A stretch of DNA of 39,128 nt from Pseudomonadota bacterium (GTDB lineage: Bacteria; Pseudomonadota; Gammaproteobacteria; JAADHS01): assembly GCA_021821045.1 (NCBI GenBank), contig JAKACW010000041.1:1-39128 (forward strand), written 5' to 3'. Positions within the stretch are counted from its first letter, which is position 1; each line of letters opens with the position of its first letter. Positions 1 to 39,128 of the stretch are shown one piece after another. Position numbers and translations under genes: made by a program. Below the pieces are notes generated by a model. The model was not told where the DNA came from, did no database searches, and saw only the letters and a program-made list of their open reading frames with translations.

Positions 1-97
1 CGCCAGAATGTAGCCCCGACCGAGCGCCCTTGTCGTATCCCATTATCGGTGCAGACCGCATACAATACGGGGCACTGCACCACAATAAGGAGGCCCC

Positions 98-1144
98 ATG
101 AAAACTAGACTAATTTTCTCAGCGGTGATTGGTGTTTTCGCGCTCCCACCGACCTATGCCGACGTCACCGTCCACCGCATCACTACGTTCAGCGGCATTG
201 CCGGCATGGGCGCCAGCGAGATGAGCAGCACCGAGCACATCCAGGGCCTGAAAAAGCGCGAAGAATCCAGCCATCGATTTACCGGCAGCATACTCGGCCG
301 CCTAACCAACGAATCCCGCGATGCCTCGATTTTTCGCGTCGATAAGAACGTCATCTGGCAGCTTGATCCGCAAGCCAAGCGCTACACCGAGCGGCCGCTG
401 GATCAACTCGGCGCCGCGCTCGAGGAGAGCACAGCTCAGCAGGAATCCCGCCCTGAAGCCAAATCCGAGACGCCGGCGGAAGAATCGGATATGAAAATCA
501 CCCGCAACGAGGTTACGGTCAAGAAAACCGGCAAATCCGAGACGATCAACGGTTATCCGTGCGATGAGTATGTCGTCGAATGGATTGTCGAAGCGACGGA
601 CCAAACCAACGGCGCCAAGGTCGTCAACACCATGACCAGCGTCATGTGGACGGCCGAAGAAAAAGGCGACCTGAGCAAATTGCGTGAGGAGGAAACGAAA
701 TATACCCTGGCGCTGGCGGAAAAGCTCAATGTGGCATTGACCCCCGAAGATCAGCAGAAATTTGGGTTGCAGGCCTTGGGTGGACTTGTTGGCTCAATGG
801 ACACGGAAAAGTTCGCCAAGGAAATGAGCAAGGTCGAAGGTTACCCCATTGTGGTTGACGTGACTTGGCGCGCCCAAGGCGACGACCCGTCCCAGCAGGG
901 CCAGAGCGCGTCATCCGGCTCGACGAGCGCGACCCCCGATCTAACCAGCATCGCTAAAGAGGTCGGCGGGTTGTTTGGCGGCTTGATGGGCAAACCGAAA
1001 TCGGAACCCGCACCGGCCAAAGCCAGCGGCGCAAGCGACCAGGGCGGCGTCATCTTCCAGTCCCGCTCGGAGGTAACAAAAGTGGAAGTCACGTCCCTGG
1101 ATGATGGAATATTCGAGGTTCCGGAGAGTTTTCAGAAACGCTAG
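98..1144 (+). CDS. Exported protein of unknown function, DUF4412-like
   Basis: The 348-residue product begins with a Sec-type signal peptide (MKTRLIF, hydrophobic core, likely cleavage after PPTYA near residue 21), so it should act in the periplasm or outer membrane. The start is well supported: AAGGAGG lies at 87-93, four bases before the ATG. Residues 25-120 contain a pattern of the type 'exported protein that records an observed amount' (FRVDKNVIWQLDPQAKRYTE), and a second part (residues 145-190) has NGYPCDEYVVEW, which resembles DUF4412-type proteins. Residues 265-320 are low-complexity, rich in Ser, Gly, Ala and Pro, and look like a flexible linker. I cannot assign a function. It appears to be a single-gene unit, with a hairpin right at the stop codon. 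The DUF4412 resemblance is my inference. Confidence 0.8.
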   Translation: MKTRLIFSAVIGVFALPPTYADVTVHRITTFSGIAGMGASEMSSTEHIQGLKKREESSHRFTGSILGRLTNESRDASIFRVDKNVIWQLDPQAKRYTERPLDQLGAALEESTAQQESRPEAKSETPAEESDMKITRNEVTVKKTGKSETINGYPCDEYVVEWIVEATDQTNGAKVVNTMTSVMWTAEEKGDLSKLREEETKYTLALAEKLNVALTPEDQQKFGLQALGGLVGSMDTEKFAKEMSKVEGYPIVVDVTWRAQGDDPSQQGQSASSGSTSATPDLTSIAKEVGGLFGGLMGKPKSEPAPAKASGASDQGGVIFQSRSEVTKVEVTSLDDGIFEVPESFQKR

Positions 1145-1160
1145 GGCGTAGATGCCCTAG
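1141..1160 (+). terminator. Hairpin overlapping the stop codon of the first gene
   Basis: CTAGGGC (1141-1147) and GCCCTAG (1154-1160) form a perfect 7-bp stem with a 6-base loop, and the TAG stop (1142-1144) lies in the left arm. No T-tract follows, so it is at best a weak or factor-assisted terminator, or a 3'-end-stabilising hairpin. Confidence 0.35.
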
Positions 1161-1540
1161 TTCGCCATTCACGCTGGGAGCGGATCGTAAAGAATCGCGG
1201 AATGATCCGCTTCCACCCGTGTCGATTTACGACAAACGGGATCACCCCGAACACGTCCTGGATTTTTTAATCCCAACCAAACGAAGCCGATCTCTGGAGC
1301 CACCCGGCGCGCCCCGCGCCCCGCTCGATTTCACCAATGCAATTTATTTCAATCGGCAACACTCGCGGAAGCCCATGAACTGTAACGTTTCCGTATCTGA
1401 CCCGTCGAAAACTGCCGAATTTCTCCAACTCCCTTCCACGCAGTAGTTAATAAACAGGACGATGGGGCGACAACTATTAGTGCAAAGCCGCAACCGCGCC
1501 CCGACAAGTGACACCGACAACATCCAGCAGCGCCCCGCGC
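1145..1540. other. Intergenic region of about 400 bp
   Basis: Apart from the hairpin at the first stop codon and REP-like copy 1, no convincing gene is visible. The stretch 1340-1460 is AT-richer than its surroundings (TTAATAAA near 1447) and probably holds the promoter of the downstream kinase, but no good -35/-10 pair stands out. Confidence 0.5.
1175..1216. repeat. REP-like palindromic repeat, copy 1
   Basis: The arms GGGAGCGGATC (1176-1186) and GATCCGCTTCC (1204-1214) pair with one mismatch around a 17-base loop containing AATCGCGGAAT. The right part (AGAATCGCGGAATGATCCGC, 1191-1210) is identical to the copy at 36513-36532. It lies outside genes, just after the first gene. Confidence 0.65.
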
Positions 1541-4183
1541 ATGAAGTCTCAACAAAAGCACCGTGTGCTCCTAACAATTGTGCTCGCCTCAAGCGCGCTG
1601 CTCTGGGCCGCCGGCCTGTTCTTTGTCCATTTGCAACGCGACGCCAAGAGTCACACCGCCAGCGCGCTGGAAACCGTGCTGAGAACGACTCATCAAGCGT
1701 TGCGCTCCTGGGCGGACGCGCAGAAATCCGCGGTAGGCCTGGCTGCATCGTCCCCCAGCCTCGCCCGCCACACCGAGAACCTGCTGCGCGACGCTGCGAA
1801 TGCCGAAACGCTTCGCGCCCACGGTTCGCAGCAGAAAATTCGCGCCCTGCTGCAGCGCTACCTGACGATGTTCAATTTCGAGGATTACTTCATTGTCGGC
1901 CCCGGCAATTTCAACTTGTCATCGATGGGGAACGCAACCATCGGACAAGAGAGTGCGCTGGTGGCGCGCTCCCATGTGCTTGCGCGGCTACGGGACGGCG
2001 ACACCGTGCTGACTCTGCCGCAGCATGGCGACGGTCGCGGGCATGATGGCGAGGCCGATCATGCAAGCACGCTGTTTGTCGGCACCGCCATCCGCGATCA
2101 TGCCGGGAAACCGATCGCGGTACTGGCGTTTCGCATCAATCCTCATCTCGACTTCGTCCGCCTGCTATCGCGCGGACGCCTGCGCGACACCGGCGAAACG
2201 TACGCCATGGACCGCCACGGCGTGCTGATCAGCGAAAGCCGGTTCGAACCCCGGCTGCGTGCTCGCGGCATACTCGCCGCCGGTCAGAACGCGATGCTGA
2301 ACGTCGCCGTCACGACCACGGGAATGCTGGACGGAACGCCCACGCTGTCCGCCGCCGCACTGCTGCGGGGAGAGAGCGGCGCCGAACTGGAAGGCTACAC
2401 CAATTACCTTGGCACGCCGGTAGTCGGCGCCTGGGTATGGGACCCTGAACTGGGCTTGGGGCTCATCAGCGAGATGGAAAAGGCCGAGGCCTATGCGGCG
2501 GTGTGGCGGAACACGCTGATTCTCGCCTTGCTCATCGGGCTGATGATCATGATGGTCGCGGGCGTCAACATCAGCTTCCAACGTAATCGTGAAAAAGTCA
2601 CGGCCAGCCGGGAGCAACTGCGCCAGGTCATGGACCTGGTACCGCACATGATTCTCGCCAAGAACGAGCAAGGCGAAATCATCCTGGCCAACAAGGCCGC
2701 GGCCGACTTGCATGGCGTCGACCCGCCCGCCCTCTGCCGCGGCGCCAAGACCGCTGCACATTGGATCGCTTCCGCCGACGGGGATCCATTGCTCCGCGAT
2801 CGCCAGATCATGGCCACCGGCGAACGACAGGTGGTTGCCGAAGAAACATTCGTCGACGCTCGCGGCGTCAGCCGCACGATGCGCACGGTGAGAATTCCGT
2901 TCGCGTGCAACAGCCGATCCAGTCCCGCGGTCCTGTACTTCGCCACCGACGTCAGCGAACAAAAGGAGACGGAGCGAATCCTGCGTCGCTACCAAACCAA
3001 GCTGGAGCAATTGGTGGACGAGCGCACGCGAGAACTGGCCGACAATGGCCGCGAGCTGCGCGAAAGCGAAGAACATCGGCGCTTGATTCTGGACTCCGCG
3101 GGCGAAGGGATTTTCGGCATCGGTTTGGATGGGCGCGCCACGTTTATCAATCCGGCCGCCGCGGACATGCTCGGCTACGCAGTGGACGAACTAGCGGGCC
3201 GGGCAGTTCATCCGCTGCTCCTGCACCATCGTGCGAGCGGCGAACCCTATCCGTTCGACCAAACACCTATCCATGCCGCAATGACCAACGGAACCGTACA
3301 ACGCGTCACCGACGAGGTCCTGTGGCGCAAGGATGGCGTCGCGTTTCCGGTGGAGTACGTCGCGACGCCGATCCGCAGACGGGGCGAAGTTATCGGCGCC
3401 GTGGTGTCGTTCAACGACATCACTCACCGCAAGGAAGTCGAACGCATGAAGAGCGAGTTCGTGTCGGTGGTCAGTCACGAATTGCGCACACCGCTCACCT
3501 CGATTCGCGGTTCTCTGGGTTTGTTGCTGATGATGAAAAATGCTCAACTGCCCGCGCAAACCGAGGAGTTGCTACACATCGCTCACCGCAACAGCGAACG
3601 CCTGCTGTTGCTAATCAACGATTTGCTCGACATGGAGAAAATCGCTTCCGGAAAGATGGTCTTCGACCTGGGGCCGCAACCCATCACCCCCATAATCGAA
3701 CAAGCCATCGCAAACAATCGCGCCTACGCCGATCAATATGGCGTGACCTATCGCTTGGCGCGAACAGCGAACAGCGCCCGCGTCAACGTCGATGGCGACA
3801 GACTGACGCAAGTGCTAAACAACCTGCTTTCCAACGCAACGAAGTTTTCGCCCCGCGGCGACCAAGTCGACATTGCCATCGATCGCCAGGACGGCCAAAT
3901 CCGCGTGTCCGTCAGCGACCACGGCCCCGGCATTCCCGAGGAATTCCGCGAGCGCATTTTCCAGAAGTTCTCTCAAGCCGACAGCTCCGATACCCGCCAG
4001 AAGGGCGGCACCGGTCTCGGCCTGGCCATCAGCAAGTCCATTATCGACAAATTGGGCGGCAAGATCGGCTTTGACAGCTCCGTGGGCGCCGGAACGACAT
4101 TTTACTTTTTGCTCCCCGAGGCGGCGGCGCCTCATGACGTCAGCGTGAAGTCCGTGGTGCTCGAGGCCATGGCGGAGGATTAA
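1541..4183 (+). CDS. Membrane sensor histidine kinase: Cache, two PAS, HisKA, HATPase
   Basis: The 880-residue kinase has this order: N-terminal membrane helix (about 8-29), extracytoplasmic Cache-like sensor (about 30-320, with the typical GETYAMDRHGVLISESRF stretch), second membrane helix (about 324-346), PAS 1 (about 356-475), a coiled-coil linker, PAS 2 (about 512-635), HisKA with phospho-acceptor His646 in SHELRTPLTSI, and a C-terminal ATPase domain with N box NNLLSNATKFSP, DHGPGIP and GGTGLGLAIS. There is no receiver domain and no adjacent response regulator, so it is an orphan kinase whose partner lies elsewhere. I chose the ATG at 1541, right before the signal-anchor helix. A GTG at 1508 would add 11 residues, and neither start has a good ribosome site. 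The ligand is unknown; Cache domains generally bind small metabolites. Confidence 0.9.
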   Translation: MKSQQKHRVLLTIVLASSALLWAAGLFFVHLQRDAKSHTASALETVLRTTHQALRSWADAQKSAVGLAASSPSLARHTENLLRDAANAETLRAHGSQQKIRALLQRYLTMFNFEDYFIVGPGNFNLSSMGNATIGQESALVARSHVLARLRDGDTVLTLPQHGDGRGHDGEADHASTLFVGTAIRDHAGKPIAVLAFRINPHLDFVRLLSRGRLRDTGETYAMDRHGVLISESRFEPRLRARGILAAGQNAMLNVAVTTTGMLDGTPTLSAAALLRGESGAELEGYTNYLGTPVVGAWVWDPELGLGLISEMEKAEAYAAVWRNTLILALLIGLMIMMVAGVNISFQRNREKVTASREQLRQVMDLVPHMILAKNEQGEIILANKAAADLHGVDPPALCRGAKTAAHWIASADGDPLLRDRQIMATGERQVVAEETFVDARGVSRTMRTVRIPFACNSRSSPAVLYFATDVSEQKETERILRRYQTKLEQLVDERTRELADNGRELRESEEHRRLILDSAGEGIFGIGLDGRATFINPAAADMLGYAVDELAGRAVHPLLLHHRASGEPYPFDQTPIHAAMTNGTVQRVTDEVLWRKDGVAFPVEYVATPIRRRGEVIGAVVSFNDITHRKEVERMKSEFVSVVSHELRTPLTSIRGSLGLLLMMKNAQLPAQTEELLHIAHRNSERLLLLINDLLDMEKIASGKMVFDLGPQPITPIIEQAIANNRAYADQYGVTYRLARTANSARVNVDGDRLTQVLNNLLSNATKFSPRGDQVDIAIDRQDGQIRVSVSDHGPGIPEEFRERIFQKFSQADSSDTRQKGGTGLGLAISKSIIDKLGGKIGFDSSVGAGTTFYFLLPEAAAPHDVSVKSVVLEAMAED

Positions 4184-4296
4184 CCGCCACCCCTCCGGTC
4201 GCGTTCGACGCCCCGGAACCCGTTAAGACTGCTTTAAGCTGCCGGCGATACGCTCTGCCTACCAGTGAAATCCTATTGCAGCAACCAGGGGGCACC

Positions 4297-4614
4297 ATGA
4301 AAATCAAAACCACTCTTCTAGCCGGCATCCTCTCCGCCAGCGCGACCGCAAGCTACGGATTCCCTTTGACTTTCACCGAAACGCTTTGCACTATGGACGA
4401 TCAGCCGCTGACCGAAAACGTGAATGAATTCGGCGCGCGCTTGATTCAGGTCAAGCGTCTCGAAACACGCGGCAGCGCCCACCGCAAGCACGTCGAGCAG
4501 CACGCCACCGAACTACTGAGCGCGTTGGACGACGCCACCCAAAACGGCAAGTGCTCGTCCGAACGGAAGACGCGACTTGAAGAAATCAAGGCGATGTTCG
4601 TGAAGCTGGATTAG
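4297..4614 (+). CDS. Small exported protein, unknown function
   Basis: The 105-residue product has a signal peptide (MKIKTTLLAGILSASATASYG, cleavage near residue 21) and a mature part of about 84 residues, mostly charged and probably helical. It contains two cysteines (CTMDD and GKCSSE) that could form a disulfide in the periplasm. The ATG at 4297 is preceded by AGGGGG at 4287-4292; an upstream in-frame codon at 4276 would put seven residues before the signal peptide and is unlikely. A strong terminator follows at 4641. I do not recognise the family. Its own ribosome site, signal peptide and terminator make it a credible single-gene unit. Confidence 0.7.
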   Translation: MKIKTTLLAGILSASATASYGFPLTFTETLCTMDDQPLTENVNEFGARLIQVKRLETRGSAHRKHVEQHATELLSALDDATQNGKCSSERKTRLEEIKAMFVKLD

Positions 4615-4640
4615 TCGGCCGTCGCGAATAATCCACAGTG

Positions 4641-4677
4641 AGCCCGCGTCGGCAACGACGCGGGCTTTTTAATTTTT
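4641..4677 (+). terminator. Rho-independent terminator
   Basis: AGCCCGCGTC (4641-4650) and GACGCGGGCT (4657-4666) form a perfect 10-bp GC-rich stem with a 6-base loop, followed by T-rich DNA (TTTTTAATTTTT). It ends the transcript of the small exported protein. Confidence 0.9.
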
Positions 4678-4722
4678 GCGCCCGCGATTCGATATACTTA
4701 ATTATCGAAGAGCACAGCATCG

Positions 4723-6018
4723 ATGAAAACGGACGACATCAAGGATCCTTACCACCGCACCATCCGCGAGCTTTCGGATCGGATCGTCGAAGCGCAGCAA
4801 CCCATCCGCGTGCTCGATGCCATCAAATGGGACAATGGTATTCGGGATGCGTTTTTCGCCTCCGGCTGCAAGTCGCTGCCCACGGTCGACAAGAGCTACT
4901 ACGCCGGCCGCCCCCTGGGCTACGATCCCGACGAAAAACGCCAGCAGTTCTTCGCCATCGAGCGGGATATCGTGCGCAAACTCGGGCAGTTCAATCCCGT
5001 CGGCCAGATCATGCAACGTATGTGTCGCGAGTACCAGATGGTGATTCGCATGCTTGAGGTGCGCGGCACACCCGAGTTCTCCAGTTTGTCCGAGGAACTG
5101 TACGGATCATCGGGCGACGTATTCCACAGCGGCGATCCGAACCTGGCCGACCTCGGCCAAATGATGAGCGAGACCTTGGGCAATCTCGATGGCAACGGCC
5201 TGTTGGCGCTGGAACCGAAAACCATCAACGCCGAAACGGCGGTGAAGATCCTTCAAGAGCGGCTCGATAGCGTGTTTCGACCGCTTGACGCCAGTATCAC
5301 GGTTAAACTGAGCGACGGCATCATCGCCGACGCCGCCGCGGGCGCCGACTACATTAAAGTGCGCAATGACGCGATGTTTAATGAACGGGACTTGCGCATC
5401 CTTGAAATCCACGAGGGATGGGTCCATGTGGGAACCACCCTCAACGGGAAAAGCCAGCCGCTGTGCACCTTCTTGAGCAAAGGCACGCCCTCCGCGTTGA
5501 CGACCCAAGAGGGGCTGGCGATATTGATGGAGATTCTCGCCTTCGCATCCTACCCGCTGCGCCTGCGCCGGCTGTCCAATCGCATCCGCGCCGTGCAGAT
5601 GGCGGAATCGGGCGCCGATTTTCTCGAGGTTTTTCGCTTTTTTGTCAACCAAGGTCAAACCGACAGCGACGCCTACGGCAACGCCACCCGCATTTTCCGC
5701 GGCAGCACGCCGACGCTCGGCCCCTTCACCAAGGACCTGTGCTACAACAAGGGTTTCATCATGGTGTACAACTATATTCAACTCGCCGTGCGCAAGGGCA
5801 TGTTGGATCGGATTCCCTTGCTGTTCCTGGGCAAGACCGTGCTCGACGACATGCGGCGTTTGGCCCAATTGGTCGACGAAGGAATTATCCGCCCACCGCT
5901 GATTCTCCCGCCCCAGTTCGCCGACTTGAACGCGCTTGCCGCGTGGATGTGCTATTCGAACTTCCTCAATCGCTTGAGCATGGACAAAATCGAAGCAGAC
6001 TACGCCGGCATTTTTTGA
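4723..6018 (+). CDS. DUF1704 / QEGLA-motif putative zinc metallopeptidase
   Basis: The 431-residue cytoplasmic protein carries TQEGLAILMEIL (Gln262-Glu263), the signature of the family often annotated as flavohemoglobin expression-modulating QEGLA motif protein (DUF1704). It also has HEGWVH at residues 230-235, a HExxxH pattern. In the eukaryotic members of this family (MATCAP/KIAA0895L, tubulin tyrosine carboxypeptidases) a HExxxH motif plus a downstream Glu binds zinc; here Glu263 in QEGLA lies 28 residues after the second His. A carboxypeptidase-like activity is therefore likely by homology, but the bacterial substrate is unknown. The ATG at 4723 has GAAGAG about 10 bases upstream, and TATACT at 4693-4698 is a candidate -10 box. 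The stop codon directly abuts that of the convergent MFS gene. Confidence 0.85.
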   Translation: MKTDDIKDPYHRTIRELSDRIVEAQQPIRVLDAIKWDNGIRDAFFASGCKSLPTVDKSYYAGRPLGYDPDEKRQQFFAIERDIVRKLGQFNPVGQIMQRMCREYQMVIRMLEVRGTPEFSSLSEELYGSSGDVFHSGDPNLADLGQMMSETLGNLDGNGLLALEPKTINAETAVKILQERLDSVFRPLDASITVKLSDGIIADAAAGADYIKVRNDAMFNERDLRILEIHEGWVHVGTTLNGKSQPLCTFLSKGTPSALTTQEGLAILMEILAFASYPLRLRRLSNRIRAVQMAESGADFLEVFRFFVNQGQTDSDAYGNATRIFRGSTPTLGPFTKDLCYNKGFIMVYNYIQLAVRKGMLDRIPLLFLGKTVLDDMRRLAQLVDEGIIRPPLILPPQFADLNALAAWMCYSNFLNRLSMDKIEADYAGIF

Positions 6019-7389
6019 TTACTTAGGCGCGCGCTTCGATCCGATGATGTCGAAAAACAGACCCGACAAGACATTGAACCGAGCCACGCGAAAGATCAGC
6101 CCCCCCACCGACATTCGCCGCACAACCCGCACTTCCTTCAGCCGCGGAAGAAAGATCGCCGCCACGGTCAGGCGAGCCAAGGTGGACAGGGCAAAAACGC
6201 CGTAGAGTGCCGAAAGCCAAGTGAACGTTGTCTCGCCCAGAGTGATCGACGTCGGCAAGTGCATCGCCAAAAAGCCGCCCAGGATCGCGCCCGCGAACAC
6301 GCCGATGCTGCTCATAACGTTATGAATGGCAAGAAATCCCACGCGCTGCCGCGACGGGATGAGATCGTAGAGAAAATTGCCGGCGCTCAGATTAAACCCG
6401 GCCCACGCCAAGCCGCCCAGCAGCTGGATGACCAGCAGATAGACGTAATCAGTCGAAAACAACCACATTGCAGGCAGCCACGGTATTACCCACCCCGTTG
6501 TGGCCAGAATCAGCCGATTGCCAAATGCATCGCTCAGCCTGCCAAAGAAGTTCAAGGTAAAAAACTGCACCAATACGACGGCGCCGGTATTGATGGTGAA
6601 CTCGAGATACGTCCACTGCAAATCTCGCAGCATGTAAACCGTGAAAAACGGTGAGGCAATGGCGGTCGCGAATTGCATGAGCGCGAAAAACACCGAGAAC
6701 CTAAACACCGGCGCGGCGCGAAATCCGCTCCAACCCGATCGGACCTCGGCTACATCCAGCACCGCCACGTGGCCCGGCGGATCGTACATGCGGCCAAGGT
6801 GATAGACCGAGATGATCCGACCGATGAGGGCAATGACAAACACGGTGACGAAACCCGCCGCGGTCTCCCCCTGAGCAGTAAATCCGTGCAGCAGGAGGCC
6901 GGCGCCGATCAGCGCAACGAATGAAGCGATGCTGCCCTGGCGCGTGCGCAACGCGAAGTACCGACCGCGCCGCCGCTCGGGAACCAACTCCCCCATCAGG
7001 CTCACCCACTGGGGAATCGCCAGATTCGCCGCGGCGAAATAAAATACGACGCCCAACATGAGGATAATTCCGGCGTATGCGGGAAACAGCAGCGGCAACG
7101 CGATAATCGGCAACCAAGTCAACGCCTGCAGCCCGGCGCCGGTCAGAATGATCCGCTTGCGCCGGTTGATGCGATGACCCCACGCCGCCGAAACCAGTTG
7201 CGCAAATGACCCCAGCAATGGCGGCAACGCAGCCAACCAGCCGATCATGGCCACGGACATATTGAGAAACACGGCGTAAGCGGAGAAATAGGCCTCGCCC
7301 GCCCCCGTCATGACGGCGTACGCCACGCCATCCCGTATCGAATGACGCAGCGACTTGTCTACAACGGGATCGCGTGAAAAACGGCGCAT
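6019..7389 (-). CDS. Major facilitator superfamily transporter
   Basis: The 456-residue hydrophobic protein has about twelve predicted membrane helices and the charged loop 2-3 pattern (GHRINRRKR) of MFS carriers, with a second copy in the C-terminal half (GRLSDAFGNR). The substrate cannot be read from the sequence. I chose the ATG at 7389, which has GGAG about 8 bases upstream (minus-strand GGGAGCGGAGTGC), rather than the TTG at 7452, which adds 21 residues without a ribosome site. The gene ends at 6019 with no base between its stop and that of the convergent DUF1704 gene, and it is divergent from mgtE. The last 40 residues form a basic cytoplasmic tail. Confidence 0.88.
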   Translation of the reverse strand: MRRFSRDPVVDKSLRHSIRDGVAYAVMTGAGEAYFSAYAVFLNMSVAMIGWLAALPPLLGSFAQLVSAAWGHRINRRKRIILTGAGLQALTWLPIIALPLLFPAYAGIILMLGVVFYFAAANLAIPQWVSLMGELVPERRRGRYFALRTRQGSIASFVALIGAGLLLHGFTAQGETAAGFVTVFVIALIGRIISVYHLGRMYDPPGHVAVLDVAEVRSGWSGFRAAPVFRFSVFFALMQFATAIASPFFTVYMLRDLQWTYLEFTINTGAVVLVQFFTLNFFGRLSDAFGNRLILATTGWVIPWLPAMWLFSTDYVYLLVIQLLGGLAWAGFNLSAGNFLYDLIPSRQRVGFLAIHNVMSSIGVFAGAILGGFLAMHLPTSITLGETTFTWLSALYGVFALSTLARLTVAAIFLPRLKEVRVVRRMSVGGLIFRVARFNVLSGLFFDIIGSKRAPK

Positions 7390-7536
7390 GCACTCCGCTC
7401 CCTGGCCCGGCTCGATGGAGATGGGAAAATGACTGGCGATTATACGAGACAACGTCGCGGATCATGCATTCGCACGATCGACGCGACCCACCCTGTTATC
7501 GGTGGCGCTGGGCGAAATATTAATCGCAACAGTGCT

Positions 7537-7563
7537 TCCTCCGTCGGAGGATCGGGTTATGAT
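7537..7563 (+). promoter_or_regulatory. Dyad with possible -10 box upstream of mgtE
   Basis: TCCTCCG (7537-7543) and CGGAGGA (7545-7551) form a perfect 7-bp dyad with one central base. TATGAT at 7558-7563 could be a -10 hexamer, but no good -35 is seen. The dyad could be an operator or a small RNA hairpin in the MFS/mgtE divergent region (7390-7657). Confidence 0.3.
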
Positions 7564-7657
7564 ATGAAGGCATTATCCGGAAACCACGGCCAAATACGGG
7601 GCGAGAATTCCGGAGCAAGTCAAGGTTCGAGAACGTTACGCCAGCCCGGAAAATGTG

Positions 7658-9028
7658 ATGGATACGCCGGAAGCCACCCCCTCTGCCGCCCCTGAATCCG
7701 AGTCCATATTGCACGACATCGTCGTCGCGTTGGAGCAGAATGATTCAAAGGCCGTCGAAAGCCGGTTTGCCACGATGCAAGGGGCGGAGGTGGCCAATAT
7801 TCTCGAATCGCTCCCCCCGGGCAAGCGGGCGCGGGCCTGGGACTGCGTGCCGGAAAACCAACTCGGCGACGTACTGGCAAACCTGCGCGAAGGCGCGCGT
7901 TTGGTTCTGATCGAAAAACTCGACGAGGCCGACCTGGTCGCCGCGGCCGAAACCATGGAAATCGATGACCTGGTCGAAGTCATCGACGAATTCCCTCAGT
8001 CGGTCAGCGACGCAATCCTCGATACCCTCGGAGACGACATCCGCGACAAGGTCGAGACCAGCCTCACTTTCGAGGAAGGAACCGCCGGACGCCTCATGCG
8101 CTCCGACGTCATCACGGTGCGCCCGGATGTGCGTCTTGATACCGTCGCCCGGTATTTGCGCCTGCACAAACCGCTGCCCTCCCACACCGATGCGCTCATG
8201 GTCGTGAATCGAGAGGACATTTTTCTGGGCGTGCTGCCGATCTTCGACGTCGTCACCAACGACGAATCCGCTTTGGTCGGGGATGTCATGCGTCCGCCTA
8301 CCGACAAGGTGCTTTCCAACACAGCGGACAAGGATGTGGCGCGGTTATTCGAACGGCGCGATCTGGTCGCAATCGCCGTCGTGGATGAGTTTGACAAATT
8401 GCTCGGACGCATCACCAGTGAAGAAGCTCTGGCGTTGCTGCGCCGCGAAGCGGACCAGGCGTTGATGAGCCGGGGCGGCTTGGACGCTGACGAGGATTTG
8501 TTCGGCCCGATTTTGCCCAGCGCGCAGCGGCGCGCGTTATGGCTGGGCATCAATCTGGCGACCGCGTTTCTCGCGGCATGGGTCATCGGCTGGTTCGAGG
8601 CGGCGCTGGACAAAATTGTCGCCCTGGCGGTGCTCATGCCGATCGTCGCCAGCATGGGTGGCATCGCCGGCAGCCAAACCCTCACACTGACCATACGCGG
8701 TCTCGCGCTGAATCAGATCGCCGGAAAAAATATCCGCTGGCTTACGTTTAAGGAACTCGCCGTCGGCGCGCTCAACGGTCTGGCGTGGGCGGTCGTCGTG
8801 GGCGCAGCCGCTTATTTGTGGTTTGGCAGCGAGCATCTAGGCGTCGTCATCGGCGTCGCCATGATCATCAACCTACTGGCGGCCGCCGCCTCGGGCGTCG
8901 TCATTCCCTTGATCCTTCACCGCATGGGCATCGACCCAGCCTTGTCGGGCGCAGTTGTTCTGACAACAGTAACCGACGTGGTGGGATTCATCTCGTTTCT
9001 CGGATTGGCGACAGTCTTCTTGCTTTGA
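7658..9028 (+). CDS. mgtE: Magnesium transporter MgtE
   Basis: The 456-residue protein follows the MgtE plan: an N-terminal helical MgtE_N domain (about 20-135), two CBS domains (about 140-262) that in this family sense cytoplasmic Mg2+ and gate the pore, a connecting helix, and a five-helix membrane domain (about 290-456). The pore signatures MPIVASMGGIAGSQT and DPALSGAVVLTTVTDVVGF are present, including the Asp of TDVVGF that corresponds to the Mg2+-selective Asp of characterised MgtE channels. Length is normal. The ATG at 7658 is preferred over the GTG one codon upstream; CCGGA precedes both. It ends just before a REP-like repeat and is convergent with the receiver-kinase gene. Confidence 0.95.
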   Translation: MDTPEATPSAAPESESILHDIVVALEQNDSKAVESRFATMQGAEVANILESLPPGKRARAWDCVPENQLGDVLANLREGARLVLIEKLDEADLVAAAETMEIDDLVEVIDEFPQSVSDAILDTLGDDIRDKVETSLTFEEGTAGRLMRSDVITVRPDVRLDTVARYLRLHKPLPSHTDALMVVNREDIFLGVLPIFDVVTNDESALVGDVMRPPTDKVLSNTADKDVARLFERRDLVAIAVVDEFDKLLGRITSEEALALLRREADQALMSRGGLDADEDLFGPILPSAQRRALWLGINLATAFLAAWVIGWFEAALDKIVALAVLMPIVASMGGIAGSQTLTLTIRGLALNQIAGKNIRWLTFKELAVGALNGLAWAVVVGAAAYLWFGSEHLGVVIGVAMIINLLAAAASGVVIPLILHRMGIDPALSGAVVLTTVTDVVGFISFLGLATVFLL

Positions 9029-9045
9029 TCTGCTGCAATTCACCG

Positions 9046-9083
9046 CCCACGCCGTGGGAGCGAATTCCTTTCGCGATTCTTCG
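9046..9083. repeat. REP-like palindromic repeat, copy 2
   Basis: GTGGGAGCGAATTCC (9054-9068) followed by CGCGATTCTTCG (9072-9083) matches the right arm of the large copy at 36597-36628 with a few changes. It contains the dyad GCGAA/TTCGC, and the preceding CCCAC (9046-9050) pairs with GTGGG (9054-9058). It lies between the convergent mgtE and receiver-kinase genes and may serve as a shared 3'-end hairpin. Confidence 0.6.
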
Positions 9084-9098
9084 CCCGACCAGCCGCCG

Positions 9099-10196
9099 TC
9101 AGCCTTTCCCGCTGGGAAAACGAATCGCGAATGTGGTTCCCGCACCCGGGGCGCTTTCGACCCGGATGCCGGCGCCGTGGGCATCGACGACCTTTTTCAC
9201 GATGGCCAACCCCAGACCTGTGCTCTTTTCGTTGCCCGTGGGCCGTGCCGACAGCGTTTGAAAGTCTTGAAACATTTTTGACTGATCCTCCGCCGTCATG
9301 CCCGGGCCTTGATCTTTGACGCTGAGTTCGACACCGGACGGATCTTGAGTAACGCGGATCAATACCTCGCGCTGCGGCGGCGAAAACTTAATGGCATTGC
9401 TGATCAGATTGTCGAGCACTTGGGCCAAGCGGTTGGGATCGGCGTCGACTTCAACGCTGGGCGGGACCTCGGTGAGCAGCACAATGCACTTGCGCGCCGC
9501 ACCGCCCACGTGCATTCGCGCCCGTGTTCGCACGGCTTCCGACAAGTCGAACTTGCATTTTTTGAGGTCGAGCGATCCCGCTTCGATCGCCGAGACGTCG
9601 AGCAGATCATTGACCAGGGATAACATCTCGTTGCAAACACTGTAGATGCTGCGCAAGATCGCCACGCGTTCCGCCGCCGGCAGTTCAGCGTCTTCCGCAA
9701 TGATGTCTTCAATGTACGAGCTCACGGCGGCCAACGGGTTGCGCAAATCGTGCGCCGCCATGCCAAGAAACCTGTTCTTCTGCGCATTGAGCTGCATGAG
9801 TTCCTGCTGCGACCGCCTCAACTCCAAATGGGTCCGCACCCGGGCGCACACCTCGTCATGACGGAACGGCTTGAGCACATAATCCACCGCGCCGAGTTTA
9901 AAGCCGTTTAGGATGTCCTGCGTCTCTGTCTTGGCCGTAACGAAGATCACCGGTATTTCCGCGGTCGCGCTCGCCGCCTTCAACCGTTTGCAGACTTCAA
10001 ATCCATCGATGCCGGGCATCATGACGTCCAATAGAATCAGGTCCGGGTTCAACGAGGTCACCACCCGCAGCGCCTTCTCGCCGCTGGTCGCCACCGCAAC
10101 CGTGACGTTCAAGGGCTGCAATGCCTCAGTCAAAACGTCGATATTGGCCGGCGTGTCGTCCACGATGAGAACTGTTTGGGTCACATTGGGTTTCAT
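9099..10196 (-). CDS. Response receiver-histidine kinase fusion (REC-HisKA-HATPase)
   Basis: The 365-residue soluble protein starts with a receiver domain (about 8-122; acidic pair Asp13-Asp14, phospho-acceptor Asp57 in LLDVMMPG, Lys109 in LKPF), followed by HisKA with His149 in MAAHDLRNPLAAVSSY, and an ATPase domain (N box NLISNAIKFSP, DQGPGM, STGLGLAIVKK). It lacks membrane helices and a DNA-binding output, so it passes phosphate on rather than binding DNA. The start ATG has AAGGAT five bases upstream, overlapping the stop of the hybrid kinase eight bases away, which suggests co-translation. The operon therefore forms a phosphorelay: hybrid kinase, then this cytoplasmic receiver-kinase. The final output is not in the operon. 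Confidence 0.92.
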   Translation of the reverse strand: MKPNVTQTVLIVDDTPANIDVLTEALQPLNVTVAVATSGEKALRVVTSLNPDLILLDVMMPGIDGFEVCKRLKAASATAEIPVIFVTAKTETQDILNGFKLGAVDYVLKPFRHDEVCARVRTHLELRRSQQELMQLNAQKNRFLGMAAHDLRNPLAAVSSYIEDIIAEDAELPAAERVAILRSIYSVCNEMLSLVNDLLDVSAIEAGSLDLKKCKFDLSEAVRTRARMHVGGAARKCIVLLTEVPPSVEVDADPNRLAQVLDNLISNAIKFSPPQREVLIRVTQDPSGVELSVKDQGPGMTAEDQSKMFQDFQTLSARPTGNEKSTGLGLAIVKKVVDAHGAGIRVESAPGAGTTFAIRFPSGKG

Positions 10197-10204
10197 GACA
10201 ATCC

Positions 10205-12541
10205 TTAGAACGCGTCCTTCCTGGACAGTAGATCGACCAGTTGATCCAAATCATAATTCTCGGCCGCCGCACGCAAGCGTTCGGCCAATTGCTTGCCGTC
10301 GGCGCTGACTGCGGCCAACTCATTGATTGCACCGCGCACTTCACCGATCAACCCCAATTCCGCAAATTCCCGAATACGGGCGACGGTTTCATCGGGCAGC
10401 ACGTCCCAATTGATGTCGCCCGCCGCCGCCTCCGCTGGTGCAGTCGCTGTGACGCGCAGCGGCTTTAGTTTCAGCAGACTGGCGGTGATCGCAAGCAGCT
10501 CGCGGATATCGAAGGGCTTAGTCACCATCGCATCGCATCCGGCGTCGACGAAGCGCTGCTCATCGTGTACGAAAGTCGACGCGGTCAGGATGACAAATAC
10601 AATCGATGCGGCCTGCTGTTGGCGGATCTGCGTGAGCTTGAGCAGCCCTTCCGACTCGACCAGTCGCGCATCGACAAAGACCACGTCGGGCCGGCGCTTT
10701 TCGATGCAGGCCAAACCTTCCTCCAGACCGGCGGCTTGATCGACCTTCAGTCCGGCCTGCTGCAGCAACTGGGTCAGCACGTCGCGGTTGGCGTCGATCT
10801 CGTCGAGGACCAATGCGGTTACGTCGTTCCATTCATATTCGTTGCTCGCGAGATAGCGTCCGGCCGCCTCGGCCGTCGTGGCCTCGATGGCAAGCGGAAT
10901 GTCAAAGAAGAACGTGGCGCCCATGGGCGGATACGATTTGATCTGCAAGCTTCCGCCCATCAATTCGACATGGCGCCGCGAAATGGCGAGCCCCAATCCC
11001 GTGCCACCCATTTTGCGACCGTAGTCGGCTTGAAAAAAAGATTCGAAAATCTTTTGGTGCTGCTCGGGGCGAATACCCGGTCCGGTGTCCGTGACCTCGA
11101 ACGCAAATCGTCCCGTGGCGCGCTGCTCGACCGTCAATGACACGTGGCCTTTTTCGGTGAATTTAACCGCGTTGCCGAGCAAGTTGATCAAGACTTGTTT
11201 GAGCTTGCCCTGGTCGCCGCGCACCCAAAGGCGGCCGTCGTCTTTCGGGCCGACGATTTGCCACACCAACCCTTTCTCCAGGCAGCGCAGCTCGAACATG
11301 CTGCCGATGTCCCGTATCAGCGCACCCAGATCGAACACCGTCTCGTGCAGTTCCGCCCGACCCGCCTCGATCTTGGAAAGATCCAATATCTCGTTAATGA
11401 TGTCCAGCAGGTGATTACCGCTGCGCAAAATAACATTCACCGTTCGCCGGTGCTTGTCATCCAGGCTCGCGTCGCGGTCTAGTATTTGGGCATAACCTAA
11501 AACCGCGTTCATCGGCGTGCGAATCTCGTGGCTCATGTTGGCCAAAAACTGTGACTTCGCCTGATTGGCTTTCTCGGCCTCCAGCTTGGCGGCCAACAGC
11601 GCTTTCTCCGCGTTCTTGCGTTCGGACACTTCCTGCTCGAGCGCGGCAATGAGCGCGGTGGTGCGCCCGGCCATGCGGTTGAAAACGATGAACGCCGCGA
11701 TGAATAGCGGCCCGGACAATAGCGCGGCGACAACCACCACCACCCAAGTCGTGTTTTGCACCCGCGTTTGAAACGGCTCGATATCCCGCGCGGCATGGAC
11801 ATGCAGCAGCGTAACGCCGCGATGGTCGCGCAGGCGATAGTCGGCGATCAAGTACTGGCCAAGATCCCGATCGCCGGGCCAGCGCTCCGAACGGAATTCT
11901 TCGTCGCCCCCATCATGCACCACCCGCAGTGGTATTCCCAATGCGTCCGCCACCTCGGTCAGGTTGAAAGCGGGATTGACCACCAGCAACAAGTAGCCAC
12001 TCGGTCGAAAGGTGCCGACGGGAACCAACACCGCCATATGGGCGCGCCCGCCGTACGCACACAGCTCGGTGACCGATTTGAGACGATCCGTGCCGGTGCG
12101 ATTGCGCGCCGTTTCCACCACGTGCGAACAGATGAAGTCGCTGGATCCGATCCACTCCACGTGCTCAGTCGACGCGGCGACGACGGCTAGATCGGTGTCC
12201 AGCACAAAAATTTTTTCGAGCTTCGCCAGCCCGCTGGTATTAAAATACTGATGGAACTGGTTGTTGAGCAGAGCGATCAGCGGCTGGGTATCGTGCGAAG
12301 TGCGTCCCTCGCGCACCAGTTCGCGTGTCTGAATCGACTTGGCGAAATCCAGCGCATGCTCTTCCAGCACTTGCAGCCGGTTGGCCACCGAAGCCCCGAT
12401 CAACTCCGCCAAGGCCTGGCGGTGATTTTCGAAAGCCAGGTCGCGATAGGTGTTGGCGCTGATGAACAACAGCGCGGTTTCGCTGAGGGCGAGCAAGGCG
12501 ATGCCGGTGACAAGCGTGAGGCGTAACGGCAAATGCCGCAT
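10205..12541 (-). CDS. Membrane hybrid histidine kinase with Cys-pair periplasmic sensor
   Basis: The 778-residue hybrid kinase has a membrane helix (about 8-28), a periplasmic domain (about 30-263), a second helix (about 266-287), a coiled-coil linker, HisKA with His338 (MSHEIRTPMNAVLGY), an ATPase domain (NLLGNAVKFTEKG, DTGPGI, GGTGLGLAISRRH) and a C-terminal receiver (about 573-690; Asp624 in FVDARL, Lys675 in TKPFD). The last 70 residues (about 707-778) are helical with no His-phosphotransfer motif that I can see. The periplasmic domain is clearly homologous, with identical spacing, to that of the kinase at 21392-23254, including Cys138 and Cys161. It is the first gene of an operon with the receiver-kinase gene and is divergent from rlmM. 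Its ligand is unknown. Confidence 0.92.
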   Translation of the reverse strand: MRHLPLRLTLVTGIALLALSETALLFISANTYRDLAFENHRQALAELIGASVANRLQVLEEHALDFAKSIQTRELVREGRTSHDTQPLIALLNNQFHQYFNTSGLAKLEKIFVLDTDLAVVAASTEHVEWIGSSDFICSHVVETARNRTGTDRLKSVTELCAYGGRAHMAVLVPVGTFRPSGYLLLVVNPAFNLTEVADALGIPLRVVHDGGDEEFRSERWPGDRDLGQYLIADYRLRDHRGVTLLHVHAARDIEPFQTRVQNTTWVVVVVAALLSGPLFIAAFIVFNRMAGRTTALIAALEQEVSERKNAEKALLAAKLEAEKANQAKSQFLANMSHEIRTPMNAVLGYAQILDRDASLDDKHRRTVNVILRSGNHLLDIINEILDLSKIEAGRAELHETVFDLGALIRDIGSMFELRCLEKGLVWQIVGPKDDGRLWVRGDQGKLKQVLINLLGNAVKFTEKGHVSLTVEQRATGRFAFEVTDTGPGIRPEQHQKIFESFFQADYGRKMGGTGLGLAISRRHVELMGGSLQIKSYPPMGATFFFDIPLAIEATTAEAAGRYLASNEYEWNDVTALVLDEIDANRDVLTQLLQQAGLKVDQAAGLEEGLACIEKRRPDVVFVDARLVESEGLLKLTQIRQQQAASIVFVILTASTFVHDEQRFVDAGCDAMVTKPFDIRELLAITASLLKLKPLRVTATAPAEAAAGDINWDVLPDETVARIREFAELGLIGEVRGAINELAAVSADGKQLAERLRAAAENYDLDQLVDLLSRKDAF

Positions 12542-12626
12542 GGGATGGGTACTCGCAGCCAGTATTAGACGTTACTAACATCGGCCGCAGCGGCTGAATC
12601 TCTTAAGGACCGTATAAAACCACACC

Positions 12627-13724
12627 ATGCCCCCCTCTCTCCCCAGCATTACGCCGGCACTTTTCGCCCATTGCCGACCGGGATTTGAAACCGATTGCGC
12701 CAGCGAACTGATGGTCGCCGCCGCCGAAAACGGCTTCACCGTTGCGCCTGCCGCCGAGCGCACCGACGGCTATGTCGCGCTTACTCTGGACAGCCCTCAG
12801 GCCGCGACCAAAGTCATTGAGCAAATTGATTTTTTGAAACTCGCCTTCACGCGCCAATGGTTCATCGCCGTAGCAGAAATCGGGGATTTGCCCAGGGACG
12901 ATCGGGTCGAGCCGCTGATGGAGGCGTTCCGCACCCTCGGCCAACCGGTACACGAGCTGTTCGTCGAAACCCTGGATACTGACGCCGCGCGCCCGCTGTT
13001 GCGCCTTTGCCGCAGCATAGAGGGCCACCTGCGCAACCGCGCTCAAAAAGAGGGCTTGCTGGCCGCGAAAGCGACCCCGTGGCGATTTCATGTCTGCTTT
13101 ACCGCGACCGATCGGGCCTTTGTTGGACTCTCACCGATCGCCAACAGTCATCCCTGTCCGATGGGCATACCGCGCTTGCGTTTTCCCAAGGATGCCCCAT
13201 CACGAAGCGCGCTAAAGCTCGAAGAAGCCTTGACCACCCTCCTGCCGCCGTACGAACGCAACCGCTGGCTCAAAGCGGGCATGACCGCCGTCGACTTGGG
13301 CGCAGCGCCGGGGGGCTGGACGTGGGTACTCGTGCAGAATGGCTTGAAGGTCACGGCGGTGGACAATGGCGCCTTGGCCGCCCAGGTCGCAGAATCGCCC
13401 CGAGTCACCCACCTGCACGCCGATGGCCTGCGCTATCGCCCGCCCAAGCCCGTTGACTGGCTGGTATGCGACATCATTGAAAAACCCCAGCTTATCGCCG
13501 ATGTGGTTTTGCGCTGGGCGCGGCAAGGCTGGTGCAAGAATGCGGTGGTCAATCTAAAACTGCCGATGAAAACGCGCTACCCGATTTTGGCCAAACTGCT
13601 GCCGCCGCTGGTGCAATGCTGCGAGATCGACCACTGGGCCGTGAAGCAGCTCTATCACGACCGCGATGAGGTCACGTGCTTTCTGCGTTTCGAGCGCCGC
13701 AGCGAGCCGCGCAAACCGCACTGA
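12627..13724 (+). CDS. rlmM: 23S rRNA 2'-O-ribose C2498 methyltransferase RlmM
   Basis: The 365-residue protein matches the length of E. coli RlmM (366) and has its organisation: an N-terminal THUMP-containing RNA-binding half (about 1-165) and a C-terminal Rossmann methyltransferase with SAM motif DLGAAPGGWTWVL (about residues 222-234), DWLVCDIIEKP, and NLKLPMKTRY carrying a catalytic Lys. In this family the enzyme methylates the ribose of C2498 in the peptidyl-transferase loop of 23S rRNA using S-adenosylmethionine. It is divergent from the hybrid kinase operon (85 bp apart) and ends 48 bp from a convergent lipoprotein gene, with a REP-like repeat between. The AAGGA at 12605-12609 is far from the ATG, so the ribosome site is weak. 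Confidence 0.95.
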   Translation: MPPSLPSITPALFAHCRPGFETDCASELMVAAAENGFTVAPAAERTDGYVALTLDSPQAATKVIEQIDFLKLAFTRQWFIAVAEIGDLPRDDRVEPLMEAFRTLGQPVHELFVETLDTDAARPLLRLCRSIEGHLRNRAQKEGLLAAKATPWRFHVCFTATDRAFVGLSPIANSHPCPMGIPRLRFPKDAPSRSALKLEEALTTLLPPYERNRWLKAGMTAVDLGAAPGGWTWVLVQNGLKVTAVDNGALAAQVAESPRVTHLHADGLRYRPPKPVDWLVCDIIEKPQLIADVVLRWARQGWCKNAVVNLKLPMKTRYPILAKLLPPLVQCCEIDHWAVKQLYHDRDEVTCFLRFERRSEPRKPH

Positions 13725-13732
13725 GCGCGAGC

Positions 13733-13759
13733 GCCGATCGCGGAATGTTCGGCTCCCAT
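13733..13759. repeat. REP-like palindromic repeat, copy 3
   Basis: ATCGCGGAATGTTCGGCTCC (13737-13756) matches copy 1 and the left arm at 36508-36539 with compensating arm changes: GCCGA (13733-13737) pairs with TCGGC (13749-13753). It sits in the 48-bp gap between the convergent rlmM and lipoprotein genes. Confidence 0.55.
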
Positions 13760-13772
13760 CGAGAAATGCGCG

Positions 13773-14189
13773 TTAGTTGAGCTCGAAAGAATTGCGCACC
13801 TGCATGCGCACGTAGTTACCGGCGGGAAAACGCCAGCGAAACACCGCCTCGCGCATGGTTTCGAGAAACGGCTCGCCGGCGAACTCCGCTGAATGTATGT
13901 CAACCGCGCTGACCACACCCGTGGGCTCGATAACCACAACCAGCGTAAAGATCCCCTTGTCAATCTGCGGATTGGAGGCCTTGAAGTCGCGAAATATGGC
14001 CCGCAGATCCCACTCGCGATTGTCGAACGCGATCGCCAAGTCGTTGGCCGTGCGGGTGACCGGCTCGGCGGCAGGCGGCGGCGCCGGCGAGACGGTCGGC
14101 GCAGACTCCGACGTGGCACAGCCGGCCGACAGCAGCAACACAGCCGCGAACATCCCGTAGAGAAAAAAGTATCGGAGCGTTTTTCTCAT
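13773..14189 (-). CDS. Lipoprotein with TonB-C/AgmX-like domain
   Basis: The 138-residue product has a lipoprotein signal peptide (MRKTLRYFFLYGMFAAVLLL, then lipobox LSAGC with Cys24), a Pro/Ala-rich linker (25-45), and a C-terminal domain of about 85 residues. The pattern of that domain (GIFTLVVVIEPTGVVSAVDI, LETMREAVFRWRFPAG) resembles the TonB C-terminal / AgmX-PglI type. Such domains usually contact other envelope proteins. There is no transmembrane TonB anchor and no ExbB/ExbD nearby, so it is not a classical TonB. The start is ten bases after the stop of the beta-propeller gene, so the two are probably co-transcribed and may work together. The partner and process are unknown. Confidence 0.8.
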   Translation of the reverse strand: MRKTLRYFFLYGMFAAVLLLSAGCATSESAPTVSPAPPPAAEPVTRTANDLAIAFDNREWDLRAIFRDFKASNPQIDKGIFTLVVVIEPTGVVSAVDIHSAEFAGEPFLETMREAVFRWRFPAGNYVRMQVRNSFELN

Positions 14190-14199
14190 GCGTTATGGA

Positions 14200-15456
14200 T
14201 CAAACCGTCCAGATCCGTGAATGGACCGCGCCTTGATTGACAGTGACCGTTTCCACCGGGGCCAGCGTGGACTCGTCAATGATGTCCACGGTGCCCGCTT
14301 CCGAAATGGAGGCGAGCATATAGCCATGGGCGGCGGACGCGCCCGGAACGAAACTCAGAAAACCGACGGGAGATTTAAACCTTAGCTCGGCCACTAACTT
14401 GAGCTTGGGCAGGGCTGTCAGATCAAACGCGAGCACGGCATCGGCCTTGAGGTGGACTTGCTGTTCCGGGCTGCCGGACACCGCGCCCGTCAAATAAAGC
14501 CGCGTGCCCTGCGGGTTGAAAAAGTACTTGCCAATGTAAATATCGGGCAGGGTCACTTGGTCGGTGATCTTGCCAGCGACCGGATCGAATACCGACACTT
14601 TTGCCAGCACGTGGGACGGGTCGGTCTTGCGATCGGCGCCGCGGGCGATGAAATAGCGGCCGTCCGGCGCGGCGAACATGTTGCTGTGGCCCTTCAGCCC
14701 GATGCGCTGTTCGATCTGTCCGCTGACAGGATCGATGACCGCCACCGTGCCATAGCCGTTATTCAAGTTATAGAGCTTCCCCGTCACACGGGAAAACGCC
14801 AGGCCGTGAGGATAGGCTTTGTTGGGAATACCCGCCGCGGACAGCGCGGCATCTTCCTTGTCGCGCTCGCACAAGTTAACCGTCGCCACAACTTTTTGGT
14901 AAGTTGCGGCGTCCGCCGCATCGTTGCCGATGAGATCAACGGTGCCATCATTCAAATTGCTGATACAGGCGCGCTTGGGCAGGCCGGGCGCTTGATCGGT
15001 CGGCGCCGTGAACGCCGCCTGGTGATGACCGCGGCCGACGCAGATGGTGGTCAAGTAGCGGGCGTTCGCGCTGTTGGCTTCGACGACCACGGAAACCGAT
15101 GAGCCGCGATCGCCGCAATTCAACGTATCGTTGCCGGTTTCCTTTTCGCCGTCGTTCATGAACCAGTCTGCCCCGCTCGCCGGATCGGAATAAACGTGGG
15201 CGGGAAAAGTGTCAGGCGGAAATGTCGCGGCCAGATTGATTTTCTTCGTCTCGGGCTCCAGGAGGACCGCTTGCTTGTCCCGCGTGACGCCGACAAGAAT
15301 CGGCTGGCGCATCGGACCCTTGCCGCTTGGCGCCCCCAAAGGCAGCGTCTCCACCCGCGTGCCGCCCGGACCGCCGAAGATCAAGGCAATACGCCCGGTC
15401 TTACGATCACCGGAATAATGGGCGACGACGAAATCATGGGGGTAGCGGACCGGCAT
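14200..15456 (-). CDS. Beta-propeller protein, YncE/lactonase-like
   Basis: The 418-residue protein lacks a signal peptide and consists of repeated beta-strand blades of the YVTN/YncE kind (for example LYNLNNGYGTVAVIDPVSGQIEQ, VSVFDPVAGKITDQVTLPDIYIG, ADAVLAFDLTALPKLKLVAEL and GTVDIIDESTLAPVETVTV). Its N-terminal part (about 1-110) is less regular. The ATG at 15456 has an excellent ribosome site (minus-strand GGGAGGA, 15466-15472, nine bases away), which decides against an upstream start at 15489. It contains four cysteines (CGDRG, TICVG, RACIS, NLCER) in the middle third. No enzymatic residues can be assigned. It is likely translated together with the downstream lipoprotein. Confidence 0.8.
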   Translation of the reverse strand: MPVRYPHDFVVAHYSGDRKTGRIALIFGGPGGTRVETLPLGAPSGKGPMRQPILVGVTRDKQAVLLEPETKKINLAATFPPDTFPAHVYSDPASGADWFMNDGEKETGNDTLNCGDRGSSVSVVVEANSANARYLTTICVGRGHHQAAFTAPTDQAPGLPKRACISNLNDGTVDLIGNDAADAATYQKVVATVNLCERDKEDAALSAAGIPNKAYPHGLAFSRVTGKLYNLNNGYGTVAVIDPVSGQIEQRIGLKGHSNMFAAPDGRYFIARGADRKTDPSHVLAKVSVFDPVAGKITDQVTLPDIYIGKYFFNPQGTRLYLTGAVSGSPEQQVHLKADAVLAFDLTALPKLKLVAELRFKSPVGFLSFVPGASAAHGYMLASISEAGTVDIIDESTLAPVETVTVNQGAVHSRIWTV

Positions 15457-15562
15457 TGTGATTTTTCCTCCCTGAAGCAGGGTGAACATCTAACCAGAAA
15501 CGGCGCGGAGATGCAAAACGCAGAACTTCTGCCGAGGCGTGGCATGCCGAAACTCACGCAGC

Positions 15563-15599
15563 CGAAAACAAAAAGGCCGCGATGCAGCACCGCGGCCTT
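15563..15599 (-). terminator. Rho-independent terminator of the gltX-tRNA operon
   Basis: Read on the minus strand, AAGGCCGCG and CGCGGCCTT (15591-15599 and 15573-15581) form a 9-bp stem with a 9-base loop, followed by TTTTGTTTTC. It starts 14 bases after the CCA end of tRNA-Glu. Confidence 0.88.
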
Positions 15600-15612
15600 G
15601 TGTTTCGAGATA

Positions 15613-15688
15613 TGGCGTCCCCTAGGGGATTCGAACCCCTGTTACCGCCGTGAAAGGGCGATGTCCTAGGCCTCTAGACGAAGGGGAC
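15613..15688 (-). tRNA. tRNA-Glu (anticodon TTC)
   Basis: This 76-base gene has an encoded CCA end. The acceptor stem GTCCCCT/AGGGGAC, D arm, anticodon loop CTTTCAC (anticodon TTC) and T arm with GTTCGAATCC are all present, and it is nearly identical in my memory to the E. coli tRNA-Glu. It is downstream of gltX, whose product charges it. Confidence 0.97.
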
Positions 15689-15813
15689 GGAGACTGCTGC
15701 GATGCGGGCTAGGACTCCCGGCGACGCGAAGGTGTGCAAATTACTCGAGGCCCATTCTGATGTCAAGGTTTTGGGCCATAAACGTCGTTATTTTTAGTAA
15801 CTTGCGGGTTGGG

Positions 15814-15889
<76 letters not shown>

Positions 15890-15928
15890 GCACGGAACGG
15901 TGCAATTTAATGGAGGACGACGGGACTG

Positions 15929-17344
15929 TCAAGCGCCGCCGGCCTCGCTTTTGATCGCGATGTAGGACAGTGCTCGGTCCAATCGGGCCAGGGTTTTGTT
16001 TCGGCCCAACAAGGCCAGGGTCACGTCGATGGGCGGCGAAACCGTACCCCCGGTGACGGCGACGCGCAAGGGTTGGGCGACTTTGCCCAGTTTCAGACCA
16101 AGCTTTTCCGCCGTCTCCTGCACCACGGCATGCAACGGCTCGGCTTGCCAGCCGCTCAGCGCGCTGAAACGGGCGCGCAGTTCCTCCAGCGCGGGCCGGG
16201 CGTCCACCGTCAGGTGCTTGGTCGCCGCCGGGTCATAGTCGGCAAAATCGCGATAGAAGAACACACTGTTCTGCGCCATCTCGACCAAAGTCTTGGCCCT
16301 CTCTCGCTGCGCGGTGACGACGTCGACCAGCGATGGACCTTGCGTGGGATCTATTCCGAGCGCGCCCATGTGGATGCTCAAGTGATGGGCGACGTGGGCG
16401 GGATCGCTCGATTTGATGTAATGCTGATTGAGCCACAGCAGCTTCGACGCGTTGAACGACGAGGCTGAATGATTCACGTTATTAATATCAAACAGCTTGA
16501 ACATTTCGTCCAAGGTAAAAATTTCTTGATCGCCATGAGACCAGCCTAGCCGCACCAGATAGTTGAGCAGCGCTTCGGGCAAGAAGCCGTCATCGCGATA
16601 CTGCATCACGCTGACCGCGCCGTGGCGCTTGGACAAGCGCGCGCCGTCCTCGCCCAGAATCATGGGAACGTGGGCATATTTTGGCGGCTCCGCGCCCATG
16701 GCCTTGAGAATATTGATCTGGCGCGGCGTATTGTTCAGATGGTCGTCGCCGCGAATGACGTGGGTGATCTTCATATCGAAATCATCCACCACCACCACGA
16801 AGTTGTAAGTGGGTGTGCCGTCAGAGCGAGAGATAATCAGATCGTCGAGTTCAGTGTTCTGAAACACCACGCGGCCGCGAATCATGTCATCGACCACCAC
16901 CGCACCGTCAGTAGGATTGCGAAAGCGCACGACATACGGCGCGCCTTCCGGCTGATCCTTGCGGTGGCGACACAGGCCGTCGTAGCGCGGCTTTTCCTTG
17001 CGCGCCATTTGCTCTTCGCGAAGTGCATCCAGGCGTTCTTTGCTGCAGTAGCATTTGTACGCTTTGCCTTCCGCCATCAGCTGGCCGATGGCGTCGCGAT
17101 AACGATCGAAACGCTGGCTCTGATAAAACGGCCCCTCGTCGTAGTCCAACCCCAGCCACGTCATGCCTTCGAGAATGGCGTTAACCGATTCGACAGTGGA
17201 ACGCTCGACGTCCGTATCCTCGATGCGCAGAATAAATGTGCCGCCGTGACGACGGGCGTAAAGCCACGAAAACAGGGCCGTGCGCGCACCGCCGATATGC
17301 AGATATCCGGTGGGGCTTGGCGCGAAGCGGGTTCTTATGGTCAT
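15929..17344 (-). CDS. gltX: Glutamyl-tRNA synthetase
   Basis: The 471-residue class I synthetase attaches glutamate to tRNA-Glu using ATP. Visible motifs are the HIGH signature in [19 protein letters not shown] (residues 7-25), the KMSKS equivalent in [10 protein letters not shown] (around 240), and CYC...CRH (around 100-128), matching the zinc-binding knuckle of the E. coli-type enzyme. The length is the same as E. coli GltX (471). The ATG at 17344 has GGAAAA a few bases upstream. It heads a likely operon gltX, tRNA-Ala, tRNA-Glu, terminator. Confidence 0.97.
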
Positions 17345-17483
17345 CGATTTTTCCGTAATGGTTCAGCCGGGTTATGCAGGGTGCCGTATTGTAGCAAGTT
17401 ATTCGCCACAAGCAGAAAGGTGCGTGGTGAGCCGGGGAAGCCCCGACAAATTGTCTAAAGATCAAGGCAGCGCGAGTGGACCG

Positions 17484-18824
17484 CTAATCGATGGGAATCC
17501 GGATGGTGAATGTGGAGCCTTTGCCCCGCTGACTGACCGCGTCCACATCGCCGCCAAGCATGTTGCACAGGCGCTTGGTGATGGTTAACCCCAAGCCGGT
17601 TCCCTTGTACCGCTTGACGGTGGAGCGCTCCGCCTGGACAAACGGCTCAAAGATCGCTTCCAGTTTTTCGGCGTTGATGCCAATGCCGGTGTCCGCCACC
17701 GCGATTGTAATCCACCGCCGGTCGCCGATCTGCTCATCGCGCGCGCTGACCTTGATGCGCCCTTCGTGGGTGAACTTGCAGGCATTGCTCAACAGGTTCA
17801 GCACGGCTTGGCGCAACCGCAGCCGGTCGCTCACGACGATATCGGGATTGACGTCGAGGTCTAGCTCGATGACGTTGTTCTGCTCGCCGGCAACGGGACG
17901 AATGGTGGCAATCAAATGACGCAGCAGATTGCCCAACTGGAAAGGCTCTTTGACTATCTCGACCTGCCCGGTTTCGATACGGCTGATGTCCAGGATATCG
18001 TCGATCAACTCAAGCAAGTGCTTGCTCGATTTGTAAATCCTCTGCAAGTCCGTCAGCCAGTGGCTTTGTGAGTCTTCCTCTCGCACCTCATCACTCAAAA
18101 TCTCCGTGTACCCGATGATGGCATTCAACGGTGTGCGCAGTTCGTGACTCACATTGGCCAGAAAATCGGACTTGGCATCGCTGGCCGATTCCGCCGCTTT
18201 GCGCGCCTCGATCAGCTCCGCCGTACGGGCCTCCACCGCCTGCTCGAGGTCGCGACTGTAATTCTGCATCATGGCATTGAGACGCCGGCTTTCGAGGGCA
18301 TTGGCGGCGTTCATCAGAACGATGGACACCAGTTGCAGACTGACATCGGACAGCGCATCGTCGTTGATGTTGAGGATCGCGGCGCACATGCCCCAGACGC
18401 GCGAGCGCGCGCCGACGGTGTGCAACATCAGCGTTTTGCCCGGCTCGGAGAGCGCGGCAACGACCGGTCGGTTCTGTTGAATCGCCCATCCGAACGTCCC
18501 GTCGGCAATGGCGCCCTCCACGGCCGCCGCCAGCGCCTCCCGCGACTGGGCCGGCGTCACATCGACGAACTCGAAATCGAACTCGGCGTTTTCCGCCGAC
18601 ATGAAACCCAGCGCCTCCACCGGCAGCAATTGACCGATGTAACCGCGCGCGTCGCGCAAAATAACCTCGGGGTTCAGACCGATGTTGATGTTGGCTTGAA
18701 AATCGGCCAGCGCAGAAATGATGTCCGCCGACGACACGAACCACCGGTACATGCGCTCCAGATCGGCGATGCGCGACCGTGCTTGGGCCAGTTCTTTTTC
18801 CAAATCCAGAATCGTCGCCGTCAT
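17484..18824 (-). CDS. Soluble sensor histidine kinase (GAF-like, HisKA, HATPase)
   Basis: The 446-residue protein has no membrane helix. An N-terminal coiled coil (about 3-25) is followed by a GAF-like sensory region (about 28-180), a second coiled coil (about 185-220), HisKA with His227 in ANVSHELRTPLNAIIGYTEIL, and an ATPase domain with NLLSNACKFTHEG, DTGIGI and KGTGLGLTITKRL. It lacks a receiver domain. The start is one base after the stop of the HDOD gene, with AAGGGCG about ten bases upstream, so it is the last gene of a three-gene operon and probably translationally coupled. The GAF assignment is inferred from length and secondary-structure pattern; the ligand is unknown. The FixJ-type regulator just upstream is a candidate partner. 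Confidence 0.9.
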   Translation of the reverse strand: MTATILDLEKELAQARSRIADLERMYRWFVSSADIISALADFQANINIGLNPEVILRDARGYIGQLLPVEALGFMSAENAEFDFEFVDVTPAQSREALAAAVEGAIADGTFGWAIQQNRPVVAALSEPGKTLMLHTVGARSRVWGMCAAILNINDDALSDVSLQLVSIVLMNAANALESRRLNAMMQNYSRDLEQAVEARTAELIEARKAAESASDAKSDFLANVSHELRTPLNAIIGYTEILSDEVREEDSQSHWLTDLQRIYKSSKHLLELIDDILDISRIETGQVEIVKEPFQLGNLLRHLIATIRPVAGEQNNVIELDLDVNPDIVVSDRLRLRQAVLNLLSNACKFTHEGRIKVSARDEQIGDRRWITIAVADTGIGINAEKLEAIFEPFVQAERSTVKRYKGTGLGLTITKRLCNMLGGDVDAVSQRGKGSTFTIRIPID

Positions 18825-18825
18825 G

Positions 18826-19677
18826 TCAGTGCGCCCTTAGGATTTGACTGACGGCATTGTTGTATTGCTTGTCGACGAGCCCGACGATGGTCGAAAGAGC
18901 GCCCTCCGACAGACCCAACCGATCCCAAGCGCTGGACTCCAACGGCGGAACGAATTTTTCCCCGTTCGAGCCGAGCTCCAGGGCGTGACTGATGATATCG
19001 GCGACGTGAATCACCGCGACTTCGGCGGCATGCTGGGACGACTTGTGCGGCGCGTGGTGACAGCGGGCCATGTCCGCCAAGGCCGTGGGCAGTTTCCATG
19101 ATTTCAACAGCAGTCCGCCGACTTCCGCGTGGTCGTAGCCCAGCAGTTCTCGTTCGGCGACGTGCAGCAAGGCGTCGGTCTCGGCGCAGTGTTTCAACAC
19201 GGCGGCCTCGTCTCGGGGAATTTGGGCGTACGTAAGAAGCGAGCCGATGTCGTGCAGTAGTCCGCCGACGAAGAAACGTTCGACGTTGGGCTCCCGCAAA
19301 TACGTCGCAATGATGCGCGCCGCCACGCCGGTGGCGATGCTGTGACGCCAAAACGATTCCATATCGACCAAGCTATCGGGAATGCCGCGAAACGATTCAA
19401 TCACCGACGTAGCCAAAATCAGATCGCGCAATTGATGGGTGCCGATGACGGTGACGGCGCGGGAAATGGTATCGATACGCGAAGGCAATCCAAAGTAGGC
19501 GCTGTTCACCACGCGTAACAAACGCGCGGACAAACCGGCGTCCTCGCTGATTATCTTGCCGATGCGCGTCGCCGTGGACACGGGATCGTTGATTGCGGTG
19601 TCCACTTGGTAATAGATCGTGGGCAGCGTGTAAAGCTGGTTCGCCGAATCCACCAGTGCCTGCGCATCCCTCGCCAT
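18826..19677 (-). CDS. HDOD domain signalling protein
   Basis: The 283-residue cytoplasmic protein consists mainly of an HDOD domain (about 15-210). It starts with LPTIYYQVDTAINDPVSTATRIGKIISEDAGLSARLLRVVNSAYFG, which is typical of the family, and keeps a histidine set (His112, His142-Asp143 in GGLLHDIGSLL, DHAEVGGLLLKSWKLP, CHHAP). HDOD proteins are non-catalytic or weakly catalytic relatives of HD phosphohydrolases that bind signalling partners in regulatory networks; the residues here do not prove activity. It lies three bases downstream of the GMVLAS-motif gene and one base upstream of a histidine kinase, so it probably acts as a scaffold or regulator for them. Confidence 0.92.
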   Translation of the reverse strand: MARDAQALVDSANQLYTLPTIYYQVDTAINDPVSTATRIGKIISEDAGLSARLLRVVNSAYFGLPSRIDTISRAVTVIGTHQLRDLILATSVIESFRGIPDSLVDMESFWRHSIATGVAARIIATYLREPNVERFFVGGLLHDIGSLLTYAQIPRDEAAVLKHCAETDALLHVAERELLGYDHAEVGGLLLKSWKLPTALADMARCHHAPHKSSQHAAEVAVIHVADIISHALELGSNGEKFVPPLESSAWDRLGLSEGALSTIVGLVDKQYNNAVSQILRAH

Positions 19678-19680
19678 GAC

Positions 19681-20022
19681 CTACTTACCTTTGAAAACTC
19701 GATCGAGACGTCTCAACGTGGCGATGTAGAACAGCTCCGCGACCGCGGAATGGGTTGAGTCCGCGTGACGAAACATGTGTTTCACTTGCTGCTGCGCCGC
19801 TTCCCATTGCGATCGGTCGACCTTGGCGATGGACAACGCTTCCAACTCCTCGCGGCTGACGCCCTCCACGTCCAGTTCCAACAGCCCCCAGGATTTGAGC
19901 ACGCGAATGTGTTTGTCTTGAATCTGCGCGCCGGCCTTGAGCAGCACCCGGTTGTCGCCGGACAACGCATCGGACGCGAGAACCATGCCCGGCTGCAAGT
20001 CGTCGATCGATACCTTGCCCAT
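19681..20022 (-). CDS. Small GMVLAS-motif protein (resembles N-terminal part of HD-GYP proteins)
   Basis: The 113-residue soluble protein begins with SIDDLQPGMVLASDALSGDN and continues RVLLKAGAQI and HIRVLKSWGLLELDVEG. This pattern is also found in the region preceding HD-GYP phosphodiesterase domains and in small proteins next to HDOD genes. The C-terminal half (60-113) is helical. No catalytic motif is visible. It is the first gene of the operon with the HDOD protein and the soluble kinase; its stop codon lies three bases before the HDOD start. The conserved pairing suggests a small adaptor or sensor for the HDOD protein, but this is inference. Confidence 0.78.
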   Translation of the reverse strand: MGKVSIDDLQPGMVLASDALSGDNRVLLKAGAQIQDKHIRVLKSWGLLELDVEGVSREELEALSIAKVDRSQWEAAQQQVKHMFRHADSTHSAVAELFYIATLRRLDRVFKGK

Positions 20023-20079
20023 GTTTCAACTCACGATGTTAGCGATCTACGACTCTGTGTCGGTAAGCCGGTAAAAAAC

Positions 20080-20110
20080 TGGAGAAAATTACGGCTATAT
20101 TCCGTAGCCG
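20080..20110 (-). terminator. Possible terminator after the FixJ-type regulator gene
   Basis: On the minus strand CGGCTA (20105-20110) pairs with TAGCCG (20092-20097) around a 7-base loop, followed by TAATTTTC. A 6-bp stem is short, so this is a weak terminator or attenuator. It suggests that the regulator and the downstream HDOD operon are transcribed separately. Confidence 0.4.
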
Positions 20111-20132
20111 CGATGTGCCTTGGCGGGGGCGG

Positions 20133-20768
20133 TCAGTTGAGGTCGCGGCGGTCAGCCAGCTGTTGGCTCAGTACCGTGCGGGTTAGCTCGACCAGGGAGC
20201 GAACCTGCATCTTTTGAAATACCTTGGTGCGGTGGGTTTCGACGGTTTTTGGACTCAGACCCAGATCAAACGCGATCATCTTATTGGTCTTTCCGTCGAT
20301 GAGCAGATCCATCACCTCGCGCTCACGGGGCGTCAGCGCGGCCAGTCGCCGATTGAATGCGAGCCCGGCATGGCGGCGCTCGGCATATTCGCTATCGCGG
20401 GCTATTGCAGCAAGGACGCTTTCGATGAGCCGCTGAGGCTCCAAATGACTCTTGTCCAAAAAATCCGTAGCCCCGCATTGCATCGCCCTCACCGCCATGG
20501 CCACGTCGCTGTTGGCGGACAATACGATGGCGGGCAGCCGCAGTCCCCGCTCGCGCAGCCGAGCCAAGAGATCCAAACCACTCATTCCAGGGAAGCGGAT
20601 GTCCATGACCAAGCAGGCGGGACAGGTCGGTTTGTAGGTGTTCAAAAACACCTCGGGCGACCCGAACCATGCCACGCCGAGACCGACGCGGCCCAAGAGA
20701 GACGCCAGCCAGTCGGCCGTTTCACGATCGTCGTCCACAACAAATACCACCGCGTCCACGGCAGTCAT
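20133..20768 (-). CDS. FixJ/NarL-type response regulator
   Basis: The 211-residue protein has an N-terminal receiver (about 6-125; acidic patch Asp12-Asp14, phospho-acceptor Asp56 in LVMDIRFPGMSG, a Lys in DFLDKSH) and a C-terminal LuxR-type helix-turn-helix (about 145-205) with LTPREREVMDLLIDGKTNKMIAFDLGLSPKTVETHRTKVFQKM. LTPRE and SPKTVETHR are hallmarks of FixJ/NarL-type DNA binders. Phosphorylation by a partner kinase should control DNA binding. It is 110 bases upstream of the GMVLAS-HDOD-kinase operon on the same strand, so the kinase at 17484 may be its partner. No target site can be read from the sequence. Confidence 0.93.
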   Translation of the reverse strand: MTAVDAVVFVVDDDRETADWLASLLGRVGLGVAWFGSPEVFLNTYKPTCPACLVMDIRFPGMSGLDLLARLRERGLRLPAIVLSANSDVAMAVRAMQCGATDFLDKSHLEPQRLIESVLAAIARDSEYAERRHAGLAFNRRLAALTPREREVMDLLIDGKTNKMIAFDLGLSPKTVETHRTKVFQKMQVRSLVELTRTVLSQQLADRRDLN

Positions 20769-21046
20769 CCTTGCTGTCCTCCACTCGCAGGGAACCGCTA
20801 CCTCTATCCGGCGTTCCCCGTAGCTTCACTCCGGCTATTTCGGAATGATTTTGGAATCTCAGATAGTATCCTTGACTTGCTCTGTCGGGGAAAGGCAAGT
20901 GTACCTATCGCGAACGCCCTTTGGCCCCGTGCAGATAGCAGCATGATCCAATATCAATGCGAAAAGTGAAACGGTAAATTAATCCAGCGTCGTTTGCGGG
21001 CACCGCCCCAGCGACTCGCCGAATCCGAGATACGATTTTGGAAGCA

Positions 21047-21235
21047 ATGAACTCAGTAGCCGTCGCGACAATCATTGGCGCAACTATACTGACCCTCGTT
21101 GGCGTCAATATTTTCCTCAACACCGAACCTAAGATCCAATCCGAGTTCGGCCGTAAGCTGTTGCTGACTTTTTTTGCCACAGGATACATGGCTTTATTGG
21201 TCGGCCTGGGCGCGGTTCTCGTCAATCATTCCTAA
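21047..21235 (+). CDS. Small membrane protein, unknown function
   Basis: The 62-residue predicted protein has two hydrophobic segments (about 5-24 and 40-58) separated by a polar stretch (NTEPKIQSEFGRK), so it would be a two-helix inner-membrane protein. The ATG at 21047 is preceded by GGAAG (21040-21044), only two bases away, which is closer than ideal. A TTG at 21038 could also start it. It precedes the membrane kinase at 21392 on the same strand, with 156 bp in between. I see no family. A chance open frame is possible, but the hydrophobic periodicity and the ribosome site support a gene. Confidence 0.5.
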   Translation: MNSVAVATIIGATILTLVGVNIFLNTEPKIQSEFGRKLLLTFFATGYMALLVGLGAVLVNHS

Positions 21236-21391
21236 GTCCGATTTTCAGTCGACACCGGCGGTGGCTCGGGTCGTCCCTACGCCCGAATCCGCAGTTTTTT
21301 TCTCCTCTTAATCCACACTACCAATTCATCTTTCCCCGCCAAGGCCGTTAAAAACAACACGTAGGAAACCACCAAGGACAAGTCCGCGCCC

Positions 21392-23254
21392 ATGCAGAGC
21401 CCTTCGCTACATCGGGTAATGACCCTCACCGTGCTCGGCCTCGGCGCGCTGGGCGTGTTGTTGGTCCTCGGCGCCGGCGTGACCTACCGTGAATTGGCGT
21501 ACGAACACAAGTCCGCGGCGCTGCGCCAACTGATTCGAATCAACGCCGGCATCGCCCTGGAAGACACCTACGAGATCGCCGCCGATCTGGGCCACTCCGT
21601 TCATACAGGAAATCTCAGTCCGCAATCCCTGACCGATCCGGGGCGGACCGCCCTTATCAATGAGCTGGACCAGCACTTTCACCGCTATTTCGTCACATCG
21701 AACTTGTTGAGTCTGAAACAGCTGCATGTATTCAACGCGGACTACGAGCTAGTCGTCAGTTCCAGTGCCATGAGCCAATCAGCGGGGCAAACGTCACGCT
21801 TTTGCCCGAGCGCGCTGCACGCAGCCCGCGGCCGCACCGGCCCCGATCGCCTGCAAAGCGTGACCGCCCTGTGCAGCGTCGACCACGAACCCATCGTTAC
21901 GGTGATCGTTCCGTTGGGCGGATTGCGCCCCTCCGGATTTCTGGCCGTGGTAGCGGACCCCCTCATCAACCTTGCCCAACTAGAACCCATCCTGGGTTCC
22001 CCGATTCGAATTCGCGCCGACGACGACCGCATCCTCTTCCGCTCCGGTCGCTGGCCCGCCGACGATGCCATGGATCATATCTTGATCAGCCGCTATGGCT
22101 TGGCGGAAACCGGCGGCGGCCGGCCGGCGCTATACATTGAGGCCGCCGCCGACGTAACCGCTTTCAACACCCAGTTGCTTAAGGCGATGTATGCCGTATT
22201 CGCATGCTCGGTCGTGCTGGTTCTCGCGGGCCTCGCGGTCGCGATGAGGGTGCTGCGTGGCGGCGTGACGGATCTCCGTCAGTTGCAGGACGCGGCCGAA
22301 GCGCTGGCCGAGGGCCGCTACCAAACGCTGCGCAACGCCCAGTACCCCGAAATCCGTGCATTGACCAAATCGTTCAACCGCATGAGCCTGCAAATGCGCA
22401 TGCACCACGAACACCTCAACGAACTGGTGACCATTCGCACCCGGGAACTCGAAATCGCCAATGCGAAGCTGGGCGCCGACATGGACCGCCAGCGCGAACT
22501 GGACCGTATGAAGGATGAATTCATCGCCATGATCAATCATGAGATGCGTACCCCGGTGACGGCAATCAAGGGCGCGCTGGATCTCATGGGCTGCGGCAAG
22601 TTGGGGGAGGTGCCGCCCGAACTGAAAAATCTCGTGGCGCTCGGACGGGGCAACTGCGATCGTTTGCTGCGCCTCATCAACGACGTGCTGAACATCCAGC
22701 AGCTGGAAGAAGGCACATTCACCTTCGATCTACAGCGCATGCCGCTGGCGCCGATCGTCAAATGCGCCGTCGAAACGACCCAGCCCTTTGCCGACAGCTA
22801 CAACGTCAAGTTCAAGCTATTCGACAATTTTCCCGGCGCGCACGTCCGATTGGATCGCGACCGCGCATTGCAGGTGTTCACCAATTTGCTGTCCAATGCG
22901 GCAAAGTACACCCGTCCGGGGGATGAAGTCGAAGTGCTGCTGGACCAGCACCGCAACTATGCCCGCGTGGCGGTCATCGATCATGGGCCCGGGATTCCGG
23001 ACTCGTTTCGCGACAAAGTGTTCAGCAAATTCTCCCAGGCCAACGTGTCGAACACCCGACGGACGGGCTCGAGCGGCCTCGGGCTCTACGTTACCAAACG
23101 TTTGGTCGCGGGAATGAACGGCTCAATCGATTTCGAGACCGAGGAAGAGCGCGGCACGGCGTTTTTCGTCGACTTCCCCCTGGTGCCGCCGCCGGACGCG
23201 ACGGTCGAAAAGGCTGAAGCGGAAACGGCGGTCGAACTGGAAGGGCAAGAATAG
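21392..23254 (+). CDS. Membrane histidine kinase with Cys-pair periplasmic sensor and HAMP
   Basis: The 620-residue protein has a membrane helix (about 8-30), a periplasmic domain (about 31-263), a second helix (about 266-288), a HAMP-like segment (about 289-342, ending KSFNRMSLQM), a coiled coil, HisKA with His383 in INHEMRTPVTAIKGALDLM and an ATPase domain (NLLSNAAKYTRPGDE, DHGPGIP, GSSGLGLYVTKRL). The periplasmic domain aligns without gaps to that of the hybrid kinase at 10205-12541 and keeps Cys138 and Cys161, whereas its kinase core resembles that of the kinase at 1541-4183. No receiver domain or neighbouring regulator is present, so it is an orphan. The ATG at 21392 has AAGGA about 14 bases upstream; no better start exists. 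Confidence 0.92.
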   Translation: MQSPSLHRVMTLTVLGLGALGVLLVLGAGVTYRELAYEHKSAALRQLIRINAGIALEDTYEIAADLGHSVHTGNLSPQSLTDPGRTALINELDQHFHRYFVTSNLLSLKQLHVFNADYELVVSSSAMSQSAGQTSRFCPSALHAARGRTGPDRLQSVTALCSVDHEPIVTVIVPLGGLRPSGFLAVVADPLINLAQLEPILGSPIRIRADDDRILFRSGRWPADDAMDHILISRYGLAETGGGRPALYIEAAADVTAFNTQLLKAMYAVFACSVVLVLAGLAVAMRVLRGGVTDLRQLQDAAEALAEGRYQTLRNAQYPEIRALTKSFNRMSLQMRMHHEHLNELVTIRTRELEIANAKLGADMDRQRELDRMKDEFIAMINHEMRTPVTAIKGALDLMGCGKLGEVPPELKNLVALGRGNCDRLLRLINDVLNIQQLEEGTFTFDLQRMPLAPIVKCAVETTQPFADSYNVKFKLFDNFPGAHVRLDRDRALQVFTNLLSNAAKYTRPGDEVEVLLDQHRNYARVAVIDHGPGIPDSFRDKVFSKFSQANVSNTRRTGSSGLGLYVTKRLVAGMNGSIDFETEEERGTAFFVDFPLVPPPDATVEKAEAETAVELEGQE

Positions 23255-23259
23255 ACCCG

Positions 23260-23275
23260 GCGGGCCTTCTCCCGC
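23260..23275. terminator. Small hairpin between convergent kinase and pilus operon ends
   Basis: GCGGG (23260-23264) and CCCGC (23271-23275) form a 5-bp stem with a 6-base loop in the 29-bp gap between the two convergent genes. No clear T-tract is present on either strand, so it is a weak candidate for a shared 3' end. Confidence 0.3.
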
Positions 23276-23283
23276 AACACGAC

Positions 23284-23574
23284 TCAGCGAGGCGTCGCAG
23301 CGTCCAGACGATTGGCGTCGCCGTCCAAAAACTCGTCGCCGAGTTTGGCGCATTCAAAAACGCGGGTGACCGCAATGGGGCGCGGCACACCGATTTGCAC
23401 TTTCTGCTCTTTCGCCATTCGGCGCGCCTCACCCATGTCTTGGGCCTCGTTGAAGACGATGTAGCGCTCGCCGTCCGCGCCGGCGACAAAGCATTTGAAC
23501 TCCTCGGCATGAACAGCTGCGGACATTACGAGCAGGGCCGCTGCGGCAAAGGCGGGTAAAGCGTGCTTTTTCAT
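23284..23574 (-). CDS. Small exported protein of the pilus operon, TapY2-like
   Basis: The 96-residue product has a signal peptide (MKKHALPAFAAAALLVMSAAVHA, cleavage after residue 23) and a mature part of about 73 residues with two cysteines (EFKCFVAG and VFECAKLG) that could form a disulfide. It is four bases after pilE and is the last gene of the pilus operon; its start has GGAGTGAG just upstream. Its position and pattern recall small proteins annotated as TapY2 next to type IV pilin genes in some gammaproteobacteria, but I cannot confirm this. It has no prepilin peptidase site, so it is not a pilin. A role in pilus assembly or function is likely from context only. Confidence 0.7.
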   Translation of the reverse strand: MKKHALPAFAAAALLVMSAAVHAEEFKCFVAGADGERYIVFNEAQDMGEARRMAKEQKVQIGVPRPIAVTRVFECAKLGDEFLDGDANRLDAATPR

Positions 23575-23578
23575 AGTC

Positions 23579-24034
23579 TCACTCCCAACAATTTTCCGTC
23601 GGCGACTGATCGGTGCGGTTCACGGCACTCTTTGCTCCGACATGATCGATGGTCAGGTCGCCGCAGCGCTCGTCTGCAACCTGCGCGCCGACTCGTTTCG
23701 CCGTGATAAGAAAGGTTTGATTGGTGGGTATGGACGCGGATACTTCGTAGTATCCGTTTTCCGTAGGCAGCGCTTGCGCCTTATTGAAACCCAGCTTGGT
23801 CAAGTCATCGGTGTAGACGCCGTGTTCGGCATAGTATTGCTCCATGCGTCCCGCCACACTGATTAATGTCGCCACGGCCTCGGCGCGGCGGGTCTTCTGC
23901 ACGGACGAAGAATAGCCGGAATAGCTCAACGCCACCAGGATCGCCGCCACCGCCATCGCCATGACCACTTCAGCCAAAGTAAACCCCGCGGCATGCCGGC
24001 GGGCGATGGGTCGCATGTGTGCCCTGGTTGTCAT
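23579..24034 (-). CDS. pilE: Type IV pilin PilE-like (minor pilin)
   Basis: The 151-residue prepilin has a short positively charged leader, the prepilin peptidase site HAAG|FTLAEVVMAMAVAAILVALSYSGY with Glu at +5, and the long hydrophobic N-terminal helix of pilins. The C-terminal region has two cysteines (ERCGDL and ENCWE) that frame the usual D-region disulfide loop. It follows pilY1 by six bases, in the position where pilE-type minor pilins of fimT-pilVWXY1E operons lie, so it is likely a tip-complex minor pilin rather than the main PilA subunit. An alternative ATG at 24016 would shorten the leader by six residues; both leave the site intact. Confidence 0.9.
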   Translation of the reverse strand: MTTRAHMRPIARRHAAGFTLAEVVMAMAVAAILVALSYSGYSSSVQKTRRAEAVATLISVAGRMEQYYAEHGVYTDDLTKLGFNKAQALPTENGYYEVSASIPTNQTFLITAKRVGAQVADERCGDLTIDHVGAKSAVNRTDQSPTENCWE

Positions 24035-24040
24035 CGCCGC

Positions 24041-26995
24041 CTATTCCGCCGCGCGATACCAATAAGTACCCAAGGCCTTGAGCTTGACCCCGGTGCCGTA
24101 GGTGCCGGTAGCGCTGCCATCCACTACATCGCCCGGACCCATCCCGACGATGCGGATCTCGTCGTCGCTGATGTGGGGCGTCACGGTGTCCGGCAGCCGT
24201 GATCCGATGTGAGTGCTGCGGTCCGATGCTGTCAAGGACTGGTCGCTGGGATTCCAATCGTAAACCGCCGACGCATTGTGCAAGTTCACGCCGAACAGAT
24301 ATGCCGTGCCGCCCGCCGGCTCGCACAGGCTCTCGCTGGCATTGGGCACGAAGGAGGCAAAGAACAGCGTGCCACCCAGGGTGATGGAACTCGACAACAC
24401 TTTCTCTCCGATGCGACCAAAAGAGATATACCAACCGGATTTGTCATTAAGAGCGGCCTGCGCGGCGCTGCGTTGCGCGAGCGTGCCCGCTTGAATCACG
24501 TTGCTGGTGGCATCGAACAGATCCGCTTCGGTTATGGTTGCCGGAACGGCAGCGCCGCCGGGCCCGTAATACGTCGAATTGATCGCCAAGTCGCGCAAGA
24601 CATAAAAGCGATCCGGCGTACCGACCTCATTGGGATGGGAGCGGTTGCCGCTGCCGATCGACACCGCATCGTAGTTGATTACTCCATCGCGGGTCTGAAC
24701 GACGTCCACCTGGTTAAAAAACCGTTTGTCGGTCGCTACGGTGTCCCCGCCCAAGGAGGCGAACTTGAACACCGACCAAGTGTTCTGGCTCGCGCCCGGC
24801 AACGAACTACCCGCCATATCCACGCGCCAGATGTTGCCGCCGGTGTCGCCGACATAAAGCCGATCCACTTTGCCGTCGCCGTCGGAATCCAAGGCGGTGA
24901 CCGGCGCCGGAATGCTGTCTGTCATGTCTGAAACCGAATAGTTGGTCGAACTCCTCTCCGCCGGTGTCGCGCTCCAGACCAGCCGTCCGGTCACTGCGTT
25001 GACAACATAGATGCCCATACCTGCCTTGTCCGGTGTGCCGACGGTCTGACTATCCTTGTTGGTGTCAAAGCCACCGCCGAAAATCAACGCCGGATCGGTC
25101 AAACCCTGAACCTGCGCCACCACCGGCGTCGACCACGTCTGGCCCAGCAACTCGAACCCCGGCGTCTGATTGTTGATCGTCCACATCATCCGCGGCCGAT
25201 CGGGATTCGATACATCGAGCGCATAGTAGGATTTGCCGCCGCGACCCATGCCGAAATACACATAGACCTTGTCGTCGGCGCCGGAAATCGTGCCATCGCG
25301 ATTCTTATCCAAAATGAACGCCGTGGCGGAACCATCGATACCGTAGGGATGAACGACGGAGGGCGAATTGCGCCGCAGGACCTTCTGCAGCGGCGCCAAT
25401 TCCCGCGGGATAAACGCCCAATCCTCGCGCCCGCTGTCGCCGCGGAACATGTGAAAAAAGCCGGCATTGGTGCCGAAGAGGATGCGCGTGTCCGGGTTGT
25501 CCTGAGTGGCACCACCACGCGCGCCGTAGTTGATCACCAAGGGCCGCGAGTGCAACGCATCGCCGAGAATCCACGGCCGCGTCGTCGTCGACTCCACATT
25601 GTCCTCGTCGTCGACGTCCACGCCCCGCGCCCAGGCCACGAGCTGCGCCACTTCTTGTTCATCGGCGGCGCCGAACAGCCCCGGTGTGAGATGTGTGTTG
25701 ACGGCGGCGAACGGTTCCAGCGCACCGCCAGCGCCGGTATCGATCCAGATATCCCGCGTGCCGGGCGCACGTCGTTTCAGCAACTCGCCCACGCCGCCCT
25801 CGAGGACCGTGGCACCGTCGCGCGATCCGCTCCAGAAGGTGCGGGCGCGCTCGGCAATGTTTCCCGTGACCGGATCGGTGGCCGGCACGCCGTCGGCATC
25901 CACCAAGGCGCCATTTGCGTTCATGCGCAGCTTCTTCAAGTTGCCGTACCAGCGCGGCTTGGAGTCGGGCATGAACATGGAGAAGTAAACATCATTCAAA
26001 CTGCGGGAACGATTAAAACTATTAACCGCCACCGTCGGCGCGGTAAACGTTGCAGTCGTGGACAGGATTTCCGCCACGGCGGAACGGAACGCCGAACGCA
26101 GCTGGTCGGCGTCGTCGGCCGAGTAATACGCACCGCCGCCGTTTCTCGCCGTCACATCCAGCAAGGAATCATCCACAGCGAAACCGATGGTATAGGTAAC
26201 GATGCGCTGCTTGCCGTTGTTGTCATTGCCATCGAGGTCGCTGTTGTACATCCAGCCCGCCAACTCATCCAATCGGCTGCCGCGCATGGCGCCGATTTCC
26301 GACAGCGCGCCGATGGCGGCATCGGCGTCGATATCGCGGGTGGGTAAACCGTCCGTCATGAGAATCACGTAAGCTTGTTCACAATCGGTGAGGGGAGAAA
26401 TATACCGACCGTTGCTTTCGACCGAGCGGTCGCGCGCCGGCGTGGCGGACGGATCGTCATCGCCATAGCGCACCCGCTGACCGGAGTAATACAAGTACGC
26501 TTCGTAAAGTGTTTCACAAAGCGGCGTCCAGGTGTCGGGCCCCAGTCGGTTGATCGTGTTTTTGATGTCCGTCCGGTCGGTGTCCGTCTGGCCTTCCGAT
26601 ATACCGCGCACGATGCGCCCACCGTTGCGCGGATTACGCCCGTCGCTGGCGTTGAAATTGTAGACGGCCAAGCCGAAATCGATGCCCGGATTGTCGTCGA
26701 TCAGCTCGGTCACCACCCGCTTGGCGATTTGAATCCGCGATTGGCCGTCGTTGACCTCCGTGCTCATGGAACCCGAGTTGTCGAAAATGATGAGCACCTT
26801 GGGCCGCTTCTGGAAAGCCGGATTGGTGGTGACATAGATCTCCGTATCGTCGGCGGGCGCTTGGGTTGCCAGAATGGACAGCAGCAGCCCGCCGGCGAAA
26901 ATCGAACGGGCGCGTCCGCGGATGGATTTGGCGGGAGCGCGCGCCGTCCACAGCCGGGGAATGCTCGCGATAAGCGCTCGAACCAAATGAATCAT
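24041..26995 (-). CDS. pilY1: Type IV pilus tip adhesin/assembly protein PilY1
   Basis: The 984-residue protein has a signal peptide after a basic start (hydrophobic 33-46), a von Willebrand A-type domain (about 65-330) with the metal-adhesion motif DNSGSMS at 72-78, and a C-terminal beta-propeller (about 480-960) typical of PilY1/PilC. Two calcium-binding-type loops are visible: DKNRDGTISGADD (about 563-575) and DSDGDGKVDRLYVGD (about 702-716), like the EF-hand-type site that controls pilus extension in Pseudomonas PilY1. In the family it sits at the pilus tip with minor pilins and promotes adhesion and pilus assembly. The ATG at 26995 has GGGGAGA upstream. It lies between pilX and pilE. Confidence 0.96.
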   Translation of the reverse strand: MIHLVRALIASIPRLWTARAPAKSIRGRARSIFAGGLLLSILATQAPADDTEIYVTTNPAFQKRPKVLIIFDNSGSMSTEVNDGQSRIQIAKRVVTELIDDNPGIDFGLAVYNFNASDGRNPRNGGRIVRGISEGQTDTDRTDIKNTINRLGPDTWTPLCETLYEAYLYYSGQRVRYGDDDPSATPARDRSVESNGRYISPLTDCEQAYVILMTDGLPTRDIDADAAIGALSEIGAMRGSRLDELAGWMYNSDLDGNDNNGKQRIVTYTIGFAVDDSLLDVTARNGGGAYYSADDADQLRSAFRSAVAEILSTTATFTAPTVAVNSFNRSRSLNDVYFSMFMPDSKPRWYGNLKKLRMNANGALVDADGVPATDPVTGNIAERARTFWSGSRDGATVLEGGVGELLKRRAPGTRDIWIDTGAGGALEPFAAVNTHLTPGLFGAADEQEVAQLVAWARGVDVDDEDNVESTTTRPWILGDALHSRPLVINYGARGGATQDNPDTRILFGTNAGFFHMFRGDSGREDWAFIPRELAPLQKVLRRNSPSVVHPYGIDGSATAFILDKNRDGTISGADDKVYVYFGMGRGGKSYYALDVSNPDRPRMMWTINNQTPGFELLGQTWSTPVVAQVQGLTDPALIFGGGFDTNKDSQTVGTPDKAGMGIYVVNAVTGRLVWSATPAERSSTNYSVSDMTDSIPAPVTALDSDGDGKVDRLYVGDTGGNIWRVDMAGSSLPGASQNTWSVFKFASLGGDTVATDKRFFNQVDVVQTRDGVINYDAVSIGSGNRSHPNEVGTPDRFYVLRDLAINSTYYGPGGAAVPATITEADLFDATSNVIQAGTLAQRSAAQAALNDKSGWYISFGRIGEKVLSSSITLGGTLFFASFVPNASESLCEPAGGTAYLFGVNLHNASAVYDWNPSDQSLTASDRSTHIGSRLPDTVTPHISDDEIRIVGMGPGDVVDGSATGTYGTGVKLKALGTYWYRAAE

Positions 26996-27027
26996 TGTCT
27001 TCAGTCTCCCCTTGCCCAGTCCGCCGT

Positions 27028-27492
27028 TCAGTACGCAATGACTTCCTTGCGCACACCGAAAACGACCTGAGTCTCAATTCCGGTGTTCGGCTCCTGATGA
27101 ACACTGCTGACTTCGTAGTAATCGCAGGCCACTTTGTTGGCGCTGAATCCGTTGGGATTGCGAACACACGACACGCCGGCGTGAGCGATCTCGCTGCTGA
27201 CGGCGATATCCGAAACGTCGGCGACCGGGTTTGCAACCGCCTTCAGTTCGCCGAATACATCCGGCTTACTCGCGCCGGTGAATGGATCATCCGCCGTACC
27301 CACCAAGGCGAGGGCTCCGCTGACGCCTGCCTCGGCTTTCTGGAAACCGTCCATCGTGCGCTTGGTGATGCCGGACACGCGCAGTTCAACCATGCTTCCC
27401 GACAATGCGGACGCGCCGATCATCAACAACAGGGTGAGAATGAAAAGTGCGATCAATAAGACCGAGCCACGCTCGCGGCGCCCCATGTTCAT
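27028..27492 (-). CDS. pilX: Minor pilin PilX
   Basis: The 154-residue protein starts MNMGRRERG|SVLLIALFILTLLLMIGASAL. It has a basic leader ending in Gly at a prepilin peptidase site, then a hydrophobic helix without Glu at +5, as is characteristic for PilX and GspK. The mature domain includes a possible disulfide pair (VSCVRN and VACDYYE). It overlaps the pilW stop by four bases (ATGA), which points to translational coupling and supports the ATG at 27492. PilX is part of the minor-pilin tip complex with PilV, PilW, PilE and PilY1. Confidence 0.9.
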   Translation of the reverse strand: MNMGRRERGSVLLIALFILTLLLMIGASALSGSMVELRVSGITKRTMDGFQKAEAGVSGALALVGTADDPFTGASKPDVFGELKAVANPVADVSDIAVSSEIAHAGVSCVRNPNGFSANKVACDYYEVSSVHQEPNTGIETQVVFGVRKEVIAY

Positions 27493-28442
27493 AATGCACC
27501 CTCACTGACGGCCAAGCGGCGATTGCGCAATGCGACGGACGTGTTGAACACCATCCGATGATAGCTGTCGCCGGGGGATTTGATTTCGATCGCATCGCCT
27601 AAACGGTAGGTCCGCGTGTCTTTGTAGGTCTTATCTTCCTGCTCCGATCTCACGAGCAGATAGACGCGCGCCGCTACAACTTGGGACCAATCGACATCGC
27701 CGGCCCGCAGGTAGGCGTCCACCGATCCATCGCCGTTGCTGTCCACGCCGAACTGCACGTGCAGCCGCTCGATGCCGACAGCCACTTCCTGCGGCTCGCT
27801 CCATTGGCCGTTGACCAGGCGCAACCTGTACAAGCTGGGCACGGCCTTTTCGTTGTCACGCACGTAGTAAATCGTGCTCTTGTATTCCCAGAACTTTCCA
27901 TTCGGGAACTCTCCACCGGGCGTGTGGGTCGGCGCGTTCTTGACGTCGTCGAATAAGACGGCTTTGACGGGATTGGCCAGGACATAGGCCCTATCGGCTT
28001 TGAGCCCGGTCGCATCGGTCGGTTGCTGGGCAACGTGCTTGATCACCAATGCGTTGGAGCCGGGAATTGCATCGCTGATACATCCGAAGACGGAAGATGA
28101 AGCGACTTCCACGCTCCACAATGGCGCGGTTAGATCATAGCCGGCGGCATTACCCGAGCAGTCTCCCGAAATCGACCTGAGGGTTCCGCTGCGCTGCACG
28201 TCCGTCCCGGGCACACTGCCCCAGTAGTCCGCGTGGCGCAAGTCCTCCGCCAAGACGTTGAGCGCAAAGCGACCGTTCTCGTTGATCCGCATCGCGCGCT
28301 CGCTTTGGCTATAGATGCGCTTGCTCGAGACGAACATGTAGACTGCAGCGATCACCAACAGGCTGCCGACCACAATGGCCACCATCAGCTCGACCAATGT
28401 CAAACCGGACTGTTGGGAACGCTTGTTGATCAACGTCATCAT
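27489..28442 (-). CDS. pilW: Minor pilin PilW
   Basis: The 317-residue protein begins MMTLINKRSQQSG|LTLVELMVAIVVGSLLVIAAVYMFVSSKR. It has a short basic leader, a prepilin peptidase site with Glu at +5, and the pilin helix. The large C-terminal domain (to residue 317) is typical for PilW in length. The two adjacent ATGs at 28442 and 28439 start two bases after the pilV stop, which makes the choice between them uncertain by one residue. A start at 28559 would add 39 residues inside pilV without support. Cysteines in ISGDCSGN and FGCISD probably form a disulfide. It overlaps pilX by four bases. Confidence 0.9.
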   Translation of the reverse strand: MMTLINKRSQQSGLTLVELMVAIVVGSLLVIAAVYMFVSSKRIYSQSERAMRINENGRFALNVLAEDLRHADYWGSVPGTDVQRSGTLRSISGDCSGNAAGYDLTAPLWSVEVASSSVFGCISDAIPGSNALVIKHVAQQPTDATGLKADRAYVLANPVKAVLFDDVKNAPTHTPGGEFPNGKFWEYKSTIYYVRDNEKAVPSLYRLRLVNGQWSEPQEVAVGIERLHVQFGVDSNGDGSVDAYLRAGDVDWSQVVAARVYLLVRSEQEDKTYKDTRTYRLGDAIEIKSPGDSYHRMVFNTSVALRNRRLAVSEGAL

Positions 28443-28444
28443 CT

Positions 28445-29014
28445 TCACTTCACGAACGTATTCACAACGACTTGTCGCCGAAATTCGCTGGACTCGCCGC
28501 AGCTGTCGGTCACGCCCGGACCTGCGGCCGAGTCGGACAAAGGCTCGACACTGGACCACGACAGCACCACACTCACCCGTCCATCGTTGGTCGAAATGCA
28601 GCCGGCCGGGTTGACCAATCCGCCGACGTTTTCACCGCCTACCTGAACGCCAACACCGGCGATGGATTGCTCCCATGCCCACAGGTCGTGACGGGCCAAC
28701 TGGAACGGTGTGCAACCGGCATCCGCGACACATCTCGGGCTGGGTTCGGCGCCGATGGTCCCACCGGTCAGAGGCGTGTCATGGTCGTATCCAGACAAAC
28801 CGGCCGGATTGGTGCGCATCTTCTCAATGATTTCGTTGACAAAAAACGTGGCGATGAGCCGTTGTTGCGCGTCGTGATTGGCGCGCTGGGACGTGCCCTG
28901 CATTGCGCCGGCCACCAGGCCGCCAAGGGACAGAACTACGATCGCCACCAGCACTTCCATCAGGCTGGCGCCGCGAAGCGGGAACAATGGGTTAACTGGT
29001 CGAGATCGAATCAT
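28445..29014 (-). CDS. pilV: Minor pilin PilV
   Basis: The 189-residue prepilin has leader MIRSRPVNPLFPLRG|ASLMEVLVAIVVLSLGGLVAGAM, with the peptidase site after Gly15 and Glu at +5, then a globular part with cysteines (RCVADAGC, AGCIST and DSCGES). It lies between fimT (21 bases upstream) and pilW (two bases downstream) as in other type IVa pilus operons. PilV joins the minor-pilin complex that primes pilus assembly at the inner membrane. Confidence 0.88.
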   Translation of the reverse strand: MIRSRPVNPLFPLRGASLMEVLVAIVVLSLGGLVAGAMQGTSQRANHDAQQRLIATFFVNEIIEKMRTNPAGLSGYDHDTPLTGGTIGAEPSPRCVADAGCTPFQLARHDLWAWEQSIAGVGVQVGGENVGGLVNPAGCISTNDGRVSVVLSWSSVEPLSDSAAGPGVTDSCGESSEFRRQVVVNTFVK

Positions 29015-29035
29015 GGTGTAAAGTCATCGCGCGGA

Positions 29036-29596
29036 TTAACCCGGGCTGGCACAGCTATTGACCCGATCGGCCACCCGTGGCCGTCCAACCGGCGGAATGT
29101 CGATCTGTTTGCCGAACGCGCTGCCGCGCTCATCGCACAGGGCTATGCGCACGGTGTTGCCGTCGTGATTGGTGCTCGCATCGGCGTTGAATTGAATCGC
29201 CGTCGCCGCGTAAGCGTTGGCGAGTACGGCGATTCCGCCTTTAATTTTGGATGTAACGCGCACCAGCGAGTCGCCGTCGTTAAATGTGCCATTTTTGTCG
29301 ACATCGACAAAAACCAGCCAACCCTCCGTCCACTGGCCCGATGTGCCGCCGCAACGGGGCGCGCCGGCCGTTGGGTTGCCGCTGCGGCAGAGGACCACCC
29401 GCTCGCCCCGGCGCATGGCTTCGCTGCGGGCCAGTTGGACGTCGGAAATCAGCCGATTGACTTGGGTGGTGATGCGGTTGTTGTTGAGAACGTCGCGGAA
29501 CGCCGGCAATGTCGCGACCAGTACGACGACGGCGATGGTCATGACGGTCACCAACTCAACCAACGTAAACCCTGCCTGCCGCGCATGAAGCGTCAT
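29036..29596 (-). CDS. fimT: Minor pilin FimT/GspH family
   Basis: The 186-residue prepilin starts MTLHARQAG|FTLVELVTVMTIAVVVLVATLPAF, a short leader with a peptidase site and Glu at +5, followed by NNNRITTQVNRLISDVQLARSEAMRRGERVVLCRSG, the hallmark of the FimT/GspH family. The ATG at 29596 has GAGGG a few bases upstream; an earlier codon at 29641 would give an improbable 15-residue extension. FimT is a minor pilin that in some species binds DNA during uptake; the sequence does not show whether that applies here. It is the first gene of the pilus operon and is divergent from rimO. Confidence 0.9.
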   Translation of the reverse strand: MTLHARQAGFTLVELVTVMTIAVVVLVATLPAFRDVLNNNRITTQVNRLISDVQLARSEAMRRGERVVLCRSGNPTAGAPRCGGTSGQWTEGWLVFVDVDKNGTFNDGDSLVRVTSKIKGGIAVLANAYAATAIQFNADASTNHDGNTVRIALCDERGSAFGKQIDIPPVGRPRVADRVNSCASPG

Positions 29597-29920
29597 AATA
29601 ACCCTCGGTTTCGTTATACTTTTTCGCGAGCAACCCGCCACCGGCCTCGATCGAAGTCGGCTCGTAAATCCGTTTAGAGAGTGTATTATTGTGGGTCCGG
29701 CCGGTCGCGCTCTTGTTGTACTGCAAAAGGCCCATTCCGTCGGCGCGTTGAAAGTAAGGGCATTATACCCCGCCCGTCTCGTGGGCGAAAAGTCGCCAAA
29801 TACACATATTTTTGTAAGAGATCGCCGAGGGCGCGAAGCAGTTTCACGCCGCCGGCCATCGAAACAAGGGTATAATTCGCCTCCCGTTTTTATACCGCCT
29901 CCCGGTGCGATACAGACTCA
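29597..29920. promoter_or_regulatory. Divergent fimT / rimO intergenic region with facing -10 boxes
   Basis: ATTATACCC (29762-29770) and GGGTATAAT (29868-29876) are exact inverted copies, so each strand carries a perfect TATAAT: leftward at 29762-29767 for the pilus operon (about 165-nt leader) and rightward at 29871-29876 for rimO (about 40-nt leader). Neither has a good -35 at the usual spacing, so activators may be needed. No sigma-54 type GG/GC pair was found by eye. Confidence 0.45.
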
Positions 29921-31267
29921 ATGGCAAAGCAGAAAATCGGATTCGTCAGCCTAGGCTGCCCCAAGGCGCTGGTGGACTCGGAGCGCATCGTTACCCAGCT
30001 GCGCGTCGAGGGTTACGACATCGTACCCAGCTATCGCGACGCCAACCTGGTGGTCGTCAACACCTGCGGCTTCATCGATGATGCGGTGGCCGAATCCCTC
30101 GACGCCATCGGCGAAGCGCTGGCGGAAAACGGCAAAGTCATCGTGACCGGTTGCCTCGGTGCCAAGGGCGATATCGTGAAGCAAACCCACCCGGCGGTCC
30201 TTGCAATCACCGGCCCCCACGCCACCGAAGAGGTTCTGGAGCACGTGCACACCCACTTGCCGCCGCCGGAATACAATCCGTACACCAACATCATCCCGCC
30301 CGGCGGCATCAAGCTGACGCCCCGCCATTACGCCTACCTGAAGATATCCGAGGGCTGCAACCATCGCTGCACGTTCTGCATCATCCCGTCGCTGCGCGGC
30401 GATCTGGTCAGCCGGCCAATCGGCGACATTCTCGCGGAAGCGGAAAATTTGGTCGACGCCGGCGTGCGCGAGCTACTGGTTGTCTCCCAGGACACCAGCG
30501 CCTATGGCGTGGATATCAAGTACCGCACCGGCTTCTGGCAAGGCAAGCCGCTCAAATCGAACCTCACCACCCTCGCCAAGAGTCTGGGCGAACTGGGCGT
30601 GTGGGTGCGAATGCACTATGTCTATCCCTATCCCCATGTGGACGAACTTGTCCCATTGATGGCCGAAGGGACGGTCCTGCCCTATCTGGACATTCCGCTA
30701 CAGCACGCCGCGCCGAGCGTGCTCAAAGCCATGCGGCGTCCGGCCAACGTGGACAACATGCTGCAACGCATCGCAAGCTGGCGCCGCGACGTGCCGAATC
30801 TCGTCATCCGCAGCACATTTATCGTTGGCTTTCCCGGCGAAACCGAGCACGACTTCCAGCAACTGCTCGATTTCCTGTCGGAAGCGCAGCTCGATCGCGT
30901 CGGCGCGTTCGCTTATTCGCCGGTCGAGGGCGCCGCGGCCAACGCGCTGCCTGGCGCAATTGCGGACGAAGTGAAGAAAGAGCGGCTGATGCGCTTCATG
31001 GCCCATCAGGCGGAAATCAGCGCCCAACGCCTCGCCTCCCGGATAGGTAATGTGGAAACGGTAGTGGTCGATGAGGTCGCCGAGGACGGCTGGATCGCCC
31101 GCAGCTACAGCGATGCGCCGGAGATCGACGGCTCCGTGTATGTGGAACCTATCGGCGAGGTGGAACCCGGCGACTTTGTTGACGTAATCATTACCGGCTC
31201 AGACGAGCATGATCTATACGCCGAACCGCTGACCGAAGAAAATCGCCAGTTCGTTACGCTGCAATAG
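29921..31267 (+). CDS. rimO: Ribosomal protein S12 methylthiotransferase RimO
   Basis: The 448-residue radical SAM enzyme has the N-terminal methylthiotransferase domain (about 1-120) with three Cys in [22 protein letters not shown] and VTGCLGAK for one iron-sulfur cluster, the radical SAM CxxxCxxC motif in [17 protein letters not shown] (about 145-160), and a C-terminal TRAM domain. DSE after the first Cys separates RimO from MiaB. In the family it methylthiolates an aspartate of ribosomal protein S12. The ATG at 29921 has no clear ribosome site. It is convergent with the 134-residue gene, 14 bases apart. Confidence 0.96.
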
Positions 31268-31281
31268 GCGAAAAACGGCGG

Positions 31282-31686
31282 CTAATCGGGACTTCCCAAG
31301 TCTTCGCTCTGAGCGCCGACGGGTCGATGCAGTCGCCCGTTCAATTCGAGACTAATATCGTTGAACAACGTCCCGATGATCATGTGAGCGTGCGCATGAT
31401 AGTAGCGCAGCTCGCATGCCACCGGTTCGTGGAGCGCGTTGCGGGAATGGGTTTGAAAATCGATCCAGGCCACCACAGGAACATCGTTGAGCGTTCGGTC
31501 GACACACACCCATGCGTCGTCGGTCAGCAGCATATCCAGGCCCCGCAGACTTCTTAAAGGGCAGCGCAGAGGATTGTTGAGCCGCAGCAGCGCCAAACGA
31601 ATCTGATTGAACGTTGGAGCATCGACCACGCCGGCCATCCGTTCATAAACCGGAATATCGTTCAGGCGGCTTTTGATCGAGGACAT
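31282..31686 (-). CDS. Protein of unknown function, 134 residues
   Basis: The soluble protein starts MSSIKSRLNDIPVYERMAG; the ATG at 31686 has GAGG about eight bases upstream, better than a codon at 31722. It has no signal peptide and no membrane helix. The sequence includes LDMLLTDDAWVCVDRTLNDVPVVAWIDF and CELRYYHAHAHMIIGTLFNDISLELN, suggesting a mixed alpha/beta fold with His/Tyr-rich strands. I do not recognise the family, and no catalytic motif is obvious. It is 68 bases downstream of the gene at 31755-32315, on the same strand, and may be co-transcribed with it. Confidence 0.65.
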   Translation of the reverse strand: MSSIKSRLNDIPVYERMAGVVDAPTFNQIRLALLRLNNPLRCPLRSLRGLDMLLTDDAWVCVDRTLNDVPVVAWIDFQTHSRNALHEPVACELRYYHAHAHMIIGTLFNDISLELNGRLHRPVGAQSEDLGSPD

Positions 31687-31711
31687 GGCCCACCTCGCTC
31701 GTGCAGGAACA

Positions 31712-31738
31712 CCTGCCTTCAATTATGGCAAAGGCAGG
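31712..31738 (-). promoter_or_regulatory. Hairpin in the leader of the 134-residue gene
   Basis: CCTGCCTT (31712-31719) and AAGGCAGG (31731-31738) form a perfect 8-bp stem with an 11-base loop, between the two minus-strand genes. No T-tract follows, so it may be an attenuator or an mRNA-processing hairpin rather than a terminator. Confidence 0.35.
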
Positions 31739-31754
31739 ACTAATTGCAAACCGG

Positions 31755-32315
31755 CTAGTCCGCCTGCCGTGACAGCGTACCAAGCCATTCGATGACCAAG
31801 GCTCTCAATTCGTCCGGATTGGTGTATTGGCGCAGCGTCACGACAAAGGGATAGTCCATCTTGAGTTGAAGAATATTCGACACGTTGACGTCGCGTTTGC
31901 GGATGGCCGGGTTGTACAATCCCAGCACAGGCTTGCCCTCATGGATGAAGCGCATCGTATTGACGCCCGTTCCAAATCCGGCTTCGTCGTATCCGAATAT
32001 GGCGGCGCGGGCGCGGCGTCTCAACCGGGCATCGAGTTGCAGCATGAACTCCGTCAGCACTTCTTCCTTGTCGCGTCCCTCGTCCTTTTTACTGGCCCAA
32101 TACAACGGCCAGTCCGGATCGTAGTATTCGATCGGATCACAGACTAAACGAGCGAGTTCCTTGACGTCCTTCTTGGGAAACTTGTCGCGGTAATATTGGA
32201 AACGCACATCGTAGCCGAGACCGGACGTATCGAGAACTTCGATCACCGCCGTTTTAAACTCCCAAGTGGTCTCGGAGGCATACATTCCCTTGCCGCCAAC
32301 AAAACATGGAATCAT
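31755..32315 (-). CDS. Putative nucleoside 2-deoxyribosyltransferase-like protein
   Basis: The 186-residue soluble protein begins MIPCFVGGKGMYASETTWEFK; its ATG has AGGGGAG a few bases upstream. The C-terminal half reads AAIFGYDEAGFGTGVNTMRFIHEGKPVLGLYNP, which resembles the nucleotide-binding end of nucleoside 2-deoxyribosyltransferase/TIR-like folds (an acidic residue, a Gly-rich turn, then an E-x-G-x-P-V strand). The N-terminal half lacks the usual GPxF motif, so the catalytic Glu is uncertain. Asp, Glu and Tyr residues (DPIEYYDPDWPLYW) fill the middle. The family call is tentative, and the protein could be enzymatically inactive. Confidence 0.6.
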   Translation of the reverse strand: MIPCFVGGKGMYASETTWEFKTAVIEVLDTSGLGYDVRFQYYRDKFPKKDVKELARLVCDPIEYYDPDWPLYWASKKDEGRDKEEVLTEFMLQLDARLRRRARAAIFGYDEAGFGTGVNTMRFIHEGKPVLGLYNPAIRKRDVNVSNILQLKMDYPFVVTLRQYTNPDELRALVIEWLGTLSRQAD

Positions 32316-32844
32316 GCGCTCCCCTTTGTGTTGTGTGTGCTTTCAACTTGCCACAGTCTTGCCCAGCTGTTGCGCAAAGTAAACCGTCGCGGTCCGCATC
32401 TGCCCGGCGCGATTTTCATGATTGTATGCGAATGGTAATGGACAAAGAGCCGCGCAGATAGCGGAATCTGATCGTCGATGGAAAAGAACACGACCGGAGA
32501 AAGGGGGGAACGTGCATCGGGACGTATGCGACCCACGGCGTGGTGAGGATGGGTTCACATGATTGCGGCCGCATCCGCCCCGATGCACACCTACAGGCTA
32601 CTGTTTGATGGACTCTTTAACGTTTAGCGCGCGCGGAGCCGGCGCGAACAATATGTGGGTAGTGCGTCCGGCTATTCCGTATTGGTCGCTGCGCGCTTCG
32701 AGTCCCAGTGAAGCCTGCGGGAACAAGTGTGGAATAATCCTTTCTGGGCTACAGTAACATAGTCACCGAAACATAAACAAAAACCCGCTAGCGCCGTTGA
32801 TATGGTTGAGCTGCTGAGCGGAAAACGGAAACAGACACTTGATT
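32316..32844. other. Long intergenic region without a convincing gene
   Basis: About 530 bp separates the putative transferase and the YihY gene. No frame has a good ribosome site plus family-like sequence. The part 32512-32588 can fold into a long hairpin (see separate entry). The end, 32735-32800, is AT-rich and probably contains the yihY promoter. Confidence 0.5.
32512..32588. other. Candidate structured element
   Basis: GTGCATCGGG (32512-32521) pairs perfectly with CCCGATGCAC (32579-32588). After a symmetrical 4/4 internal loop, ATGCG (32526-32530) pairs with CGCAT (32570-32574). A small inner hairpin CCAC/GTGG lies near 32533-32543. It could be a small RNA, a leader element or a protein-binding site; the evidence is secondary structure only. 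Confidence 0.35.
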
Positions 32845-34200
32845 ATGGAAAATCTGTTAGGCCGTATCGGCGGAGCGTTCTCCGCCTTGGTATGGGAAAG
32901 CGACTTGACCCGCGCATCCCACGCCAAACTCTGGCTGATCCGCGTCCTTCGCGTCATCGGCGCGCTGCACCGCGAACTCTCCCGCGGGGAACTGACCTTG
33001 CGCGCAATGGGCCTTGTCTATACCACGCTCTTGTCGCTGGTGCCCTTGCTCGCGGTGAGTTTCTCTGTATTGAAAGCGTTCGACGTCCACAATCAAATCG
33101 AACCGCTGCTGAGCAACTTCATGGCGCCGCTGGGAGATAAGGGCGTCGAAATCACCGCCAATATCATTAGTTTCGTCGAGAACATGCGGGTCGGCGTGCT
33201 TGGATCTCTCGGTCTGGCCGTATTGATCTACACGGTTGTTTCACTGGTGCAGAAAATCGAGAACGCGTTCAACAGCATCTGGCACGATACGCCGACACGT
33301 AGTGTCCTGCGGCGCTTTTCGGACTACCTAAGCGTCATGCTCGTGGGTCCGGTTCTGGTTTTCTCCGCCATCGGCTTGACCGCGTCCATGGTCAGCAACC
33401 GCTTGGTTCAGAAGATTTTGGCGATCGAACCCTTCGGCACCGCGTTTTATCTTGCCGGGCAAGTCATGCCCTATGTGCTGATCATTGCCGCGTTCACGTT
33501 TGTTTACATCTTCATCCCCAACACCAAGGTTCGTCTGAGCAGCGCGCTGACCGGGGGGGTTATCGCCGGAATATTATGGAAAACCGCCGGCTGGGGTTTC
33601 GCGCTTTTCGTGGCGCACTCGGCCAAATATCACGCCATCTACTCCGGCTTCGCGATCGTCATTATTTTCATGATCTGGATTTACGTAAGCTGGTTGATTC
33701 TTTTGTTGGGCGCGCAGATCTCCTTCTTTCACCAAAATCCGCAGTTCCTGCGTCAGCACGTCGAAACGCCTCGCCTGAGTGCTCACGTTCAGGAGTATCT
33801 CGCATATTGGCTGATGCAAAAAATCGGCGCCGCGTTTTCCCGCGGAGAAATGCCGCCCCGGTTGAGCGAACTGGCGCAACGTGCGCAGGTTCCGACCGAT
33901 CTGCTGTACGAAGTGGAGGGTGCGCTCAAACGCGAGCAACTCATTAGGGAAACCGCCGATGAGCCTCCCGGGTTGGTTCCGGGGCGAGATCCCGACACAC
34001 TGACGCTTGCCATGGTTCGACGCGCCATACGCACGGCTAACGAGGAAACGTTCACGATCGATAAGCACGCCCTCGGCGACGCCGCTTTGGAAAGCATTAT
34101 GCAGGAGGTGGATGCCGCCGCCGATTCGGCATTGCACAAGCGCACACTTGCATCGATCGTTGAGTCACCGACCCGCCATGACGCGCCCGACGGCGCCTAG
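32845..34200 (+). CDS. YihY/BrkB-family inner membrane protein
   Basis: The 451-residue protein has a basic N-terminus, RGELTLRAMGLVYTTLLSLVPLLAVSFSVLKAF (family hallmark), and about six hydrophobic helices (from about 55 to 300), with the conserved IWIYVSWLILLLGAQISF segment near 290-305. The last 130 residues form a soluble domain with a winged-helix-like stretch (PPRLSELAQRAQVPTDLLYEVEGALKREQLI), longer than in E. coli YihY (about 290 residues). The function of this family is not established; older names as ribonuclease BN were shown to be wrong. The ATG at 32845 was chosen over a TTG two codons upstream. Confidence 0.92.
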   Translation: MENLLGRIGGAFSALVWESDLTRASHAKLWLIRVLRVIGALHRELSRGELTLRAMGLVYTTLLSLVPLLAVSFSVLKAFDVHNQIEPLLSNFMAPLGDKGVEITANIISFVENMRVGVLGSLGLAVLIYTVVSLVQKIENAFNSIWHDTPTRSVLRRFSDYLSVMLVGPVLVFSAIGLTASMVSNRLVQKILAIEPFGTAFYLAGQVMPYVLIIAAFTFVYIFIPNTKVRLSSALTGGVIAGILWKTAGWGFALFVAHSAKYHAIYSGFAIVIIFMIWIYVSWLILLLGAQISFFHQNPQFLRQHVETPRLSAHVQEYLAYWLMQKIGAAFSRGEMPPRLSELAQRAQVPTDLLYEVEGALKREQLIRETADEPPGLVPGRDPDTLTLAMVRRAIRTANEETFTIDKHALGDAALESIMQEVDAAADSALHKRTLASIVESPTRHDAPDGA

Positions 34201-34278
34201 AAAATTCGGCAAGGTGCATTAATTGAATAAGAGATGTCGTTCTGCTAACCTGCGCCCACGAGCAGATTTATTTGGTGG

Positions 34279-35190
34279 ATGGGCTTGAAGTCGTTCTGGC
34301 GTAAGCGCAATTCAGATTCCTCGCTGGCTTTTTCCCGCATCTCCTTGCGTGCGACCGCGTGCGGTTTTTTCGTGCTTGTTTTGGTTGCGGCAATCCCTGC
34401 AATCGCCGCGTCCAAACTCGAAGATCACTTTGAATCGGCTGTCGTTCTGGATGCGACGACCGGGGAAGTGCTTTACTCTCATCAGCCCCATCAGAAAGTC
34501 ATACCGGCCTCTTTGGTCAAGCTCATGGTCGCGCTGATCGCCGTCGAGCGCGCCCAGCAAGGGCAACTGGACTTAAACGAGAAACACACCGTAAGCGCCG
34601 CCGCCAGCCGGATCGGCGGACACCAGGTGTTTCTTAAACAGGGCGAGGTCTTCACCCTCGAGGAGTTGTTGAAAGCGGTCATCATCGCCTCGGCCAATGA
34701 CGCCGCCTACGCCGTCGCCGAACATGTGGGCGGAACAGCCGATCGCTTCGTAACCTTCATGAACCAGCGTGCAAAACAGTTGAACATGCGCGATACGGAG
34801 TTCCACAACGTCCACGGCTTGCCGCCAAACAAAAGGAAGGGGCAAAAAGACAATATCAGCAGCGCCTACGATCTCGGTGTCCTGGCGCGCCATGTCACCA
34901 AGTATCCGCTCATATTGCAGTGGTCATCGACGCGCCTGGACTGGTTCCGCGACGGAACGTTTCAACTGCTCAACACCAACCATCGCTTTCTGCGCGACGT
35001 TAGCGGCGCGGACGGTCTCAAAACCGGTTACCATCCCCGCGGCGCGGGATTCAATCTCGTCGGCACGGCGGTGCGCGACGGCCGTCGCCTCATCACGGTC
35101 GTCATGGGTTCGCCAACCTCGAAGGATCGCTTAAAAGCCGCGACCACCTTGATGGAAAAGCAATTCACTCCCAAGGCCACCTTGCCATAA
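34279..35190 (+). CDS. D-alanyl-D-alanine carboxypeptidase / endopeptidase (low-molecular-mass PBP)
   Basis: The 303-residue protein has a membrane-spanning export signal (about 24-44, GFFVLVLVAAIPAIAASK) and a serine beta-lactamase-type domain with all three active-site motifs: Ser78-Leu-Val-Lys81, Ser138-Ala-Asn140 and Lys248-Thr-Gly250. Enzymes of this family trim D-Ala from peptidoglycan stem peptides or cleave D,D crosslinks in the periplasm. It lacks the extra C-terminal beta-domain and amphipathic anchor of PBP5/PBP6, so it is closer to the short, PBP7-like type. It is flanked by the yihY-like gene and the GGDEF gene, same strand, with 78 and 110 bp spacings. Confidence 0.93.
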   Translation: MGLKSFWRKRNSDSSLAFSRISLRATACGFFVLVLVAAIPAIAASKLEDHFESAVVLDATTGEVLYSHQPHQKVIPASLVKLMVALIAVERAQQGQLDLNEKHTVSAAASRIGGHQVFLKQGEVFTLEELLKAVIIASANDAAYAVAEHVGGTADRFVTFMNQRAKQLNMRDTEFHNVHGLPPNKRKGQKDNISSAYDLGVLARHVTKYPLILQWSSTRLDWFRDGTFQLLNTNHRFLRDVSGADGLKTGYHPRGAGFNLVGTAVRDGRRLITVVMGSPTSKDRLKAATTLMEKQFTPKATLP

Positions 35191-35300
35191 TCGGGCGCCA
35201 AAAATCCTTTCCTGCAACACCTTCAAACATCAATCAACTTGTCGCTACTCATAGCGAGCACACGCATTTCAACCACGGAATTGGTAGGGCCTATCGCGAA

Positions 35301-36473
35301 ATGTCCAGCCGCATTCACGATTACATTTGGACATTTGCCAATCAGGGCACGTTGCCGTCGGATTCGGATCAGGAACGCCTGAGGAAGGCGCTGCTCACCC
35401 TCATCGCCAGCGGGATCGCCATCCTCGCCGTGTTCTGGGGCGCGCTATATGCGGTTGCCGGCTATCCCCGCTCCGGCGCAATTCCGTTGACCTACGCCGC
35501 GACGTCAATCCTCACCATCTCGTTCTATCTGCGGACAAAGAAATTCGAGTTCTTCCGTTTCAGCCAGTTGGCGTTGATCGTAGTCCTGCCCTTTTTGCTG
35601 CAAACCAGTCTGGGCGGTTTCGCCAACGGCAGCGTCGTCATGGTGTGGGCGTTTTTCGCGCCGCTGGCCGCCATGTTTTTCTCCGATAATCGCTCCGCGT
35701 TTGGCTGGCTGCTTGCCTTCCTGGCGTTGACGGTCCTTTCCGCAGTGCTTGAAGTCACGATTCTCGATAACGCACCCACCATGAGCAAGTCGCTGAACAC
35801 GATCTTTTTCGTTCTCAACATGGGCTTCGGATTCGCGGTGATCTACGTCGTGCTGCTCTATTTCGTGCGAGATCGCGAGCAGTCCCACGCCGTCGCGCTC
35901 AAGGCCCGGGAAGAAGCGATCGCTTCCAAATCAGCGCTCGAGCAGGCTTACAAGCGCTTGCAAGACAACGAGGTGAAGATTCGCGAACTGATGTTGACCG
36001 ACCCGCTGACAGGGCTGCCCAATCGACGCCATCTCGATCAACGCCTTGAAGAAGAGGTGAAACGGGTCCGACGCTTCGGTCACAGCGTATGCATCGTGAT
36101 GACGGATTTGGACTACTTTAAAGCGGTGAACGACACCTTCGGCCACGCGGTGGGCGACGCAACGTTGCAGATGTTTTCTCACATCCTGCAGGACAGCGTG
36201 CGAACGGTCGACTTCGTGGCCCGTTACGGCGGCGAGGAATTCGTGCTGCTGCTGCCCGAAACCATGATGGACGGCGCGACGCAGGTTGCCGAACGTATCC
36301 GGCAATCAACGGCGGAAAAGGTCATCCCCACGACGGACAGAAAGTTGTCGGCGAGTTTCGGCGTAACCAAGGTTCGCGGCGATGAAACAATCTACGACGC
36401 CATTGGACGTGCCGACAAGGCGCTATACAAGTCCAAGGAACAGGGGCGCAATCGCGTGACTTGTGTGTCGTGA
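35301..36473 (+). CDS. Membrane diguanylate cyclase (GGDEF domain)
   Basis: The 390-residue protein has about six membrane helices (about 30-190) and a coiled-coil linker (195-228) leading to a GGDEF domain (about 230-390). The active-site motif is GGEEF (310-314) and DPLTGLPNRRHL opens the domain, so it should make cyclic di-GMP from two GTP. The inhibitory I-site RxxD is intact (Arg301 to Asp304, five residues before GGEEF), predicting product feedback inhibition. The substrate Asp/Asn set (TDLDYFKAVNDTFGH) is present. It may feed c-di-GMP signalling to pili or adhesion, by inference only. The ATG at 35301 has no strong ribosome site. REP-like DNA lies at its 3' end. Confidence 0.95.
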   Translation: MSSRIHDYIWTFANQGTLPSDSDQERLRKALLTLIASGIAILAVFWGALYAVAGYPRSGAIPLTYAATSILTISFYLRTKKFEFFRFSQLALIVVLPFLLQTSLGGFANGSVVMVWAFFAPLAAMFFSDNRSAFGWLLAFLALTVLSAVLEVTILDNAPTMSKSLNTIFFVLNMGFGFAVIYVVLLYFVRDREQSHAVALKAREEAIASKSALEQAYKRLQDNEVKIRELMLTDPLTGLPNRRHLDQRLEEEVKRVRRFGHSVCIVMTDLDYFKAVNDTFGHAVGDATLQMFSHILQDSVRTVDFVARYGGEEFVLLLPETMMDGATQVAERIRQSTAEKVIPTTDRKLSASFGVTKVRGDETIYDAIGRADKALYKSKEQGRNRVTCVS

Positions 36474-36507
36474 CTGCGCGCGATGAGGCGGCCGCGGCTG
36501 CAAGTCG

Positions 36508-36628
36508 GACGAAGAATCGCGGAATGATCCGCTCCCACAACAAGAACTCTCATCACTTTGGGAGAACTGTCATCCCTTTGGAAGAACTCCCATCCCTGTG
36601 GGAGCGGATCATTCCGCGATTCTTCGTC
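36508..36628. repeat. Large REP-like inverted repeat with three 20-bp tandem units in the loop
   Basis: The left arm 36508-36539 and the right arm 36597-36628 are perfect 32-bp inverted copies (core AATCGCGGAATGATCC). The 57-base loop holds three direct 20-bp units (36544-36563, 36564-36583 and 36584-36603, consensus GAACTNTCATCCCTTTGGGA), the last overlapping the right arm. The element sits between the GGDEF gene and the convergent iclR-type gene, whose stop is five bases away. Confidence 0.85.
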
Positions 36629-36633
36629 GACCT

Positions 36634-37419
36634 TCACTCGCCGCTGTAACCGAGCCGGCGCGAAATCCGCAATGCCGCTTCGCGCAGCGGAACGATCCAC
36701 TCGTCACGCCGCCGTTCAAGAGGCGCCGAGATGGACAACCCCGCCACCGGTTCGCCCGCGGAATCGCGGATCAAGGCACCCAAACAGCCTACGCCCAATT
36801 CCGCCTCTTCGTTGTCATAGGCAAAACCCCGCTCAACCGCGTCGTGTGTTGTCCGCACTAACAACGCCGCGTCGGTAATGGTGTTCGGCGTATAGCGCCG
36901 CAATCCGCTGCGCTGAGCGTAGCGCAAACACGCTTGTTCGCCGTCGCCGCCCAGCATCAGCTTGCCCACCGCGGTAACATGCAACGGCGCGCGGCTGCCA
37001 ATCACCTGTTCGACGCGCATCATGCGGTTAGGCGTAACGCGTTCGATGTAAACCACCTCGTCGTTTTCCCGCACCGTCAAATTGACCGTCTCGGCCACTT
37101 CACTGCGCAATCGTTCCATTTCCGGCCGAGCGAGCGAACGCAAATCGGTGTCCAGGCGAACTCGGCCGCCGTAGCGTAGAAACGTCGGCCCCAATCGATA
37201 GGCGCCTTCGCCGTCCCGCTCCACCAATCCGTGCTGCTGCAGCGAGGCCAAAATGCGAAAGGCCGTGGACACATGCAGCCCCGTGTCCAACGCCAGGACC
37301 TTCAGATTCGGCGGCTTTTTGGCCTGCGCTACGGTTTCCAACAGTCGCGCGGCGCGATCCAGCACCTGGATGCCGGATGAACTTTCCGCCCTTTCGCTCT
37401 TGTCCCGTTTGGTTGCCAT
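36634..37419 (-). CDS. IclR-family transcriptional regulator
   Basis: The 261-residue protein starts MATKRDKSERAESSSGIQVLDRAARLLETVAQAKKPPNLKVLALDTGLHVSTAFRILASLQQHGLVER, a winged helix-turn-helix typical of IclR regulators (about 15-80), followed by the ligand-binding IclR domain (about 95-260, with TVRENDEVVYIERV, VIGSRAPLHVTAVGKLMLG and GVGCLGALIRDSAGEPVAGLSISAP). The ATG at 37419 fits the family; a GTG at 37440 adds seven residues inside the candidate operator. It is divergent from the ThDP enzyme gene with about 100 bp between, so it probably controls that gene and itself. Confidence 0.93.
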   Translation of the reverse strand: MATKRDKSERAESSSGIQVLDRAARLLETVAQAKKPPNLKVLALDTGLHVSTAFRILASLQQHGLVERDGEGAYRLGPTFLRYGGRVRLDTDLRSLARPEMERLRSEVAETVNLTVRENDEVVYIERVTPNRMMRVEQVIGSRAPLHVTAVGKLMLGGDGEQACLRYAQRSGLRRYTPNTITDAALLVRTTHDAVERGFAYDNEEAELGVGCLGALIRDSAGEPVAGLSISAPLERRRDEWIVPLREAALRISRRLGYSGE

Positions 37420-37434
37420 AGGAACTCGCTTAAT

Positions 37435-37489
37435 TTTCACAATGCGGGAATAATTACATATTGTGAAATCCGTGGCAAGCCGGTATCGT
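37435..37489 (+). promoter_or_regulatory. Candidate IclR operator overlapping the promoter of the ThDP enzyme gene
   Basis: TTTCACAAT (37435-37443) and ATTGTGAAA (37460-37468) are a perfect 9-bp inverted repeat with a 16-base spacer. TTGTGA (37461-37466) and TATCGT (37484-37489), 17 bases apart, form a modest -35/-10 pair (4 of 6 matches each), so the right half-site covers the -35. This layout suits control by the adjacent IclR-type protein. Confidence 0.5.
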
Positions 37490-37521
37490 AAATCCCAAGT
37501 AGATCCCTAGGAGATTTCGCC

Positions 37522-39128
37522 GTGACCGCAACCATCGCCACACAACTCGCCGACGCCACCACCAAGGCGTCGTTTATCTCAGGAATTCAGTACCTTGGGC
37601 AGGCGCAGTCGGAGCTTGACCGCTACGGTGCCGCGCCGGTTATTAAAGAGGGCGAGAGTCGGGTCGCGGATTCAACCGCCGTCCAGGCCGCCTATCAAAC
37701 CCTGCTCGCCGCCGATGCCCTGCGCTATCTGATGTTGCAGATGACCGGCGAAAAGGCTTCCGGCCATCCGGGCGGTTACGCCAGCGGCGCCGAAGCCTAT
37801 GCCGCCCTATGGATGCTCGGGCACAAGAACATGGTCACGGAAGTCGGTCACCACGCGCCGGGCTTTTACAGCGCGTTATTCCTCGACCGCTCGTTGGAAG
37901 CCATGGGCATACACACGGTGAGTGACCTGCGGGCCCGTTTCCGCGAACGCCACGGGCTGCTCGGACATTTGTCCGGCGCCATTCCGGGCGTGCTCGCCCC
38001 CGCGGGGCCGCTGGGACAAGGCCAGCACTTCGCTCTCGCCGGTGCCTTGCTCAATCGCGACAAGTTGTTCCCAGTGAGCATCGGCGACGGTGGATTGGGC
38101 GAACCGTACATCATGTCGGCGTTCCAGCATTTCCTCACCGCCTATCCCGCCACGACCAATTTCCTACCGGTGCTGATTTGGAACGGCTACAGCCAGGAAC
38201 ATCATTCCATGGTCTCCACCACCAATAACGACGAGATGATCGCGTATTGGAAAGCGCATGGTTTCAAGGAGGTCATCTTGGTCGATGCCCGGGACTACGC
38301 CGACGCAGCGAACGTCGCAACTTACGCCGACAGCACAGCCTTCCCCATGGCCAACCGCATCGCGTTTACATCGCGCGTACTTTCGGCGATGGACGAGGCC
38401 GCGGGAAAAGCCATGTCCGGCACGCCCACCTGCTTCATCATCAAGCAGCTCAAGGGCGCCGGCGTGCATGCCCGCGGCTCCAAGTCTCACAATCTGTATC
38501 CGGGCGACACCCTCACCGCAACCCACATGGTCGATGCGATGAAGCAACGGGCGTTGCCGGAGGAAGCCTGGAAACTGGTGCGCACCAACTTCGCCCGCGC
38601 AGGCGGTGGCCCCGCCGCGCAAACGGTGGTCACTGAACTAGAGCGCAACATCGCCGAACTCGCGCCCCTGACCTTGACCCATCATGCGGTAGGGGCCAAC
38701 GCGGTGCCGTCCACCAGCATGGGATCCCTCGTGGCCCAGGTCGGCACGCAAGACGCGGACTACATCGTCACCAACGCTGACGGCAACGAAGCGTCCGGCT
38801 TGAAAGTCATCAACGACGCGTTGAAGATTCGCCACCCGACGACGGATCCGCTTTACAATCAGCACCCCGACGGTCAAGTCTACGAGCCGCTCAATGAAGA
38901 CGCCTGCGCCGGACTCGCAGCGGGCTTGGCGCTGTTCGGTTCGCGCGCCCTGTGGCTGTCTTATGAAAGCTTCGCCATTAACGGCCTGCCGATCGTCCAG
39001 ACCGTGGCGCAAGCCATGGCCGAACTGCGGCGCAAAACGCCGTCCTTGGTCTGCATGTACACCGCCGGCGCGCTCGAGCAAGGCCGCAACGGCTGGACCC
39101 ATCAGCGTCCGGAAGTGGAAAACTACTT
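37522..39128 (+). CDS. Phosphoketolase/transketolase-like ThDP enzyme (3' end outside window)
   Basis: At least 535 residues are present and the gene runs off the end. The GTG at 37522 follows TAGGAGA (37508-37514). Visible features are SGHPGG (80-85), GHHAPGFYSALFLD (109-122), a thiamine-diphosphate motif GDGGLGEP (188-195) with NGYS about 30 residues on (221-224), SGAIPGVLAPAGPLGQGQHF, KQLKGAGVHARGSKSHNLYPG, EDACAGLAAGLALFGSRALW and GRNGWTHQRPEV. This combines phosphoketolase-like and transketolase-like blocks, so the enzyme acts on sugar phosphates in the pentose-phosphate or related pathways. The reaction is unsure: I recall that some relatives are annotated as xylulose-5-phosphate 3-epimerase, which I cannot confirm. 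It is divergent from the IclR-type gene. Confidence 0.85.
   Translation, partial: MTATIATQLADATTKASFISGIQYLGQAQSELDRYGAAPVIKEGESRVADSTAVQAAYQTLLAADALRYLMLQMTGEKASGHPGGYASGAEAYAALWMLGHKNMVTEVGHHAPGFYSALFLDRSLEAMGIHTVSDLRARFRERHGLLGHLSGAIPGVLAPAGPLGQGQHFALAGALLNRDKLFPVSIGDGGLGEPYIMSAFQHFLTAYPATTNFLPVLIWNGYSQEHHSMVSTTNNDEMIAYWKAHGFKEVILVDARDYADAANVATYADSTAFPMANRIAFTSRVLSAMDEAAGKAMSGTPTCFIIKQLKGAGVHARGSKSHNLYPGDTLTATHMVDAMKQRALPEEAWKLVRTNFARAGGGPAAQTVVTELERNIAELAPLTLTHHAVGANAVPSTSMGSLVAQVGTQDADYIVTNADGNEASGLKVINDALKIRHPTTDPLYNQHPDGQVYEPLNEDACAGLAAGLALFGSRALWLSYESFAINGLPIVQTVAQAMAELRRKTPSLVCMYTAGALEQGRNGWTHQRPEVENY

Follow-up and report, generated by a model that had tools for sequence, protein, structure and literature searches.

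What does a relative of the human tubulin carboxypeptidases do in a bacterium, a host in which, to our knowledge, no tubulin is to be expected? The question is raised by one gene in a 39,128-nucleotide stretch of gammaproteobacterial DNA (contig JAKACW010000041.1), the whole of which is referred to here as the window:

4723..6018, + strand: MATCAP/DUF1704 (QEGLA) gene, predicted metallo-carboxypeptidase (PF08014, TIGR02421, fold match).

We tentatively propose, with somewhat less than even confidence, that the product is a metal-dependent MATCAP carboxypeptidase serving as an eraser of glutamyl tails or peptides made by ATP-grasp ligases; the metal, the activity, the exopeptidase mode and the glutamyl substrate are what we infer.

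The open reading frame (ORF) runs from an ATG start to a stop codon and encodes 431 amino acids. MATCAP (PF08014, DUF1704) was the only Pfam family reported for this protein, at 437 bits against a gathering score of 27. The match covers residues 43-416 and positions 2-364 of the 365-position profile, and its E-value of 6.8e-131 puts a chance match far out of the question. With the NCBIfam model TIGR02421 (QEGLA), the score was 385.2 bits, above the curated cut-off of 338.65. The gene is an ordinary member of an already named family and is the sole MATCAP match in its own genome (G000). Its nearest named relative, at 78% identity, belongs to a genome titled Acidiferrobacterales. No signal peptide was seen by eye, and the protein is probably cytoplasmic, judging from its sequence. 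A preliminary description of this DNA had named the product a DUF1704 relative of tubulin tyrosine carboxypeptidases, which is borne out by both profile matches and by the human alignment and fold given below. The tie to flavohemoglobin expression that it also mentioned is the NCBIfam name of TIGR02421; a literature text search found no origin for that name, and the phrase turned up in one paper, only as a gene label.

Three segments of the protein stand out by their invariant residues:

5410..5427, + strand: HEGWVH (H230-E231-xxx-H235), with His230 and His235 as predicted metal ligands and Glu231 as predicted catalytic residue (invariant in 36/36 rows; E231 on human E281).

5506..5520, + strand: QEGLA (Q262-A266), with Glu263 as predicted third metal ligand (Q262, E263, G264 and A266 invariant in 36/36 rows; E263 on human E316).

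5689..5754, + strand: R323, R326-G327, K337-D338, Y341 and G344, invariant and also present in human MATCAP (putative role in substrate-carboxylate binding or in structure).

Re-reading of the translation gave H, E, H, Q, E and G at residues 230, 231, 235, 262, 263 and 264, and the residue numbers originally assigned to the site (H230, E231, H235, E263, QEGLA) are correct. The bare HExxxH motif is not rare: translation of the window in all six frames gives seven occurrences, the MATCAP copy included. Conservation was read from two alignments, from which the partial sequences L040, L045, L050 and L089 were left out. The close alignment held 18 sequences, namely the window protein and 17 homologues of 53-78% identity with titles from Gammaproteobacteria, Planctomycetota, Hydrogenedentes, Holophagae and Rhodothermaeota; 110 positions never varied in it, including H230, E231, H235, Q262, E263 and G264. 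The diverse alignment held 36 bacterial MATCAP domains, the window protein and 35 others chosen from 55 listed, down to 20% identity. Its 23 invariant positions were L31, P53, G128, H230, E231, H235, N241, Q262, E263, G264, A266, E270, R280, R287, F300, R323, R326, G327, K337, D338, Y341, G344 and G370. The intact HExxxH...E site claimed at the outset is upheld by these counts, as all four site residues were invariant in 18/18 and 36/36 rows.

The same site can be followed into the human protein. A mixed profile built from the 36 bacterial domains reached human MATCAP (7z5g) at E 1.6e-19, with HExxxH placed on HEIGTH and QEG on EEG, in agreement with the site plan proposed in the preliminary description. 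Counted along the printed human segment in the numbering of PMC10499314, E231 falls on E281 and E263 on E316, and according to passages of that paper (Nicot et al. 2023), TMCP1 assayed in HEK293 cells is strongly impaired by E281A and by E316A. On visual inspection, the human segment also has N241, R323, R326-G327, K337-D338, Y341, G344 and G370-K371; E270, R280 and R287, which are invariant in the bacterial rows, are seemingly absent from it in the printed alignment. The mixed profile was needed for this match, as neither the window-group (Group I) profile at E<=10, which was also the narrowest of three group profiles, nor the single window sequence found a MATCAP match in the PDB. Human MATCAP was found at E 3e-17 by the profile of a mostly fused group and at 2.4e-4 by that of another stand-alone group, E-values that serve as a rough guide to kinship since the three profiles differ in row number and breadth.

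An AlphaFold2 model made from the 18-row alignment had a mean pLDDT of 78.3, with a weak stretch around residues 241-260. The top Foldseek ranks were taken by four chains of human MATCAP together with the chain bound to microtubules (E 2e-5 to 7e-5), and VIA-align gave human MATCAP a Z of 22.2 (rmsd 3.2, 296 residues, about 20% identity); the comparison of a predicted structure with MATCAP that had been suggested beforehand thus returned human MATCAP as the best PDB match. The next fold by VIA-align was a DUF885 protein (Z 16.6), and M32 carboxypeptidases had a Z of 9.9. DUF885, M32, oligoendopeptidase F and ACE folds were considered as closest kin and, being weaker in VIA-align, were set aside as distant kin only.

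In the proposed mechanism, His230, His235 and Glu263 would hold a metal, Glu231 would activate water, and the conserved R323, R326 and K337 would probably grip the terminal carboxylate of the substrate. C-terminal residues, chiefly glutamate, would be released singly from glutamate-rich tails or free poly-alpha-L-glutamate peptides. An ATP-grasp ligase would make those tails or peptides (RimK or, for fused relatives, a GshB-like ligase), and MATCAP would act as an eraser and recycler alongside RimB and an AstE/AspA-type hydrolase. Such an activity has a precedent in the human relatives, which are described in passages of PMC10499314 as taking off C-terminal residues of tubulin and shortening polyglutamate chains. 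Zinc as the metal of the window protein is an assumption only, because according to the same passages human TMCP1/MATCAP is mostly inhibited by added Zn and regains activity with Mn and Co; TMCP2 is restored by all three.

A literature search found no biochemistry of a bacterial MATCAP/QEGLA member. That result is in keeping with a non-peptidase reading, in which the protein would be a metal-dependent hydrolase or binding protein (for example an amidase whose substrate is a glutamyl metabolite) or would have a regulatory role, as the flavohemoglobin name hints, and the N-formylglutamate amidohydrolase-related region of the fused relatives described below points the same way. We nevertheless regard it as very unlikely, given the four site residues invariant in all 36 rows, MATCAP as the sole Pfam family reported, and a fold and site held in common with a characterised carboxypeptidase.

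The surroundings of the gene name no partner for the proposed carboxypeptidase:

1508..4183, + strand: sensor histidine kinase ORF, upstream (NCBIfam); nothing ties it to the MATCAP gene.

4640..4667, + strand: terminator-like hairpin of 12 pairs (9 GC) with a T-rich tail, just upstream of the MATCAP gene (hairpin search).

6019..7452, - strand: MFS transporter ORF converging on the MATCAP gene, the two stop codons side by side; no part of the system (ORF and Pfam).

The MATCAP gene looks to be transcribed on its own, with an upstream boundary that is suggestive only, three such terminator-like sites having been found in the window versus 3.2 expected from shuffles. The histidine kinase and a 112-aa ORF upstream were rejected as partners, the hairpin lying in between; the 112-aa ORF also has no Pfam match and no shared cluster among the homologous loci. 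Elsewhere in the window, a DUF4412-like ORF (98-1144) lies less than 5 kb from the MATCAP gene, and a weak, below-cut-off DUF4412-like ORF adjoins MATCAP at locus L045 (1344-2135). A glutamyl/glutaminyl-tRNA synthetase-type ORF stands beside tRNA-Glu and tRNA-Ala genes at 15613-17344.

A stand-alone gene with terminator-like and convergent boundaries would also suit a MATCAP-type metallo-carboxypeptidase that acts on C-termini unrelated to RimK, in general or regulatory trimming or in peptide scavenging. So would the varied neighbours of stand-alone MATCAP loci, as seen on clustering of the loci, and the statement in passages of PMC10499314 that tails with a terminal Tyr, Phe or Ala are also substrates of human TMCP1. 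Any link to RimK would then be a matter of lineage history.

MATCAP genes were carried by 47/398 genomes in the window's phylum and by 38/199 genomes in a second sample from Planctomycetota, to which the Planctomycetales genome L042 belongs. Match score and open frame decided between stand-alone and fused forms, with ORF calls and the tree as further criteria for fetched loci. Despite their long open frames, G031, G154, G500 and G506 were placed in stand-alone groups; G368, G460 and G552, which carry both types, were counted as stand-alone, as was G547, which is stand-alone by length but groups with the fused clade in the tree and has a GshB-like ligase as its neighbour. The partial G173 and G591 were counted as fused, and the fragments G240 and G608 were kept apart. 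RimK is a poly-alpha-glutamate ligase; strong RimK was defined as a PF08443 match at E<=1e-50, a threshold set after the first 17-genome RimK results had been seen and kept strict because weaker PF08443 matches are near universal (13/14 control genomes).

By this definition, 154/398 genomes of the window's phylum have strong RimK: 34/35 stand-alone carriers (G000 included) versus 116/351 non-carriers (Fisher p 2e-14), along with 4/11 fused-only carriers and 0/1 fragment carrier (G240). The Planctomycetota sample gave 26/28 stand-alone carriers versus 34/161 non-carriers (p 3e-13), with 2/9 fused-only carriers and 1/1 fragment carrier (G608). Of the 17 genomes found by way of close homologues from several phyla, 14 had RimK above 190 bits; three (G409, G411 and G412) are also part of the Planctomycetota sample. 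Stand-alone MATCAP without strong RimK was seen in G368, G506 and G547.

Control families temper these figures. FGase in Planctomycetota was present in 19/28 stand-alone carriers versus 37/161 non-carriers (odds ratio 7, versus 49 for RimK), RimB in the window's phylum was likewise enriched (27/35 stand-alone carriers versus 103/351 non-carriers), and the stand-alone carriers of that phylum all fall in one class. When that class was collapsed to one entry per family in a hand tally, all eight carrier families were among the 21 RimK-positive families of 36 (p = 0.007). The association is probably real, with its strength overstated by shared descent, because the control families are enriched too and the carriers fall in one class. 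Eight stand-alone carriers with RimK lack a RimB match (G031, G090, G094, G154, G284, G302, G393 and G397), and MATCAP therefore does not simply follow RimB. The sizeable enrichment that the FGase and RimB controls attribute to lineage keeps trimming unrelated to RimK a serious rival, one that we rate somewhat less likely than the glutamyl-tail reading: RimK is present in 34/35 and 26/28 carriers, from two phyla that are interleaved in the MATCAP tree, and some neighbour genes are linked to glutamate. A literature text search found no paper that pairs the words RimK and MATCAP and only two that mention QEGLA or DUF1704; the co-occurrence is a new substrate lead for stand-alone MATCAPs. As a separate observation, the MATCAP copy of G240 (C1:1483790-1484281) is broken and contains an in-frame stop, and this genome has no strong RimK either; the four other carriers with its family label keep both.

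Three clades make up the 58-row tree. The window clade comprises 33 stand-alone rows (support 100/99), the second holds 16 FGase-fused and 4 stand-alone rows, and the third consists of five Planctomycetota rows on a long branch, for which the program warns that long-branch joins may be false. Within the window clade, rows of the window's phylum and of Planctomycetota are interleaved, which suggests transfer, and 31/33 of its rows come from genomes with strong RimK, the exceptions being G368 and G506. A MATCAP gene 65.7% identical to that of the window lies unannotated at 63425-64717 of OQ572403.1, an UNVERIFIED record titled 'Pseudomonas phage Y1'; the stretch may be bacterial DNA inside a phage record.

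Gene order gives the proposed link to RimK a handful of direct examples. Most stand-alone MATCAPs, that of the window included, do not adjoin rimK; among the listed RimK places, at least four (G290, G362, G569 and G607) are within about 11 kb of MATCAP, of 60 RimK-positive stand-alone carriers. Loci L105, L106, L108 and L109 were selected for their listed proximity to RimK, and they are examples rather than a sample. MATCAP, AstE/AspA and RimK genes follow in a row on one strand at L105 (G569), 150-180 nt apart; RimK is the adjacent divergent neighbour of MATCAP at L106 (G290) and lies about 5 kb away at L054 (G362). Other neighbours concern glutamate itself: an NAD-glutamate dehydrogenase gene is directly upstream of MATCAP on the same strand at L036, L049 and L051 (20, 12 and 3 nt) and upstream on the same strand at L033 (roughly 100 nt by aligned start), and the gene next to MATCAP in Legionella adelaidensis encodes a glutamate racemase. 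Betaine and arginine metabolism genes surround MATCAP in Pseudoalteromonas. An AstE/AspA neighbour of rimK was rejected as a marker of MATCAP carriers (6/20 carriers versus 12/20 RimK-positive non-carriers, p = 0.11). The RimK proteins at L105 (10337-11554) and L109 (16634-17878), which stand beside AstE/AspA-type hydrolases, have an extra C-terminal TrkA_C domain, a domain linked to potassium transport.

The window's organism has a RimK system of its own. Its RimK (E 1.5e-67) is on contig C91 and its MATCAP on contig C118, so that the two are unlinked in this genome; rimK is directly followed by aspA (AstE/AspA gene), a RimB-like stretch seen by tblastn only (53 bits) lies before it, and the genome has a PF05618 match. 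This raises the question of whether MATCAP serves specifically to erase the poly-glutamate with which RimK extends ribosomal protein S6 (RpsF), and so would join RimB as another protease of the S6 tail. The RimK association would agree with it, as would the precedent of RimB, which according to passages of PMC11957791 removes RimK-added glutamates from RpsF, and a Glu-ending S6 was found in 11/24 RimK-positive stand-alone carriers read. The organism's own S6 ends in ...QYDSASA, with Ala and no terminal Glu for RimK to extend, and 4/5 RimK-negative genomes read also have a Glu-ending S6; these tail counts leave out G437, and G569 has an unusually long frame and an uncertain tail. Since a Glu-ending S6 tracks neither RimK nor MATCAP, S6 is no safe common target, and the S6-specific reading is weakened to the point that we rate it unlikely.

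The fused relatives pair with a different ATP-grasp ligase. Their N-terminal region is related to N-formylglutamate amidohydrolase (FGase) by BLAST; a Pfam scan of two fused examples reported no FGase domain there. Of 14 fused MATCAP loci retrieved in the window's phylum, 13 have a GshB-like ATP-grasp gene immediately beside them on the same strand (gap or overlap <=97 nt), the neighbour at the fourteenth (L081) being an AstE/AspA-type hydrolase gene, and a separate FGase gene adjoins several fused loci. FGase, QEGLA and glutathione synthase are annotated in a row on a rhizobial plasmid, and a GshB-like stretch stands just before QEGLA in Photobacterium sp. DA100; the MATCAP copy on a Vibrio plasmid has no annotated ligase adjoining. 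Passages of PMC10308900 report that A0J47_RS17020 (GshB) and RS17025 (QEGLA) of Photobacterium damselae are up 38.4- and 27.5-fold at 1% versus 3% NaCl. From their consecutive locus tags the two genes would be neighbours, and their induction at low salt makes an osmotic role for the ligase and peptidase possible. At L085, 4709-10910, one strand carries a run of genes for FGase, fused MATCAP, GshB-like ligase, a RimB-family protease and a 7TM-transglutaminase protein. The FGase/GshB operon was rejected as the context of the window gene, as its genome has no FGase match and its copy lies in another clade.

Read as a glutamyl-tail carboxypeptidase, the protein would account for its site, the human activities, the RimK link, the fused ATP-grasp link and the glutamate dehydrogenase neighbours. 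The earlier idea that the substrate could be a C-terminal tail or small peptide agrees with this reading, with genomic context pointing to glutamate-rich tails or peptides; as a whole, the earlier interpretation is partly supported. It is possible, though less likely than not, that bacterial MATCAPs at large supply the missing carboxypeptidase that erases glutamyl tails made by ATP-grasp ligases and that the tubulin code reuses a bacterial pairing of writer and eraser. Tubulin ligases are ATP-grasp enzymes. If the idea is true, the eukaryotic combination of ATP-grasp writer and MATCAP zincin eraser was predated by pairs of RimK with stand-alone MATCAP and of GshB-like ligase with FGase-fused MATCAP. 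The RimK link would give a concrete substrate class and an assay to the widespread QEGLA/DUF1704 family, whose name gives no mechanism, and a testable origin to the enzymes that detyrosinate and deglutamylate tubulin.

Among known systems, the closest include human MATCAP/TMCP1 (KIAA0895L; PDB 7z5g, 7z6s) and TMCP2. Human MATCAP/TMCP1, on which the comparison was made, has in common with the window protein the HExxxH motif, an EG-motif third ligand, the fold, and the R..RG, KDxxYxxG and GK motifs; it differs in having about 20% identity over the aligned fold and, by hand count, E315 where the window protein has Q262. M32 carboxypeptidases, which carry HExxH, and DUF885 proteins are distantly alike in structure, clearly below the MATCAP match. 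With NCBIfam TIGR02421 (flavohemoglobin expression-modulating QEGLA motif protein) there is no difference, the window protein being a member above the cut-off of a family whose name carries no mechanism. FGase-fused QEGLA proteins (about 630-800 aa; rhizobia, Photobacterium) share the MATCAP domain and are also paired with an ATP-grasp ligase, but have the extra N-terminal FGase-related region, a different ligase and a separate clade, and their group's profile finds human MATCAP better (E 3e-17) than that of the window group. The RimB-family protease and 7TM-transglutaminase pair at L085 resembles the rlo operon as described in passages of PMC12239564. Finally, RimB of the RimK system has the same job as that proposed for the window MATCAP, the removal of ligase-added glutamates; unlike MATCAP, it is, in passages of PMC11957791, a retropepsin-like aspartic endopeptidase and no metallopeptidase.
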